A DNA stretch of 62,285 nt from an uncultured Sulfuricurvum sp. (GTDB lineage: Bacteria > Campylobacterota > Campylobacteria > Campylobacterales > Sulfurimonadaceae): contig CAIMUF010000018.1 of NCBI GenBank assembly GCA_903844635.1, positions 1 to 62,285 on the forward strand. Reading direction: 5' to 3'. Shown here in pieces: positions 1 to 62,285 of the stretch. The stretch's first letter is position 1; every line of letters begins with the position of its first letter. The notes beneath the pieces were generated by a model. The model saw nothing but the letters and a program-made list of their open reading frames with translations. It ran no database searches and was not told the origin of the DNA. Made by a program: the position numbers and the translations under genes.

Positions 1-132
1 GGTGGTGTTGAAAAAACCGTTGACGAATTTGGTTTGGGCATGTTAACTGCAGCGGGAATCGGTATTGCGATCCATGCAGCAGCAAGCGCCGTAGCCGGTA
101 AACGAGAAAAATCAGGAGAGAGCCATGAGTAA
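1..132 (+). CDS. hydA: [NiFe]-hydrogenase small subunit, C-terminal end (partial)
   Basis: Frame 1 is open from the window edge to a TAA at 130-132 and overlaps the large-subunit start by 8 nt. The visible 43 residues hold a hydrophobic stretch (LGMLTAAGIGIAIHAAASAV) followed by a basic, polar tail. This fits the C-terminal membrane anchor of the Tat-exported small subunit of group 1 hydrogenases, which carries the iron-sulfur clusters and passes electrons to the cytochrome b. The Fe-S ligands lie outside the window, so identity rests on the anchor and on position immediately before hydB. Confidence 0.85.
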   Translation, partial: GGVEKTVDEFGLGMLTAAGIGIAIHAAASAVAGKREKSGESHE

Positions 133-1900
133 GCATATTGTAGTTGACCCTATTACACGTATCGAAGGACATTTGCGTATTGAAGCAGTTATTGATGATA
201 ATAATACGATCGTAGATGCGTACAGCTCTTCGACGATGTTTCGCGGAATTGAGACCATTTTACAAGGGCGTGATCCACGCGACTGCGGATTGTTGGCAAT
301 GCGTATTTGTGGTGTTTGTACCGGTACCCACTATCAACGTTCAATCGAAGCGGTAGAAGATGCATTTAAAATCACCATCCCTAAAAATGCACGTCTTGTA
401 CGGAATTTGATTCAAGGTGCGTTGTATCTTCATGACCACGTGGTTCACTTTTATCACCTTCATGCGCTTGATTTCGTGGATGTTGTTTCTGCTCTTTCAG
501 CGGATCCTGTGAAAACTGCAGCAGAAGCTCGCAAATGGGCTACGGTTGCAGGCGAATCACCTTTTACGGATGGTGAAAGCGAGTTTAAAGCAATCCAAGA
601 TCGTGTTGCTAAATTTGTAAAACAAGGTCGTTTGGGAATTTTCGGAAACGGATACTGGGGCAATCCTCATTATAAATTGACTCCGGAACAAAACCTTATC
701 GGTGTTGCTCACTATTTGCAAGCGTTGGATATTCAACGCAATATGGCAAAAATGCAGGCGATCTTAGGCGGTAAAAACCCGCATCCTCAAAGTATCGTTG
801 TTGGTGGTGTAACGTGTATTCAGGATATCCAAAATCCTGCACGTCTTGCACTCTTCAAATCATTGCTTTTAGATGCACGTAAATTTATCAAGCAAGCTTA
901 TCTTCCAGACGTCTATATGGCGGGGACTATGTATGCTGGAGAAGCGACTGATTCAAAAGCTACCTTTACTGAGCTTATGGCTGGCAAAGGTGTTGGCGGA
1001 ACAGGCGGCGGATTGCTCAACTATATGAGTTACGGTGATTTCCGTCTCGATGATACCGGTTTTTACAAATCAGCACTTCTCTTCCCAAGCGGAGTAGTCT
1101 ATGGTGGAGATATCAGCAAAGTAGCGGATATTGATCCGGATAAAATCGCTGAAGACGTGACGCACTCATGGTACAAAGGGGATAAACCTCTCCATCCGTA
1201 TGAGGGACAAACGATTCCTGAATATACTGGGCTTGATAAACGTGAAGATGGAATTGCTTATCTCAAAACAAAAGAAAAATACAGCTGGATTAAATCTCCA
1301 ATCTACAACGACACTCGTGTTGAAGTAGGACCGTTGGCACGTATGCTTATCGGTGTTGCACGTAAAGATGCCCGTATTAGTAAATATGTGACTCAGTTTT
1401 TAGAGCGCGGAAATTTACCGATTGCAGTGTTGTTTAGTACAGTCGGACGTACTGCTGCGCGTGCTATTGAAACTGAATTGATGTCAGATGTAATGGTTGA
1501 TTGGATCGACGAACTTGCTAAAAATGTTGCGTCTGGTGATAAAAGTACATGGACTGAGTTTGACTTTGATGCCGTAAGTGTTAGTACTAAAGGTCGCGGT
1601 ATGGCGGAAGCTCCTCGTGGCGCACTGGGTCACTGGGTTCGTATCGAAAATGGAAAAGTAGCCAACTACCAAGCCGTCGTTCCATCAACATGGAATGCAG
1701 CACCTCGTGATCACAAAGGTCGTTTAGGTGCGTATGAAGCAAGTTTGATCGGAACCAAAGTTGCCAATCCAGAGCAACCTCTTGAGATTATTCGAACCAT
1801 TCACAGTTTTGACCCTTGTATTGCTTGTGCCGTACACGTTGTCGATACCAAAGGTAAAGAGCTTGCTGTTTACAAAGTAGATACTGTTTGCAGTATCTAA
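125..1900 (+). CDS. hydB: Uptake [NiFe]-hydrogenase large subunit
   Basis: This 591-residue protein is the catalytic subunit that splits H2 at the periplasmic face of the membrane. The N-terminal nickel-binding motif RICGVC supplies Cys62 and Cys65. The C-terminal motif DPCIACAVH supplies Cys565, Cys568 and His571. The 20 residues after His571 are the tail normally removed by a dedicated endopeptidase once the NiFe(CN)2CO centre is inserted. An AGGAGAG ribosome-binding site lies just before ATG 125, inside the end of the small-subunit gene, so the two are translationally coupled. Family assignment to a group 1 membrane-bound enzyme follows from the hydABC order and the downstream cytochrome b. 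Confidence 0.97.
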   Translation: MSKHIVVDPITRIEGHLRIEAVIDDNNTIVDAYSSSTMFRGIETILQGRDPRDCGLLAMRICGVCTGTHYQRSIEAVEDAFKITIPKNARLVRNLIQGALYLHDHVVHFYHLHALDFVDVVSALSADPVKTAAEARKWATVAGESPFTDGESEFKAIQDRVAKFVKQGRLGIFGNGYWGNPHYKLTPEQNLIGVAHYLQALDIQRNMAKMQAILGGKNPHPQSIVVGGVTCIQDIQNPARLALFKSLLLDARKFIKQAYLPDVYMAGTMYAGEATDSKATFTELMAGKGVGGTGGGLLNYMSYGDFRLDDTGFYKSALLFPSGVVYGGDISKVADIDPDKIAEDVTHSWYKGDKPLHPYEGQTIPEYTGLDKREDGIAYLKTKEKYSWIKSPIYNDTRVEVGPLARMLIGVARKDARISKYVTQFLERGNLPIAVLFSTVGRTAARAIETELMSDVMVDWIDELAKNVASGDKSTWTEFDFDAVSVSTKGRGMAEAPRGALGHWVRIENGKVANYQAVVPSTWNAAPRDHKGRLGAYEASLIGTKVANPEQPLEIIRTIHSFDPCIACAVHVVDTKGKELAVYKVDTVCSI

Positions 1901-1910
1901 GGAGCCAATC

Positions 1911-2621
1911 ATGAAACAGGGGTACAAACAAGTCAAACGTATGACACCTGCTATGCGCATCATCCATTGGGTGAATGCGTTTAGTATGCTTGGAGCTGTC
2001 ATTACAGGTCTTTATATTGGACATCCGTATTATCAAACGTTTATCGCGGATGGTGCGGTTGATAAATATGTGATGGCATGGAACCGTTACGGGCACTTTA
2101 TGATCGCGATTATTTTTGATGTAACATCGGTAGTAATTGCTTATCTTTATTTTTTCAGTCGATTTGAGAAGCCTTATAAGAAGCTCATTCCGAATGGAAA
2201 AAATATTACTGAATTTAAAGCAGTTCTGATCAATCTTTTGACGTTAAATCGTAAAAAAGAGTTTGATTCATCTCATGCTGACAGTTTCAATACGGTCTAT
2301 TTTACGATTTTTCATCTGCTTCTCGTGTGGATGCTGTTTACGGGTCTTCAGATGTATGTACATGGTTTGGGATCAGGAATCAGCTCTATTGGAGCATGGT
2401 GGCCGTGGATGCTTCATCTTGTGACGGATTGGACGATTCCTGTTACAGGCGGAAGTTTGATGGATGTCCGTATTGCTCACCATATGAGTATGTGGTTTAT
2501 TGTCTGCTGGGTGGTATTTCATATCTATTACCAAGTATGGAGAACTATTTTCTGGAAAGAGGCGGATATCGCTATCGTTATCGGCGGATCTAAGTTTGTT
2601 AAAGACGATACATTAGATTAG
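1911..2621 (+). CDS. hydC: Hydrogenase cytochrome b subunit
   Basis: This 236-residue integral membrane protein belongs to the HupC/HyaC di-haem cytochrome b family, which anchors the hydrogenase and moves electrons from the small subunit to the quinone pool. Four hydrophobic segments are visible, at roughly residues 20-40, 60-85, 130-155 and 185-210. His residues typical of haem ligation sit in them (IIHWVNAF near residue 17, FHLLLVW, AHHMSMW and VFHIYYQ). The start follows a clear AAGGAG site 10 bp after hydB, and the gene ends directly at a dispersed 80-bp repeat. Confidence 0.94.
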   Translation: MKQGYKQVKRMTPAMRIIHWVNAFSMLGAVITGLYIGHPYYQTFIADGAVDKYVMAWNRYGHFMIAIIFDVTSVVIAYLYFFSRFEKPYKKLIPNGKNITEFKAVLINLLTLNRKKEFDSSHADSFNTVYFTIFHLLLVWMLFTGLQMYVHGLGSGISSIGAWWPWMLHLVTDWTIPVTGGSLMDVRIAHHMSMWFIVCWVVFHIYYQVWRTIFWKEADIAIVIGGSKFVKDDTLD

Positions 2622-2700
2622 AACGCCAAAGGAATAAAATCCCTTTGGCTACGCTTGCCGCTATGGCACTGAAGCTTGCCTCTTCGAGGCAGAATATTTC
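2622..2700 (+). repeat. Dispersed structured repeat, copy A
   Basis: This copy starts one base after the hydC stop codon. It contains three successive inverted repeats: GCCAAAGG...CCTTTGGC, TGCC...GGCA and TGCCTC-TTC-GAGGCA. Near-identical copies lie at 17971-18049 and 25531-25612 (minus orientation) and at 42891-42972 (plus). The stems are conserved while the loops vary, which suggests selection on a folded DNA or RNA form. It could be a REP/MITE-like element, a processing site or an operon-internal terminator. Confidence 0.8.
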
Positions 2701-2782
2701 ATGACGAAGATTAGCTTTTTTATAATCCTCCGGTGGGAGAGCTATAAAAGAACTATAATATTTTAGTTAACAAAGGGCAGTT

Positions 2783-4702
2783 ATGGCATTTACGTTAGAG
2801 GTAATGACCTCTTTTTCACAACCTATGATTAAAAATTATTTGATTTCTATTATCCGCACATTCGGGATTAAAGCCGTTGTTCATCAACAAAAGACAAAGA
2901 TTATTTGTGCTTTTGACAGTGGTCATGAGAAGCTCCAAGAGTGTCTTGAATCGATTGGAACCAATCTTCCTGCATCGTGTTTTATGACAAAAAGTGAGTT
3001 TTACGACATCGAGGGAGAACCCGAAACGGTTCCTGATTTTGATATCGAGTATCCGATCGCGTTGGGATTGTGTCCCGGTTGTCAAAAAGAAATGTTCGAT
3101 CCTGGATCAAAGCGGTACTATTATCCTTTTACGCACTGTACTCATTGTGGGGGGCAATATGCTTTTTTCGATCATTATCCCTATGTACGTAGTAATACAG
3201 CACTATCCTATGTGAAGCCCTGTCCTACGTGTGAAAAAGAATCCGTCAGTTTTGGACGACGTGAAAAACAAGTATTGAACTCTTGTCACGAATGCGGAAT
3301 CCCTGTCAAATTGATCCATAAAGGCAATGAACGTTATGCCAACGATCCGGGAAGTTTTCGAACCATGTTTGAAGTTGCCGCGAAAGCATTGCGTGACGGT
3401 AAAACACTTTTGATGAAAACGACGATGGGATATCGGCTCTTTTATCGTACGGATAAATTGGATCAGGGTTCGGTTTTGATGCTGACCAATGCGATGAAAA
3501 TCACAGAATATTGTTCACTGATCAATGATGAATTTAATGCACTGCTAAGCATCGAGCGTCCAATTATTCACGCAGCACTCAAAGATGAAACCCTGCGCAG
3601 TACGTTTGGCGCAACCATTGATGTCAAATATCCGGATGAAGGATTTTCAATCCTCTTGGGCAAAGAGTTGACCCTTTTAGGTCTTGATTTTATTGCATAC
3701 AGGGCATTGGAGTCTGCTGTTGAAGCCGATCTTAGTATGGACTTTGATTTAAATATCCATTCGCAAAGTGATATGCGCCTTTTTATCAACAAAGATGTGA
3801 AATTTATCGCTTCAGGTGAGCGTGTTTCATTTCCTGCACGTCTCCCATTTGGTACAGATACTCTTAGTATTGCCAATGGATTGGTAGGCATTAAAGATGA
3901 AAAAGGGATGCTATTTGATCAGATGGAGCGTTTTTCCTCTGCTTCTACACTGAAAGTCAATCAGCTCGAAACCGAAATTCCTGCTGTTGAATCTGCCAAC
4001 TTTCACACGATGGCAGAAGATGAAGCGTCGTTTATGTCGGTCATCGCGGAGCATAACAAATTTGGAACAAAAGTGGTCGGAGCCTATTTTGAAGGGGAAC
4101 CGTCATTTTTGTATTATGATGGAAAAAAAGTGATTCGTGTTGTTCCTCCTAAACCATTTAGCCCTGAGGGACTGCTGGAAAAAATGGCGACGTTGCGAGA
4201 GGGATCGGATCGTTTGGTGGCAAATATGCGAATAAAACTCCCTGAGATGGTTGAAGCATTATCATCACTAAAAGAGGGTGCGACTCTTTTTGAAGCGACG
4301 GCTATCATTTTGGATTTGGAAGAGAAAAGTTATGAGGGAGTGATGAAAGAGGCATTGAAATTCGTCGGAAAAGGCGGGCTTCAAATCGATACGAAAGTAG
4401 AAGATAACCGATTTAATCATGTTGCTTTTTTATCCAGTATCATTAGCTACCGTCTTGCAGATGTCGATGCCGTCTATTTGAGCTATTCTATTTTTGAATC
4501 CTTTGGCGATTATTTCAGTGAACTTCTCACCGAAATAAAAGGAAAAACCAAAGCATCGGATGTAGTGCTTTGTGGGTCGTATTTCGCTGGACAGTCTCTT
4601 TTTAGCCGTTTACAGAGAAACTTGAAAACCACACCACCTTTAATGAATGTAAGTTACCCCATTGGGAAAGAAAGTTGTGTCGTTGGCGGAGTCTTTTTAT
4701 AG
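2783..4702 (+). CDS. hydE: HydE hydrogenase accessory protein, HypF-like but with degenerate active sites
   Basis: This 639-residue protein follows hydABC, where Campylobacterota keep hydE, a gene needed for hydrogenase activity. It aligns with HypF along its whole length. An acylphosphatase-like N-terminus (about 10-80) lacks the catalytic Arg loop. A zinc-finger region (97-171) keeps all eight Cys in CxxC pairs with HypF spacing (2-18-2-24-2-17-2). A YrdC-like part begins near 205 without the RRKHRKAKP nucleotide site. In the Kae1-like C-terminal part the HHxAH metal motif reads EDEAS. The name is family- and context-based. The inference is a structural or scaffold role in cofactor delivery rather than carbamoyl transfer, which the intact hypF at 6682 would perform. 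Confidence 0.82.
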   Translation: MAFTLEVMTSFSQPMIKNYLISIIRTFGIKAVVHQQKTKIICAFDSGHEKLQECLESIGTNLPASCFMTKSEFYDIEGEPETVPDFDIEYPIALGLCPGCQKEMFDPGSKRYYYPFTHCTHCGGQYAFFDHYPYVRSNTALSYVKPCPTCEKESVSFGRREKQVLNSCHECGIPVKLIHKGNERYANDPGSFRTMFEVAAKALRDGKTLLMKTTMGYRLFYRTDKLDQGSVLMLTNAMKITEYCSLINDEFNALLSIERPIIHAALKDETLRSTFGATIDVKYPDEGFSILLGKELTLLGLDFIAYRALESAVEADLSMDFDLNIHSQSDMRLFINKDVKFIASGERVSFPARLPFGTDTLSIANGLVGIKDEKGMLFDQMERFSSASTLKVNQLETEIPAVESANFHTMAEDEASFMSVIAEHNKFGTKVVGAYFEGEPSFLYYDGKKVIRVVPPKPFSPEGLLEKMATLREGSDRLVANMRIKLPEMVEALSSLKEGATLFEATAIILDLEEKSYEGVMKEALKFVGKGGLQIDTKVEDNRFNHVAFLSSIISYRLADVDAVYLSYSIFESFGDYFSELLTEIKGKTKASDVVLCGSYFAGQSLFSRLQRNLKTTPPLMNVSYPIGKESCVVGGVFL

Positions 4703-4794
4703 GGTACTTGTGATGAAAGTATTCTGAAGATTATGAGCAGTATCACCAAATAAATATGTCTAAATATTCACCATCAATGGTATTGATCTCTTGG

Positions 4795-4800
4795 TATAAT
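4795..4800 (+). promoter_or_regulatory. Candidate -10 element for the chemoreceptor gene
   Basis: TATAAT lies 37 nt before the preferred chemoreceptor start, in the 110-bp gap after hydE. Campylobacterota sigma-70 promoters rely on an extended -10 and often lack a clear -35, as here. It would allow transcription of the receptor and hypF apart from hydABCE. Confidence 0.5.
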
Positions 4801-4837
4801 ATGTTAACTTTTCATGAAATCAAGAGGGCAAATGCGC

Positions 4838-6664
4838 ATGACAATACAATTTAGATTAATACTTGCGGCAGCACTAAGTTTAATGGTGATGCTAATAATT
4901 AGCATTGTCTCATACATGACCACCGAATCGGTTCGAATCAAAGGTGAAACGTACAATAAAATCATCTTATCAAAAGATTTGATCGCGGACATATTACCAC
5001 CTCCTGCGTATATTATTGAGGCACGTCTTGTGACCTATGAGATGATTGATGCAGAAAATAAAGAAAAATTAGAGCCTTTAGTGACGAAGTTTTCAGGACT
5101 TGAAAAAGATTTTCTTGATCGTCAGAGTTACTGGGCAGCCAGCGAGCTCAATGGCGAACTAAAAGGGATGATTACATCTGGGGCTAAGTCAGCGGCTTTG
5201 GAGTATTTCGATACCGTTAAGAGTCAATTGATCCCTCTGGTAGAAAATGGTAGCAGTACCGAAGCAAGAATTCTTCTTCATGGTAAATTGGAAAAAATTT
5301 ATATGGAGCATCGGAACAATATTGATGCGATTGTGAAAAAGGCAACCCTTCAAGCCAAAGCGGATGAAGAAGTTTCAGATGAGCTTCTTTCATCGGGAAT
5401 GACACAAATGGTAGTAAGCGGAATGCTCGGTATGATGATTTTATTTGCCGTATTTTTTCTTACAAGCCGTGCCATCGTTGGACGGATTCGCCAATTTGGT
5501 CAGATCGCTTCTGATCTTGCATCGGGGGATGCTGATTTGGACAAACGAATGCCCAGTCAAGGTGTGGATGAGATTGATGATGCATCGGAACGCTTTAACC
5601 TATTTTTGGAGAAAGTTGCCAATATTGCGCATGATGCGCAGATAGATGCTCATAATGCTCATGTTGCAAACGAAAAAGCCAATAAAAGTTTAGTCCATTC
5701 GGATATGATGATTGACTTATCCGGTCACATGAGCGGAGGCGCAGTGAGTGGAGCTAAAGATTTACAAGAGTCAGCTCAACATGCAGTCAACAGCCTCACA
5801 GAGGTAAATGCCCTTAATTCATCGACCGCTGAAGTCGTTTTGGAAGTAAAAGACAGTACCGGCGGAATCATCGAGGCTATTAGTCTTATTTCAGAGATGA
5901 TCAATGAAAACCGTGATAATGCACAAGAACTTCAAAAAAGCATTGGTGATATATCACAAGTAATCTCTCTGATCAAAGACATATCCGATCAAACCAATTT
6001 GTTAGCTCTCAATGCTGCCATCGAGGCTGCGCGTGCAGGAGAACATGGGCGCGGTTTTGCGGTGGTTGCCGATGAGGTACGGAAACTTGCTGAACGTACT
6101 CAAAAAGCAACTTCTGAGGTTGAATTGACGATTAATATGCTCAAGCAAAGTGCGGGATCGATGGTTGAGAGCAGTGAAACGACTGAAAAATATGCGGCTG
6201 ATTCGAGACAAAAATTGAATGATTTTACGCAATCATTGAGTTCTCTGATCGAAAAATCTGAGATTATTAAACATGATAATGAGTTTATATCGTTTGAGAT
6301 TTTCGGTATTTTGGCCAAACTCGATCATTTAGTCTTTAAGCTCAACGCTTACGGATCTGTTTTCGATAATGAGCTAAAAGCACAGTTTGGTGACCATCAC
6401 GGTTGCCGGTTGGGTCAATGGTATGAACATGGAGAAGGCAAAACTGCATTTGGTGCCACAGATTCGTACCGTCGTCTTGAAGCGCCTCATAAAATTGTCC
6501 ATGAGAATGTCCTGCGTGCGCTAGAGTGCGTCAAGCGAAACGATTGCGTTGAACGACGCGATGAGATTTCATCTGCCTTTGCTGAAACCGAACGTCAAAG
6601 TTCTCTCTTGTTTGGAATCCTCAATGATATGATTAGTGAGGCTAGAAATAGATCTCATTCATGA
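4838..6664 (+). CDS. Methyl-accepting chemotaxis protein with C-terminal CZB domain
   Basis: This transmembrane chemoreceptor has about 608 residues. A first membrane helix is at about 6-28, a helical periplasmic sensor at 30-185, a second membrane helix at about 190-210, and a HAMP segment follows. The signalling hairpin tip is unmistakable ([20 protein letters not shown]). The C-terminus carries a chemoreceptor zinc-binding (CZB) domain with HxxCxLGxWyxxG and downstream HxxVH. ATG 4838 is preferred because AAGAGGG lies 9 nt upstream; ATG 4814 and 4832 are in frame but poorly spaced. It sits between hydE and hypF, so it may tune motility to H2, redox state or metal availability. The ligand cannot be read from the sequence. 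Confidence 0.92.
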
Positions 6665-6681
6665 ATATTTAGGGAGAGAAA

Positions 6682-8955
6682 GTGTCTGAACAATACGTCC
6701 ACGTGCACATCATAGTACGTGGAATCGTGCAGGGGGTAGGATTTCGCCCTTTTGTCTATCGTGAAGCCAAGACACACGGGTTAAAGGGCTTTGTTATCAA
6801 TACCGCTGATGGAGTCGTCATCGAAGCCGAAGGGTTGGACTCTGAGGCATTTATTAACGATTTACGAAAAAATCTTCCCAAACATGCCCGTATCGATTCG
6901 ATGGAAATTGTTGAGAGTGAATCCTGCGGTTATACCGATTTTGAAATTCGAGAAAGTACGCTAGGTGTTGGGAGTGTTGCTATACCTTTGGATACAGCAT
7001 TGTGCCGTGCGTGTGAAGCAGAGATGGATGATTCTGCTAATTGCCGTTACCGCTATCCGTTTATCAACTGCACCGACTGCGGGCCTCGTTATACCATCAT
7101 TCAAATCCCTCCTTATGATCGTGTCCGAACGTCGATGAAACATTTTGCGATGTGCGATGCCTGTCATACCGAATATACCGATCCTTCTTCTCGCCGTTAT
7201 CATGCCGAACCGATCAGCTGTCCTGATTGCGGACCAAAGCTGACATTTTTGGACAATGTAGGTTTAGAAATAGAGGGTGATCCGATTGCGTTGGCAGTTG
7301 AGATGCTCAAAGCAGGGAAAATTATTGCACTCAAAGGGCTGGGGGGATTTCATCTGATGTGCGATGCGACTTCCGATACCGCTGTGGCTGAATTACGACG
7401 TCGAAAACACCGAAAAGCCAAGCCCTTAGCCGTGATGTTTCGCTCCCTCGAACAACTGCAAGAGTATGCCGTGGTGAACGAGGAAGAGAGAGCTCATATC
7501 ACGGGAGCCATCAAGCCCATAGTGATCGTCCGTGCCAAAAGTGGAACAAATCTCTCTGTGCACGTCGCCCCTTCGATTGACCGGTTGGGAGTATTTCTCC
7601 CCTATACCCCACTTCATCGACTCCTATTTGCGACAATTGATTTTCCGTTGATTGCCACGAGCGCGAACATCAGCGATGAACCCATCATCGTAAAAGCCGA
7701 TGAGATTTCACACAGACTGGGAAATGTTGTGGACGGGATCGTGAGTCATAATCGTAGCATCGTCAATGCGTTGGATGACTCCGTCATTCAAATCGCACAG
7801 GGGCACGTTGTGATGCTTCGGATGGGGCGAGGATTTGCACCGCATACGCTTCTTTTGACAAATGCCATTGATAAAAATATTTTAGCCCTCGGAGCCCATC
7901 AAAAAAGTGCCATAGCTCTGGGCGTCAAGAAAAATATGGTGTTGAGCGGGCACATTGGTGATTTAGGAAGCATCGAATCGGATGGATATTTTGAAAAGAC
8001 GGTTCAAACGTTCAAGCGGTTTTATGAGTGTGAACCGACCTTGTTTATTAGCGATTTACACCCTCATTACTCCTCAACACGTTATGCCAAAGAACAAAAA
8101 AAAGAACACTATGGTGTTCAACATCATTATGCGCATATTCTCGCCTGCATGGGAGAATATACGTTGGATGAAAAGGTACTGGGGTTTGCATTTGACGGTA
8201 CTGGATATGGCGACGATGGCAGTCTATGGGGTGGTGAGGTGATGATTGCCGATAATCATGGATATGAACGAATCGGATTTTTAAAACCGTTTGCTCTTTT
8301 GGGTGGGGACAAAGCGATCAAAGAACCTCGTCGAATTGCGTTGTCACTGTTGTTTGAGTGTTACGCCCTGGAAGAAGTACTGGGATTGAAATCCCCTGCT
8401 ACGGAATCTTTTTTAGAGTACGAAATCCGTCAGCTTCACCACATGTGGACGAAACAGCTCAATTCTCCGCGAAGCAGTTCGATGGGTCGATTGTTTGATG
8501 CGGTTGCCTCATTGGGCGGATTTATTCAAACACTTGACTATGAGGGGCAGGGGGGAATGATAATGGAATCCTTTGTCGATGACTCGATTACGGAACCGTT
8601 TGATTTTACTGTGACGGATAGAGAAGTTGTTTTATCTCCGATGGTCGAACAAATAGTCGCGTTAAGCACTCAAAGCGATGCCAAACGCCTGATTGCCAGC
8701 CGATTTATTGCTACGGTAGAAGCTATGATGGAATATTTTGTTAATTTACACCCTGAATACCCCGTGGTCATCGGTGGCGGTGTGTTTCAAAATCATGCTT
8801 TGATGAGCCGATTGTACCGACGTTTCGGCGAGAGACGATTTTACGCACAACAGCAAACTCCGGTTAATGACGGGGGAATTGCACTCGGACAACTTTATTA
8901 TGCTTTAAATAATCTCCCGTATCCGAAAGATACGGGTAGCTTTAGGGGGTTGTAG
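6682..8955 (+). CDS. hypF: Carbamoyltransferase HypF
   Basis: HypF makes the thiocarboxamide on HypE from carbamoyl phosphate, the precursor of the two cyanide ligands of the NiFe centre. The 757-residue protein has every expected domain: acylphosphatase with VQGVGFRPF (about 16-24), paired CxxC zinc fingers (about 110-190), YrdC domain with RRKHRKAKPLAV, and a Kae1-like domain with the HHYAH metal site, FDGTGYGDDG and GGGVFQNHALM. The start is GTG, preceded by AGGGAGA. It lies 17 nt after the chemoreceptor gene and is probably co-transcribed. Confidence 0.97.
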   Translation: MSEQYVHVHIIVRGIVQGVGFRPFVYREAKTHGLKGFVINTADGVVIEAEGLDSEAFINDLRKNLPKHARIDSMEIVESESCGYTDFEIRESTLGVGSVAIPLDTALCRACEAEMDDSANCRYRYPFINCTDCGPRYTIIQIPPYDRVRTSMKHFAMCDACHTEYTDPSSRRYHAEPISCPDCGPKLTFLDNVGLEIEGDPIALAVEMLKAGKIIALKGLGGFHLMCDATSDTAVAELRRRKHRKAKPLAVMFRSLEQLQEYAVVNEEERAHITGAIKPIVIVRAKSGTNLSVHVAPSIDRLGVFLPYTPLHRLLFATIDFPLIATSANISDEPIIVKADEISHRLGNVVDGIVSHNRSIVNALDDSVIQIAQGHVVMLRMGRGFAPHTLLLTNAIDKNILALGAHQKSAIALGVKKNMVLSGHIGDLGSIESDGYFEKTVQTFKRFYECEPTLFISDLHPHYSSTRYAKEQKKEHYGVQHHYAHILACMGEYTLDEKVLGFAFDGTGYGDDGSLWGGEVMIADNHGYERIGFLKPFALLGGDKAIKEPRRIALSLLFECYALEEVLGLKSPATESFLEYEIRQLHHMWTKQLNSPRSSSMGRLFDAVASLGGFIQTLDYEGQGGMIMESFVDDSITEPFDFTVTDREVVLSPMVEQIVALSTQSDAKRLIASRFIATVEAMMEYFVNLHPEYPVVIGGGVFQNHALMSRLYRRFGERRFYAQQQTPVNDGGIALGQLYYALNNLPYPKDTGSFRGL

Positions 8956-8979
8956 GGACATTTGTCCCTGCCAATTTTT
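8954..8979 (+). terminator. Candidate terminator/attenuator after hypF
   Basis: AGGGACA-TT-TGTCCCT forms a perfect 7-bp hairpin overlapping the hypF stop codon. It is followed within a few bases by a short T run (AATTTTTG). The T tract is weak, so partial attenuation between hypF and the protease genes is more likely than full termination. Confidence 0.5.
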
Positions 8980-9023
8980 GGGCTTTGCTCGAAAATAGTG
9001 ATATATTAAATAAAAGGATAATA

Positions 9024-9581
9024 ATGAACGCTAAAGTCGCATTGATAGGATCAGGAAACGCATTTTTTATGGATGAGGGGATTGGACTGTACGCGGGAAA
9101 ATACCTCAAAGAAAACTACACGTTTGAGCCTGAATTGGACATTATCGATGGTGGTACGCTTGGTTTTGGTTTGATGCCTCTGCTCCAAGAGTATGAAGTT
9201 GTGGTAATCGTCAATACCAGTTCTGATGATGGTAAAATCGTAGGAGATATCGATGTTCTCAGCGGTGACGAACTCATTGCTAACCAAGGGATCAAAAAAA
9301 CGGCGAATGAAGTCGAGATTACTGAAATGCTCCAAATCTGTTCGATGGCAAACCATTGTGCGCAAACCTCCATGGTGAGTATCGTACCTGAAGACATTAT
9401 CAGTGTTCACGTTGGGGTCACTCCTGCTTTGCGCGAAAAATGGATGGAGTACATTGATGTGATTGTGAGTGAGCTGGCAAAATGCGGGATCAATAGTACA
9501 CGTAAAGAGTCTGTGATGGGGCTGGATGAGATACTCGACCAGTTTGCCAATCCCAGTATCGAACACGGTAAAGGATTTTAA
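9024..9581 (+). CDS. HyaD/HybD-like hydrogenase maturation protease homologue lacking two nickel ligands
   Basis: This 185-residue protein has the fold signature of hydrogenase endopeptidases (GSGNAFFMDEGIG at the N-terminus, IIDGGTLGFGLM near 45). Compared with E. coli HybD, the first nickel-sensing residue (Glu16) is kept. The position of Asp62 reads Asn (IVNTSS) and that of His93 reads Asn (TANEVEITEML). It may therefore be a non-proteolytic chaperone or regulatory partner. ATG 9024 is chosen because AAAGG lies 6 nt upstream; an earlier in-frame ATG at 8985 has no site. A second homologue with a better-conserved site starts 3 nt downstream. Confidence 0.85.
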   Translation: MNAKVALIGSGNAFFMDEGIGLYAGKYLKENYTFEPELDIIDGGTLGFGLMPLLQEYEVVVIVNTSSDDGKIVGDIDVLSGDELIANQGIKKTANEVEITEMLQICSMANHCAQTSMVSIVPEDIISVHVGVTPALREKWMEYIDVIVSELAKCGINSTRKESVMGLDEILDQFANPSIEHGKGF

Positions 9582-9584
9582 TCC

Positions 9585-10127
9585 ATGTCGATTGTTGTAC
9601 TGGGCGTCGGAAATGTGCTCGAAGAAGATGATGGAATCGGTATCTATGCGGCAGCATATCTTCGTGCCAATTATACGTTGAGTCCTCAGGTTCAGGTCAT
9701 TGACGGCGGAGTGGAGGGGATCAATCTTCTCAATCTTTTTTTAGAAAATGACCACATTATCATCCTCGATACGATCAATCTCGATGACAGTGCAGGAAGT
9801 ATTTACAACATCCCCTCGTATGAACTTAGCGGATATGGACTTAACAGTGGCGGTGCACATGAAGTAGGTGTGATGCAGTGTCTGGATATGATCGAGCTGA
9901 TGGGGAAACCGCTTCCAAAATCGAATGTATTGGGGATTGTCCCTGCTACGATTTCTTTTCGCATGGGACTAAGTCCAGACCTCACGGATAGGTTTGATAG
10001 CTATATCGCAACGATTATCAACTATCTCAAAACCTGTGATATTGAGGTGGGTAAAAAAGAGTCCCTTCAAACGCTATTAGAGATTATCGATGAATTTAAA
10101 TATCCAACTCATCTGTCCAAATTATAG
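9585..10127 (+). CDS. hydD: Hydrogenase maturation endopeptidase
   Basis: This 180-residue protein would remove the C-terminal tail of HydB after nickel insertion. The conserved GVGNVLEEDDGIG, IDGGVEGINLL, ILDTINLDD and GGAHEVGVMQCL segments place Asp, Asp and His at the three nickel-sensing positions; Asp for Glu at the first also occurs in HycI. It is 3 nt after the upstream paralogue. Its stop overlaps the convergent toxin gene by 6 nt. In Wolinella-type operons hydD sits between hydC and hydE; here it has moved behind hypF. Confidence 0.93.
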   Translation: MSIVVLGVGNVLEEDDGIGIYAAAYLRANYTLSPQVQVIDGGVEGINLLNLFLENDHIIILDTINLDDSAGSIYNIPSYELSGYGLNSGGAHEVGVMQCLDMIELMGKPLPKSNVLGIVPATISFRMGLSPDLTDRFDSYIATIINYLKTCDIEVGKKESLQTLLEIIDEFKYPTHLSKL

Positions 10128-10397
10128 GCTTTTTCGATATTTAGTAATACCTAAGAGTACAATTTTTGTATCATAAATTTTATAAGGTATTGTATACCCT
10201 TTAAAAACGCAATCCCTTATTGTCTCATCATCAAAGTAGATAGATTTTCGATATTTGTACAGATGCGGATGAATATTACTAACGATTTCTTGCAATTCGT
10301 TTGCAAAGTGATGAGCATTATTTTTATTGTCTTTGGCGATATAAACTAAAATTTGTACAATATCCTCTGCAAATTTTTCACTTCGCTCAAGTATCAT
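10122..10397 (-). CDS. ParE/RelE-family toxin
   Basis: This 91-residue protein has the ParE/RelE architecture. An N-terminal helical hairpin (SEKFAEDIVQILVYIAKDN...FANELQEIV) is followed by a beta region ending in YTIPYKIYDTKIVLLGI. It starts one base after the upstream antitoxin gene, the standard antitoxin-first order. Whether it acts as a ribosome-dependent RNase or a gyrase poison cannot be told from sequence. Confidence 0.8.
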   Translation of the reverse strand: MILERSEKFAEDIVQILVYIAKDNKNNAHHFANELQEIVSNIHPHLYKYRKSIYFDDETIRDCVFKGYTIPYKIYDTKIVLLGITKYRKSL

Positions 10398-10398
10398 A

Positions 10399-10635
10399 TT
10401 AGTTAACAGCTTCTATGGATGCGTGCATTTTATTCCAAAAGTTTGCATCAATAGGAGAGCTGTTTCCTTTTTCAACTTCATTGAGAGCATTTGCGTAATC
10501 TTCTTTTTCGTTTTCAAATTCTCTGTCTATTGGTCTTGCAATAATTTCAATCTCTTTGCCCTGAAAAAGTAACTTTAGTGAATCAAAAAACAATGGTGTT
10601 ATTTCATCAGCATTAAGTCTAAATGTTGAAGTCAT
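10399..10635 (-). CDS. Antitoxin partner of the ParE/RelE-type toxin
   Basis: This 78-residue, acidic protein opens with a short beta segment (TSTFRLNADEI). It continues into helical and charged segments and a C-terminal part (NFWNKMHASIEAVN) that could clamp the toxin. Position and size mark it as the antitoxin. No strong DNA-binding signature was recognised, so the subfamily is unknown. Confidence 0.75.
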   Translation of the reverse strand: MTSTFRLNADEITPLFFDSLKLLFQGKEIEIIARPIDREFENEKEDYANALNEVEKGNSSPIDANFWNKMHASIEAVN

Positions 10636-10706
10636 AATGTTGCCTTTAAGTAATTTTCTATTTCAAAGTATAGCACATTACGTTCGAAACTCCCGTTCAT
10701 CCTTTT

Positions 10707-12977
10707 TTATGCAGGCAAGAGTGAGGTTCGCTTCAAAAATTCCTCAAGCTCTGTAATCGGCAATGGCCGACTGTATAAATACCCTTGATAGGCAGTACAT
10801 CCATTGGCTTTGAGAAATTCTCGTTGAGCCTGTGTCTCTACTCCCTCAGCAATCACATGCATTTCCAGACCGTGTCCCATGGTGATGATGGTTCGGGTGA
10901 TCATTTCATTATTTTTAGTACCGGGGATATTGTCTACAAATGATTTGTCGATTTTAAGCTGCGTAAGAGGAAGTTGTGCCAGATAGGCGAGCGAGGAAAA
11001 TCCTGTTCCGAAATCATCCATGGAGAAAGTGATACCAAACTGTTTAAGAGCATTCATTTTCTCGATGGTATCCTCCATGTTTTCGATTACGATACTTTCG
11101 GTAAGTTCGAGTTTTAAAAGCATTGGATTGATTCCGCTTGCTTTGATAATACGTTCCACTTGAGCTACATAGTCCGATTGCCGAAATTCTTTTGCACTGA
11201 CATTGACGGCTATTTTAAGTGCGCTCGTATGGGGATGCGTTTCCCATTGTTTGAGTTGGGAACAAGCAGTTTCCATGACCCATTTCCCGATCGTTAAAAT
11301 CAATCCAGTCTCTTCGGCAAGGTGGATAAAATCATCGGGTGCTACGATCCCTCGTCGCGGATGGCTCCACCGTATCAGTGCTTCAACACTTTTAACGTTC
11401 CCTTTACTGTCGACTTGGGGCTGATAATAGAGACGGAATTGTTTTTCCGAGATGGCGAGGTTGAGTTCGGACTCCAATGCGATTCGAAACTCCAGTTCTT
11501 TTTGCATCTCGGGATCAAAAAAGCGCAGCGTATTTCGTCCTGCATCTTTGGCTTTGTAGAGCGCGAGATCAGCCTGTCTGAGAAGATCTTCGATGGTATC
11601 ATCTTTGGTGAGCAAGCTTATCCCGACACTAATCTTACAATGGTATTCTAAGCCGTTGAGATTAAAAGGTTTTTCCATTGTCTCTCGCAGTTTTTCTCCC
11701 AGCTGTTGAGCCATGGTAGCTGCTTCGTTCATCTCGCAGCTTAGATTGTCTAACAGGATAACGAATTCATCCCCTCCTTGACGCCCTACCGTATCGGATT
11801 GACGGACATTGGCGCGTAAACGCTGTGCCACATCCATGAGCAATAAATCGCCCACACTGTGACCGCGCGTGTCGTTAAGTATCTTAAAATGGTCCACATC
11901 GACAAAAAGGAGAGCTCCATACTCCCCGCTTCGAGCTGAGGAACTGATGGCTTGTGTGATTCTGTCTTGCAATAAGCGACGATTGGGCAGGGATGTGAGT
12001 GCATCATAGTAGGCAAGACGATGAATGGCGGCCTCGGACTCTTTATCTTCGGTGATATCCGAAAAATTACCGACATAATGAGTTACACCCAATCCTTCAT
12101 TTTGTACCGCTGTGATGGTCAGGAGTTCAGCATAGATTTCCCCATTTTTACGCCTGTTCCATATCTCACCCTGCCAGCGGCCTTGAGCGTTAAGGGTAGA
12201 CCACATACGTTCATAAAACTGTTTATTATGGCGTCCTGATTTCAAAATGGTAATGGGTTTACCAATCGTGTCTTCAGAGTTAAAGCCTGTGATTCGGCTG
12301 AAAGCCTGATTGGTTCGCAGTATTATTCCCTTAGTATCGGTGACAATGATTCCATTTTGGGATTCGAAGGCAATGGCGGCGACGCTTAAGTCGCTTTCTC
12401 CCTTTTTCCGCTGAGTGATATCGTGAAGCACAATACGCAAGTCCATTCCGCCCTTACCATTTTTTGCTATGGATGAGTCTAATTGTGCCCAAAATTGTGA
12501 CCCATCGCTCTTCACCATGCGCAGCTCGCACGTTTGTGGCAGATGCGTCGAAAGGAGTTTTTTACGGTTATGATAGCAGATGTCTTGATCTTCATGGAGG
12601 ATAAAGTTACTGATTAGATGATGGAGAAGGGCACTTTTTGGGGTGCCGAGTAAGATAGTGGAGGTGAGGTTGGCTTGAAGGATTTTGCCCTCGTCGGTAA
12701 GGGTAAAATATCCGACAGGTGCCAGCTCATAGAGGTCAAAATAGCGTTCTTTTTCCTTGGTAAGTTCAGCTTTTTGTTGGAGTAATTCCTCATTTTGAAG
12801 TTCAAGCTCGATTTGATGAATGTGCAGTTCTTGCAGTAGATCCTGACTTGTTTCAGGTGAAAGATCTTTGCTTAAAGATGGTGCATCCTTAGATACTAAG
12901 AGTTCGGCTTGTCCACGTAAAATCTGCGCCTGGACCTCTGCATTTTTGAGATCACTTTTACTTTTTTTACGTTTCAT
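10707..12977 (-). CDS. PAS-GGDEF-EAL cyclic-di-GMP signalling protein
   Basis: This 756-residue protein lacks clear membrane segments. A coiled-coil (about 45-85) precedes three PAS-like modules (about 85-310). A GGDEF domain with intact GGDEF (RQGGDEFVILLD, near 405) follows, then an EAL domain with VEALIRW and DDFGTGFSSL. Both enzymatic signatures are intact, so it may both make and degrade cyclic-di-GMP. Its ATG overlaps the TGA of the upstream CheB-CheR gene by 4 nt, so the two are translationally coupled. Confidence 0.93.
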   Translation of the reverse strand: MKRKKSKSDLKNAEVQAQILRGQAELLVSKDAPSLSKDLSPETSQDLLQELHIHQIELELQNEELLQQKAELTKEKERYFDLYELAPVGYFTLTDEGKILQANLTSTILLGTPKSALLHHLISNFILHEDQDICYHNRKKLLSTHLPQTCELRMVKSDGSQFWAQLDSSIAKNGKGGMDLRIVLHDITQRKKGESDLSVAAIAFESQNGIIVTDTKGIILRTNQAFSRITGFNSEDTIGKPITILKSGRHNKQFYERMWSTLNAQGRWQGEIWNRRKNGEIYAELLTITAVQNEGLGVTHYVGNFSDITEDKESEAAIHRLAYYDALTSLPNRRLLQDRITQAISSSARSGEYGALLFVDVDHFKILNDTRGHSVGDLLLMDVAQRLRANVRQSDTVGRQGGDEFVILLDNLSCEMNEAATMAQQLGEKLRETMEKPFNLNGLEYHCKISVGISLLTKDDTIEDLLRQADLALYKAKDAGRNTLRFFDPEMQKELEFRIALESELNLAISEKQFRLYYQPQVDSKGNVKSVEALIRWSHPRRGIVAPDDFIHLAEETGLILTIGKWVMETACSQLKQWETHPHTSALKIAVNVSAKEFRQSDYVAQVERIIKASGINPMLLKLELTESIVIENMEDTIEKMNALKQFGITFSMDDFGTGFSSLAYLAQLPLTQLKIDKSFVDNIPGTKNNEMITRTIITMGHGLEMHVIAEGVETQAQREFLKANGCTAYQGYLYSRPLPITELEEFLKRTSLLPA

Positions 12978-15565
12978 TTGAAAGGACCTTCGGATGATTC
13001 ATTTAAGCGTTCTGTTGTCGTGATCGCATACATTTTGTTATTGTCATCGACCAACGCCGTTGCTGTGATCCAAACTTCTTTGATCGTACCGTCTTTGCAA
13101 AGACGTTGAGTGAGATACGGCTTCAAAATCTCGTCGTGGCTGAGCTGATATATCTTTTCTAATTCTTTTTCTCGAATCTCTTCGGGTATGCGATTACGTA
13201 TATTCATCATCAAGGCTTCTGTCTCACTCCATCCATATTTTCGTGCTGCACTTGGGTTCCATGCGATGATATTCCCCTGTAAGTCCTGTACCGTGATAGC
13301 ATCGTATGCATCACGAATGATGGTTGCCATATGGCGCAAGGATTCTTGTGCGCTCATGATTTCGGTAATATTAACAAAGGTGATAACCGCACCTTTAACG
13401 ACATTTTCAAGGGTTCGATAGGGGATGATGTGCATCATGTACCACTGATCTGTCGTTGTGTATACTTTGATCTCTTTTGGAATCAGCGTATCCAGTACGG
13501 CTTGTATGTCTGATTGCAGCGTGTTGTATCCGCTCAGAGTGGATGTTATGTGGCCTACGGGCCGACCGATGTCACTTGGAATGAGGTTGATGAGGAGACT
13601 GGCCGAGGGGGTATAGCGTAAAATACAAAGATTTTGATCCACAAACAGCGTCGCAATTCCGGTACCTGAGAGAAGGTTGTTCATATCGTTGTTGGCTTGG
13701 GACAATGCTATTACTTTCGTTTGCAGTTCAGCGTTGACCGTTGAGAGTTCTTCATTGAGCGATTGCATTTCTTCTTTAGAGGTTTCGAGCTCTTCGTTGG
13801 TGGATTGCAACTCTTCATTGGTCGATTGAAGCTCTTCGTTGACGAGCTGTATCCTATCTGCGGTATTCGTAGGTATCTCACCAACGTTCAGCGGAAAGTT
13901 CGCATCTCCATACAAATAGAGCATATCACCATTGGCGCTTACCAGTACGCCGGTAGGAGTGTTTTGAAGTAAAGTATTATCTTGAATGGATGATTTTGGT
14001 GGCATGAGAGTTCCTTTATATGCAGGAGTGGTGATGGGAATGACATTATTTATAAATCCGCGTCGTTCTTGTTTGAGGGCGTCACTGCATTCATACAGTT
14101 TTGATTTTTCATCCAAACACGTAAAGAGATTATGAAACTCCCCAATCCCCTCTGAGGCTCCTAATAAGAGTATACCTTTAGCATTGAGAGCATAATGGAA
14201 TAAGGGAATGACTTTTTTTTGCAGTACAGAGCTAAAATAGATTAGGAGGTTTCGACAGCTGATCAGATCAAGATTGGAAAAAGGAGGATCTTTGATGACG
14301 TCTTGCTCCGAAAAAATAATCATGTCACGAATTTCTTTAGTTATACGGTAATGTTTTCCATCCGGTTCCAGAGCAAAAAATTTCTCAAGCCGTTGGGGAG
14401 TGATGTCGGCGGCAATGCTAATGGGATAGAGACCGGCACGAGCGGTTGCAATAGATCGGGTATCAATATCGGTGGCAAAGATTTGTATTGTATACGGGTT
14501 CCCAAGAGTTTCAATGTGCTCTTGTAGGAGTATGGCTAAAGAATACGGTTCTTCACCGCTGGAGCATCCGCATGACCAAGCACGGATGACACTCTTGGCA
14601 GGTTTCCCCTCAAAGAGTCGGGGAATGACTTTTTCTTCCAACATGTCAAATACTTTGGGGTCACGAAAGAAATTGGTCACTCCAATTAACAAATCGTGAA
14701 ATAAAGCTTCTACTTCAGAGGGCGAATTTAACAAATATCGGATATATTCTTCTATATCATCAATCTGCTGAATGGTCATACGTCTTGTAGTACGGCGATC
14801 GATACTGCTGGGCTTGTAGTGTGAAAAATCATGTCCTGTTTGATCTCGAAGGAAGAGAAAAATCTTTTGAAGGTTATTTACATGCTTGGGGAGGATGGCT
14901 GGGATTGGAGCAGGTGTAAGAACTCCCCATGTATGGGTGATATAGTCCATAAGCACCGCCGGCATCTCTTCAGGCAATAATTCATAATCGACTAAACCTG
15001 TAGCAATGGCACTCATCGGCATTCCGTTAAATTGGGCAGAATCGATGTTCTGCACCATCACCATTCCCCGTTCTTTTTTGATCGCCATTATCCCTTTTTT
15101 GCCATCACTGCCAGTACCTGAGAGGATAATAGCGATCGAATGCTCATGCTGATCCACAGCTAAAGAACGAAAAAAGAAATCGATGGGAAGACGCTGGCCT
15201 CGTGCCTGTACCGGTTCCAATAGCTGTAGTGACCCGTTGATCAGGGCAATATCGTGGTTTGGTGGGATAACATAGACGCAATTTGGTTGTACAATCATCC
15301 CATCCTCAGCCTCAAAAACGTGCATTACCGTATAGCGACCGATGATCTCTGAGAGGATACTTTTATGATCAGGGGAGAGATGCTGAATCAATACAAAGGC
15401 ACAATCAGGATGGAGACCCATGGGCATATTTGAAAAAAAGGATTCAAATGCCGCTAATCCTCCCGCTGAAGCACCGATTCCGATGATTGGGAAAGTGATG
15501 TTTTTCGGATGTCGTTTTATCTTCGTATGTGACGCAGCAGTGCTGTTTTTTTTTGAATTATTCAA
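12974..15565 (-). CDS. CheB-CheR-PAS fusion protein
   Basis: This multidomain protein of about 863 residues combines three parts. First is a CheB methylesterase-like domain with a Ser-His-Asp set (GASAGG, IQHLSP, LSGTGSDG). Next is a CheR methyltransferase domain (VTNFFRDP, CGCSSGEEPYS, ATDIDTRSI). After a repetitive Glu/Gln-rich coiled coil (NEELQSTNEELQSTNEEL) come two PAS domains. TTG 15565 is preferred because AGAGGGG lies 6 nt upstream; the frame is open to TTG 15598 without a site. Such fusions modify receptors or feed alternative signalling outputs. Coupling to the downstream GGDEF-EAL gene points to c-di-GMP rather than classical chemotaxis. Confidence 0.92.
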   Translation of the reverse strand: MNNSKKNSTAASHTKIKRHPKNITFPIIGIGASAGGLAAFESFFSNMPMGLHPDCAFVLIQHLSPDHKSILSEIIGRYTVMHVFEAEDGMIVQPNCVYVIPPNHDIALINGSLQLLEPVQARGQRLPIDFFFRSLAVDQHEHSIAIILSGTGSDGKKGIMAIKKERGMVMVQNIDSAQFNGMPMSAIATGLVDYELLPEEMPAVLMDYITHTWGVLTPAPIPAILPKHVNNLQKIFLFLRDQTGHDFSHYKPSSIDRRTTRRMTIQQIDDIEEYIRYLLNSPSEVEALFHDLLIGVTNFFRDPKVFDMLEEKVIPRLFEGKPAKSVIRAWSCGCSSGEEPYSLAILLQEHIETLGNPYTIQIFATDIDTRSIATARAGLYPISIAADITPQRLEKFFALEPDGKHYRITKEIRDMIIFSEQDVIKDPPFSNLDLISCRNLLIYFSSVLQKKVIPLFHYALNAKGILLLGASEGIGEFHNLFTCLDEKSKLYECSDALKQERRGFINNVIPITTPAYKGTLMPPKSSIQDNTLLQNTPTGVLVSANGDMLYLYGDANFPLNVGEIPTNTADRIQLVNEELQSTNEELQSTNEELETSKEEMQSLNEELSTVNAELQTKVIALSQANNDMNNLLSGTGIATLFVDQNLCILRYTPSASLLINLIPSDIGRPVGHITSTLSGYNTLQSDIQAVLDTLIPKEIKVYTTTDQWYMMHIIPYRTLENVVKGAVITFVNITEIMSAQESLRHMATIIRDAYDAITVQDLQGNIIAWNPSAARKYGWSETEALMMNIRNRIPEEIREKELEKIYQLSHDEILKPYLTQRLCKDGTIKEVWITATALVDDNNKMYAITTTERLNESSEGPFK

Positions 15566-15633
15566 AAATATCCCCTCTTCGAAAGTCGTCTTTTTCAAGA
15601 ATAGCCTAGTGTTTTGATTATAACATTTATCTA

Positions 15634-16344
15634 TTAAATATTTTCAATCGAAGGTCGAAAATAAAGTTGTTCAAGAACCTCGCTGCGCTGTATCAAAGGT
15701 GTATTAAATTTGAACTCAGCCTCTTTGAGATAATAAGGGAAAAATTCAGCGCTTACCCCTTTAAAAGTCATGATGAAGTTTTCAAAATAGTACCAAAAAC
15801 GCTTTATCGCGTTATCGTGTTCGGATATTTTGATGATTTTACTGCTTCGCATGAATTTCGAAAACTCTTTCGTGTAAACGTCTTCGAGATTGTCTTCTAA
15901 AAATTGTTGTTTATAAACGCCCAAAGAGGGCATTAAAATTGTGTAAACATGCTCACCGTATGCAAATGTCAAAAAATTATGGGAGTCGAAAATAGCTTTT
16001 TTGTCATGACGTTTTGATTTTTCGAGATAGAGATATTCTTCGTATTGGGATTCTTGGGTACGATGTAAATGGTATTGTTCTTCACACTGCTGTGCGATGA
16101 GTTTACGAAAATTTTGATAGTAGGAAAGAGCAGTAGCATAGCTTGCTTCGGTAATTTTAGACGCACTCAACGCATTCTCATCTGTGCAAAACAACTCGAT
16201 AAGGTGCAGGATTTTAGTGACTTTCGTCGGACTGTACTTTTTTTTGCATGCCGAGCATTTGACCATTCCATCGTTGAGCGAATAGAGCGTATGGCGACAG
16301 TAGATACAAAGATGAGGTTGTTTCATAAAGTATATTGTAGCCAA
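15634..16344 (-). CDS. IS1595-like transposase-derived protein, probably domesticated
   Basis: This 236-residue protein starts at TTG (or in-frame ATG 16326); neither has a good ribosome-binding site. The N-terminus has a zinc ribbon (CIYC...CSAC) and a helix-turn-helix-like segment. The C-terminus reads FWYYFENF...FKGVSAEFFPYYLKEAEFKFN, matching the end of IS1595-type transposases (fWs...f.GVS...yYL.E.eFrFN). The expected DDE-type acidic centre is not clear, and no terminal inverted repeats or target duplication were seen around it. A domesticated or decayed transposase is therefore inferred. Confidence 0.65.
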   Translation of the reverse strand: MATIYFMKQPHLCIYCRHTLYSLNDGMVKCSACKKKYSPTKVTKILHLIELFCTDENALSASKITEASYATALSYYQNFRKLIAQQCEEQYHLHRTQESQYEEYLYLEKSKRHDKKAIFDSHNFLTFAYGEHVYTILMPSLGVYKQQFLEDNLEDVYTKEFSKFMRSSKIIKISEHDNAIKRFWYYFENFIMTFKGVSAEFFPYYLKEAEFKFNTPLIQRSEVLEQLYFRPSIENI

Positions 16345-16369
16345 TGGAGATGCAAGCGGGGCGAATACG

Positions 16370-17131
16370 TTAAAAAGTCCAGAGCAAACTTGTTATATAG
16401 GCTGTATCTTCTTTTTTAACCCCTACGGCAGGATTGCTGTCATAGCCGTATTTTGCCGTCAAGCTCAAATTTAATTTGCCATAGATCGGGATGATAAGCT
16501 CCGCGGTCTGTGATGAGACATAATCGGACAGGTCATTGAATTTTGGTTGGAAATAGCCTAGATAATTGAGTTTCGAGGCGTTTGCAAAGCTTTTGGTGTA
16601 GGCCAGATAGCTGTTGAGACGATAATTTTCTTCATTTGGATTGATAGCAGGGTGGGAATAGTTAATCTTTTCCAATAAACCGCCCATGGCAACATATCCT
16701 TTGCCCCACTCATCGGAATTAAGAAATCGCCAACGCAGACCGGTTCCCGCAAGTGAACGTGCGTTAATATCTTTAATCTTGTCTTGCTCGGACTGTACAA
16801 AGAATTCGCCTATCCAGTCTTTATTCTCATCTATGGCGTGGATGTAGCGTAAGTGAGCATAACTTTTGTCTTCGTTTGTTGTCCCACTGGATTTTCCATA
16901 ATCGTAGGTAAATATTCCCCACGCTAAATAATCGATTCCTTGATCGTATTGCAATCGCAGCCCCAGTGAGTATTCATCTTTTTCGGTATTCCCGCTTTTG
17001 GAGCTTAGTGCCCCTGAAACATTACCGCTCAAGCCGATATTGGAACCAATATCAACGGGTGCAATACTGACAAGAGCAAACAGAGAAGTAGACATACATA
17101 CGAGTAAGAAAAATGAAAAAATAAAGCGCAA
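16370..17131 (-). CDS. DUF481-like outer-membrane beta-barrel protein
   Basis: This 253-residue protein begins with a signal peptide (FIFSFFLLVCMSTSLFA). Alternating beta-strand segments follow (GLSGNVSGALSSKSGNTEKDEYSLGL and others), and it ends in the aromatic SLLWTF expected of outer-membrane barrels. The pattern fits the DUF481/YdiY salt-induced outer-membrane family. It is transcribed away from the nickel transporter with a 197-bp shared upstream region. Ligand and role are unknown. Confidence 0.8.
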   Translation of the reverse strand: MRFIFSFFLLVCMSTSLFALVSIAPVDIGSNIGLSGNVSGALSSKSGNTEKDEYSLGLRLQYDQGIDYLAWGIFTYDYGKSSGTTNEDKSYAHLRYIHAIDENKDWIGEFFVQSEQDKIKDINARSLAGTGLRWRFLNSDEWGKGYVAMGGLLEKINYSHPAINPNEENYRLNSYLAYTKSFANASKLNYLGYFQPKFNDLSDYVSSQTAELIIPIYGKLNLSLTAKYGYDSNPAVGVKKEDTAYITSLLWTF

Positions 17132-17328
17132 TGGATACCTTTGATTAAAATAGTACTCGAATTATAGCGTTTAGAAGGGGATAGGGAAAAGATCTGTCAT
17201 ACTAGATGCATCAAAAAATAAAATATGAGTCCTGAAAATGGATAAGAAGATTATTTTTTTAGTTTCTTTTTATTCTATTGTCTTATAATCGTCCATCTGA
17301 ATGATTATTCATAATGAATGAGGATGCT

Positions 17329-17967
17329 ATGGAACTGGGTTTAATTGTAATTTTTTGGTACGGTATCTTACACGCGTTTGGTCCCGATCATTTGACCGCT
17401 ATTGCTGATTTTTCAATCGGTAAAGAGGCCAAAAAAACATTTTTGATTGTGGGTGCTTTTGCGGTAGGGCATGGAATAATGCTTTTTATGTTTGCAAAAA
17501 TTCTGCAATATTATACACTGAGCGAAGCGTTCTTGGCCTATGGCGATGTGATTGCATCGAGTGTGATTCTGTCCATCGGAATCTATCTGCTTTATATGGT
17601 TTTTGCCAATAAAATTCATTTAAAAACCCATACCCATGAGCATAAAAAACACGTTCATATTTGGTTTGGGAATGAACATCAACATGAATCGTCTACCACT
17701 ACATCCGCATTTGGGGTAGGTGTCTTGATGGGGATCGGCGGTGTGCGAGGTATGCTCGTTACGCTTGGTGTGCTCCATGGACAAGCTGTCGATTTTAGCA
17801 TGATACTCGCATTTATAGCGGGAGTCATGGTAGTATTTTTTAGTTTCGGTTTGGTTATTTCGTGGATCAATAAAGACATTTTGACCAATATAAAAAACGT
17901 GCGACGAGTTTTCGCTACGGTAGGAATTATTTCTGTCCTTGTGGGCGGGAATATGCTATTGGCGTAA
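17329..17967 (+). CDS. NicO/UreH-type nickel transporter
   Basis: This 212-residue membrane protein has six likely helices. Its diagnostic first-helix signature, HAFGPDHLTAIADF, is followed by GHGIMLF. A cytoplasmic His-rich loop (HTHEHKKHVHIW...EHQHE, about 105-125) precedes GVLMGIGGVRGMLV. Location directly before hypB supports nickel supply for the hydrogenase. ATG 17329 is chosen because GAGGA lies just upstream; ATG 17314 has no site. Cobalt transport cannot be excluded. Confidence 0.87.
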   Translation: MELGLIVIFWYGILHAFGPDHLTAIADFSIGKEAKKTFLIVGAFAVGHGIMLFMFAKILQYYTLSEAFLAYGDVIASSVILSIGIYLLYMVFANKIHLKTHTHEHKKHVHIWFGNEHQHESSTTTSAFGVGVLMGIGGVRGMLVTLGVLHGQAVDFSMILAFIAGVMVVFFSFGLVISWINKDILTNIKNVRRVFATVGIISVLVGGNMLLA

Positions 17968-17970
17968 AAT

Positions 17971-18049
17971 AATTGTCTGCCTCGCATGAGGCAAGCTTTA
18001 GTGCCTTGTGCTGCAAGCGTAGCTAAAGGGATGTATTCCTTTGGCGTTT
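17971..18049 (-). repeat. Dispersed structured repeat, copy B (inverted)
   Basis: Read on the minus strand this copy matches copies A and D closely: GCCAAAGGAATACATCCCTT, then the GCTACGCTTGC core, then TGCCTC-ATGC-GAGGCA. It fills the gap between the nickel transporter and hypB. The final stem is fully conserved although its loop differs from the other copies. Confidence 0.8.
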
Positions 18050-18072
18050 AAAAAATATTAAGGATTTTAACT

Positions 18073-18906
18073 ATGTGTAAAGACTGCGGATGTTCAATTA
18101 CGGATCACGATCACCACAACCATGACGACCATCACCACAACCATGATGACCACCATCACGATCACGACGGTCATCACCACGATCATGGAGATGATCATTC
18201 TCACAGCCATCAGGCGGCGCATGAAACATTGCACCATAATCCACAGCTTAACGACAGTAAAACGATTGCAGTAATCAAAAAGATTTTGGACAAAAATGAT
18301 CAGGAAGCGCACCATAACCGTGAGCATTTTAATGAAAACGGTGTTTTGGCCATCAATCTGATGAGTTCACCGGGAAGCGGGAAAACCGCATTGTTAGAAG
18401 CAATGGCTGGAATTTCTCCATTTAAATTTGCTGTAATCGAAGGGGATTTGGAAACGTCGCGTGATGCGGATCGTCTGATTGCAAAAGGAATCAATGCCGT
18501 ACAGATTCAAACAGGAAGTGCCTGCCATCTGGATGCGTTTATGGTTCATAAAGGGCTTCATGATTTACCGATTGCCGATTTGGATGTCTGTTTCATCGAA
18601 AATGTTGGTAACCTCGTGTGTCCGGCGAGCTATGACGTGGGATCACATCTCAATATCGTTTTGGTTTCCATCCCTGAGGGTGAAGATAAAATCGCCAAAT
18701 ATCCGGTGATGTTTCGAGCTGCCGATCTGATCTTGATCACAAAAACCGATTTGCTCCCGTATTTTAAATACGACATGGAACGTGAGAAATCCGAAGCCCG
18801 TAAAATCAAACCGAATGTTGATATTTTAGAGGTCAATGTTAACGATGAGGCCTCCGTTAAACGAGTGATTGAATGGATTGAATTTAAACGAAAGATGAGA
18901 GCTTAA
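18073..18906 (+). CDS. hypB: HypB nickel-insertion GTPase with His-rich N-terminus
   Basis: HypB is the GTPase that, with HypA, delivers nickel to the large subunit. The 277-residue protein has the high-affinity metal motif MCKDCGC and a His/Asp-rich stretch (about residues 12-49) likely to store nickel. It also has a P-loop (SSPGSGKT) and the dimer-interface metal site with GSACHLD. The histidine stretch is encoded by imperfect CAY/GAY repeats. It is 3 nt from hypC, so the two are co-translated. Confidence 0.97.
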   Translation: MCKDCGCSITDHDHHNHDDHHHNHDDHHHDHDGHHHDHGDDHSHSHQAAHETLHHNPQLNDSKTIAVIKKILDKNDQEAHHNREHFNENGVLAINLMSSPGSGKTALLEAMAGISPFKFAVIEGDLETSRDADRLIAKGINAVQIQTGSACHLDAFMVHKGLHDLPIADLDVCFIENVGNLVCPASYDVGSHLNIVLVSIPEGEDKIAKYPVMFRAADLILITKTDLLPYFKYDMEREKSEARKIKPNVDILEVNVNDEASVKRVIEWIEFKRKMRA

Positions 18907-18908
18907 TT

Positions 18909-19202
18909 ATGTGTTTATCGATACCTTCAAAAGTGGTCAAAATTGACACAGAGTTCAATATCGCAACCGTCGATACAATGGGAGTACAGCGAACCGCAAG
19001 TCTGGAGCTGATGGAGGAGGGCTCTGTTGTGCTTGGCGATTATGTCCTTTTGCACATCGGTTTTATTATGAACAAAATCGATGAAGAGGATGCAATGGAA
19101 TCGTTGCGCGTGTATCGGGAGATCCTCGAAGCACTGGATGAAGAAGAACGTCGGGCCCTTGTTTTAGAAGATGATAATTGTGCCAATCGAGAAGCTCCAT
19201 GA
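18909..19202 (+). CDS. hypC: HypC hydrogenase assembly chaperone
   Basis: This 97-residue protein begins MCLSIPSKV. Cys2 is the conserved residue that, with HypD, carries the Fe(CN)2CO group, and LLHIGFIMNKID contains the conserved His. A small acidic tail ends the protein. Its TGA overlaps the hypD ATG by 4 nt. Confidence 0.96.
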   Translation: MCLSIPSKVVKIDTEFNIATVDTMGVQRTASLELMEEGSVVLGDYVLLHIGFIMNKIDEEDAMESLRVYREILEALDEEERRALVLEDDNCANREAP

Positions 19203-20344
19203 GCTCACTGGAGTTAAAAGATTTATATGACGGATTCAGAGATCCTGAGGTGATTAAAGGGTTTCAAAAACGTATAGCGCAGGAAGCCCTAAAACTGCCT
19301 CGTACCGTCAATATCATGGAAGTGTGCGGAGGGCATACCCATACGATCATGAAATACGGTCTTAGCCAATTGCTTCCTAAAAATATTAATTTTATTCATG
19401 GTCCCGGCTGTCCTGTTTGCATCATGCCCAAAGAACGTATTGATCATGCGTATGTGCTGGCACAGCAAAGCGATGTTATTTTACTCACACTGGGTGATAT
19501 GATTAAAGTCCCGGGAAGTCATGGCTCACTTCAAGATGCACGGGCTAAAGGGGCGGATGTCCGCTATGTTTATTCTCCAATGGACGCGCTTAAAGTTGCC
19601 GAGGAAAATCCTGATAAAAAGATTATTTTCTTTGCAATCGGATTTGAGACGACTACTCCGATGACGGCCGCGTTGCTCGATGTCGTCATTAAACGAGGGA
19701 TTAAGAATATCTTTTTTCATATCAATCATGTCACGGTACCCGAAGTGATGACAGAGCTGATTGATAGCCGAGATGAACATGTCAACAGTTATGACCACCG
19801 TATCGATGCGTTTATTGGACCTTCTCACGTCAGTGTTATCAGCGGATCGAAAATCTATGAAAAGTTTCCCAAACAGTATCATATACCTGTCGTCGTAGCG
19901 GGATTTGAACCCGTCGATGTGATGGAAGCTATTTACATGATGATCAAACAGTTTAACGAGGGACGAAGCGATTTGGAAATCCAGTACAAACGACTCGTAA
20001 CCCCAGAGGGAAATCTGAAAGCACAAGGGCTTATCGAACACTATTTTGAAAAAGTGGATTTGTTTAAATGGAGAGGGATGGGAAATGTTCCCAACAGCGG
20101 GTTGAAGCTTCGGGATGAATTTGCACCGTATGATGCGGAAGTACTGTTCAAAGATATTCTCCCATACGAAGAGATCGACGACCATAAACTCTGCATTTGC
20201 GGAGATATTTTACGCGGATTTGCCAAACCTCAGGAATGCAGCGTGTTTGGAACAGCATGCAAGCCCAGTTCTCCATTGGGAAGCTGTATGGTGAGTTCAG
20301 AGGGGGCGTGTGCTGCTTATTATAAGTATGGAAATTTATTGTAG
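19199..20344 (+). CDS. hypD: HypD hydrogenase maturation protein
   Basis: This 381-residue Fe-S protein is the scaffold on which CN and CO are attached to iron. Conserved motifs are visible: CGGHTHTIMKYG, GPGCPVCIMP, HVSVISG and a C-terminal [4Fe-4S] Cys set in CGDILRGFAKPQEC...CKP...C. ATG 19199 overlaps the hypC stop and is the expected coupled start. An in-frame upstream ATG at 19178 would add seven residues of hypC-overlapping sequence. Unusually, the next gene is not hypE. Confidence 0.96.
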   Translation: MSSLELKDLYDGFRDPEVIKGFQKRIAQEALKLPRTVNIMEVCGGHTHTIMKYGLSQLLPKNINFIHGPGCPVCIMPKERIDHAYVLAQQSDVILLTLGDMIKVPGSHGSLQDARAKGADVRYVYSPMDALKVAEENPDKKIIFFAIGFETTTPMTAALLDVVIKRGIKNIFFHINHVTVPEVMTELIDSRDEHVNSYDHRIDAFIGPSHVSVISGSKIYEKFPKQYHIPVVVAGFEPVDVMEAIYMMIKQFNEGRSDLEIQYKRLVTPEGNLKAQGLIEHYFEKVDLFKWRGMGNVPNSGLKLRDEFAPYDAEVLFKDILPYEEIDDHKLCICGDILRGFAKPQECSVFGTACKPSSPLGSCMVSSEGACAAYYKYGNLL

Positions 20345-20355
20345 GTAGGGATAGT

Positions 20356-21030
20356 ATGAATAATCATAACTGCTTGAAAAAATTAAAAGAGTATAAAAAA
20401 TACGTTAAATGTTTTGTTAACTCTCGCAAGAGCAGACCTAAAAATATTCATACCTTGAGAGTACTAAGCCGAGAACTCTATTCATTGCTTAGTGATGCTG
20501 ACCCTTTTTACGAAAGAGTCAAAAAAGTAATTAAAATAAGCAATAAAATAAGAGATACCGATGTTTTTTTTGAGATCTTTCTCCCATCTTTGCCAAAAAA
20601 ATATCGCAATAAGCTGGAGATGGAGAGTATAAAAAAATATACCATGAAGAGTAGAAAAAAGAAGATAGAGAAGCTGCACAAATATCTAAAATCTTTAGTT
20701 ATTCCTAAAAGTGTTCTGTTCGCAAGTGAGAATCATGAATTGATTTTTATTAGCAGCGAAGAGTTGAGATTAGATAAAACCCAGTTGCATAAATATAGAA
20801 TTTATATAAAAAAAGTATTGGCGAAAGAAAAAAACAGCTTTTCGATAAATGAGACAAAAATAAAAATTCTGACTAAAATTAAAGATATTTTAGGGATGAT
20901 ACATGACAATTATAATGGGATGGAGAGGTTAGGTATGTGTAGTGTAAATCCTGTTTTGCTAAGTGAAATAGAAAAATTTATACAAGAAGAGAATGTAAAA
21001 CTCTATAATCAATTTAAAAGCTTAAATTGA
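20356..21030 (+). CDS. CHAD-domain protein
   Basis: This 224-residue, Lys-rich helical protein has the paired CHAD signatures IHTLRVLSRELYSLL (about 32-46) and LHKYRIYIKKVL near 145. These contain the conserved His and basic residues thought to bind polyphosphate. The gene is visibly more A/T-rich than hypD or hypE. It sits between hypD and hypE with a phosphohistidine-phosphatase gene immediately after, a pairing often seen with CHAD. It probably arrived as part of an inserted block. Confidence 0.75.
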   Translation: MNNHNCLKKLKEYKKYVKCFVNSRKSRPKNIHTLRVLSRELYSLLSDADPFYERVKKVIKISNKIRDTDVFFEIFLPSLPKKYRNKLEMESIKKYTMKSRKKKIEKLHKYLKSLVIPKSVLFASENHELIFISSEELRLDKTQLHKYRIYIKKVLAKEKNSFSINETKIKILTKIKDILGMIHDNYNGMERLGMCSVNPVLLSEIEKFIQEENVKLYNQFKSLN

Positions 21031-21050
21031 AAAGATATGAGGAGTCTATC

Positions 21051-21539
21051 ATGAAAAAAGTTTATTTAATCAGACATGCCAAATCAAGTCGGGAGGATTT
21101 TTTACTCGATGACTTTGAGAGACCGTTGAATAAAAGAGGCAAATTTGATGCCCCTTTGATGGGCGCTAGACTTCACGATAAAAAAATTATGCCCGACACA
21201 ATCTTGTCAAGTCCGGCAGTTAGGGCTAAAACTACGGCAGAGATAATTGCAAAAAAAATAGGATTTGAAAAAGAGATTGTATTTATAAAAGATATTTACG
21301 AGGCAAGCGCGACGACACTTCACAAAGTATTGAGCAAAATAGCGGATAAAAATAATATAGTGTTTTTGTTCGGACACAATCCGAGTTTGAATGAACTGGC
21401 TGAAAACTACATTCACTTTAACGACAACATTCCGACATGCGCAGTTGTGGAGATAGAGTTTGAGTGCAACAGCTGGGCAGATATGAGTGCAGACAATGCA
21501 AGATTGGTCTCATTCGATTATCCGAAAAAAGAGATGTGA
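21051..21539 (+). CDS. sixA: SixA-like phosphohistidine phosphatase
   Basis: This 162-residue histidine-phosphatase family protein has the catalytic RHG-type motif YLIRHAKSS at its start. It also has SSPAVRAKTTAEII (second Arg) and FGHNPSL (second catalytic His). SixA-type enzymes dephosphorylate phosphohistidine on signalling or phosphotransfer proteins. ATG 21051 follows GAGGAG by 6 nt and is preferred over ATG 21027, which overlaps the CHAD gene. Confidence 0.85.
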   Translation: MKKVYLIRHAKSSREDFLLDDFERPLNKRGKFDAPLMGARLHDKKIMPDTILSSPAVRAKTTAEIIAKKIGFEKEIVFIKDIYEASATTLHKVLSKIADKNNIVFLFGHNPSLNELAENYIHFNDNIPTCAVVEIEFECNSWADMSADNARLVSFDYPKKEM

Positions 21540-21590
21540 AGCAGTTGAAACAGAATATAATATCCCACATAAATTTTAAGGCTTAAAGTT

Positions 21591-22574
21591 ATGAGTTATC
21601 AACCGCCGTTTACGATCACCTCTAAAATGCTCACTTTAGTAAGTGATATTGTTGAAATCATAACGGATATTAAGCATATAGAAACAAATTTAAAAACTCC
21701 GAAACTTCGTAAAAAAAATCGTATAAAGAGTATTACGGGAACGTTGCAGATAGAGGGCAATACGTTTAGTGAAGAGAAAGTAACCAATGTAATAGAGGGT
21801 AAAACAGTTTTAGGGACGATGAGAGAGATTGCAGAGGTACAAGGCGCGATAAAAGCGTATGAGAATTTTGATAATTACGTATTTAAACAAGAAAAAGATC
21901 TCCTCCTGTCGCATAAACTGATGATGGATGAGCTTTTAGCCAATGCGGGAAGTTATAGAAATACTAACGTAGGCGTTGGCGATCAAAATGGTATGACACA
22001 TGTAGCTCCGCCTTCTTTAGCTGTACCTGAACTCATGGGAAATCTGTTTGAATGGTTACAAAACACAAAAGATCATCCTCTCATTGTCAGTTGTGTATTT
22101 CACTATGAATTTGAGTTTATACATCCGTTCCGAGATGGTAACGGCAGGGTGGGACGGCTTTGGCAGAGTGTTATATTGAACCATTACAAAAAGATTTTCG
22201 GATTTATCCCCATAGAGAGTGTCGTTCGGGAGAATCAAAAATCGTATTATAAGGCTTTGGAAGATGCGGGAAGTGCGGAAGAGAGTACGCCGTTTATAGA
22301 ATTTATGCTGGGGATTATACTCAAAACATTGAAAAATGCTTCGAATGAAAATGTCCCTAAAAATGTCCCTAAAAATGTCCCTAAAAACCGTTTGGATGAG
22401 ATTGTAAAACTAATCGAAAAAAATAAAGAGATCACTTCGATACAGATAGCCGAGCGATTAAAAGTAAGCGATAAAACCATCAAAAGGGATATGGCAACAC
22501 TCAAAGAACAAGGGAGACTACAGCGGGTCGGTAGTTTGAAAAGTGGGCATTGGGAAGTGTTACATGATGAATAG
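21591..22574 (+). CDS. Fic-domain protein with C-terminal winged helix
   Basis: This 327-residue protein has a perfect Fic motif, HPFRDGNGRVGR (about 181-192), so AMP transfer to a target hydroxyl is expected. An N-terminal inhibitory helix motif TLQIEGN fits the class II self-inhibited type. Three in-frame NVPK units link the Fic core to a DeoR-like winged helix (about 260-325, ITSIQIAERLKVSDKTIKRD). Such Fic-HTH proteins are common in accessory DNA. It lies in the block separating hypD from hypE. Confidence 0.9.
   Translation: MSYQPPFTITSKMLTLVSDIVEIITDIKHIETNLKTPKLRKKNRIKSITGTLQIEGNTFSEEKVTNVIEGKTVLGTMREIAEVQGAIKAYENFDNYVFKQEKDLLLSHKLMMDELLANAGSYRNTNVGVGDQNGMTHVAPPSLAVPELMGNLFEWLQNTKDHPLIVSCVFHYEFEFIHPFRDGNGRVGRLWQSVILNHYKKIFGFIPIESVVRENQKSYYKALEDAGSAEESTPFIEFMLGIILKTLKNASNENVPKNVPKNVPKNRLDEIVKLIEKNKEITSIQIAERLKVSDKTIKRDMATLKEQGRLQRVGSLKSGHWEVLHDE
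22350..22385 (+). repeat. Three 12-bp tandem repeats in the fic gene (NVPK units)
   Basis: AATGTCCCTAAA is repeated three times without change and in frame, encoding NVPK-NVPK-NVPK. The array lies between the Fic core and the winged helix, so copy-number change would alter linker length without breaking the frame. Confidence 0.95.
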
Positions 22575-22609
22575 AATAAATAAAACAACAAGCTTACCAA
22601 AGGAAAAAA

Positions 22610-22837
22610 ATGAGTGAAGAGGAAAAAAACAAAAACAATCTATTGAATGGTATTAAACTTCAGGAGATTTTAGAGAGTTTGGTCGAACGTTATGGATTTG
22701 AAGAGTTAAGTAGTCGCATAAATGTTAGATGCTTTTTGATAAATCCGACTATAAATTCATGTCTAAAGTTTCTTAGAAAGACACCTTGGGCGAGAACGAA
22801 GGTGGAAGAGTTGTATATAAAGATTATGAAAAAGTAG
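22610..22837 (+). CDS. VF530 (DUF2132) family small DNA-binding protein
   Basis: This 75-residue protein matches the VF530 pattern: NGIKLQEILESLVERYGFEEL followed by INVRCFLINPTINSCLKFLRKTPWAR. The family is a small helical, putative DNA-binding domain. It sits between the Fic gene and hypE, 9 nt before the latter. Function in this setting is unknown. Confidence 0.85.
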   Translation: MSEEEKNKNNLLNGIKLQEILESLVERYGFEELSSRINVRCFLINPTINSCLKFLRKTPWARTKVEELYIKIMKK

Positions 22838-22846
22838 GTAGAAAAG

Positions 22847-23845
22847 ATGACAAAAACGATTACATTAGCTCAAGGCAACGGCGGAGAAGAAAATGCCGAA
22901 CTCATCTCGAAAATATTTTACAAACATTTCAAAAATGAGATTTTAGAAAAAAGCGAAGATGCGGCGATCATCGACGGGGGAAGATTAGCCTTTACTACGG
23001 ACAGTTTTACGGTCAGCCCCATCTTTTTTGACGGTGGCGATATCGGAAAACTCAGTATCTGCGGAACGTGCAACGATTTGGCGATGATGGGGGCGAAACC
23101 TACGTATATGACGTGCGCCGTGATTGTCGAAGAGGGATTTCCGGTTGCTGATTTGGAAAAAATTGTTCGGTCGATGAAAAAAGAGCTTGATATTAACGGT
23201 GCGGTAATCGTGTGCGGAGATACGAAAGTCGTCCCTCGCGGGGCTGTTGATAAGATCTTTATCAATACAACCGGTGTCGGTGTCGTTCAGAAAAGCGGAA
23301 TTTCGTCAAACAGTGTCAGTACTTCTGACAGCATTATTATTTCCAATCAAATAGGCAAGCACGGTGCAACAATTTTCGCCAATCGTGAGGGGATGGAGTT
23401 TAGCTCTGCCTTGCAAAGCGATTGTACTTCGCTGTGGCCGTTGGTCGAAAAACTCCTCGCTGAGGGGATTGCTATTACCGCAATGCGCGATGCAACACGC
23501 GGCGGTGTCGCAGCAGTGCTCAACGAGTGGGCAAAACAATCAAAAGTGTGTATCGAAGTAAGCGAAGAAACGCTTCCCGTGAGCGATGAGGTACGGGGTA
23601 TTTGTGAAATCCTAGGATTTGAAGCGTACAACCTTGCCAATGAGGGGACATTTGTCCTTGCGGTAAAGAGCGAAGATGCTCAAAAAGCAGTAGAGATTTT
23701 GCAGGGCTTTGAAGAGGCACATCATGCGGCGGTTATCGCTGAAGTAACGCATCAGTATGACGGACGTGTTGTCTTATTAAGTGCATGGGGATCGAAACGG
23801 TTTATGGATTTACCGACGGGTGAGTTATTGCCTCGGATATGTTAA
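22847..23845 (+). CDS. hypE: HypE hydrogenase maturation protein
   Basis: This 332-residue PurM-like ATPase receives the carbamoyl group from HypF on its C-terminal Cys and dehydrates it to a thiocyanate. The conserved C-terminal PRIC is present. ATP-binding segments (TTDSFTVSPIFFDGGDIG, GTCNDLAMMGA, MRDATRGGVA) are intact. Its end overlaps the longest hypX frame. Transcription probably continues from the inserted fic block. Confidence 0.97.
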   Translation: MTKTITLAQGNGGEENAELISKIFYKHFKNEILEKSEDAAIIDGGRLAFTTDSFTVSPIFFDGGDIGKLSICGTCNDLAMMGAKPTYMTCAVIVEEGFPVADLEKIVRSMKKELDINGAVIVCGDTKVVPRGAVDKIFINTTGVGVVQKSGISSNSVSTSDSIIISNQIGKHGATIFANREGMEFSSALQSDCTSLWPLVEKLLAEGIAITAMRDATRGGVAAVLNEWAKQSKVCIEVSEETLPVSDEVRGICEILGFEAYNLANEGTFVLAVKSEDAQKAVEILQGFEEAHHAAVIAEVTHQYDGRVVLLSAWGSKRFMDLPTGELLPRIC

Positions 23846-23859
23846 AAGAGCGAAAAAAG

Positions 23860-25620
23860 ATGCGTATTTTACTGGTGATAAGTGCTTTTAATTCACTTTC
23901 CCAGCGTATTTTTTGTGACCTTCGAGATCGGGGTGAAACGGTAGGTGTCACATTTGCCATTAATGACGCTCAACTCATCGAAGAAGTGACTGCCTTTAAT
24001 CCTGATTTTATTCTATCGCCGTTTTTAAAAAAGCGTATTCCACAAAGTATCTGGAGTGCTATCCCAACCTTTATCGTCCATCCCGGAATCGCGGGAGATC
24101 GTGGAGCGCATGCACTCGACTGGGCGATTATGAACGAAGAAAAAAATTGGGGTGTGACAATATTACGGGCTAATGGCGAATACGATGCAGGGGATATTTA
24201 TGCTCACGGTACGTTTACAATGCCAAAAGCCACTAAAGCCTCTGCGTATCGTAACGCGGTGAGTACTCTTGCATCAAAACTGGTGGAAGAATTGTTTGAG
24301 TCACTTAACGACTCTACATTTATCCCTATGTCACAGCAAGAACACAGCCTGCACGGTTCAGCACATTTGGTGATGACCCAGCTGGATCGTCGCATCGATT
24401 GGGAGCATGATACCACCGATGAGATACTCAAAAAAATTCAGGCAGGGGACAGTCATCCGGGTGTCGTCGATACCCTTTTGGATTTGGAATGTTTTTTGTA
24501 TGGGGCGCACAAAGAGGCAATCTTGAGGGGCGGGATCAAAGAGGTTTTAGCAAAGCGTGAGGGGGCAATTTGTATCGGAACGAGAGATGGAGCACTTTGG
24601 ATTTCTCATCTTAAAGAGCGGAAGAATAACAGTATTAAGCTGCCTGCTACGTATGTGCTAAAAGATCGGCTCAAAGGGGTGAGAGAAGATCGGTTGCCAC
24701 TTTTTGTCGATCCGATGCTAGAAACGTTTAAAGAGATTACTTTTTATCAGCGGGATGAAGTCGGGTATCTTGGGTTTGATTTTCATAACGGGGCGATGGG
24801 TGCGCATCAGTGTGTCCGACTGAAGTACGCGTTTGATCACCTCAAGCAATCGGGTATTAAAGTTCTGGTATTGATGGGAGGATCTGATTTTTTCTCCAAC
24901 GGGATTCATCTGAATATCATGGAAGATTCCAAAAAATCGGATGAGGACGGATGGTCTAATATCCATTCGATGAATGAAGTCGTCAAATCCGTATTGTTGT
25001 GTGGTGAGATATTGACGGTGAGTTCGCTTCACCGCAATGCGGGAGCGGGAGGGATGTTTTTGGCCCTTGCCTCTGATTATGTAATTGCACGTGATGGAGT
25101 GGTACTCAATCCCCATTATCAGACGCTTGGATTACACGGGAGCGAATACTGGACGTATAGTTTGCCGCTGCGTGTTGGAGAATCAAAAGCAGAAGAACTG
25201 ACAAAAAATTGTTTACCAGTCAGTACGCAAAGAGCCTGCTCGATAGGCTTGGTCGATACGGTTTTGTCTGAAAATGATGAGACCTATTTGGATGAACTGC
25301 ACCGTTATTGTAAATCACTTTGCGATAATGAAGAACGTTATTATGAGCTTTTGGATGCTAAGCGAGAAAAAATTTATCATACTTCGTTTACGGAGGAGAT
25401 TCAGCGTCATCGTGAAGTTGAATTGGAGCAGATGCATCCAAGTTTTTACGATCCGAACAGTGATTTTAACACTCTTCGTAAAGAATTTGTCTATAAACTT
25501 TGTCCGATACAGACACCCCGTTATTTAAGAAAAATCTGCCTCAAAGAGGCAAGCTTTAGTGCCATAGCGGCTAGCGTAGCCGATCGGGGCTTTGCTTTGA
25601 ATGGCGTTAAAATTGAGTAA
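23860..25620 (+). CDS. hypX: HypX (HoxX), CO-ligand biosynthesis enzyme
   Basis: HypX uses formyl-tetrahydrofolate to supply the CO ligand of the NiFe site, chiefly in organisms that make hydrogenase in air. The N-terminal half is formyltransferase-like (FIVHPGIAGDRGAHALDW, near 75). The C-terminal half is crotonase-like (LMGGSDFFSNGIHLN, NAGAGGMFLALASDYV). ATG 23860 has AAGAG upstream; ATG 23839 overlaps hypE. The last ~27 residues after TPRYLRK are encoded by dispersed repeat copy C and lie outside the usual family length, so they are a recent extension. Confidence 0.93.
   Translation: MRILLVISAFNSLSQRIFCDLRDRGETVGVTFAINDAQLIEEVTAFNPDFILSPFLKKRIPQSIWSAIPTFIVHPGIAGDRGAHALDWAIMNEEKNWGVTILRANGEYDAGDIYAHGTFTMPKATKASAYRNAVSTLASKLVEELFESLNDSTFIPMSQQEHSLHGSAHLVMTQLDRRIDWEHDTTDEILKKIQAGDSHPGVVDTLLDLECFLYGAHKEAILRGGIKEVLAKREGAICIGTRDGALWISHLKERKNNSIKLPATYVLKDRLKGVREDRLPLFVDPMLETFKEITFYQRDEVGYLGFDFHNGAMGAHQCVRLKYAFDHLKQSGIKVLVLMGGSDFFSNGIHLNIMEDSKKSDEDGWSNIHSMNEVVKSVLLCGEILTVSSLHRNAGAGGMFLALASDYVIARDGVVLNPHYQTLGLHGSEYWTYSLPLRVGESKAEELTKNCLPVSTQRACSIGLVDTVLSENDETYLDELHRYCKSLCDNEERYYELLDAKREKIYHTSFTEEIQRHREVELEQMHPSFYDPNSDFNTLRKEFVYKLCPIQTPRYLRKICLKEASFSAIAASVADRGFALNGVKIE
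25531..25612 (-). repeat. Dispersed structured repeat, copy C, inside the 3' end of hypX
   Basis: On the minus strand this carries the GCTACGC core, GCCGCTATGGCACTAAAGCT and the TGCCTC-TTT-GAGGCA hairpin of the family. The GCCAAAGG stem arm has diverged. On the plus strand it is read through in the hypX frame to the TAA at 25618, encoding ICLKEASFSAIAASVADRG and neighbouring residues. Confidence 0.75.
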
Positions 25621-25632
25621 AAGGAGATTTTT

Positions 25633-25974
25633 GTGCATGAATATTCGATAGTACAGGCTTTGTTGACACAATGTGAAGATATAGCACGTGAAAATGAAGC
25701 CCAATCGGTTAAAAAAATTATTGTTAAAATCGGTAAGATGAGCGGAGTGGAACCCCATCTGCTGGAAATGGCATTTAATACATTTAAAGAGAAAACGGTG
25801 TGTGACGGAGCAGATTTTGTGTTGAACGTACAGCCTCTGGTGATCGAATGTAAAGAGTGCGGAGTACAGACAACACTGGATGAGATTTTTTACAAATGTC
25901 CAGCTTGCGAAAGTCTGGATGTCAAAGTGATCGACGGTGAAGATATGTATTTAATGACCTTGGAAATGGAGTAG
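25633..25974 (+). CDS. hypA: HypA nickel chaperone
   Basis: This 113-residue protein begins at GTG 25633, fixed by the obligatory MHE N-terminus (His2 binds nickel) and an AAGGAG site upstream. A zinc site of two CxxC motifs (CKEC...CPAC) follows. HypA hands nickel to HypB and the large subunit, and in some epsilonproteobacteria also to urease. No urease genes are in the window. Confidence 0.96.
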   Translation: MHEYSIVQALLTQCEDIARENEAQSVKKIIVKIGKMSGVEPHLLEMAFNTFKEKTVCDGADFVLNVQPLVIECKECGVQTTLDEIFYKCPACESLDVKVIDGEDMYLMTLEME

Positions 25975-25977
25975 AAC

Positions 25978-26727
25978 ATGCAAGAATATTGGGAATTGTA
26001 TATGAAGACAATCGATGGCAACATCGCGTCGGTTTTAGTGAATGCAGGTGTTTCGGTAGAGTTGCCCAGTGACGATAAGTATTTTATGGGATTTATCAAG
26101 GTTAAAATGAATTCACCGAGCGATAAAGGACTTATTGCAGAAGATGAAGAAGCACAATTGAGTTTTATCGAAGATAAAATCGAGATGGAATCACTGCGAT
26201 ATCGTATCGGAACCTATGTCGGTAAAATCGTTTCCAACGGTGAGATGACTTTTATTTATTATCTCAAACACGATTTTGAATGGTCGGATATGGTTCAAGC
26301 CGCGATGAAAGAGTTTACAACGTACAGCTATGAATACGGTTCTAAAATGGACAGTGAATGGGAAATATACCATAAGCTTCTTTTTCCGACTCCCATCGAG
26401 TGGCAAATTATTCAAAACCATAAAGTCTGTGATAATTTAAAAGTCCAAGGGGACTCACTTCACCTTCCTCGCGCCATTGAGCATAAATCCTATTTTGATA
26501 CCTTGGAGCAACGAGATTCTTTTGCAGAACGAATTGAATCCGAATCGTTTAAAGTAAAAGAATTTATAGAAGCAAATGAAAGTATTCCGATGATGGGTGT
26601 AAGTTTTTACCGTCAGGATAAACCGTTTTACTACGATATTGATACATTAACCTTGCATCTTATTGAACTTTCTCATCAATGCGGCGGTCAATATGACGGT
26701 TGGGAAACCAGTGTCGTCAAAATTTAG
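25978..26727 (+). CDS. DUF695/RraB-like two-domain protein
   Basis: This 249-residue acidic protein starts 3 nt after hypA. Residues ~1-140 resemble DUF695 (WELYMKTIDGNIASVLVN). Residues ~165-249 resemble the RNase E regulator RraB (FYRQDKP...LIELSHQCGGQYDGWE). RraB-like domains bind and inhibit RNase E in enterobacteria; Campylobacterota generally lack RNase E, so the role here is unclear. It may simply end the hyp operon. Confidence 0.7.
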   Translation: MQEYWELYMKTIDGNIASVLVNAGVSVELPSDDKYFMGFIKVKMNSPSDKGLIAEDEEAQLSFIEDKIEMESLRYRIGTYVGKIVSNGEMTFIYYLKHDFEWSDMVQAAMKEFTTYSYEYGSKMDSEWEIYHKLLFPTPIEWQIIQNHKVCDNLKVQGDSLHLPRAIEHKSYFDTLEQRDSFAERIESESFKVKEFIEANESIPMMGVSFYRQDKPFYYDIDTLTLHLIELSHQCGGQYDGWETSVVKI

Positions 26728-26829
26728 TAGAAAAAAATGAAAATCTATTCACTTTTAAGAAAGTTTAATGTAATCACGGCGATAATAGCTATATAAACGT
26801 CTAAACGTTAAGCTAGCAAGGAGTTGATT

Positions 26830-28260
26830 ATGGATCATCAAGATTTAATGAAAAAGTTACGAGCACACGAAGGTCTGTCACGACGTGACGCCCTAAAAAT
26901 GATGGCACTTTCTCCTGTTGCTGCATCGGTATTGGCTGGATCTGCTGCTCCAACGACATTATCGGCTTCTTCGTCGAATGCTGTGGGTAAAATCGTCATT
27001 GTCGGAGGGGGTGCAGGTGCGTTGATGGTTCTTTCACGTCTTCGTAGAGCGTTTGCTAAACCGGATATTACGATTATTGCGCCAAATGAAAAACACGTGT
27101 ATCAACCGGGACAGATTTTTGTCGCTGCGGGTGAATACGCTCCTGAAGATATTATTTTTGACAACAAAGGCTACATCGGTGAAGATGTAACATGGATCAA
27201 AGACGAAGCGGCAACATTTGACCCTGATAACAACAAACTTACAACCAAAGGTGGTAAAATCGTTGACTACGATTATCTCGTTGTAGCCACTGGCGTACAG
27301 TACCATTATGAGCAAATTGCAGGCTTGACCGCTGATATGATCGGTAAAAACGGTATTTCCAGCGTCTATCTCAGTGATTTGGCAGCTGGAACAGCAGAGG
27401 GTGGAACGATTACGCATGAATGGTTTAAAGAACTTCATGAAGCAGCAAAAACTTCCAAACCGCGTGTTATTTGTACTCAGCCGTCAACCCCGCTCAAATG
27501 TGGAGGAGCTCCTCAAAAAATTCTTTATCTTAGTGATGATTTCCTCAAACGTGATAAATTAACGGCTGACTTTACGTTTGCAACTGCCGGGGATAAACTC
27601 TTTGGTCTACCAGAGATTGATGCGGCACTTCATAAAGTTCAAGAGGGCTACGGCAATATTAGCAATAAATTTGGTCATGAGCTCATTGCCATTGATGCTG
27701 AGAAAAAACTTGCAACGTTCCATCATAAGTATGAAGTAAAAGGAGAGTTCGACAAAGAACTCAAAGAATACGACATGATTGAAAAAGAAGAAGATATCAC
27801 GATGGAATACGATTTCATCCATATCACACCACCAATGGGAGCAGTGGATGCCGTGGCTAATTCAATGCTCGGATGGCAAAAAGGGACAGCAAAAGGGTGG
27901 CTCGAAGTCGATCGTGAAACACTCCAGCACCGCCGATATAAAAACGTCTTTGGAATCGGCGACGTATGCGGTATTCCTATTGGTAAAACAGGCGGAAGTG
28001 CACGCCATCAAGGACCAATTGTTGTGGGAAATCTAATCTCGGTCATGGAGAAAAAAGAACCAACATTGAAATTCGACGGCTACACCGTTTGTCCTCTTAA
28101 AACATCGTATGGTGAGATAATAATGGCAGAGTTCAATTATGAAGGTCTTGCTCCCTCGTTCCCTCTCGATCCGGCACAGCCACGATGGGTATGGTGGGCG
28201 TTTGATCTCTACATGCTTCAACCGATGTATCGTTATTTGATGCTGAACGGTTTGATGTAA
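26830..28260 (+). CDS. sqr: Tat-exported type II-like sulfide:quinone oxidoreductase
   Basis: This 476-residue FAD enzyme oxidises sulfide and reduces quinone. A twin-arginine leader (SRRDALKMMALSPVAAS) precedes the FAD-binding GGGAGALM motif. Features of the mitochondrial-like type II SQR family are visible: TPLKCGGAPQKILYLSDDFL and DGYTVCPL with the two redox Cys, HITPPMGAVDAV, RETLQHRRYKNVFGIGDVCG, and an amphipathic C-terminal anchor. ATG 26830 follows AAGGAG by 6 nt. A close paralogue is at 37518-38951. Confidence 0.88.
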   Translation: MDHQDLMKKLRAHEGLSRRDALKMMALSPVAASVLAGSAAPTTLSASSSNAVGKIVIVGGGAGALMVLSRLRRAFAKPDITIIAPNEKHVYQPGQIFVAAGEYAPEDIIFDNKGYIGEDVTWIKDEAATFDPDNNKLTTKGGKIVDYDYLVVATGVQYHYEQIAGLTADMIGKNGISSVYLSDLAAGTAEGGTITHEWFKELHEAAKTSKPRVICTQPSTPLKCGGAPQKILYLSDDFLKRDKLTADFTFATAGDKLFGLPEIDAALHKVQEGYGNISNKFGHELIAIDAEKKLATFHHKYEVKGEFDKELKEYDMIEKEEDITMEYDFIHITPPMGAVDAVANSMLGWQKGTAKGWLEVDRETLQHRRYKNVFGIGDVCGIPIGKTGGSARHQGPIVVGNLISVMEKKEPTLKFDGYTVCPLKTSYGEIIMAEFNYEGLAPSFPLDPAQPRWVWWAFDLYMLQPMYRYLMLNGLM

Positions 28261-28324
28261 CAAATTTTAGGCAGTCAATTTCATCCTCTTTGCGTTATGA
28301 TTTCAAAAAGCTAAAAGAGAAGTG

Positions 28325-30925
28325 ATGAAACTGCCTGAACCTATTTATTTTAACGACTACAAACCTAGCGATTACACGATTACATCGTGCCTTTTAGAAT
28401 TTATTATTGACAACGGTTCTACCCGTGTGGATAATGTCATGGAAATCAAACACCAAAATCCGGATGCCAAAGAGCTGCGTCTGGATGGCGAGATGATGGA
28501 CATTGAGCTTATATGGGTCAATGACGAACTTTTTAGCGAAGAGATGTACGTCAAAGAAGAAAATTTCATACTCCTCCCTCTCGATACTGATGAAGCACGT
28601 ATCCGCGTTATTACCCGCCTTTATCCCGATGACAACACCGCATTAGAAGGATTGTATCGTTCAGGTGGTATTTGGTGTACTCAAAACGAGCCTGAAGGGT
28701 TTCGTCGAATCACCTACTTCATCGACCGACCTGATGTAATGACTCGCTTTACCACCAAAATCATCGCCAATCAAGCCGTATGTCCGATATTACTGGGAAA
28801 TGGAAACCTCGTAGGTACGGCAACACTGGAAAATGGAAAACATCTCGCGATTTGGGAAGATCCTATCCCTAAACCCTCGTATCTTTTTGCTCTTGTTGCG
28901 GGTGATTTAGGGAGCATTCACGATACGTTTATCACAATGAGCGGTAAAAAAGTCGATTTGGCGATCTATTGTGACCGAGGAAATGAAGATAAATGCCACC
29001 ATGCGATGCGAAGTTTGAAAAAAGCGATGACATGGGATGAAGAGACATACGGACGGGAGTATGATTTAAGCGTTTATAACATTGTTGCCGTAGACAGTTT
29101 TAACATGGGGGCAATGGAGAACAAGGGGCTAAATATCTTTAACTCCCACTATGTTTTAGCCGATGAGAACACTGCAACCGACGGGGATTTTATGGGAATT
29201 GAGAGTGTCATCGCTCATGAGTATTTTCACAACTGGACGGGAAACCGTATCACGTGCCGAAACTGGTTTGAGCTGACGCTTAAAGAAGGTCTGACGGTCT
29301 TTAGAGACCAATGTTTCAGCGCCGATATGAACTCGCAGCTCATCGGGCGTATCGATGATGTCCAATCGCTTCGTGAGCGTCAGTTTGTCGAAGATGCGGG
29401 TCCCACTGCCCATCCGATCAAACCTGATCACTTTATCGAGATCAACAACTTTTACACGGCAACCATTTATGAGAAAGGTGCCGAAGTGATTCGGATGCTG
29501 TATACGCTGTTGGGTAGTGAGAAATTTCGCCTGGCAATGGACAGCTATTTTGAACACTTTGATGGTCAAGCGGTAGGAACAGAGGAATTTTTATGGGCGA
29601 TGCAAACACAAAGCCCTTTTGATTTAACGCAGTTTAAACGATGGTATTCACAAGAGCGTACTCCAACTCTCAAAATTTCGAGCAGCTACGATGCCGTCGC
29701 ACAAACCATGACACTGAACATCACGCAAAGTATCCCTAGAGACACCCAAGGGCGTGAGCAACTACCGTATGCGTTTCCTTTGGCTCTTGGATTATTAGAC
29801 AGTGCAGGGGGCGATATACTGCTCAAAAGTACCAAGGCGACGATGATTCACGAGGGGATTATTTGGATTGATCAAGCAACTACCAGCATTGTTTTTGATG
29901 AGGTCTGTGAAGCTCCGAAACTCTCTCTCAATCGTCATTTTAGCACTCCGGTCAAAATCGAGTGTGAAGAATTGGACTACCCCTTTTTGATGGCGATGGA
30001 CAGTGATGGATTTAATCGCTATGAAGCGTCTCAGGTTTTTGGGATGGAGACCATCGAAAAAATGATGAAGGGCGAAGCTATCGATCCTCAATTTATAAAA
30101 GCTTACGGAGTGATCTTGTCTGATGCGTCATTGGAATCGATGTTTAAAGCACAACTTCTAGGATTACCTAGCATCAGTACGATGATGCAGCGCCAAGAGA
30201 TTTTGGATGTGGATGCGATTCATACGGCGCTTGAAACACTTAAAAAACATTTGGCATCGCACTACAAAGAGAAACTTGTCCCTCTGATGGAAACACTGTA
30301 TGAACCGTTTAACGGTGAGATAGACGCACAAAGCATGGCATCACGCGCACTTAAAAATCGTTATTTGGGACTTCTCATGAGTCTTGAAGACGAATCAATC
30401 TCTCAAATGTGTGTAATGCATTACAAAGAATCGGTCAATATGACGAGCCGTTTAGCGGCAATGGATTTACTCGAAAATTATGCTCCGCACTTAGCAACTG
30501 AGGCGTTAAGTGATTTTTATCAAAAACATTCTCATGAAACCTTGATCATGAACAAATACTTTGCCCTTCTTTCGTCTTCACGACGTGAGGGGACACTGGA
30601 GCGTGTTATTGCCTTACAAAACGACGCTGCCTACGATATGAAAGTCCCTAATTTGGTACGTTCGCTCATCGGAAGTTTTTCGCGTAATGCCGTTGCGTTT
30701 CATCATGTCTCAGGAAATGGATATCTCTTTCTTGCGGATAAAGTCATTGAAATAGATGCCTTCAATCCTCAAATCGCTTCGGGACTTGCAGGAGCGTTTA
30801 AAAGTTACGGGAAACTTTCCCCATTACAAAAAGCAACAATGGGGATTGAACTGGAGCGTATCAAAAATCATCCGAATATTTCCAATAACGTATTTGAAAT
30901 TGTAAATAAAATTATAAGTATTTAA
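28325..30925 (+). CDS. pepN: Aminopeptidase N (M1 family)
   Basis: This 866-residue M1 zinc aminopeptidase has the exopeptidase motif GAMENKGLNIF and the zinc site HEYFHNWTGN with the distant Glu in LKEGLTVF. N-terminal beta domain, catalytic domain and C-terminal helical domain are all present at normal length. It trims N-terminal residues from peptides in the cytoplasm. It is unrelated to the flanking sulfur genes and appears to have its own transcription unit. Confidence 0.96.
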   Translation: MKLPEPIYFNDYKPSDYTITSCLLEFIIDNGSTRVDNVMEIKHQNPDAKELRLDGEMMDIELIWVNDELFSEEMYVKEENFILLPLDTDEARIRVITRLYPDDNTALEGLYRSGGIWCTQNEPEGFRRITYFIDRPDVMTRFTTKIIANQAVCPILLGNGNLVGTATLENGKHLAIWEDPIPKPSYLFALVAGDLGSIHDTFITMSGKKVDLAIYCDRGNEDKCHHAMRSLKKAMTWDEETYGREYDLSVYNIVAVDSFNMGAMENKGLNIFNSHYVLADENTATDGDFMGIESVIAHEYFHNWTGNRITCRNWFELTLKEGLTVFRDQCFSADMNSQLIGRIDDVQSLRERQFVEDAGPTAHPIKPDHFIEINNFYTATIYEKGAEVIRMLYTLLGSEKFRLAMDSYFEHFDGQAVGTEEFLWAMQTQSPFDLTQFKRWYSQERTPTLKISSSYDAVAQTMTLNITQSIPRDTQGREQLPYAFPLALGLLDSAGGDILLKSTKATMIHEGIIWIDQATTSIVFDEVCEAPKLSLNRHFSTPVKIECEELDYPFLMAMDSDGFNRYEASQVFGMETIEKMMKGEAIDPQFIKAYGVILSDASLESMFKAQLLGLPSISTMMQRQEILDVDAIHTALETLKKHLASHYKEKLVPLMETLYEPFNGEIDAQSMASRALKNRYLGLLMSLEDESISQMCVMHYKESVNMTSRLAAMDLLENYAPHLATEALSDFYQKHSHETLIMNKYFALLSSSRREGTLERVIALQNDAAYDMKVPNLVRSLIGSFSRNAVAFHHVSGNGYLFLADKVIEIDAFNPQIASGLAGAFKSYGKLSPLQKATMGIELERIKNHPNISNNVFEIVNKIISI

Positions 30926-30982
30926 GGGCATTTTGACGAATAATCTAGTATTATTATATCAATTTTAACGTCAAGGATTTTT

Positions 30983-32065
30983 ATGATTAAAATTTTACCA
31001 ACGATTGGGATGCTTTTTATCGCATCACTCTCATTGTGGGGAAACTCCTCAAAAGAGTGTGCACAATGTCACAGTGCTATTGTAAAAGAGTGGGAAACAT
31101 CGGCGCATGCCATGGCGCACAGCAGTAAAAATGAATTGTATGCCAAAATGGTTGCCGGTGCTGCAAAAACCAATGGAGTTGACCCTTCCAAAATAATGGA
31201 AAATTGTAATATTTGTCATGCCCCCGCTGAGGATATTAAAGTTAAAGAAGAGGGTGTGACCTGCGTAGCGTGTCATAGAATCGATGCGATAGAACATCAA
31301 AACAAAAGCAAACCCCCTATCGGTATAAACACCATTCGCTGGATGAAAGAAAACGTTATGGCAGGTCCTAGCGGAAATGGGAATTCTCCATATCATGGGA
31401 TTGTAAAACGTCCTTTCATGGAAGCAAACAGTGATACATTGTGTCTGGCGTGTCATAACGTGATGAAAAACAAGCAAGACATTACCGTGTGCAATACGGG
31501 GGATGAACATCGTCGCGGCACAACCCAAAAAACGTGTATCGAATGCCACATGGGTGAAGCAAAAATGGGACTTGTCTCTTCACTTTCTACCTCCAAAAAG
31601 ATGATGCGCTCTCATGGATTTCACGGTGCACGCAACAGTGATATTTTGACCAAAGCGGTTGATTTGGAACTTGCCAAAAAGAATGGTGATTTAACGCTAA
31701 CGCTTACCAATCTCTCAAGCCACAATTTTCCTACCGGCACAGGCGTACGCATCGCTACGGTTGTCAGTGAGTTTTACAAAGGAAATACAAAAATTTCCAC
31801 GCAAACCGAAAAACTGGAAGTTATTTTCGCAGCAGCTGATGGCAACATAACCCTCCCTCCAATGGCAAGTAAAGAGCTAAGCGATACCCGTCTTAAGCCT
31901 AATGACGTTCGCATATTGGGCATCGTTATTCCAAAAGGAAGTACACACGCGGTAGTAACGATAAATTATAGATTGGCAAAAGAGTCGATCGTCGAGAAAT
32001 TTCAACTGAGTGACGAGAGGTTTAAGAAAGAATATAGAGTCGTATCAAAAAAGATCAAACTTTAA
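30983..32065 (+). CDS. Five-haem c-type cytochrome (cytochrome c554-like)
   Basis: This 360-residue exported protein has a signal peptide (ILPTIGMLFIASLSLWG) and five CxxCH haem motifs (CAQCH, CNICH, CVACH, CLACH, CIECH) within the first ~200 residues. A beta-rich C-terminal domain (LTNLSSHNFPTGTGVRIATV) follows. It resembles the cytochrome c554/c' multihaem group of periplasmic electron carriers. Its partner is unknown; adjacency to SQR and cyd genes suggests sulfur or oxygen respiration. Confidence 0.85.
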   Translation: MIKILPTIGMLFIASLSLWGNSSKECAQCHSAIVKEWETSAHAMAHSSKNELYAKMVAGAAKTNGVDPSKIMENCNICHAPAEDIKVKEEGVTCVACHRIDAIEHQNKSKPPIGINTIRWMKENVMAGPSGNGNSPYHGIVKRPFMEANSDTLCLACHNVMKNKQDITVCNTGDEHRRGTTQKTCIECHMGEAKMGLVSSLSTSKKMMRSHGFHGARNSDILTKAVDLELAKKNGDLTLTLTNLSSHNFPTGTGVRIATVVSEFYKGNTKISTQTEKLEVIFAAADGNITLPPMASKELSDTRLKPNDVRILGIVIPKGSTHAVVTINYRLAKESIVEKFQLSDERFKKEYRVVSKKIKL

Positions 32066-32090
32066 TGCCTCTTGAATAAGGCATAAAGAA
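32065..32090. terminator. Candidate bidirectional terminator
   Basis: ATGCCT-CTTGAATA-AGGCAT forms a 6-bp hairpin between the convergent cytochrome c gene and the small gene at the end of the cyd operon. A weak T-rich stretch follows on the plus strand. Confidence 0.45.
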
Positions 32091-32096
32091 TTTGTT

Positions 32097-32264
32097 TTAT
32101 AACGATGAATTGGCTTTTTGTTGTAATGAAGCGAGTTGTATTTCCAGCTCTTCAAGCCGTTCCATTTTTTGGTAATGGCGCAGGTTTAAGCTGGTGAATT
32201 TATAGCCTAAAAAGATGATTAGAGGCCAAAGCCCCAACCATAGAAATGCTTCGATGTATTCCAT
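32097..32264 (-). CDS. 55-residue single-helix membrane protein at the end of the cyd operon
   Basis: This small gene starts at ATG 32264, 9 nt after the cydB stop, with a strong AGGAG site 6 nt upstream. The protein has one N-terminal hydrophobic helix (FLWLGLWPLIIFLGYKF) followed by a charged, heptad-like helix (MERLEELEIQLASLQQK). Position recalls the small CydX/CydY-type subunits that stabilise cytochrome bd, but the sequence does not match the CydX pattern I know. It may be a lineage-specific small subunit or assembly factor. Confidence 0.8.
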   Translation of the reverse strand: MEYIEAFLWLGLWPLIIFLGYKFTSLNLRHYQKMERLEELEIQLASLQQKANSSL

Positions 32265-32273
32265 GTTTTACTC

Positions 32274-33386
32274 CTAATAACTAAATGGATCGTTTTTGAT
32301 CTCATCGTGGGTGAGCGGACGCGCCATCGCTTTCCAAACGACTACAATATACCCTAATACGACAGGAACGAATAAAGAGACATACCCCATAACGGTCAAG
32401 GTGTATCGGCTGCCTGAACTGTTTGCCGTGGTCAATGAGCTTTGGATATCGACGTACGAGGGATAAAAAGGTGCGCCTCCTACTCCTGTTGAAAAAAGAA
32501 GGGCAAAAACCATTAATACCGTTCCGGCTGCGGCACACCAGAATCCCGATTTTTTAGCTCTTATTCCTCCGAGAAGAAAAAGTCCTAATCCGATGACAAA
32601 AGGGGCTAGAATACTTATAGGATAGGTGATAAAGGTATGAAAATAGCGATTCATTTCGATGACCACTCGATTATTTTCTATCGAAAGTCCAGGAATGATA
32701 AAAATCCATGTAGCATATACCGCTAAAGCAGCAACCGTGATGAGCATCTCAATATGAAGTTTTTTGAGTGCTGAGCGTCTAATTTTATCCTCTTCAACGC
32801 TGTTTAGAATATACAACATTCCCAAAATACGTGAGAGCATCATCACGCTAAGTCCTCCCAAAATATTAAAAGGGATGAGTAATGCTTCAAGCCCTCGTGT
32901 TGCAACCATCCAGTGTGACAAGTTCGCATCGTCCACGATAAATGCTCCGCCTGAAAAGAGGGTCGAAATGATGACACCGATCAAAAATGGGGAGAGATAG
33001 CCGTTGATACTCAAAAAAGTTTCATAGATGTGTGCGCCGTAGACATTCCCTTTTTTAGTGCGGTACTCATACGAAACGGCTTGGATAATATACGCAAACA
33101 AAAGTGTCATCCATGCGAAATATGCTCCTCCGAAACTCACGGCATAAAAGAGGGGAAACGCGGCGAAAATTGCGCCACCAAATAACACAAGAGTGGTAAA
33201 CCCAAGTTCCCATTTGCGTCCGAAAACATTGTAAAGCAAGGTTTTATCCGCTTCATTTTTCGCAATAGAGGGGATCAGTGCTTGACCTCCTTGAACGAAG
33301 AGCATCATCGCTAAAAACCCGCCCAAGAGAGAGACAATCCCCCACCAGTAATTTTGAAGCCATAGCAATTCCCATGTCTCAAACAT
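32274..33386 (-). CDS. cydB: Cytochrome bd quinol oxidase subunit II
   Basis: This 370-residue membrane protein has eight or nine hydrophobic helices. It has typical features such as LLWLQNYWWGIVSLLGGFLA at the start and GAHIYETFLSINGYLSPFL. It pairs with CydA to reduce oxygen with quinol electrons. ATG 33386 is used: it follows AAGGAGA and overlaps the cydA stop by 8 nt. The longer frame to 33407 would run into cydA. Confidence 0.95.
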   Translation of the reverse strand: MFETWELLWLQNYWWGIVSLLGGFLAMMLFVQGGQALIPSIAKNEADKTLLYNVFGRKWELGFTTLVLFGGAIFAAFPLFYAVSFGGAYFAWMTLLFAYIIQAVSYEYRTKKGNVYGAHIYETFLSINGYLSPFLIGVIISTLFSGGAFIVDDANLSHWMVATRGLEALLIPFNILGGLSVMMLSRILGMLYILNSVEEDKIRRSALKKLHIEMLITVAALAVYATWIFIIPGLSIENNRVVIEMNRYFHTFITYPISILAPFVIGLGLFLLGGIRAKKSGFWCAAAGTVLMVFALLFSTGVGGAPFYPSYVDIQSSLTTANSSGSRYTLTVMGYVSLFVPVVLGYIVVVWKAMARPLTHDEIKNDPFSY

Positions 33387-34917
33387 GATCGTCTCCTTTT
33401 TCGGCAATGTGCGGTCCGTTGGCTATCGCTGACACCATAATCTTTATCTCTGCGATTAACAGCGTAGTAAAGAGGATGGCAAACGCCCAAAACGTAATTT
33501 TAACCGTTGTAGTACTCAGTGCACTTACACCTTTCATCGTAGGAAGAAGGTCTTGGATAACCCAAGGCTGGCGTCCTACTTCTGCAACAATCCATCCTGC
33601 TTCACATGCAACAAACCCAAGAGGAATGGACATAAAAGTAATCCACAACGCCCAGCGGGTATTGATCAGTTCATTGGTCATTGAAAGATACAAAAGAACC
33701 ATAAATAAAACGATAAAAAAAGAACCTAATCCTACCATTACGTGGAAACTGTAAAACGTCAATGCAATAGGGGGAATCGTTTGAAGCGCATTGGTGAAAT
33801 GACCATAGCCCATGTACGATTGGTTTGCATCAAAAGCTTTTAGACTTCTTTCTGCGGCGAAGGTATTGTTCGATTTTTTGGCTTCATGATAGTCGGACAG
33901 ATCACTTAGTGCCGCACGTCCTCGTTGTATTTTTTCATCTGCACTCATAATGCCAAATTTTTCATTTCCGCTGATGAGATCATTGATTCCCGGAACAAAA
34001 GCGTTGATGTCATGGTATCCTAAAAGGGAGAGAGCATAGGGGATTTGAATGTCTCCGTAAAACTCCGGAAGATCATCACCTACTTTTTTATCAGGATTTA
34101 AAATCCCAAATGCTACGATTCCAGCACGTCCTTCACCTGAATAAAGACCTTCCATGGCAGCTAATTTCATCGGCTGTTTTTGAGCCACTTGATGTGCCGA
34201 TTCATCACCGCTTAAGAGTAAAAACAGGGATGCAAAGAGCCCAAAGGAAGCAGCAACGATGATACTGCGACGGGCGAACTGTGTTTCTCGTCCACGGATG
34301 AGAAACCATGCGGAAACGCCGACAACGAAAACAGCAGCGGTTACGTATCCGCCGCCAATGGTATGGAGAAATTTGGCAACAGCGACAGGAGAAAAAATGA
34401 CATCCCAAAAATTCCCCATCTCATAGCGCATCGAATCGGGATTAAAATTCATCCCAACCGGATGCTGCATCCAGCCGTTTGCGACTAAAATCCACAATGC
34501 CGAGAGATTGGTCCCAATGGCAACCAGCCATGCTGATGTGAGGTGAAACCCTTTGGACACACGGTTCCATCCGAAGAAAAGGACAACAAAAAAAGTCGAT
34601 TCGAGGAAAAAAGCAAAAATACCCTCAATCGCCAAAGGTGCACCGAAGATATCACCGACAATCCATGAATAGGCAGCCCAGTTGGTTCCAAACTCAAACT
34701 CCATAATGAGACCTGTTGCAACGCCGATAACGAAGTTGATTCCGAAAAGTTTGACCCAAAATTTGGTGGTAGAGAGCCATTTCTCATCACCCGTTTTGAC
34801 GTAAATCGTCTCCATTATGGCAACGAGAAAAGAGAGCCCCAGTGTCAGTGGAACAAACAAAAAATGGTAAATCGCCGTCAGCGCAAATTGCGCACGCGAC
34901 CAGTCAATAAGATCCAT
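33379..34917 (-). CDS. cydA: Cytochrome bd quinol oxidase subunit I
   Basis: This 512-residue catalytic subunit carries the haems of a high-affinity, terminal oxidase. Conserved residues include His18 (IYHFLFVPLTLG), the second His in KFLHTIGGGYVTA (about 184), and the GRQPW motif in the C-terminal third. A short Q-loop follows (GDESAHQVAQKQPMKLAAME). It is the entry point for electrons from the SQR and hydrogenase quinol in low oxygen. It lies 15 nt after the DUF4492 gene. Confidence 0.97.
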   Translation of the reverse strand: MDLIDWSRAQFALTAIYHFLFVPLTLGLSFLVAIMETIYVKTGDEKWLSTTKFWVKLFGINFVIGVATGLIMEFEFGTNWAAYSWIVGDIFGAPLAIEGIFAFFLESTFFVVLFFGWNRVSKGFHLTSAWLVAIGTNLSALWILVANGWMQHPVGMNFNPDSMRYEMGNFWDVIFSPVAVAKFLHTIGGGYVTAAVFVVGVSAWFLIRGRETQFARRSIIVAASFGLFASLFLLLSGDESAHQVAQKQPMKLAAMEGLYSGEGRAGIVAFGILNPDKKVGDDLPEFYGDIQIPYALSLLGYHDINAFVPGINDLISGNEKFGIMSADEKIQRGRAALSDLSDYHEAKKSNNTFAAERSLKAFDANQSYMGYGHFTNALQTIPPIALTFYSFHVMVGLGSFFIVLFMVLLYLSMTNELINTRWALWITFMSIPLGFVACEAGWIVAEVGRQPWVIQDLLPTMKGVSALSTTTVKITFWAFAILFTTLLIAEIKIMVSAIANGPHIAEKGDDHV

Positions 34918-34932
34918 GGTACGGTTCCTTTG

Positions 34933-35124
34933 TTAGGGTTTTAAAGTTTCTGCGATCATTGAAGGTGCTTCTTTCGGAGCGTTTTTATAAGGGTTGCCAG
35001 AGAAAAATTGAAAAAGTCCCCAAATAATGAGTAATTTGATGATAAGTACCATCATGAGTTTATTTCTAAAGTGCATTGCCCGCCATAAATCACGATACAT
35101 TGACACGATGGAACCACGATTCAT
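34933..35124 (-). CDS. DUF4492-family small membrane protein upstream of cydA
   Basis: This 63-residue protein has a basic amphipathic N-terminus (MYRDLWRAM) and one membrane helix (MMVLIIKLLIIWGLFQFF). DUF4492 proteins regularly precede cydA in Campylobacterota and Bacteroidetes, and a role in oxidase assembly is inferred from that. ATG 35124 has GGAG 6 nt upstream and starts 2 nt after the lipoprotein stop; an ATG at 35136 would overlap that gene. Confidence 0.85.
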   Translation of the reverse strand: MNRGSIVSMYRDLWRAMHFRNKLMMVLIIKLLIIWGLFQFFSGNPYKNAPKEAPSMIAETLKP

Positions 35125-35126
35125 GC

Positions 35127-35513
35127 TTATCTCCATTGCAGTTGTTTGATCAGATGATCGTAGATGTACTGAACTTTTTGCGAATCAGGTTCGCCTTTGT
35201 AATCCATTTGAGCGCGTGCGATTGTAGTATTTTGTTCCTTTATCGTAATACGGATATATCCATCAAAATCAGTTCCTAAGGAACGGCTTTGGGCATTGGT
35301 GCAATGTGCACAATACGTATAGACTTCTAAAGAGATGGGAGTATTAGAATCGTTCTTAAAATCGCTATTGAGCATACCGCTTAAATCGTCAATATGAAGG
35401 GAAGAAGGAGGATGAGAGATGAAGTTGGGGTTTGAAATTTCAGTATACACTTCCCTCTCCCAACATCCACTGAGAAAGAGAATGCTTATCAAGAGAAATA
35501 GATTTTTTTTCAT
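35127..35513 (-). CDS. Putative lipoprotein of the cyd operon
   Basis: This 128-residue protein has a lipoprotein signal ending in the lipobox LSGC (Cys17). The mature part contains a CAHC motif (YTYCAHCTNAQSRSL) and a short beta-rich C-terminus. I do not recognise the family. CxxC in a periplasmic lipoprotein could bind metal or act in redox chemistry. Its stop is 2 nt from the DUF4492 start, so it is part of the cyd operon. Confidence 0.75.
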   Translation of the reverse strand: MKKNLFLLISILFLSGCWEREVYTEISNPNFISHPPSSLHIDDLSGMLNSDFKNDSNTPISLEVYTYCAHCTNAQSRSLGTDFDGYIRITIKEQNTTIARAQMDYKGEPDSQKVQYIYDHLIKQLQWR

Positions 35514-35547
35514 GGGTTAAGAGAGGGTGTGTTGCAGAGTTAATGCA

Positions 35548-35937
35548 TTAGGAATTAATAATTCCTTTAACCCACCCCTCCATCGTTTCATTGATTGCAT
35601 ACATCGGAGCTTCTAAAAAGGTGATAACAAAATTTTCACCCATATCACACACACCGATGGAACGAGGGCGAGGTGCCATCATCTCGGGTCTTGGAAGTTT
35701 TTGCCCGAAACAAAATATGACCATCTTCGCTTCACTCATAGAAGGATTGATATCTCCTCCAAGAGAAGTTGTATGGGCGTGATGGTCAAACTCACCGATA
35801 TATGCTGCAATTGGGTTGGAAGCAATTTGATCTTTTAAATAGCTGATGATCTGATTGACATCTGAGTAACGCGACTCTTTTTTAGTGATTTCAAGAGTAT
35901 AAATGGGATATTTTTCCATAAAAGTAGTTTGTTTCAA
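35548..35937 (-). CDS. Conserved hypothetical protein with TTG start
   Basis: This 129-residue protein has no signal peptide. It contains an unusual run of conserved-looking motifs (FDHHAHTTSLGG, VIFCFGQKLPRPEMMAPRPR, SIGVCDMGENFVI, FLEAPM). I do not recognise the family with certainty. The start is TTG 35937 with AAGGAA upstream; ATG 35919 is the alternative. It lies between an SQR-like flavoprotein and the cyd operon, all in one direction, so a sulfide- or redox-linked role is plausible. Confidence 0.7.
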   Translation of the reverse strand: MKQTTFMEKYPIYTLEITKKESRYSDVNQIISYLKDQIASNPIAAYIGEFDHHAHTTSLGGDINPSMSEAKMVIFCFGQKLPRPEMMAPRPRSIGVCDMGENFVITFLEAPMYAINETMEGWVKGIINS

Positions 35938-35981
35938 AGCGTATTTCCTTAGTGATGTGATAGTTTAGATTGATAGAAATA

Positions 35982-37151
35982 TTACATCCCGGGAATTCGA
36001 GGAATATAACCCATTTTCGACATTTTGTAATACCATCCCCATCCGATTTTCATCCAATGTCCGATAATCGGCATCGGGATAAGGAGTGCTTTTTTATCGT
36101 CACGGTAAACGAATCCTGCACCATTGCCCATATCCATAACACAGAGGATATTGAGGTGATTTTTGTACCCTTTTTTCTCCCCGGATTTGAGACCGACGGT
36201 TATTGCGCTGTTGTGAGCGGCATTGCGTGCCATGACTTCGGCGATGTGTCCTTGCTTAGCTTTCCAGTCAGGACCTTCCAGTGCCGCAGCATCTCCGATG
36301 GCATACCATCCTTTAACCCCTTCAATTTCACAAAAATCATTAATACGGATAAAGTCGGCATCGTTAAGGGGGAGATTACTCTCTTTGATAAGATGCTGTC
36401 CATTTCCAGCGGGGATGAACATCGTTAAATCGCTCTCGAGAGTGCTTCCGTCTTCGAAAACAATCTTTTCGGATTCAAAACGGGTGATTTTTTTGCCATA
36501 ACGTTCGCGGAAGTTATTTTTTTTGAACATCATCGCCATGAGCTTAAGGGCTTTTTCACCCATTCGCGCCCCAGGAGTTGCCATCGGGGCGAAAAAAGTC
36601 ATCTCGAAATTATCACGAATTCCCAATTTTTTGAGTTTATGATGGAGGTTAAAAAAGAGCTCAAATCCAGGACCGCCTCGTACGCCGCTAGGGTCATTGG
36701 GATTGCCGCCAAATCCGAATGCGATTTTCCCCGATCCTTTTTTGATTAAGACATCAATTCTTTTTTTGAGTAACAGCGATTGTTCCGGAGCACCACAAAT
36801 AGAGAGAGTATGTTCGAGTCCCTCATGCTTCATTTTGCCCGATCCAAGCGCTATAACGAGATGATCGATTTGGCATTCACCCTCTTTTTCAAGTGTGATG
36901 GTTTTTCTAAGAGCATCGATTGCAATGACACGATCAATGGTGAGGACAAAATTGTGACGTTCTGCAAATGTATTTAGGGGCAAAGCAACATCATCAAAGG
37001 CATACGTTCCAACGGGAATCCAAATTGAGATAGGGAAGTTATACAGATAATCCCGATCACTGATCAGTTCAACGTCAAAACCTTCTTTACGGTAAAAAAT
37101 CGCTGCTTCAAGTCCGGCAATCCCGCCCCCAATAATGGTAACGTTCTTCAT
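35982..37151 (-). CDS. SQR/NDH-2-like FAD-dependent oxidoreductase
   Basis: This 389-residue flavoprotein has an N-terminal FAD motif (TIIGGGIAGLEAAIFYRKEG). It has a GNPNDPSGVRGGPGFELFF segment, the second flavin motif GWYAIGDAAALEGP, and an amphipathic C-terminus (GHWMKIGWGWYYKMSKMGY) suited to membrane attachment. It belongs to the SQR/NDH-2 superfamily but lacks the clear paired Cys of type II SQR. Substrate is uncertain: sulfide, polysulfide or NADH. A candidate -10 on the minus strand lies at 37213-37218. Confidence 0.8.
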   Translation of the reverse strand: MKNVTIIGGGIAGLEAAIFYRKEGFDVELISDRDYLYNFPISIWIPVGTYAFDDVALPLNTFAERHNFVLTIDRVIAIDALRKTITLEKEGECQIDHLVIALGSGKMKHEGLEHTLSICGAPEQSLLLKKRIDVLIKKGSGKIAFGFGGNPNDPSGVRGGPGFELFFNLHHKLKKLGIRDNFEMTFFAPMATPGARMGEKALKLMAMMFKKNNFRERYGKKITRFESEKIVFEDGSTLESDLTMFIPAGNGQHLIKESNLPLNDADFIRINDFCEIEGVKGWYAIGDAAALEGPDWKAKQGHIAEVMARNAAHNSAITVGLKSGEKKGYKNHLNILCVMDMGNGAGFVYRDDKKALLIPMPIIGHWMKIGWGWYYKMSKMGYIPRIPGM

Positions 37152-37212
37152 TGGTATACCCTTCTTACTATGGTCTGCAAATAATAATTATTGCTTTTAA
37201 CTATCAATGTGA

Positions 37213-37218
37213 ATTATA
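37213..37218 (-). promoter_or_regulatory. Candidate -10 element for the flavoprotein/cyd cluster
   Basis: TATAAT on the minus strand is 61 nt upstream of the 37151 start, in the 118-bp gap after the 2-TM protein gene. It could drive the flavoprotein, hypothetical, lipoprotein and cyd genes. Confidence 0.45.
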
Positions 37219-37269
37219 ATATGAATGACGATTAAAGTCAATGGTATAGTTTATTTATACCGTCAATTT

Positions 37270-37515
37270 TTATTTATGAGAGATAGTTATTTTTGAAGAA
37301 AATTTTCGTTTGATAAATAGGAATAAGAATCGAAGTATGAAAATAAAAATGTAGACTATAGAGGTATAAACGAAAGGGTGAAAAAAATTCTCCCTTACTT
37401 GCATGTGGTTAAAACGAGAAAAAGGGTGAGTAAGAAGATCTGGATGAAGTGAGACTGATAAAAGTATCAGCATACTACTAAATATTAGAGCTTCTTTGAG
37501 CAACCTTTTTTTCAT
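37270..37515 (-). CDS. Small two-helix membrane protein following SQR
   Basis: This 81-residue protein starts 2 nt after the SQR stop codon. It has two hydrophobic helices (ALIFSSMLILLSVSL and YTSIVYIFIFILRFLFLFI) and a basic C-terminus. ATG 37515 is used; a longer frame to 37548 overlaps the SQR gene. I do not recognise the family. Tight coupling suggests it acts with the SQR, perhaps as a membrane partner. Confidence 0.65.
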   Translation of the reverse strand: MKKRLLKEALIFSSMLILLSVSLHPDLLTHPFSRFNHMQVRENFFHPFVYTSIVYIFIFILRFLFLFIKRKFSSKITISHK

Positions 37516-37517
37516 TA

Positions 37518-38951
37518 TTACATCAAGCCGCGCATCATAAGATGCCAATACATCGGTTTAAGCATGTAGAGATCAAATGCCCACCAAATCCAGCGTTCTT
37601 CTTCAACGGCAAGCGGGAATGACGGAGCAGCACCGAGGTAGTTGAACTCAGCCAAGATAATTTTGCCGTATTGAGTTTTCAACGGACATACCGTGTAGCC
37701 GTCAAATTTTTCCGTAAGGGCTTTTTTCTCCATTTGAGAAATCAGATTGGCCACCATAATTGGTCCGTGATGGCGAGCACTTCCTCCGGTTTTACCCAGT
37801 GGAATACCGCACACATCACCGATTCCGAAGACATTAGGGTATCGGTTATGTTGCAGTGTGTCTTGATCCACTTCCAGCCACCCTTTTGCTGACCCTTTTT
37901 GCCATGCAAGAGCGGAATTAAAAACAGCATCCGGTGCAGACATCGGAGGAACAATATGGATAAAATCATATTCCATCGGTACACGCTCAACAGTAGTGAT
38001 GGTTTCATATTCTTCTAAATCCTCGTCATATGCCCCTTTGGTTTCTACTTTGGTTTCAAACGTAGCGATTTTTTTCTCCCCGTCGATAGCAACGAGATTG
38101 TGCTTGAATTTATTGGTGATGTTCCCATAACGCGGTTGAACCACTTCATTGAGCGCTTTGTTGACCGCAGGGACACCGAAAAGTTTATCACCGTTAAGGG
38201 CAAAAGTGAAATCAGCGGTTAATCCATCTTGTTTGAGAAAGTCATCACTGAGATAAAGAATCTTTTGGGGAGCTCCACCGCATTTGATAGGAGTTGCGGG
38301 TTGAGTGCAGATGACACGAGGTTTCCCTTTTTTCGCCGCTTCTTTAACGTCGTTGAACCATTTCCATGTTATTGATCCACCCTCAGCTGTCCCTTTTTCG
38401 AGATTATTGAGATAGACGCTAGAAATACCGTTTTTACCGATCATATCGATGGTAAGCCCTTCGATTTTTTCATAATGGTAGACCAACCCCGTGGCTACAA
38501 TGAGATAGTCATAAGAGACTTTTTCCCCTTTTCGGGTAGTAAGGGTGTTGTTGTCGGGATCAAATGTGGCAACTTCGTCTTTAATCCATTTGACATCATC
38601 GGGGATAAAATCGAGATTGCTCCCGATAATATCCTCAGGTGCATATTCACCCGCTGCAACAAACACTTGCCCGGGCTGGTAAATATGAACTTCATTGGGA
38701 GCAATGATTGTAATGTCAGGATTGGAGAGAGCTTTACGCAAACGTGCCATTGCCATGATACCGCCAGCACCGCCTCCGACGATAACGATTTTGCCTTTGG
38801 CATCCGAAGCCATGGCATTCGTACCATTACTGCTGCCAGCAGAGGCAAGAACACCTGCCGCGATAGGAGAGAGCCCCATAAATCGTAAAGCTTCACGACG
38901 GGTCATACCGGATTTGATTTCATTGAGTGCGTTAAGTTCGAGTTTAGACAT
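37518..38951 (-). CDS. sqr: Tat-exported type II-like sulfide:quinone oxidoreductase, second copy
   Basis: This 477-residue protein is a close paralogue of the SQR at 26830, with the same domain order. A twin-arginine leader (TRREALRFMGLSPIAAG) is followed by the FAD motif GGGAGGIM. The Cys sites TPIKCGGAPQ and DGYTVCPL, HIVPPMSAPDAV and a C-terminal anchor (FDLYMLKPMYWHLMMRGLM) are all present. It is in an operon with a DUF3373 porin upstream. Two copies may differ in sulfide affinity or expression. Confidence 0.88.
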   Translation of the reverse strand: MSKLELNALNEIKSGMTRREALRFMGLSPIAAGVLASAGSSNGTNAMASDAKGKIVIVGGGAGGIMAMARLRKALSNPDITIIAPNEVHIYQPGQVFVAAGEYAPEDIIGSNLDFIPDDVKWIKDEVATFDPDNNTLTTRKGEKVSYDYLIVATGLVYHYEKIEGLTIDMIGKNGISSVYLNNLEKGTAEGGSITWKWFNDVKEAAKKGKPRVICTQPATPIKCGGAPQKILYLSDDFLKQDGLTADFTFALNGDKLFGVPAVNKALNEVVQPRYGNITNKFKHNLVAIDGEKKIATFETKVETKGAYDEDLEEYETITTVERVPMEYDFIHIVPPMSAPDAVFNSALAWQKGSAKGWLEVDQDTLQHNRYPNVFGIGDVCGIPLGKTGGSARHHGPIMVANLISQMEKKALTEKFDGYTVCPLKTQYGKIILAEFNYLGAAPSFPLAVEEERWIWWAFDLYMLKPMYWHLMMRGLM

Positions 38952-38960
38952 AAATGCTCC

Positions 38961-40433
38961 TTAATATTGATAGCGCACAAATGCGCGAAGTTCTTGAGAA
39001 TGGTCGAGATTTTTGAAGGATGGATCATCCATAAATGAGATGCTGGATCGATAATTGTAATTGATGTAGGTATAGCGCAGTTGTGCCGTCAAATTTTTTC
39101 CTACGATTGGAAGATTCCAATAGGTTTCATACGCATCTCCCCGTGTGGCAACTTTGGATCCGATGATGGAATCTTCTGCCCATGTCATGGGTGTCCAATA
39201 TTTACTTCCATGGTTGTATTCGATGCCGATACGACCGCCGTCACTGATCGTATCGGGAAATAATACTCCTGCCCAAAAACTGTATCCTGTTTTATTATCA
39301 GTGGAACCCAGCATTGTGTAGCCACTGTCTGGATTAGTAGACGTCATCGCCACACTTGCAAACACCGTTGAATCATTGAGAAAATCAACATCTTCATTGA
39401 GGCCGTCGAGCTGATAGGAGAGGGCAGCATAATGTGCTGTTCCTGCAGCTACTCCTCCATAAGTAGTACCTGAAACAGTATCTCCTTTAGCATTCATAAT
39501 CATTGCATATTCCGCCATCAGATTGCTGGCACCATCATTGTAAATGGACATTGGCAAGACTAGAAAGTCGACTTTATCATCACCAGGGAATGTTGTTCCA
39601 GTGTAAGGTACTGTACTGAGAGCATTTTGATTAATCGTGTCGTACGAGCGTCCGTAAACGACTTTCAGATACGATCCCGGTAAAAAGACTTTATCGAGAT
39701 TAAACTGCATCATAGCCCCATCGACTTCGACATTGGTAATGTGTGCGAGTGGTGATCCTGGTTTTTGTGTCCCTTCACGATTGTTGGCTAAGAACCCATC
39801 CACTGCAGCACGGCGACCCACGCTGAACGTCATCGGAATATCCCAATCGTTCCCAAATTTATAAACAAAATAGGCTTGTCGTAAACCTAGGGAAGCATCA
39901 TGCGGTTTTGAATTCGCTTCCCAACCCATATCTTGAGACATTGCTGAGTGATTTACACTTGTATCCGCTCCCCAGTAATAATCAGCTGCCACTTGACCGT
40001 TAAAGAAGAGATCATCATTGACTTTAGAACCCATACCCAGCCATAGACGATTAGTGAAGAGAGAGTTGTTTGAATATTTTTGTCCTGAATGTGTAGCATC
40101 AGCTGAACCATCGCGATTTTTCGCGTCATCAGCATATTGATAGTTGATATTATGAAATGCTGAACGAAGATCAATATCCCATTTGATATTGTCATTGGCA
40201 CTTTGAGCGTTGACTTTTGAGAGCATGTCGCCTTGAGAGATCTGAGTTTCTTTTATCTCGGCTTGATTCTCTTGGAGAACGATTTGTGTTTGTTGTGTTG
40301 TTCCTTGGGCTTGTTCGAGCTGTTCAATCCGTTGGATCAGTTTTTGAATTTGTGCTTGCAGTGCGGCTTCATCTGCCAGCAAGTTTCCTGAAAATAGCGA
40401 TGCTGCTATAAGTGATAGGGTGATTTTCTTCAT
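38961..40433 (-). CDS. DUF3373-family outer-membrane porin
   Basis: This 490-residue protein has a signal peptide (ITLSLIAASLFSGNLLA), a coiled-coil stretch (about 25-75, LQAQIQKLIQRIEQLEQAQ), then a long run of beta strands ending in RAFVRYQY. It matches the DUF3373 family of Campylobacterota porins. Its gene is 9 nt before the SQR gene, so it may admit a sulfur compound or expel sulfur product. Specificity is unknown. Confidence 0.83.
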   Translation of the reverse strand: MKKITLSLIAASLFSGNLLADEAALQAQIQKLIQRIEQLEQAQGTTQQTQIVLQENQAEIKETQISQGDMLSKVNAQSANDNIKWDIDLRSAFHNINYQYADDAKNRDGSADATHSGQKYSNNSLFTNRLWLGMGSKVNDDLFFNGQVAADYYWGADTSVNHSAMSQDMGWEANSKPHDASLGLRQAYFVYKFGNDWDIPMTFSVGRRAAVDGFLANNREGTQKPGSPLAHITNVEVDGAMMQFNLDKVFLPGSYLKVVYGRSYDTINQNALSTVPYTGTTFPGDDKVDFLVLPMSIYNDGASNLMAEYAMIMNAKGDTVSGTTYGGVAAGTAHYAALSYQLDGLNEDVDFLNDSTVFASVAMTSTNPDSGYTMLGSTDNKTGYSFWAGVLFPDTISDGGRIGIEYNHGSKYWTPMTWAEDSIIGSKVATRGDAYETYWNLPIVGKNLTAQLRYTYINYNYRSSISFMDDPSFKNLDHSQELRAFVRYQY

Positions 40434-40489
40434 CCGTCTTCCTTGGATTAATTTCGTAATGATGCGAGAGATTTAAAGGGACTAATTTA

Positions 40490-40507
40490 CGAAACCCAAA
40501 GGTTTCG
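40490..40507 (-). terminator. Candidate terminator downstream of the haem-less cytochrome-like gene
   Basis: CGAAACC-CAAA-GGTTTCG is a perfect 7-bp hairpin 9 nt beyond the stop of the 40516 gene on the minus strand. The T tract after it is poor, so it may be a weak terminator or a protective 3' end. Confidence 0.4.
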
Positions 40508-40515
40508 CCAGGGGG

Positions 40516-40848
40516 TTAGCACGAAGGGATATTACCGCTGTCACGTGCGAAGTCGTGAACGAAATCATACAAATGCGTTTCAATTTTTTTATACTTATCG
40601 CTTTCAAAAAAGTCTTTGCCTGCTGGACATGCTTCGGTCATTTTTTTATTTAATGTGCCCGCTTTATAAGCTTTATCCCAATCTGCCTGTTTGTATTTAG
40701 CGGCAAATACGCCACCGGTAATTCCACATGTCTCTTTGAGATTTTTTTGGTAAAGCTTTTTACCTTTTTCAGAATCAGCAGAAGCGGTTGTACTAAAGAG
40801 TGTAAGACCAAGAAGGGCTGCTAACGCAATTTTAGAGATTGAAGTCAT
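40516..40848 (-). CDS. Cytochrome c-like periplasmic protein without a haem motif
   Basis: This 110-residue protein has a signal peptide (KIALAALLGLTLFSTTASA). The mature part opens GKKLYQKNLKETCGITGG, where class I cytochromes c carry CxxCH; here only one Cys remains there. Two further Cys occur (TEACPAG and the C-terminal SC), plus ADWDKAYKAG. The helical pattern is cytochrome c-like, but haem attachment is not possible by the usual route. It may bind another ligand or metal. Confidence 0.7.
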   Translation of the reverse strand: MTSISKIALAALLGLTLFSTTASADSEKGKKLYQKNLKETCGITGGVFAAKYKQADWDKAYKAGTLNKKMTEACPAGKDFFESDKYKKIETHLYDFVHDFARDSGNIPSC

Positions 40849-41206
40849 TGTTTTTTCCTTAAGTAGGTAGTTTTATGAGCATCCAAGAGATACTCAAAGA
40901 TTTTCGAAATGATGATACACTTGGAATTATAAAAATAATATAAAGTTAACTAAAAGATTACCTGAGGTTATTATTATTAATTATTCCGTTAAATAATATT
41001 TGTTTATAAACCTAATAATGTATAGTTCTTTAGCAGCTAGGGGTGTAAAACTAAAAAAATATGTTGGGAAGAAAAGTAACACTCAGCGACATTATTAAAA
41101 TTTTAGTCTAAATTATAAGGATTAAATTAAGGATGTGATAGCATTGTGACGTAATAGGATTATAATCGTCTTTTATGGAATTTGAGTAATTAAGCAGGGA
41201 GAAAGT
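40849..41206. promoter_or_regulatory. Intergenic region between the haem-less cytochrome-like gene and sqr
   Basis: This 358-bp, strongly A/T-rich stretch separates divergent genes and has no convincing coding frame. TATAAT at 41161-41166 lies 41 nt before the sqr start and is a likely -10. The outward promoter for the minus-strand gene must also lie here but is not clearly resolved. No strong hairpin was seen. Confidence 0.6.
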
Positions 41207-42676
41207 ATGGCAAGATTAGTTGTTTTAGGCGGCGGTGTCGCTGGACACACAGCAGCAACATTTGAAGCAGATTGGCTTGGAAGTGATCATGAAGTAGTCG
41301 TGGTTACTCCAAACGCAAAATGGAATTGGATTCCTTCAAATATTTGGGTTGGCGTCGGTCAAATGTCTAAAGAAGAGGTCACTTTTGATCTTGACCCTGT
41401 TTACAAAAAAGCAGGGATTACGTATAAGCAAGCTAAAGCAGTCAGCCTTAATCCTGAGGGAAATGCTTCAGGAGACAAACCGTTTGTCACTATTGAGTAC
41501 ACCGGTCAAGGTAAAGCGGGTAAAAGCGAAGAAGTAACGTATGACTACCTTATCAATGCAACAGGACCAAAATTAAACTTTGGCGCAACTCCTGGCTTGG
41601 GTGAGGGTTCGTCATTGGGCGAGCACACTGTTTCAGTGTGTACAGCAGATCACGCAGAACATGCATCCCATGAACTTATGAAGTGCATCGAAAAAATGAA
41701 AAAAGGGGAACATCAAAAATTCCTCATCGGTACAGGTCACGGTATGTGTACATGTCAGGGTGCAGCGTTCGAATACATCTTCAACATTGAACATGAACTT
41801 AACAAAGCCGGTGTTCGTGATATGGCCGAGATCAAATGGATTTCAAACGAAGCATTCCTAGGCGACTTCGGTATGGGCGGATTGCACATGAAAGTGGGCG
41901 GTTACGTTGTAAGTTCACGTATTTTCACTGAGTCATTGTTTGCTGAGCGCGGTGTTGATTATATTACTGGTGCACACGTCAACAAAGTTGAAAAAGGAAA
42001 AGTTACCTACGAACTTCTTGATGGAACTATGGGCGAAGAGACATTTGACTTTTCAATGTTGATTCCACCATTTGCGGGCGTTGGTCTTAAAGCCTATAAT
42101 AAAGCTGGAGAAGACATTACTGATACGGTATTCGCTCCAAACGGCTTTATGAAAGTTGATGCGAACTATACTCCTAAACCATACGAAGAATGGAAAGCGT
42201 CTGACTGGCCTCGTACCTATCAAAATCCTGCCTATAAAAATCTTTTTGCAGCGGGAATTGCATTTGCACCTCCGCATATCATCTCTAAACCTGCAAAATC
42301 ACCAAATGGTACTGTGATCAATCCAACTCCTCCACGTACAGGTATGCCAAGCGGTATTATCGGTAAGGCAGTTGCTCACAGTGTTTGTGATTTGATTAAA
42401 AATGGTGAAGGCGCTCATTTACATGAAGCATCTATGGCAGAAATGGGTGCGGCATGTGTTGCATCAGCAGGTAAAGGCTGGTTAGATGGCCAAGCGGCTG
42501 CAATGACGGTATTCCCTGTTGTTCCTGACTATGAAAAATATCCTGGAACGGGTCGCGATACGGATTATACCTTTGGTGAAATTGGTTTGGCTGGTCACTG
42601 GATTAAGCATATTCTTCACTATTTGTTTATGTACAAAGCGAAGCTAAAACCGTTCTGGAAAGTAATTCCAGAATAA
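41207..42676 (+). CDS. sqr: Sulfide:quinone oxidoreductase, type IV/VI-like
   Basis: This 489-residue flavoprotein begins with an FAD motif (LVVLGGGVAGHTAA) and has no signal peptide. Cys-containing segments GTGHGMCTCQGAAFEY and MGAACVASAGKGW could provide the catalytic sulfur bridge. The C-terminus (HILHYLFMYKAKLKPFW) suits monotopic membrane attachment. It differs from the two Tat-type SQRs, so the window encodes at least two SQR lineages. AGGGAGA precedes the ATG. Exact type was not resolved. Confidence 0.85.
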   Translation: MARLVVLGGGVAGHTAATFEADWLGSDHEVVVVTPNAKWNWIPSNIWVGVGQMSKEEVTFDLDPVYKKAGITYKQAKAVSLNPEGNASGDKPFVTIEYTGQGKAGKSEEVTYDYLINATGPKLNFGATPGLGEGSSLGEHTVSVCTADHAEHASHELMKCIEKMKKGEHQKFLIGTGHGMCTCQGAAFEYIFNIEHELNKAGVRDMAEIKWISNEAFLGDFGMGGLHMKVGGYVVSSRIFTESLFAERGVDYITGAHVNKVEKGKVTYELLDGTMGEETFDFSMLIPPFAGVGLKAYNKAGEDITDTVFAPNGFMKVDANYTPKPYEEWKASDWPRTYQNPAYKNLFAAGIAFAPPHIISKPAKSPNGTVINPTPPRTGMPSGIIGKAVAHSVCDLIKNGEGAHLHEASMAEMGAACVASAGKGWLDGQAAAMTVFPVVPDYEKYPGTGRDTDYTFGEIGLAGHWIKHILHYLFMYKAKLKPFWKVIPE

Positions 42677-42709
42677 ACCATCTATTTTAAAAATATTAAG
42701 GAGATAATT

Positions 42710-42877
42710 ATGGCAGTAAAACCTGAAGAATTTAATTTTGCAAAAAACAATAAATTCAATAATGCAATGATCCCAGGAAAATTTGCTCGAGCTATGCGTA
42801 CCTGCAAAATTTGGCAGTTTATCCGTTTCGTCATCATCAACCTCAAGATGATTATAGTTGTGAGTAAAAGTCACTAA
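42710..42877 (+). CDS. 55-residue small protein following SQR
   Basis: This small gene has an ideal AAGGAGA ribosome-binding site 33 nt after the SQR stop. The protein has a polar N-terminus (VKPEEFNFAKNNKF), one Cys (RTCKIW) and a hydrophobic C-terminal segment (FIRFVIINLKMIIVV) that could lie in or along the membrane. I do not recognise it. Operon position suggests an accessory peptide for the SQR. Confidence 0.7.
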   Translation: MAVKPEEFNFAKNNKFNNAMIPGKFARAMRTCKIWQFIRFVIINLKMIIVVSKSH

Positions 42878-42890
42878 AGCGAATTAATTT

Positions 42891-42972
42891 TGAACGCCAA
42901 AGGAATACATCCCTTTGGCTACACTTGCCGCTAAGGCACTAATGCTTGCCTCTTTTGAGGCAGATTCTTTAA
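42891..42972 (+). repeat. Dispersed structured repeat, copy D
   Basis: This is a near-identical match to copy A: GCCAAAGGAATACATCCCTT, TGCCGCTAAGGCA and TGCCTC-TTTT-GAGGCA. It lies between the 55-residue gene and the deformylase-like gene. The longest open frame of the latter would run into it from TTG 42915, but that start is unlikely. Confidence 0.85.
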
Positions 42973-42983
42973 AGATCTTCATA

Positions 42984-43790
42984 ATGATTCAACCTCTTAT
43001 TCAATATCCCGACCCTACCATCCGATTAATATCGGCTAATGTCCGTTTCTTTAATGATGAACTCACGCAATGGATCACCGATATACGTGATACGATGATA
43101 GCAAACGATTTGGATGCCCTCAGTGCAATTTTAATCGGTATCCAGCAAAGCATTATCGTCATTAAAGAAGGGGAAAATTACATACCCTATATCAATGCTC
43201 GTCTTATCAAGCATTCTGATGTTCAAACACACACAGAGCGAAGTATCTATTATCCGGGTATCAGTGTAGATGTTGATCGGTATGATAAAGTAACGGTTGT
43301 CTCTGAAGATGAAAATGCCTCTCCATGTTATCGTGATTTGGAGGGAGAGGCGGCGCGTATTTTTCAGCAACATTTTGACTATTGTTTCGGCAGTACGTTT
43401 GTGGACCGAGTAGACCGTGATATGAAACAGCGTATTCATGATCATCTTGAATTTGGATTGGTAAAAGATGGAGGGTCATGTCCAACTATTTTTTATCGTG
43501 ACTACTTTAAACGTGGAGCACGATACATTATCCTTGGGATTGCTGCAACCTTTGTCGTTCCATTTTTTGCTTCAAGTCAGATACAGGAATGGACGTATTT
43601 AATGGATAAGTATCTTATTGCAGGGGCATTGCTGTTGATGATTGGCTACTTTTTCTATGCACAATATGAATCACAGCAATACAAACAGTGTACCAGTTGC
43701 CAAACAGGGAATATTATTGGTACACTTGCATTTTTAATAGGGCAGCTCGCCGTAGTGGCTCTGGGTGTTTTTCTCTGGGTGGCACCTTAA
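42984..43790 (+). CDS. Membrane protein with degenerate peptide-deformylase domain
   Basis: This 268-residue protein has an N-terminal domain (1-170) that follows peptide deformylase along its length (IQYPDPTIRLISANVRFFND, RIFQQHFDYCFGSTFVDRV). All three active-site motifs are lost. GxGLAxxQ reads AILIGIQQ, EGCLS reads RSIYYPG and HExxDH reads HFDYCF. Three membrane helices follow at the C-terminus, with a CTSC between the second and third. ATG 42984 is preferred; the ribosome-binding site is weak. A non-catalytic, membrane-tethered binding role is inferred. Confidence 0.7.
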   Translation: MIQPLIQYPDPTIRLISANVRFFNDELTQWITDIRDTMIANDLDALSAILIGIQQSIIVIKEGENYIPYINARLIKHSDVQTHTERSIYYPGISVDVDRYDKVTVVSEDENASPCYRDLEGEAARIFQQHFDYCFGSTFVDRVDRDMKQRIHDHLEFGLVKDGGSCPTIFYRDYFKRGARYIILGIAATFVVPFFASSQIQEWTYLMDKYLIAGALLLMIGYFFYAQYESQQYKQCTSCQTGNIIGTLAFLIGQLAVVALGVFLWVAP

Positions 43791-43825
43791 GCAACAGTAA
43801 TTCAATAGCATCGAGGTAGAGTTTT

Positions 43826-45748
43826 ATGGATTTCCCCAATTTTACGCAACTTTATCAAGCAAAAGAAGCCCTTGTCAATGCAAAAGAGACCATTTTAAAC
43901 GAGTGGATTTCACAGCAGCAATGTTCTTTGATTTTAGATAAACATTCGATAGATTCCGAATGGTTTAAAGCCTATTATGCAAGTGCCGTTTTTGATTACT
44001 TCATGGGGGTTGTTGCAGGAGATATGGAGCTTGGGCAATGTCCGGTTATGAAAGAGTTTATTGCTTATCTCAAAAATCAAGAGATTCGTGCAGATGAGCT
44101 ATTTATTTTGTGCAGCAATTTTAAACTTTCCGTACTCAATGCTACCTATTCTTTAAATATCAATTCGAAAAATTTATTTGAAGCTGTCAGTTATCTTTTT
44201 GATATGAATTTTGCCGGTGTATTGACGATTTATACGGATACGATTTACCAAAAAGAGCAAGAAGCTATCGAAGCGAATAAAGCAAAAGAATATTTTCTTT
44301 CCAACATTTCACATGAAATACGAACACCTTTGAATGCTATTTTAGGATTTGTTAATTTATTACAAGGTGAAAATTTAGGCGAGCGTATAGAAAAGTATCT
44401 CGATATTATTGCCCAAAGCGGTGAAAATTTACTCCATATAATCAATGATATTCTAGACTTTAGCAAACTTCGAAGTGGAGAATTTGCTATTGATCCCCAT
44501 CCTTTTAATATTCACGATGAGATTACCAATACTTTGGAACTTTTTATTCCCAGCGCCAATGTGAAATCAATTCCTATTCTTTACTCAATCAATCCAAAAA
44601 TTCCGCATTGTATTCGTGCTGATTCTTTTAGAATACAACAAATACTCGGGAATCTCTTGAGTAATGCAATCAAATTTAGTCCTCTTGGTTCTTCAATAAA
44701 TGTGAGTGTTGACGTTAATCGTACCGATTCTACTCTTGTGATCTGTGTTCGTGATTACGGAGCGGGTATTGATACTAAAGATCAAGAGCGTATTTTTGAT
44801 CCTTTTTATCAAGCTGCGGAGGGGATGAAATTCGGTGGAGGCGGAAGCGGATTGGGTCTTTCGATTTGCAAGCAGCTTGCACTTCAAATGGGTGGAGAAA
44901 TCACTTTGGACTCCAAAGTAGGATGGGGAACACTTTTTGTGGTAACGCTTGCGGTTGAATTTCCTCCTGAAGAATTTTGTGCGATCAAAACGCTGCCCAG
45001 TAATAACGAATTTTTTATTGGCAAAGTTTTGGTTGCAGAAGATAATGAAGCCAATCAGGAGCTTATCCGAATTACTTTGGAGCGTTATGGTGTCGAGGTA
45101 ACGGTGGTTCCAAACGGTCAAGAAGCATTAGCACATGCCTCTTCACAGCGATATGATTTAATTTTTATGGATGAACAAATGCCCATTATGAATGGACATG
45201 AAAGCGTTGCTAAAATTCGAGAGTATGAAAATTTACATTCTCTTCCCTCGACGCCGATCGTTGAACTGAGTGCCAATGTTCTCAAAGGTTCACGAGAAAA
45301 AGCGATACAGTGGGGCTATGATGCTTTTGTCGGTAAACCATTCGCAAGTCGAGATATAGAAATTTTATTGGAGAAGTACTTAGATAAAAGCAAAGTGTCT
45401 CACGAAGAGAGTGTGCATGAAAATACTTCATCACAAGAGATGAAACGTCTTGAAAAAGTATTGATGCTCTCTGGCGATCAGGTTCGGCAATTGTTGGACT
45501 TATTTCACAAAAATATGGTCAAATTATTGATGGAGCTAAAAGAGAATATCCAGCAATCCAATTATGAAGAGATTGCTCGTATTGCGCATACTATGAAAGG
45601 ATCAAGTGCTAATTTTAGATTTGAAGCATTTGCTCATCGTGCAGCACTTTTAGAAGATACGGCACTGCATAATAATGAGTTTTTTGATTTTAACGAGGCG
45701 TACTGTGTTCTGGAATACGAATATGAAAAACTTTATTCTTCGAGATAA
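43826..45748 (+). CDS. Hybrid histidine kinase with receiver and HPt domains
   Basis: This 640-residue protein appears cytoplasmic. An N-terminal helical sensor (about 10-145) precedes a HisKA box (SNISHEIRTPLNAIL, near 158). An ATPase domain (LLSNAIKFSP, GGGSGLGLSICKQ) follows, then a receiver with Asp in IFMDEQMPIMNG and an HPt with IAHTMKGSSANF. This is a full phosphorelay on one chain. Its 3' end overlaps the convergent response-regulator gene by 16 nt, so the two may form a pair. Confidence 0.93.
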   Translation: MDFPNFTQLYQAKEALVNAKETILNEWISQQQCSLILDKHSIDSEWFKAYYASAVFDYFMGVVAGDMELGQCPVMKEFIAYLKNQEIRADELFILCSNFKLSVLNATYSLNINSKNLFEAVSYLFDMNFAGVLTIYTDTIYQKEQEAIEANKAKEYFLSNISHEIRTPLNAILGFVNLLQGENLGERIEKYLDIIAQSGENLLHIINDILDFSKLRSGEFAIDPHPFNIHDEITNTLELFIPSANVKSIPILYSINPKIPHCIRADSFRIQQILGNLLSNAIKFSPLGSSINVSVDVNRTDSTLVICVRDYGAGIDTKDQERIFDPFYQAAEGMKFGGGGSGLGLSICKQLALQMGGEITLDSKVGWGTLFVVTLAVEFPPEEFCAIKTLPSNNEFFIGKVLVAEDNEANQELIRITLERYGVEVTVVPNGQEALAHASSQRYDLIFMDEQMPIMNGHESVAKIREYENLHSLPSTPIVELSANVLKGSREKAIQWGYDAFVGKPFASRDIEILLEKYLDKSKVSHEESVHENTSSQEMKRLEKVLMLSGDQVRQLLDLFHKNMVKLLMELKENIQQSNYEEIARIAHTMKGSSANFRFEAFAHRAALLEDTALHNNEFFDFNEAYCVLEYEYEKLYSSR

Positions 45749-46482
45749 TAGCCAATCCCCGAAGCATTTTTGATAACATCGGTGGGAAGCTTATTTCGTA
45801 AGCGCCAGACCAGAGTTCGAACACTGTTGTCACTCGCTCCTTCTTCTCCCCAGACGTAATCGGTTGCTTGTGCAAAATCGACAACACTTCCCAATTGAGC
45901 TATTAAAAGATGGATAAAAGCATTCTCTTTTTTGGTAAGTTTGATTTTTTGATCTTTGTAAAAAGTTTCTCCCAAAGAGATGTCATGGCGATAGCCATCT
46001 CCGAATTCAACAATGGGTTGAGTGGAAAGTTTTTTTGCATAAAGTAATTTTTCAAGATTTGCTTTGTCTGTTTTAAGGACATCGGCGTTGACAAGCCGTT
46101 TTTTTTCTTCCTCAAACCGATAAAGAGCCATTTGGATAGTGGTGTGAAGGTTAAGGGGATCAAACGGCTTGACAATATAGCCAAAAGGTTCAGTTTGTTT
46201 AGCTTTAGCGAGGATTTCACTGTCAGAATGGGCAGTTAAAAAGATAAAAGGGCGAGGCATTTTATCTCGAATAAAGTTCGCAACTTCAATCCCTCCATCA
46301 TGTCGTTTAAGTCCTATATCGATGAGCACAATATCAGGATTATAAATTTTTATTTTGTTTTGAGCGCTGACTTCTTCGTTGGCCAATGAAAGAACCTCGT
46401 AGCCGAATTTTTCAAGCGACATTTTGAGATTAAGGGCAGTTACATCATCATCTTCAATAATAAGAACTTTTGTAGTAGTCAT
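45733..46482 (-). CDS. Response regulator with C-terminal winged helix
   Basis: This 249-residue protein has a receiver (about 1-120, phospho-acceptor Asp in IVLIDIGLKRHDGG, switch residues in FLTAHSD and IVKPF). An OmpR-like DNA-binding domain follows (SVRTLVWRLRNKLPTDVIKNASGIGYYL). A helical linker of about 40 residues joins them. It is transcribed toward the hybrid kinase and away from hemN. Confidence 0.88.
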   Translation of the reverse strand: MTTTKVLIIEDDDVTALNLKMSLEKFGYEVLSLANEEVSAQNKIKIYNPDIVLIDIGLKRHDGGIEVANFIRDKMPRPFIFLTAHSDSEILAKAKQTEPFGYIVKPFDPLNLHTTIQMALYRFEEEKKRLVNADVLKTDKANLEKLLYAKKLSTQPIVEFGDGYRHDISLGETFYKDQKIKLTKKENAFIHLLIAQLGSVVDFAQATDYVWGEEGASDNSVRTLVWRLRNKLPTDVIKNASGIGYYLEE

Positions 46483-46606
46483 CTGTGTACTTCTTGATAA
46501 TTTTTTGATTATTTTATCACAAATTTCGAAAATAAAATAAGATATTGTTATTATAACAACTTTGAGCCTAATATGACTGCTTTAGGGCGGTTTCAATCCA
46601 AAAGAG

Positions 46607-46612
46607 TATAAT
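46607..46612 (+). promoter_or_regulatory. Candidate -10 element for hemN
   Basis: TATAAT is 33 nt before the hemN ATG in the 162-bp divergent region shared with the response regulator. It probably drives the hemN-lgt operon. Confidence 0.5.
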
Positions 46613-46644
46613 CGCGACACTAAACCCTTTAATGGATACTTATA

Positions 46645-48012
46645 ATGCTTGATTTTGATAAATTTACTCGATACTCAAAGCCGGGACCTCGATATACGAG
46701 TTACCCAACTGCGCTCGAATTCAATGATGCCTTTGGTTACTCATCCTATCTTGAAAAGCTTCATTCCCAAGATCCTATACGCCCTTTGTCGCTTTATTTT
46801 CATCTTCCATTTTGTAAAAATGCCTGTTATTTCTGCGGCTGTAATGTTGTTTTTACGTCCAAAGAGGAGAAGAAAGAGCGTTACATTGACTATTTAACGC
46901 GTGAACTTCAAATTTTGAGTACCCATGTTGATGTAAATAGAAGTGTTATTCAGCTTCACTTTGGTGGAGGTACGCCAACGTTTTTTGATGCTAAACAGCT
47001 TGAACAGATTATTGCGACGATTAAAAGTACGTTTAAAAACTTTGCAGAGGGCGCTGAAATCAGCTGTGAGATTGATCCTCGGCACATTGATGATGCGCAG
47101 ATGAAAGTGATGAGTGATGCCGGATTTAATCGTGTGAGTTTTGGGATTCAAGATTTTGACGAAAAAGTTCAAATCGCAGTTCACCGTGTTCAGCCCTATG
47201 ACATCACTAAAGCAGCGATGGAATTGGCGCGTAAATATAACATGGTGAGTGTTAATGTCGATCTTATTTACGGATTGCCGTATCAGAGTTTGGAGACGTT
47301 TAAAAAGACCCTTGATTTGGCAATTTCTCTTGATCCGGATCGTTTTGCCGTATTCAACTATGCGCATGTTCCGTGGCTCAAAAAAACAATGCGTAAAATT
47401 GATGAGACGACCTTGCCTCATCCTGCAGAAAAGCTTGCCATTATGCGCTATACAATTGATTACATGACGGCTAAAGGGTATCGTTTGATCGGTATGGATC
47501 ACTTCGCCAAACCTGCCGATGAACTCTTTAAGGCAATCGAGAAAGGGGAATTACACCGTAATTTCCAAGGCTATACGACCAAAGGCGGAGCTGATTTGAT
47601 TGGTGTAGGGTTAACCAGTATCGGTGAGGGAATGGATTATTACGCTCAAAATTTCAAAGAGATGGAATTATACGAAGAGGCGATTGATGCCGGAAAACTT
47701 CCTTATGAGCGTGGAGTGTCGCTTCATGCAGATGATCAAATTCGTCAATACGTCATTATGGAGTTGATGAGTAACTTTAAACTTGATATTAAACGTTTTG
47801 AGACGTTGTATAAAGTCGTGTTTGCTGAGTATTTTGCGGATGCGATAGAAGCATTGAAGCCATTTGAAGCGGATGATCTTCTCACCATGACTCCAACATC
47901 GATTGAATGCTCACCGACAGGAACCTTGCTTATTCGAAATATTGCAATGCCGTTTGATGCCTACATGAAGCGTCATGCCTGTAGCGATAAAGCGTTTAGT
48001 AAGACGGTATAA
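46645..48012 (+). CDS. hemN: Oxygen-independent coproporphyrinogen III oxidase
   Basis: This 455-residue radical-SAM enzyme converts coproporphyrinogen III to protoporphyrinogen IX without oxygen. The cluster motif CKNACYFCGC (CxxxCxxC) lies near residue 60 and GGGTPTFF near 113. Normal length and the N-terminal PGPRYTSYPTA, typical of true HemN, distinguish it from HemW-like proteins. It heads a tight operon. Confidence 0.95.
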   Translation: MLDFDKFTRYSKPGPRYTSYPTALEFNDAFGYSSYLEKLHSQDPIRPLSLYFHLPFCKNACYFCGCNVVFTSKEEKKERYIDYLTRELQILSTHVDVNRSVIQLHFGGGTPTFFDAKQLEQIIATIKSTFKNFAEGAEISCEIDPRHIDDAQMKVMSDAGFNRVSFGIQDFDEKVQIAVHRVQPYDITKAAMELARKYNMVSVNVDLIYGLPYQSLETFKKTLDLAISLDPDRFAVFNYAHVPWLKKTMRKIDETTLPHPAEKLAIMRYTIDYMTAKGYRLIGMDHFAKPADELFKAIEKGELHRNFQGYTTKGGADLIGVGLTSIGEGMDYYAQNFKEMELYEEAIDAGKLPYERGVSLHADDQIRQYVIMELMSNFKLDIKRFETLYKVVFAEYFADAIEALKPFEADDLLTMTPTSIECSPTGTLLIRNIAMPFDAYMKRHACSDKAFSKTV

Positions 48013-48014
48013 GG

Positions 48015-49292
48015 ATGCGTGAACTTTTTAATTTTACAGAAACATCGGATGCGTGTATTAAATGCGGAAAGTGTATTCCTGTTTGTACGATTCATAATGT
48101 CAATGCTGATGAAGTAACGTCTCCTCGTGGTTTTATTGATTTGCTTGGTGCGTATCAGCGCGGGCAATTGGAACTTGATTTGAATGCCAAAGCGATCTTT
48201 GAGAGCTGCTTTTTGTGTACGAATTGTGTCGATGTCTGCCCAAAAGCACTTCCAACGGATATGATCATCGAACAAGTACGTGCGGATATTGCCGATAAAT
48301 ATGGGATTGCATGGTTTAAGCGGGCATTTTTCTTTCTTTTACGTCATCGCACAACGATGGATATTTTGTTTAAACTCGGATACGTATTTCAAACGTGCGG
48401 ATTTAAGATCAAAGCAGAGCTAAACTCGATGCAGCCTCGTTTTAATCTTCCCATCATCAAAAAAGACCGTCTTTTACCCTCCATGGGAAAAACTTCTTTT
48501 ATGAACTCTTATCCCGAAAATATTCCCAATGGCGGTAAACGCCGTGTTGCAATCTTTATTGGGTGCTTGGCAAATTATAACTATACCGAAATCGGAAAAG
48601 GGCTTCTAGAAATTTTGAAAGTTTTGGAAGTGGATGCCTTTATTCCAAAAAAACAGCTCTGTTGTGGAGCACCTGCCTATTTTACCGGTGATTTCGCAAC
48701 CGTTGATCACAATGCCAAAAAGAATATCGAATATTTCGAGAGTTTTATCGATGACGTTGAAGCGATTATTATCCCGGAAGCAACGTGCAGTGCGATGATT
48801 AAAATCGATTATGAACACTTTTTTCATGATCAGCCTGAGTGGCTGGAACGCGCAAAAAAACTTAAAAGTAAAATTTTTATGGCAACAGAGTGGCTTGAGC
48901 AAAAAACTGAGCTTAATGCTCTTTTGGCATCAAAGGGACGCAGTGATTCTGTAGTCACGTACCATGACCCGTGTCATGCGCGTAAAATGCAAGGGGTTTA
49001 CCAAGAGCCTCGCCGACTGGTGGCACAAAACTATACGATCACCGAGATGAGTGATCCTAATGCATGTTGCGGCTTTGGCGGTGTGACCATGCAAACGGAA
49101 AATTTCCATTTTGCTCAAGCTGCAGGACGTCCTAAAGCTGCCATGATTGCTAAAACCGGTGCGCAAATCGTTACAGCCGAGTGCAGTGCATGCCGTATGC
49201 AGATTAATAATTCGATGCATGAAGCAAACGTTGATGTTGTCTTTAAAAACCCGATCGAATTGATTGCGGAAGCATTAAAGGATAATCGATGA
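48015..49292 (+). CDS. Heterodisulfide reductase-like Fe-S oxidoreductase
   Basis: This 425-residue protein has two ferredoxin-type clusters (CIKCGKCIPVC near 17 and CFLCTNCVDVCPKAL near 67) and two CCG-type domains (LCCGAPAYF and CCGFGG). This is the layout of GlcF/LutA/HdrD-like subunits that accept electrons from a flavin dehydrogenase. No such partner gene is adjacent. It starts 2 nt after hemN and ends overlapping the next gene by 4 nt. Confidence 0.9.
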   Translation: MRELFNFTETSDACIKCGKCIPVCTIHNVNADEVTSPRGFIDLLGAYQRGQLELDLNAKAIFESCFLCTNCVDVCPKALPTDMIIEQVRADIADKYGIAWFKRAFFFLLRHRTTMDILFKLGYVFQTCGFKIKAELNSMQPRFNLPIIKKDRLLPSMGKTSFMNSYPENIPNGGKRRVAIFIGCLANYNYTEIGKGLLEILKVLEVDAFIPKKQLCCGAPAYFTGDFATVDHNAKKNIEYFESFIDDVEAIIIPEATCSAMIKIDYEHFFHDQPEWLERAKKLKSKIFMATEWLEQKTELNALLASKGRSDSVVTYHDPCHARKMQGVYQEPRRLVAQNYTITEMSDPNACCGFGGVTMQTENFHFAQAAGRPKAAMIAKTGAQIVTAECSACRMQINNSMHEANVDVVFKNPIELIAEALKDNR

Positions 49293-49777
49293 CAACAGAC
49301 GAAGTAAAACTTTTTCTAGAAACATTTGAAACGCTCGTAATGGCTTCGATAACTCCGACGGGCGAGCCTCATGCGAGTACGGCTCCTTATGTACGAATGA
49401 ATAATGATTTTTATATTCTGATAAGTACTGTTGCTCAGCATGGGCGTAATCTGTTAGCATCAAGTCAAGTATCATTGCTTTTTGCTGAAGATGAGTCAAA
49501 AACACTGCAGCCATTTGCACGTAAACGCGCTACCATTGAGGCTTCTGTTTCGGAGATACATCGAGAGACCCCCATTTTTTTAGAGGCAATAGAGCGGTTT
49601 AAAGTTCATTTTGATTCTGATCTTGTCCAAAGTCTGTCGGAGATGGGAGATTTTCATCTTTTTAAACTTTCGCCATTAAGCGGAAGTGTTGTGATGGGAT
49701 TTGGGAAGGCGTACCGTTTGAATGAAAACCTTGAAGTGTTGACCCAGATTAGTGCTGTCCATCAGCATTCGAAATAA
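49289..49777 (+). CDS. HugZ-like/pyridoxamine-phosphate-oxidase-fold protein
   Basis: This 162-residue split-barrel protein has features of the HugZ haem-utilisation family: MASITPTGEPHASTAPYV at the start and GFGKAYRL near the end. HugZ degrades haem in Helicobacter and Campylobacter; the pairing with hemN is consistent with haem handling. It is shorter than full HugZ (about 250 residues), so it may bind haem or flavin without that activity. ATG overlaps the upstream TGA. Confidence 0.75.
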   Translation: MTTDEVKLFLETFETLVMASITPTGEPHASTAPYVRMNNDFYILISTVAQHGRNLLASSQVSLLFAEDESKTLQPFARKRATIEASVSEIHRETPIFLEAIERFKVHFDSDLVQSLSEMGDFHLFKLSPLSGSVVMGFGKAYRLNENLEVLTQISAVHQHSK

Positions 49778-49786
49778 AGGGACTGA

Positions 49787-50611
49787 ATGGAATTCTGGAA
49801 CCACATATACGAACATTTTAATCCTATAGCATTTAATTTATTTTCGATACCCGTTCATTGGTACGGATTGATGTACGTACTCGCTCTTTTATCAGCGCTT
49901 CTTATTGCTAAATGGATTGTTAAAAAAGATAATATTGCTATTTCGAAAGAGCAATTGGATGATTATTTTATCTATGCCGAAATCGGTGTGATTTTAGGTG
50001 CACGATTAGGGTATGTCCTTTTTTATGATACTCACACGATGTATTATTTGACACAGCCATGGCAGATTTTTAATCCATTTATTGATGGACAGTTTGTCGG
50101 AATTCGAGGAATGAGCTTTCACGGAGCCATTGTCGGTTTTTTGATTGGATCGTATTTGTATTATCGAAAACATGGTATTCCTTTTGGGCTCTTGATGGAT
50201 TTAGTGGCGGTATCGGTTCCATTGGGGTATGTATTCGGCCGGATTGGTAATTTTCTCAATCAGGAGCTAGTCGGAAGAGCTACGGATGTCCCGTGGGGAA
50301 TTTACGTGTACGATACACTTCGCCACCCTTCACAGCTCTACGAAGCGTTTATTGAAGGATTTGTTGTATTCGCGATTATCTATCTTTATCGTAAGCGAAA
50401 AGCGTTTGAGGGCGAATTGATTCTGATTTATGGTGTGGCGTATGGTTTGGGTCGTGCATTTGTAGAGTTTTATCGTGCTCCTGATGCACAAATCGGTTAT
50501 TTAATAGGTCAATGGATGACGCTTGGTATGGCATTAAGTCTTGCAATGGCTATCGTTTCTGCCATAATTTGGATTGTACTTCGCTCTCAAAACTCTATGC
50601 AAAAAGTGTGA
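49787..50611 (+). CDS. lgt: Prolipoprotein diacylglyceryl transferase
   Basis: This 274-residue membrane enzyme attaches diacylglycerol to the lipobox Cys. The signature GIRGMSFHGAIVG, GRIGNFLNQELVGR and HPSQLYEAF motifs are present, with seven hydrophobic helices. It is 9 nt after the HugZ-like gene. Its 3' end overlaps the convergent kinase gene by 25 nt. Confidence 0.96.
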   Translation: MEFWNHIYEHFNPIAFNLFSIPVHWYGLMYVLALLSALLIAKWIVKKDNIAISKEQLDDYFIYAEIGVILGARLGYVLFYDTHTMYYLTQPWQIFNPFIDGQFVGIRGMSFHGAIVGFLIGSYLYYRKHGIPFGLLMDLVAVSVPLGYVFGRIGNFLNQELVGRATDVPWGIYVYDTLRHPSQLYEAFIEGFVVFAIIYLYRKRKAFEGELILIYGVAYGLGRAFVEFYRAPDAQIGYLIGQWMTLGMALSLAMAIVSAIIWIVLRSQNSMQKV

Positions 50612-51792
50612 TTTCCATTTTCATACGTATAGTTTAAATGAAAATTATGCAATTCACACACCGATTGGGCAATGTAAAGTCCTAATCCAAGTCCTCCCTC
50701 TCCTCTTTCCGTGACAAAGGCTTGCAGAGCTTCTTCCACTGGACGCTTAAGCGGTTCTCCACTATTTTGGATACAAATTTTTTCACTGCTATAGGTTATT
50801 ACTATTGGAAACGTACTTGCATGACGATAGGCATTATCGATCAAATTTTGGAGTGCACTGGTGAAGAGGACTGGATCAACCCTTACTATTTCATCGCCTC
50901 CGCAAAGATGTATATTCTCATCCTCCAAAAGCAAGTTATCCATCGCTAAATTGAGAAGAGTTTTTAGTTTTACTGCTTGAGGTTTCAATGCAAAGGCATG
51001 CATTTTTTCAATCTGCGCCATTTGATGAATTAGATGTTCCATACGTGAAAAAAGTTTACCAAGCAGTGTTGTATTGCTATTTGGTTCTTGAAGTTCAACA
51101 ATCAACTTACCCTTAGTAATAGGAGTTTTGAGTTCATGCATGATATTCCGTAAGAAAAGCTCACGAGATTTTTTAAGGGCATTTTGCCGATGGAGGGCAT
51201 CGTGCAAAGCATTAGAAATGAGAGCAATTTCATCTTTTCCGTTATTGGGGATATTTAGAATTTCTTCACCGGCTCCATAGTGCTGTATCTGTTGATACAA
51301 AGATTTAAGCGGTCGAAGATTGCTCCACAGTAGTAGATACATACTAACAAGCCCACCAAAAAGGGTAAAAAATAAAAGCCATACAAAATAATAGGTATTT
51401 CCTTCGACAGTATCACGATAAAGCATGGTGCAGTGATTACGCATTAGGGCATAAATGATCCCTTGACTGTCTTGATAAATTTGGACATGAAGCTGATTGG
51501 ATTGAAGCTTTTGTTCCATCGGGGTTGGGAGGTTTATTTGTTTTGCATTGGATTTAAGATGGGATATCTCTTGGAATCCGGCACGGCTAAGTTCTCGAGT
51601 TTGATTTTCACAACTGTGATTTTTTAGCATTTCCAATGTTTGAGACAGTTCCATTGAACGATGGGTTAACAAGCGAAATTTTTGATGTTTTTGTTCACCT
51701 AATGCAGTGTTAAAGAGTAATACTAAAACAACAAGTGCAATCAAAAAAAAGGCATGAAGTTTGAAAAAAACGGAGTGATAACGCGAGATCAT
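50587..51792 (-). CDS. Periplasmic-sensing histidine kinase
   Basis: This 401-residue kinase has a membrane helix at about 10-28, a short periplasmic domain with two Cys, and a second helix at about 138-158. A HAMP-like region, a HisKA box (RNIMHELKTPITKGK) and an ATPase domain (LQNLIDNAYRHAS, GEGGLGLGLYIAQS) follow. It is translated from an ATG overlapping the response-regulator stop by 4 nt. With the Spy-like protein it forms a probable envelope- or metal-stress system. Confidence 0.93.
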   Translation of the reverse strand: MISRYHSVFFKLHAFFLIALVVLVLLFNTALGEQKHQKFRLLTHRSMELSQTLEMLKNHSCENQTRELSRAGFQEISHLKSNAKQINLPTPMEQKLQSNQLHVQIYQDSQGIIYALMRNHCTMLYRDTVEGNTYYFVWLLFFTLFGGLVSMYLLLWSNLRPLKSLYQQIQHYGAGEEILNIPNNGKDEIALISNALHDALHRQNALKKSRELFLRNIMHELKTPITKGKLIVELQEPNSNTTLLGKLFSRMEHLIHQMAQIEKMHAFALKPQAVKLKTLLNLAMDNLLLEDENIHLCGGDEIVRVDPVLFTSALQNLIDNAYRHASTFPIVITYSSEKICIQNSGEPLKRPVEEALQAFVTERGEGGLGLGLYIAQSVCELHNFHLNYTYENGNHTFCIEF

Positions 51793-52451
51793 TTACTAAA
51801 CTGATATCCCATTCCACGTATGGAACGGATAAGGAGTGGATGCTTAGGGTTGGACTCAATCTTTTGACGAATTCGGCTGATTAGGACATCAATGCTTCGC
51901 TCTGAGCTTTCCCACCCGATAGATTCAACATTGTTGGCAATAAAATCACGTGAAATAATTTGACCGCGATGTTTAAGCAGAAGGCTTAAGAGATCAAATT
52001 CTGCTCGCGTGAGGGCTAAAAGTTCACCTTCTTTATAAATACCATTATCCTCTACCCGAAAAGCTTCATTGGACGTTTGCAGAGAGCTTCCATTAATACG
52101 ACGAAGAAGGCTTTGAATGCGTGCCACTAATTCACGTGGCTCATAAGGTTTGGGGAGATAATCATCCGCACCCAGTTCAAGGGCGATGACTTTGTCTCCT
52201 AAATCACTGCGTGCTGAAGAAATAATGATGGGAATACTGCTGCGTTCACGAAGAATTTTACATACTTCCAAACCATCCATATCTGGAAGCGTCAGGTCAA
52301 GAAGCACAAGGTCATAGGATTCAATAGAGAGAGAATTTAACGCTGATTTTGGATGAGTATAGCTAATGACCTCCATCTGATAACGGCTCAAATATTGCGT
52401 CAGTAAGTCAGCAATTTCGAGGTCGTCTTCGATAAGGAGGATTTTAATCAT
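51789..52451 (-). CDS. OmpR-family response regulator
   Basis: This 220-residue regulator has a receiver domain (acidic pocket LIEDDLEI, Asp in LVLLDLTLPDMDG, Lys in YLPKPYEPRE) and a winged helix (SSERSIDVLISRIRQKIE...IRGMGYQF). It sits between the Spy-like gene and the kinase gene with 2-4 nt junctions. It probably regulates its own operon; direct repeats at 52885-52900 are a candidate site. Confidence 0.95.
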   Translation of the reverse strand: MIKILLIEDDLEIADLLTQYLSRYQMEVISYTHPKSALNSLSIESYDLVLLDLTLPDMDGLEVCKILRERSSIPIIISSARSDLGDKVIALELGADDYLPKPYEPRELVARIQSLLRRINGSSLQTSNEAFRVEDNGIYKEGELLALTRAEFDLLSLLLKHRGQIISRDFIANNVESIGWESSERSIDVLISRIRQKIESNPKHPLLIRSIRGMGYQFSK

Positions 52452-52453
52452 AA

Positions 52454-52819
52454 CTATTTTTTATCGCAGTTTTTGCATCCCATACCGTTTGCAGGCATTT
52501 TCATATCGCCTTTTTTTGGACACATTTTAGGTGCGTTGGCTTCGAATTTTTTGAGCTGCTCAGGAGTGAGAACTGCCATCATTTTTTCATGCTGTTGATT
52601 ATGAAAAGCTTTTCCTTCTTCACGAATTTTTTGAACATCCGCTTTTTGTGCATCACTTAAACCCAATGCTTCGAAAGGTTTTGGAAGTTTTGAAGTATCA
52701 CATTGACACTTTTGCATCATACCACCACCCATTGGGCCATTATTCATACCACCTTGCATAGGGCAAGCTAATAGTGCGGTAGCCCCTAGAGCAAGTGCGA
52801 GTGCTAAAATCTTTTTCAT
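52454..52819 (-). CDS. Spy/CpxP-like periplasmic protein rich in Met and Cys
   Basis: This 121-residue protein has a signal peptide (ILALALALGATALLA) and two LTxxQ-like helices (LSDAQKADVQKIREEG and LTPEQLKKFEANAP). Met/Gly/Cys-rich ends (MQGGMNNGPMGGGMMQKC and GMGCKNC) flank them. Spy/CpxP proteins are envelope chaperones or sensor-repressors; the thiol- and thioether-rich tails suggest metal (copper or similar) binding. It heads the operon with its regulator and kinase. Confidence 0.82.
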   Translation of the reverse strand: MKKILALALALGATALLACPMQGGMNNGPMGGGMMQKCQCDTSKLPKPFEALGLSDAQKADVQKIREEGKAFHNQQHEKMMAVLTPEQLKKFEANAPKMCPKKGDMKMPANGMGCKNCDKK

Positions 52820-52884
52820 TTGGAATCCTTTTGGTTTTGATAGTCACATCATAGATGAAATAAGTAAATTATGCAATAACTCAA

Positions 52885-52900
52885 TGTTAACGGTGTTAAC
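52885..52900 (-). promoter_or_regulatory. Candidate response-regulator binding site
   Basis: TGTTAAC-GG-TGTTAAC is two identical 7-mers spaced 9 nt apart and also reads as an inverted repeat. It lies 66-81 nt upstream of the Spy-like start, abutting the ruvB stop. OmpR-type regulators often bind direct repeats of this period, so autoregulation is inferred. Confidence 0.45.
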
Positions 52901-53904
52901 TAAAGTAAATGACTTGGCGGATTTCCGAATTTAAGCAAATCATACGTTTTCGCCGTGGCTATACGTCCGCGGGCTGTTCGCTCCAAGTAGCCATTGGCAA
53001 GCAAATAAGGTTCAAGAACATCTTCAATCGTCCCTTCATCTTCGCTGAGCGCGGCAGCAATAGTACTTAGTCCCATAGCTCGACCTTTGGCTTCCATGAG
53101 CAGCTTCAGAAGGCGTATGTCCATCTCATCAAATCCATGGGCGTTGATTCCCAGCTGATCGAGAGCATATTGGGATCGAGAGTGTAAAATGGAAGTCTCA
53201 TTGGCAACATCCGCAAAATCACGGACTCTTTTTAGTAAACGCAATGCAATACGAGGTGTTCCTCGGGAGCGCTTGGCGATTTCGTGTGCGGCTTCTTTAT
53301 CGATATTTTTCCCCAGTTTTTGAGAAGCTTGTGTGACAATAATGCACAGTTCTTCAGGGGTATAAAATTGCATCCGGAAATTCATACCGAAACGATCTCT
53401 CAGAGGATTAGACAGCATCCCGGCACGGGTTGTTGCACCGATGAGGGTAAAGCGGGGAAGGTCGATTTTAACCGTTTGTGCTGCAGGACCTGAGCCTATG
53501 ATGATGTCAAGGCGAAAATCTTCCATCGAAGGGTAGAGAATCTCTTCGACCGCAGGTGAAAGGCGGTGAATTTCGTCGATGAAGAGAATATCACCTTCTT
53601 CAAGATTAGTGAGGATAGCTGCGAGATCTCCGCTTTTCTCGATCATGGGAGCAGCGGTAACTTTGATGTTGCTTCCCATCTCATTAGCGATGATAAGAGC
53701 AAGGGTAGTTTTACCCAATCCTGGAGGTCCGTAAAAGAGAACATGATCGAGGGCTTCACGGCGTTTAGAACTTGCTTCAATAAAAACACCCAGATTTTTT
53801 TTGATTTGCTCTTGTCCGATATACCCGTCCCAATTGTTAGGACGCAAGGAAGTCTCGGTGACCTCTTCAGCAGTAAATTTCTCGATTTCGACGATGCGTT
53901 CCAC
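52900..53904 (-). CDS. ruvB: Holliday junction helicase motor RuvB
   Basis: This 334-residue AAA+ ATPase drives branch migration with RuvA. Walker A ([12 protein letters not shown]), Walker B ([10 protein letters not shown]), sensor ([11 protein letters not shown]) and the RGTPRIA arginine motif are intact, followed by the C-terminal winged helix. The start 11 nt after panB suggests co-transcription with it. Confidence 0.97.
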
Positions 53905-53915
53905 GTTAAATATTT

Positions 53916-54704
53916 CTAGTAAACATAATTTTCATCTGGGAAAACGCGTGTTTGAACTTCTTGGGTATATGTGGCAACTGCTTGTTTCACGGTTGCTGCA
54001 CCATTCATGTATTGTTTCACAAATTTAGGGACAAATGGCTCATAAAGCCCCAGCATGTCGGAGAAAACCAAGACTTGGCCATCGACACCATTGCCCGCAC
54101 CGATACCGATAACGGGGATAGAGACGCTTTGTGCAACACGAGTAGCAACATCCGCTTTTACCCCTTCGATGACGAGGATAAAGGCGCCTGCTTTTTCGAT
54201 TATCTGTGCATCGGTAATGAGAGAAAGGGCTTCGTCTTCGGTTTTACCTTTGACTTTGTATCCGCCCTCGGCACGAACACTTTGAGGTAAGAGCCCGATA
54301 TGACCGCACACAGCGATACCGTTGTCAGTCAGATGTTTAACAAGATGAGCTTTATCGGCTCCCCCCTCGATCTTAACCGCATCAGCAGGAGTTTCACGGT
54401 AGACGCGAATGGCATTAGACAAAGCCGTGGGCTCATCCGTATAGGTACCAAACGGCATATCACAAATGACAAACGTATTTTGAGCTCCCTTGCAAACGGC
54501 ATTCGTGTGATAGATCATCTGATCCATAGTGGCACTTAATGTATCCGGATTACCGCCAAAACTCATATTGAGACTGTCGCCAACCAGTAAAATATCAGCA
54601 CTTTCTTCAAAAAGTCGAGCAAAAAGTGCATCGTATGCCGTAATCATCATAATGGGTAAAATATTTTTGCGCTTTAAAATAGCGCCAATAGATAGTTTTT
54701 TCAT
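53916..54704 (-). CDS. panB: Ketopantoate hydroxymethyltransferase
   Basis: This 262-residue TIM-barrel enzyme makes ketopantoate for coenzyme A. Conserved segments are [45 protein letters not shown] and GHIGLLPQS. It is complete, and divergent from the HPt-trpA unit. Confidence 0.96.
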
Positions 54705-54793
54705 GAATAGAAGTTTACCCTAAAATTGTTATGGCATCTAAAATATGTCATTTTGTCAGATAAAAGAGGAGATGCTATTTATTTAAAACGCGG

Positions 54794-54799
54794 TATAAT
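54794..54799 (+). promoter_or_regulatory. Candidate -10 element for the HPt-trpA unit
   Basis: TATAAT lies 24 nt before the HPt start in the region divergent from panB. AGGAG follows at 54810-54814. Confidence 0.5.
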
Positions 54800-54822
54800 T
54801 GCCTCAAATAGGAGAAGAAATC

Positions 54823-55227
54823 ATGGGTATACGGACAGATTTAGAGAACAATTTCGATTTTGAAATTATCGATGAATTTTTAGATCACTATGCCATGATG
54901 ATTGAAATTATGGAGCCATTGATTATTGATTTAGGGCATGATGACCGGTATGGGCGGAGTGTTGAAGAACTATTTCGTATTTTTCACAATATTAAATCAG
55001 CAACAAGCTATTTAAAAATAGAGCCAATGATTCGTCTTTCTACTTTTGTGGAAGATGCCCTTGAGCAACTGAGAGTACGAGATACGTCCGCCAATGAAGA
55101 GACTATATCCTGGCTCATTAGTGTGTCGGATATGTTTTTACAATGGCAAGAAGATTTCAAAATGGATAATGAACTCTCAAAAATCAATTTTTCTCTCCTA
55201 ATATTACCCGATATGGAGAAAGCGTGA
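54823..55227 (+). CDS. Stand-alone HPt-domain protein
   Basis: This 134-residue helical protein carries the phosphotransfer motif LFRIFHNIKSATSYLKI with its His. ATG 54823 has AGGAG 8 nt upstream; an in-frame TTG at 54799 is less likely. It may relay phosphate in a chemotaxis-like or hybrid-kinase pathway. Its TGA overlaps the trpA GTG by 4 nt, an unusual coupling to tryptophan synthesis. Confidence 0.82.
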   Translation: MGIRTDLENNFDFEIIDEFLDHYAMMIEIMEPLIIDLGHDDRYGRSVEELFRIFHNIKSATSYLKIEPMIRLSTFVEDALEQLRVRDTSANEETISWLISVSDMFLQWQEDFKMDNELSKINFSLLILPDMEKA

Positions 55228-55964
55228 AGCAACTAGTAGCTTATATTACCGCAGGATATCCTGATAAAAATTTTACCATTGACCTAGCATTGGCATTGGG
55301 TGAAAACGGTGTCGATACCTTGGAACTGGGTGTTCCTTTTTCCGATCCTGTTGCCGACGGTCCTGTTATCGAAGCAGCAAATGAGCACGCTTTGGAATCG
55401 GGATTTCGTTTTTCGGATATTTTGGACATATCTGAAGTAATTGCTCCTAAAATCGATACACTGTGGATGGGGTACTTTAATCCTTTTTATCAATACGGAA
55501 TGGAAGCGTTATTAAACCGAGCTCAGACGCTTGGCGTCAAAGGCCTCATTATCCCTGATGTCCCTTACGAGGAAGCAAAAGCCTATCATAACCTCTTTGA
55601 AGAGCGTCAGTTGGCAAATATTTCTTTCGTAGCCCCAACCGATGGAGAAGAGCGAATTGCTATGATTACTGCTCAAGCTCGCAGATTTATTTATCTCGTT
55701 GCCTATGCCGGAATTACAGGCAGCGGCAAGAGTGAAGATTTGGCGCCGGTCCTTGAAATGATTAAACGCCACAGCCAAACTCCTGTTTATGTAGGCTTTG
55801 GGGTTAATGAGCAGACTGCACGTGAAAAAGTCAAAGGTGCAGACGGTGTTATTGTCGGGTCCTCTATTGTTAGCGTCCTTTTGGATAATACACTCAACAG
55901 TAGCCAAAAAATTGCTAAATGTTGTGAGATTACTCGGACGATCAGATCACTCATTAACGAATAA
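55224..55964 (+). CDS. trpA: Tryptophan synthase alpha chain
   Basis: This 246-residue TIM-barrel enzyme cleaves indole-glycerol phosphate. Catalytic Glu in LELGVPFSDPVADGP and Asp in LIIPDVPYEEA are present, along with the loop YAGITGSG. The start is GTG inside the HPt gene's stop. No other trp genes are adjacent. Confidence 0.95.
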   Translation: MKQLVAYITAGYPDKNFTIDLALALGENGVDTLELGVPFSDPVADGPVIEAANEHALESGFRFSDILDISEVIAPKIDTLWMGYFNPFYQYGMEALLNRAQTLGVKGLIIPDVPYEEAKAYHNLFEERQLANISFVAPTDGEERIAMITAQARRFIYLVAYAGITGSGKSEDLAPVLEMIKRHSQTPVYVGFGVNEQTAREKVKGADGVIVGSSIVSVLLDNTLNSSQKIAKCCEITRTIRSLINE

Positions 55965-56885
55965 ATGGGGTATTGGGCTGTTCTTTTACTTTCAATCGCC
56001 ATAACCGCTTCTGCAGACAACGCTCTTTATGATGAGTTGAAAAAAAGTCCTACTTTGAAGCCGGCTCCCTCATTCTCTGAGGATGGGTCGAGAGACTCCC
56101 TCTGGAAATACCCAATAACAGAGAGTTTGGCAGAGCAGTCTCATCCGATCAATGCCGATGAGGGGAAAGACTATCTGCCAATCTACATCAATGTCAATGA
56201 AGAACTCCCTTTCCATTATAAAAAACTTATTGAGGATTCCCTTTATCTCCAACTCCTTATGATCTCCTCCGTTGGATTTTTGACTCTACTGCCACAGAGC
56301 ATTACAAGTTGGGATATGGAGGAACTGCAAAAACAGACGTTGGCTCAGCGCTGGTTTGAGAATGTTTCCTCTACACCGGTTTGGGATAACGATGACTGGA
56401 CCATCAACTACATCGGACATCCGGTATCGGGTGCATTCTACTATACAATGGCACGCAATGATGGGATGTCGATCGGTGAATCGGCAGCTTTTTCCGCCTT
56501 GATGTCCACCTTTTTCTGGGAGTACGGCTACGAAAGTTTTGCCGAGACTCCTTCGATACAGGATCTTATTATCACCCCTTTATTCGGGTCTATTCTGGGG
56601 GAAGGGATGATGGTTCTTCAGGGAAAATTGGATCAAAAGGGCGGGGTGATCTTCGGTTCAAGAAGTTTGGGAAACATAAGCTATTTTTTTCTGGATCCGT
56701 TGGGCAATATCGCCCATGGGATGAGAGATGTCCTTAAAACTTTTCATATTGATCTTGATGTGACCATGACGATACAAACCTATCCGGGAGCTCGCACTGT
56801 GCGACAGTTTCCTGTTCTTGATCCAAAAGAGGATTCGATACGTGCACGAGAGCGTGAAATCGGTTTTATTATAACCTTTTGGTAA
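55965..56885 (+). CDS. DUF3943-family protein
   Basis: This 306-residue protein has an N-terminal hydrophobic signal (YWAVLLLSIAITASA) and the DUF3943 pattern (NYIGHPVSGAFYY, FWEYGYESFAETPSIQDLIITP, GSILGEG). It is probably attached to the envelope; function is unknown. Its ATG abuts the trpA stop with no gap. Confidence 0.8.
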   Translation: MGYWAVLLLSIAITASADNALYDELKKSPTLKPAPSFSEDGSRDSLWKYPITESLAEQSHPINADEGKDYLPIYINVNEELPFHYKKLIEDSLYLQLLMISSVGFLTLLPQSITSWDMEELQKQTLAQRWFENVSSTPVWDNDDWTINYIGHPVSGAFYYTMARNDGMSIGESAAFSALMSTFFWEYGYESFAETPSIQDLIITPLFGSILGEGMMVLQGKLDQKGGVIFGSRSLGNISYFFLDPLGNIAHGMRDVLKTFHIDLDVTMTIQTYPGARTVRQFPVLDPKEDSIRAREREIGFIITFW

Positions 56886-56923
56886 GATGTATAAAATCAT
56901 GATTTCATTTACAAAGCTTTCGG

Positions 56924-56929
56924 TATAAT
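56924..56929 (+). promoter_or_regulatory. Candidate -10 element for tmRNA
   Basis: TATAAT lies 28 nt upstream of the mature tmRNA 5' end, allowing a short 5' leader that RNase P would remove. Confidence 0.6.
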
Positions 56930-56956
56930 GTTTAAATAACTTCGGTTATCCACTGT

Positions 56957-57328
56957 GGGGGCGACATGGCTTCGACTGGATCAAGAAGGTTTAGGTTGCA
57001 TCGTCGGACTGAGCAATTCCGTTACACGGCTCACACTTGCTTAAACGCAAACAACACTAATTACCGTCCTGCTTACGCTGTAGCGTAAGTTTAACTAAAC
57101 TTTAGGACTGCGCTACCTTCCTATGCTATAACTGGAAGGGCTTGGCGTATAACCCCTGTGATAGCTATACTCTCGGAATGTCTCGGACGGGAATGAACTT
57201 AGAGAATTGGATGCTGTAGCTTTGCTCGGTGTGTGAAAGTGTCCGAAACACAAACAACGAAACTAAGCATGTAGACGCCTTTACAATCTTGGTTTAGGAC
57301 TCCGGTTCAATCCCGGACGCCTCCACCA
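56957..57328 (+). ncRNA. ssrA: Transfer-messenger RNA
   Basis: This 372-nt gene begins GGGGGCGACATGGCTTCGAC and ends in GGACGCCTCCACCA. The 5' GGGGGCG and 3' CGCCTCC pair as a seven-bp tRNA-like acceptor stem with one G-U pair, and CCA is encoded. The tag frame at 57047-57088 starts at a GCA resume codon and reads ANNTNYRPAYAVA then TAA, a typical hydrophobic-ended degradation tag. The 3' end is the insertion point of the element that follows. Confidence 0.96.
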
Positions 57329-57492
57329 TCCTTACAATTTAACCCCCTCTAATACAGTCTAATTAACCCCTAAAACCTCCCTGAAATAGGCACTTTATCC
57401 ACTGTTTAACCTCTAATAGCGTCTTATACCATTTAATACAATCTATCTTTTAAACGTAGTTTTATATGTAGTTTTTGTATAATCCTCAAAAC

Positions 57493-57510
57493 GTAGTTTT
57501 AAAAAACTAC
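57493..57510. promoter_or_regulatory. Inverted repeat in the integrase promoter region
   Basis: GTAGTTTT-AA-AAAACTAC is a perfect 8-bp inverted repeat 17 nt before the int ATG. Two further half-site-like copies (ACGTAGTTTT at 57454 and TGTAGTTTTT at 57467) stand upstream, around a TATAAT at 57478-57483. This looks like an operator cluster or integrase/excisionase arm sites. Confidence 0.5.
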
Positions 57511-57527
57511 ATCTAAAAGGGGAATCA

Positions 57528-58740
57528 ATGGCTAAGAACCTCACAGATACCGAGATCAAGACCGCTAAACCAAAAGAAAAAAAATACTCTTTATCAGATG
57601 GGAACGGATTACAGCTCACTATCAAACCCGATGGAAAGAAAATTTGGGAAATACGCTACACAGTTGACGGAAAAGCCAAACAAACCACAGCAGGAAACTA
57701 CCCGACCGTATCCCTCAAAGATGCAAGAAAAAAGCGTGATGAACTCAAAGCAAAAGTTTCCACAGGTATTGACCCTATCCAAGAGAAAAAAGAGATCAAG
57801 GCAATCATCAAACTCGATGAGGTAAAAAAGTTCAACACCTTTAAACTTTGTGCCGTGGATTATTTTGAGCTAATACGCTCCAAGATCAGTGAGGGGCATT
57901 TAAACAAGCAATGGGGGCGGTTATCGTCGAACGTTATCCCTTTCATAGGAGAGGAACTTATGGATAATATTTCACGGGATAAAATTCTTAAGTGCCTTAA
58001 TCGTATCCAAGAGAGGGGAGCTATTGAAGAGGCTCACCGTGTCTATAATTTAGTCGATCAAGTCTTTACCTATGCCGTTGAGAATAAACGGTGCGAACGT
58101 AATACCGCCAAAGATATAAGCACTAAGTGGACATTGCAACCATCCACTAAGCAACACTACCCGACTATCACCGACCCCGTGGAGATAGCCAAACTCTTAA
58201 AAGCTATTGATACCTATAAAGGGGAATACACCGTGCGGTGTGCGCTTCAAATAATGCCTTATGTCGCATTACGCCCCGTGAATATAAGGGCGATGGAATG
58301 GAGTGAGATAGATTTGGATAAAAACCTCATCACGATCAAAGCCGATAAAATGAAGATGAAGAGAGAACACTTAGTGCCATTAGTTCCCAAAGTCGTTGAG
58401 ATACTCCGAGAGCTTCACAAACTCACGGGCGATGGACAGTATTGTTTTAGTGCGTCTCGAAGTCGTACCCGTCCGTTAAGTGATAATACCCTCAGATCAG
58501 CGTTAATACTCGAATGATGAGATTGTACCGCACGGTTTTAGAGCGATGTTTAGCACCATTGCCAATGAGTCTATGCCACTACACGGTTTTAGCGGTGACG
58601 TGATAGAGAAATGTTTAGCCCACGAACAAGGAAACAAGGTGAGAGCCTCTTACAATCGTGCCGAATATTTCGATCAACGGGTGGGATTAATGCAATGGTG
58701 GGCGGATTATTTGGATGGGGTTAAGGCGGTGAAACAATGA
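57528..58740 (+). pseudogene. P4-type tyrosine integrase, frameshifted
   Basis: The first frame (57528-58517, 329 residues) has the DUF4102-like N-terminus, a core-binding region and box I Arg (MPYVALRPVNIRAMEW). It stops after ALILE. The remainder resumes in another frame from about 58507 (YSNDEIVPHGFRAMFSTI) and contains the HxxR and the catalytic Tyr (ASYNRAEYF). The expected joining residues, R-M-G in relatives, are missing. Loss of 11 bp between two TAC triplets would give exactly this arrangement. Recombination activity is therefore not expected from either fragment. Confidence 0.88.
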
Positions 58741-59498
58741 ACGAAATCGAGCTTTACAGAGTTGCTAAAGAAATCGGCATACAAGCAGAATTAAAAAGTA
58801 AATTTGAGAATACAAAAGGCGATGAGTCAAAATACACATTAGGGCAAATGCTTTTAAAACTTGAATTTGAAGATAGTGCAAATAATGACTTACTTCATGA
58901 ACTTTATAGAGGGAAGCAATTTTTTTTAAAAGCGTTAAACGAAGAAGAAAAAAAACAAGCCACCAATGCAACAATACTGCCCCATAAAAAAATTGGTAAA
59001 GATATAAAAGCCCTTAAAAAAACTTTATCTATTTTGCTTGAATTAGGTGTAGCTGAAGATACAACCCGCCGTATAAGAAATACAGAGGGGGAGATAGTAA
59101 ACTATAACGCTACTTATGACTATGCCAAAATTCAACATATCGCACCAATACCGTGGCTAAAAATAAATGTAGAAAAAAGCAAATTATTTAGCAAGGGTCA
59201 TCCAGTAAAATACGCCTTCACTCCAGTTGAAACATATTTGAATATCGTTGAAATTATCCACAGCCTAGAGAAAACCGTCAAGCTCACAAAAACTGTAAAA
59301 GATAAAGGTAAATTATCACAAACTTTACAAGCAACAACGGACGGAGCAAATCGCTATCTATCAAATGCTTATGATGTAACATCAGATCAATATCGGATAC
59401 AAGTCAGAGAGCGTTTTTTAAAGAAGCATACCATCACGCCGACAAAGAAAAGAGCATTTATCACTCTTATTAATCAATTCTTCAAAACTATCAAATAA
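58737..59498 (+). CDS. Hypothetical protein of the ssrA element
   Basis: This 253-residue, Lys-rich helical protein has its ATG overlapping the end of the broken integrase by 4 nt. No motif was recognised; segments such as KDIKALKKTLSILLELGVAED and the basic C-terminus (KKHTITPTKKRAF) could be nucleic-acid or protein binding. Composition is more A/T-rich than the chromosome before ssrA. It may be a cargo gene. Confidence 0.65.
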   Translation: MNEIELYRVAKEIGIQAELKSKFENTKGDESKYTLGQMLLKLEFEDSANNDLLHELYRGKQFFLKALNEEEKKQATNATILPHKKIGKDIKALKKTLSILLELGVAEDTTRRIRNTEGEIVNYNATYDYAKIQHIAPIPWLKINVEKSKLFSKGHPVKYAFTPVETYLNIVEIIHSLEKTVKLTKTVKDKGKLSQTLQATTDGANRYLSNAYDVTSDQYRIQVRERFLKKHTITPTKKRAFITLINQFFKTIK

Positions 59499-59610
59499 TC
59501 CTCTTTTTTACTGCATTTAGAGAGTCATTTTTTTGCTCTTCTTAATGCAATCGTAGTCCCGTAAAATTTCACCACGTCCTAAATAATCCACTTATGCAGA
59601 GTGTGGACGT

Positions 59611-59620
59611 ACCGCGCGGT
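59611..59620. promoter_or_regulatory. Palindrome upstream of the AlpA-like gene
   Basis: ACCGCGCGGT is a perfect 10-bp palindrome 24 nt before the AlpA-like start, in the 145-bp gap after the hypothetical gene. It could be a regulator site. A 14-of-15 match to its extended form also occurs inside the integrase. Confidence 0.35.
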
Positions 59621-59643
59621 TTTCTGTTAAAAGGAAAATCAAG

Positions 59644-59829
59644 ATGAATAATCCATACCTACGGGATAAACAAGTAGCAGAAATGCTAACAATCGGACGA
59701 TCAAGCGTTTGGAGAATGGCAAAAGAGGGAAAACTACCCGCACCGATTAAGCTATCAGAGAGAGTGACGGTTTGGAAACTTTCAGATATTGAGGCGTTTA
59801 TTGCTTCACGTATGATGGCGGTGGCATAA
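59644..59829 (+). CDS. AlpA-family regulator/excisionase
   Basis: This 61-residue MerR-like helix-turn-helix protein has the AlpA pattern (LRDKQVAEMLTIGRSSVWRM, KEGKLPAPIKLSERVTVWKL, DIEAFI). AlpA proteins activate or assist excision of P4-like elements. It follows an AAGGAAA site. Confidence 0.9.
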   Translation: MNNPYLRDKQVAEMLTIGRSSVWRMAKEGKLPAPIKLSERVTVWKLSDIEAFIASRMMAVA

Positions 59830-60072
59830 ATGAATTGCAATAATAAAATGCTCCTAATCAGTGAGTTACAAACAGCAGTAGACAACGCAAAAATGCACGA
59901 AGTGGGCGACACTTACGAAATGTTAAACGTAGTAATGAACCGTTGTTTTGCAATCAGTGAACAATACCCAAAGGGCGACCCCTTTAAAAATGTAATCGAC
60001 TTTATCGGTACTGAAATACAGTTAGATATGAGTGAGATTGTAGGAAATCACTTTTGTGAGGTGGAGAAATGA
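59830..60072 (+). CDS. Small hypothetical phage-type protein
   Basis: This 80-residue, acidic, helical protein starts immediately at the AlpA-like stop codon (TAA-ATG) and overlaps the next gene by 4 nt. No family was recognised. Confidence 0.6.
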   Translation: MNCNNKMLLISELQTAVDNAKMHEVGDTYEMLNVVMNRCFAISEQYPKGDPFKNVIDFIGTEIQLDMSEIVGNHFCEVEK

Positions 60073-60356
60073 GAAAGCCCCCTCACCTCTCCCATTATCT
60101 CATTATCACCTCTTTGATAAATGAGGAACCCGTATCCACAAAAGATAGTCAACTATTTTATACCTCTCGAATTGAGAACATTATCACAGAGTTTAGAGAC
60201 GCTGGTTTACTCTTCAAAGAGGACGCAAAAGCTACCTCAAAATACAGTTGGTATAAGCCGTATATTTTAGTACAAAGCGATGAAAATTTATTGAACGCTA
60301 TCGCCTTGCAAAATAGTTACAAAATTAACGTCGATACTTTCAAAAACGTGGCTTAA
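60069..60356 (+). CDS. Small protein with possible winged-helix fold
   Basis: This 95-residue protein contains LIITSLINEEPVSTKDSQLF and ENIITEFRDAGLLFKED. These resemble helix-turn-helix phage proteins that read recognition site, rIselr.aG, then a wing. Identity is tentative. Its ATG overlaps the preceding stop. Confidence 0.55.
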   Translation: MRKPPHLSHYLIITSLINEEPVSTKDSQLFYTSRIENIITEFRDAGLLFKEDAKATSKYSWYKPYILVQSDENLLNAIALQNSYKINVDTFKNVA

Positions 60357-60595
60357 GGTTCAAAAAAACACCCCTTACTATACAGTCTCATAGCGTCTTA
60401 ACAGGCGATGAGGTTACATGGGGAAAGAGATACACAAAAAAGAGCCTCTATCCACAGTGGGGCGGGGCTTTGTTTGAGGTGGTGAAAGTACCCCAAAAAG
60501 GCACTTTAAGAAAACACCCCCGTAGTGTACCACTCTAAGAATAATAAAATCTAATATCAAGAGAAAAGAGAAAGGGTTAAAATTTTGGGTCAATT
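60357..60595. other. Noncoding region before the Rep-like gene
   Basis: This 239-bp stretch has no convincing coding frame. It shares short words with the region before int (ATAGCGTCTTA, TACAGTCT, GGCACTTTA). It also has a DnaA-box-like CTATCCACA at 60447. It may hold a promoter, integrase arm sites or a replication start for the adjacent Rep-like gene. Confidence 0.5.
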
Positions 60596-61246
60596 ATGAG
60601 AAAAATACTCCAAGAGATAGAAAATTACCTCAATGATTTTAATCAAGATCACGGGGTATTTTTTTCAATAGATACCATACGTATTGAGTTCTCAAAGCAA
60701 CACAAAAAAGAGGCTTTAGATATTTTGGGTAACTGGCACAAAGTAACCCCCTCCTCAAACATATCCTCAAAGCTCAAAAAGAGACTCAAAGAGGATGAGA
60801 TCACATCAGCCTACCAACTCGATCAAGAGAACATTTACTATTTCAACTCATCAACACCGCCAAAATATCGCCGTGCTATTATGGTAATTTTCGGAATGAA
60901 ACAATACACCTCATCACCTCCAAGTAATGCCACCATTAAAAGCATTGTAAGCACTCTAAGAGACGTTTCAAGTATTGACGTATGTTACGACACGCCAACG
61001 CCTCCAACGCTTGAGGAGCTATCAAAGCGGTTTAATCTCACTCATTTTAAAGATAGCGTGTACATCAACACGCCCAACATTTCAATGATTGAGAAAATAA
61101 TCGTTTACAACAAAGCAATCAAGAACGGATTAAACGCTCCATTATGGCGAATAGAGTTCACCATCTCGATACCAAACGTCAAACACATAGCGTTACCGCT
61201 TCACGATATGAAAGAGATCATAGACACCATTAAGGGGAACGGATGA
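60596..61246 (+). CDS. Putative phage/plasmid replication-type protein
   Basis: This 216-residue protein starts with a helical region, SIDTIRIEF (about 24), and later has VYNKAIKNGLNAPLWRIEFTI (about 170). These recall the N-terminal iDt...f and the YDK...LwRiE motif of rolling-circle type replication initiators of filamentous phages and plasmids. A Tyr catalytic centre could not be assigned with confidence. Its ATGA overlaps the next small gene. Confidence 0.5.
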   Translation: MRKILQEIENYLNDFNQDHGVFFSIDTIRIEFSKQHKKEALDILGNWHKVTPSSNISSKLKKRLKEDEITSAYQLDQENIYYFNSSTPPKYRRAIMVIFGMKQYTSSPPSNATIKSIVSTLRDVSSIDVCYDTPTPPTLEELSKRFNLTHFKDSVYINTPNISMIEKIIVYNKAIKNGLNAPLWRIEFTISIPNVKHIALPLHDMKEIIDTIKGNG

Positions 61247-61368
61247 ACAATAAACAGCGCAAAGCATTAGAGGTCAAAGCCTCCAAGAAGATCAAGGCGA
61301 TAATGAAGCAACACCCATTATTTAAAGATACGGCTATCACGATCACATTCAAGGCAAAGGGTGATTAA
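61243..61368 (+). CDS. 41-residue basic protein
   Basis: This short frame is locked between its neighbours by overlapping stop/start codons (ATGA before, TAATG after), which argues that it is translated. The protein is strongly basic at its N-terminus (NNKQRKALEVKASKKIKAI), and so probably binds nucleic acid. Family unknown. Confidence 0.65.
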   Translation: MNNKQRKALEVKASKKIKAIMKQHPLFKDTAITITFKAKGD

Positions 61369-61652
61369 TGGCAGTTATAGACATAGAGTTTATCTTTTTA
61401 TCAGAGATTTTAACGGATGAACAGATCAAAGAGATAGAAATGCGATACGGAGGTTGTCGAATTTACATCAAAAGGAAGAGTCCCGAATATGCAGAACAAC
61501 GTGAAATGTTTAATCAAAAGATCGAAGCGGGATACACTCGAGTAGACGCGATGCTATGCGTTGCTAAAGCGTTTGATAGATCAATGCGTACAATAAGCGA
61601 TCACGATAAAAAAGGAATGTTCAAGCCAAAGGATGAGGGCATAGATGAGTAA
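61368..61652 (+). CDS. Mor-like transcription activator
   Basis: This 94-residue protein contains RYGGCRIYIKRKSPEYAEQR and MLCVAKAFDRSMRTISDH. The layout resembles the Mor/C family of Mu-like phages (YIpk...R...i...f.G...eLA..y..s...iy.i). It could activate late genes such as the terminase downstream. Similarity was judged by eye only. Confidence 0.5.
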   Translation: MAVIDIEFIFLSEILTDEQIKEIEMRYGGCRIYIKRKSPEYAEQREMFNQKIEAGYTRVDAMLCVAKAFDRSMRTISDHDKKGMFKPKDEGIDE

Positions 61653-61668
61653 GGGGGGTATATCAAGG

Positions 61669-61735
61669 TACTGTGAACGTAATCCATACGAGGGTAACGT
61701 GCAACCTCGTAAACTTCTTAGTCACAGTATTTTTT
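61669..61735 (+). terminator. Nested inverted repeat with T tract
   Basis: An outer stem TACTGTGA...TCACAGTA encloses an inner stem ACGAGG...CCTCGT and is followed by six T. The fold looks like a long terminator or structured RNA between the Mor-like gene and the terminase-like gene. Confidence 0.55.
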
Positions 61736-61829
61736 ACTGCTTCACTTTTACACCTTTGAAAGCAAAACAAAAAGACCAATAAACCACGGTGAGCATAGCT
61801 CCAACAACACACAACAAGGAGATCACAAA

Positions 61830-62285
61830 ATGGGAAATGATATTTATCTATCAGCAAAAGAAACGGCGTTACTGTTAAATGTAACAACACGATCAATTCA
61901 AGGCTATAAAGAAAAGGGAATCCCGATCACGGACAGCAAACCGCCAAAATATCCCGCTCGAGAAGTTGTCTTATGGGCGATTAAAAACGGTGTAATTGAT
62001 TATTCAATATCGACGGCTACCAATGCAGAACTTGAAGCACTACCACCAAGAGAGAGAAAAGACCTTGCAGACGCACAACTCAAAGAGCTACTATTAGCAG
62101 AAAAGCGCGGGGAAGTTATCAGTGTTGCGGAAGCAACGGCGGAAAATACAAAAGCTTTACTGGCATTTCGTTCGCGTATCCTTGCAATGCCTCATAATTT
62201 AGCTCCTATTTTGGTAACGTGCGAGACAGTCGCCGAAGCTTACGCGATGGTTGAATCTGCTTGTTATGATGCACTTACAGAATTA
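61830..62285 (+). CDS. Phage terminase small subunit-like protein (partial)
   Basis: The frame is open from ATG 61830 (AAGGAG 8 nt upstream) to the window edge, at least 152 residues. An N-terminal helix-turn-helix (LSAKETALLLNVTTRSIQGY) is followed by ADAQLKELLLAEKRGEVISV and AFRSRILAMPHNLAP. This is the pattern of Nu1-like terminase small subunits (DNA recognition, coiled helix, RLLALP). It supports a tailed-phage origin of the element. Confidence 0.8.
   Translation, partial: MGNDIYLSAKETALLLNVTTRSIQGYKEKGIPITDSKPPKYPAREVVLWAIKNGVIDYSISTATNAELEALPPRERKDLADAQLKELLLAEKRGEVISVAEATAENTKALLAFRSRILAMPHNLAPILVTCETVAEAYAMVESACYDALTEL

Follow-up and report, generated by a model that had tools for sequence, protein, structure and literature searches.

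HydE encoded with a Sulfuricurvum [NiFe] hydrogenase is a HypF-fold pseudoenzyme and a candidate hydrogenase-specific assembly factor

Introduction

Operons for HydABC-type [NiFe] hydrogenases can carry, behind their structural genes, a gene called hydE. What its product does is a question raised by a stretch of 62,285 nucleotides from an uncultured Sulfuricurvum sp. (GCA_903844635.1, contig CAIMUF010000018.1, positions 1 to 62,285), hereafter the window. Its forward strand encodes the type I hydrogenase large subunit HydB with a C-terminal extension past DPCxxCxxH (125..1900), the cytochrome b subunit HydC (1911..2621), placed in the order of the annotated S. paralvinellae locus, and HydE (2783..4702), which starts with ATG and has 639 amino acids. 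A chemoreceptor gene (4814-6664) separates hydE from an intact hypF (6682..8955, forward strand), whose product is a carbamoyltransferase of 757 amino acids. This hypF starts 1,979 bp downstream of hydE, as the first-pass annotation had noted with its figure of 2 kb; most close relatives have no such gap, the two genes being directly adjacent or overlapping. At one locus (L011), the gap between the two genes was about the size of the chemoreceptor-containing gap of the window.

In the hydABCDE operons for the [NiFe] hydrogenases of Wolinella succinogenes and Helicobacter pylori, hydE likewise follows hydABC, and hydrogenase activity depends on these homologs. Gross and Simon reportedly found in 2003, to judge from the title of their work, that hydE is essential for hydrogenase formation in W. 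succinogenes. According to an account in PMC7695850, which cites Benoit 2004, H. pylori hydE mutants lacked hydrogenase activity, were not rescued by nickel and had normal urease, which indicates a role other than nickel supply; in the same account the function of H. pylori HydE is unassigned. Relatives of HydE are labelled hypothetical proteins in RefSeq, and HydE is not mentioned in a review from 2025 on how the [NiFe] cofactor is assembled (PMC12134894). The hydE gene itself was already known, and its likeness to HypF may have been noticed earlier.

The HydE of [FeFe]-hydrogenase maturation has the name alone in common with this protein, being an unrelated radical SAM enzyme. In PMC4794192, HydE was counted as an [FeFe] maturase in all eleven Sulfurospirillum-related genomes, while all three maturases were present in only three of them, possibly through a mix-up with the unrelated [NiFe] HydE.

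Results and discussion

Homology of HydE and HypF

A profile of 42 long HydEs aligned with a profile of 47 HypFs over 600 columns, near end to end (hhalign, E = 8e-36). HydE shares the domain order of HypF (TIGR00143; PDB 3vth, 3vti, 4g9i, 3tsp), namely an acylphosphatase-like region (aa 1–93, 2783..3061), two zinc fingers (3071..3148 and 3221..3295), a YrdC-like region (aa 172–330, 3296..3772) and a Kae1-like C-terminal region (aa 345–639, 3815..4699), all on the forward strand. Identity between the two families was ~19%, and HydE is ~120 residues shorter. The first-pass annotation had called HydE a whole-length HypF copy; the whole-length homology stands, while "copy" is too strong a word at this identity, which is also too low to support a recent duplication of hypF as its origin. 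The HypF of the window resembles an archaeal HypF far more than it resembles HydE, and together with the low identity this means that the split between HydE and HypF is old or that HydE has evolved very fast.

Single-sequence searches found mainly the fingers. The Pfam model zf-HYPF matched HydE in two stretches (E = 1.6e-14), and a pairwise BLAST alignment with HypF lay mainly near the fingers (E = 2e-16). The Pfam acylphosphatase and YrdC models gave no match in HydE, the second Kae1 subdomain scored 22.2 bits, under its cut-off of 27, and NCBIfam TIGR00143 (hypF) scored 97.9 bits, far from its cut-off of 466.1. The four cysteines of finger 1 (C97, C100, C119, C122) and of finger 2 (C147, C150, C168, C171) were assigned from the Pfam matches and from their spacing, and all eight are shared with HypF. 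Their gaps are 2-18-2-24-2-17-2 in HydE versus 2-18-2-24-2-18-2 in the HypF of the window, so the earlier observation of eight cysteines with HypF spacing was borne out apart from a single difference, a second finger shorter by one residue. The pattern did not appear in any of 20,000 shuffles of the HydE sequence, and the eight cysteines were 98–100% conserved in the profile alignment of the long HydEs (n = 42).

Predicted structures also pointed to HypF. An AlphaFold model of the whole protein, built from 17 sequences, was of low confidence (pLDDT 55, pTM 0.36), yet a Foldseek search with it gave HypF chains as the top nine PDB matches, led by the HypE-HypF complex 3vti (E = 1.4e-15); the TM-scores were low, meaning that the domains of the model are placed unlike those in HypF. 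In VIA-align, aa 1–70 matched ferredoxin-like folds and aa 172–321 matched YrdC domains (Z 9–11, rmsd 2.7–3.3 Å, ~130 residues). The region aa 345–639 modelled alone reached a pTM of 0.68; its five best VIA-align matches were HypF (Z 12.5–13.1, rmsd 3.4–5.1 over 201–247 residues), followed by Kae1/TsaD. A fold unlike HypF had been named beforehand as an outcome speaking against the HypF-like reading, and HypF was instead the best match.

Loss of catalytic sites under purifying selection

Unlike HypF, HydE has three sites without catalytic residues. We compared residues that are 98–100% conserved in the 47 HypFs with the 42 long HydEs in the profile alignment. In the acylphosphatase-like region, the catalytic Arg and Asn are lost, with R22 of HypF aligned to a variable position (K17) in HydE and N40 aligned to Q35. 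In the YrdC-like region, R239, K242, R244, K247, S327 and N329 of HypF are replaced or deleted: the nucleotide-site loop RxxKxRxxKPxAVM is gone and TSAN is absent. The Kae1-like region is devoid of the metal ligands, and HHxAH (481–485), DGTGYG and D730 of HypF are all missing. Two YrdC residues survive, K218 and G222 of HypF being kept in long HydEs as K212 (98%) and G216 (100%). The absence of the enzyme sites proposed in the first-pass annotation therefore applies in full to the acylphosphatase Arg and HHxAH, and to most of the YrdC site.

Against five relatives, the dN/dS of HydE was 0.05–0.07, compared with 0.08–0.11 for hypF and 0.03–0.05 for HydB. These values rule out a decaying pseudogene, and purifying selection stronger than that on the intact hypF, together with the loss of the sites, indicates that HydE is a working, maintained pseudoenzyme. 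Broken frames were seen at two places: G163 has a second, interrupted copy of hydE, and in G036 the gene is split in two frames (L064 5064-7016; L065 4322-6081).

Variable zinc fingers and an invariant core

Colinear HydEs over the Campylobacterales have two, one, half or no fingers. Forms of ~640 amino acids have two fingers, those of 585–610 have two or one, those of ~470 have one CxxC, and others of 485–610 have no C4 finger. Alignments of the ~470-aa and ~510-aa types to long HydEs were colinear (E = 8e-68 and 8e-59, respectively). Finger-less HydEs lie downstream of hydB in genomes of families f2 and f3, whose likely identities are Helicobacter and Campylobacter, and differ from the HydE of the window in being shorter and having no C4 finger. 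On a tree that was unrooted and made with sparse columns removed, the finger state changed at least five times; loss would be the direction of change if the ancestral HydE had the two-finger state of HypF. The kept fingers had been singled out as the key feature of HydE, a claim that fails in other families, where colinear HydEs are trimmed or finger-less. We thus rejected the idea that the fingers are the essential retained part of the HydE family, given their repeated trimming and loss. In the ~470-aa HydEs (L047-L055, L057, L063, L066), one CxxC, in most cases with a CxH behind it, stands at the place of finger 1 and is possibly a shrunken C3H zinc site.

Residues invariant in all HydE types were L254, E258 and P260, the latter two within the SIERP motif (aa 256–260, 3548..3562, forward strand), which is conserved between HydE types, and D536, S555, E572 and G598. 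They sit in the YrdC-like remnant and in the Kae1-like C-terminus, where the family core consists of GGxxID, SxxSY, YSxxES and G598.

These residues also bear on whether HydE is still an enzyme. A rebuilt site could be made from the kept Lys and Gly of the YrdC part and the acidic E258, D536 and E572, and the near-complete conservation of K212 and G216 in long HydEs and the invariance of the three acidic residues in all types are in its favor. The K212 region is, however, lost in the ~470-aa HydEs, and the metal ligands and phosphate loop are gone from their known positions, so we regard catalysis by HydE as highly improbable. The conservation of K212 may instead mean that HydE binds some ligand.

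Association of HydE with one hydrogenase type

In an even sample of 45 genomes from the class, in which the positions of hydE and hydB were compared by eye, HydE was present in every genome and lay at most 3 kb downstream of hydB in 38. It was on another contig in G005 and G041, ~7 kb from hydB in G033, and far from hydB in G011, G025, G038 and G046, all four of genus g14; in G011, hydE (L154) adjoins hypF. HydE falls into types I and II, and its type equalled that of HydB in 84 of 84 pairs. All 11 genomes with two close hydABC-hydE units had matching types, with one hypF in the cluster. In a search for HydE outside the Campylobacterota, which covered plasmids only, the two records with at least 80% coverage were Sulfurimonas and Sulfurovum.

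Several genomes that had hypF and gave no HydE match carried a HydB relative of ~50% identity; the small subunit of its operon was ~808 amino acids where the sequence sufficed to read it. The apparent exception, G356, has a hydE cut by a contig end. At the loci of a second hydrogenase, group 1-like and with a small subunit of ~808 amino acids (L174-L178, L180, L181, and G000:C48 of the genome of the window), no HydE was seen nearby. An isoform of HypF serving another hydrogenase is an unlikely identity for HydE, as genomes with a single HydABC keep both genes.

The pairing of HydE and HydB types is evidence for dedication to one hydrogenase, a further difference from HypF, and would fit binding to the large subunit; linked inheritance in place of contact could account for much of it. 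It also weighs on the proposal that HydE modulates the cyanide branch by binding HypE or HypF and so controls the carbamoyl and cyano supply to the hydrogenase. Several observations agree with such control, among them the HypF fold, the HypE-HypF complex as best Foldseek match, the frequent overlap of hydE with hypF, and the g14 locus L154 with hydE beside hypF and far from hydB. Yet HydE pairs with the type of HydB while hypF is common to both, a pairing for which a general regulator has no need, and we find this proposal rather doubtful.

Possible role in hydrogenase assembly

Homology, site loss, selection and the link to the hydrogenase all held for the earlier suggestion of a pseudoenzyme tied to hydrogenase maturation. 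We propose that HydE, a full-length but catalytically inactive HypF paralog, is a dedicated assembly factor of HydABC-type [NiFe] hydrogenases, a reading to which we give about even chances. HydE would bind the precursor of its cognate HydB through the conserved YrdC-like and Kae1-like core and, by analogy with the adaptors HupK and HoxV, might present it for Fe(CN)2CO insertion from HypCD and HypE; the zinc fingers would be dispensable structural or docking parts. HoxV and HupK are relatives of the large subunit, and HoxV carries Fe(CN)2CO (PMC12134894). In functional terms, HupK/HoxV and HydE would be alike as dead paralogs of the hydrogenase pathway serving as hydrogenase-specific scaffolds, with the difference that the former resemble the large subunit and the latter resembles HypF. 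On this reading, dead paralogs would have given rise to hydrogenase-specific assembly factors by a second route in addition to that of HupK/HoxV.

The step affected by HydE could instead be folding, export or membrane attachment. If HydE acted after cofactor loading, it would, as a chaperone, assist the assembly of HydA with HydB, Tat export or attachment to the membrane, which would suit its occurrence with the membrane-linked HydABC operon. A table in PMC7695850 states that H. pylori HydE localises the hydrogenase complex to the membrane, but this entry is an annotation with no test shown there, and the fold of HypF is an odd start for an export factor; we consider action after loading unlikely. 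The reading of HydE as a dead HypF that assists assembly gives a specific and testable idea of its function and points to the parts of the protein to mutate.

A second dead paralog in the operon

Two paralogs of the HydD/HybD protease are encoded downstream of hypF on the forward strand. The second (9585..10127) keeps the metal-ligand triad (D, D, H). The first (8985..9581) has lost two of the three ligands, keeping E and having D and H replaced by N; in an alignment with HybD (1cfz), Asn occupies two of the three ligand positions, where HybD has Asp and His. With HydE and HypF and the two HydDs, two maturation steps in this class of operon are represented by both a live and a dead protein. 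It is tempting, and still quite speculative, to suppose that in these bacteria dead copies of two maturation enzymes, HydE from HypF and the ligand-less HydD from the processing protease, double the pathway, each as a holder specific to its large subunit that would position the HydB precursor for the live enzyme, with a matched set per hydrogenase and one HypF shared.

Over 124 aligned rows, including the two copies of the window, ligands were lost in 32 (ENN in 23, EGN in 6, ESN in 2 and DSN in 1). Such losses were seen repeatedly, in several families, and all eight genomes with the loss that were checked have an intact copy as well.
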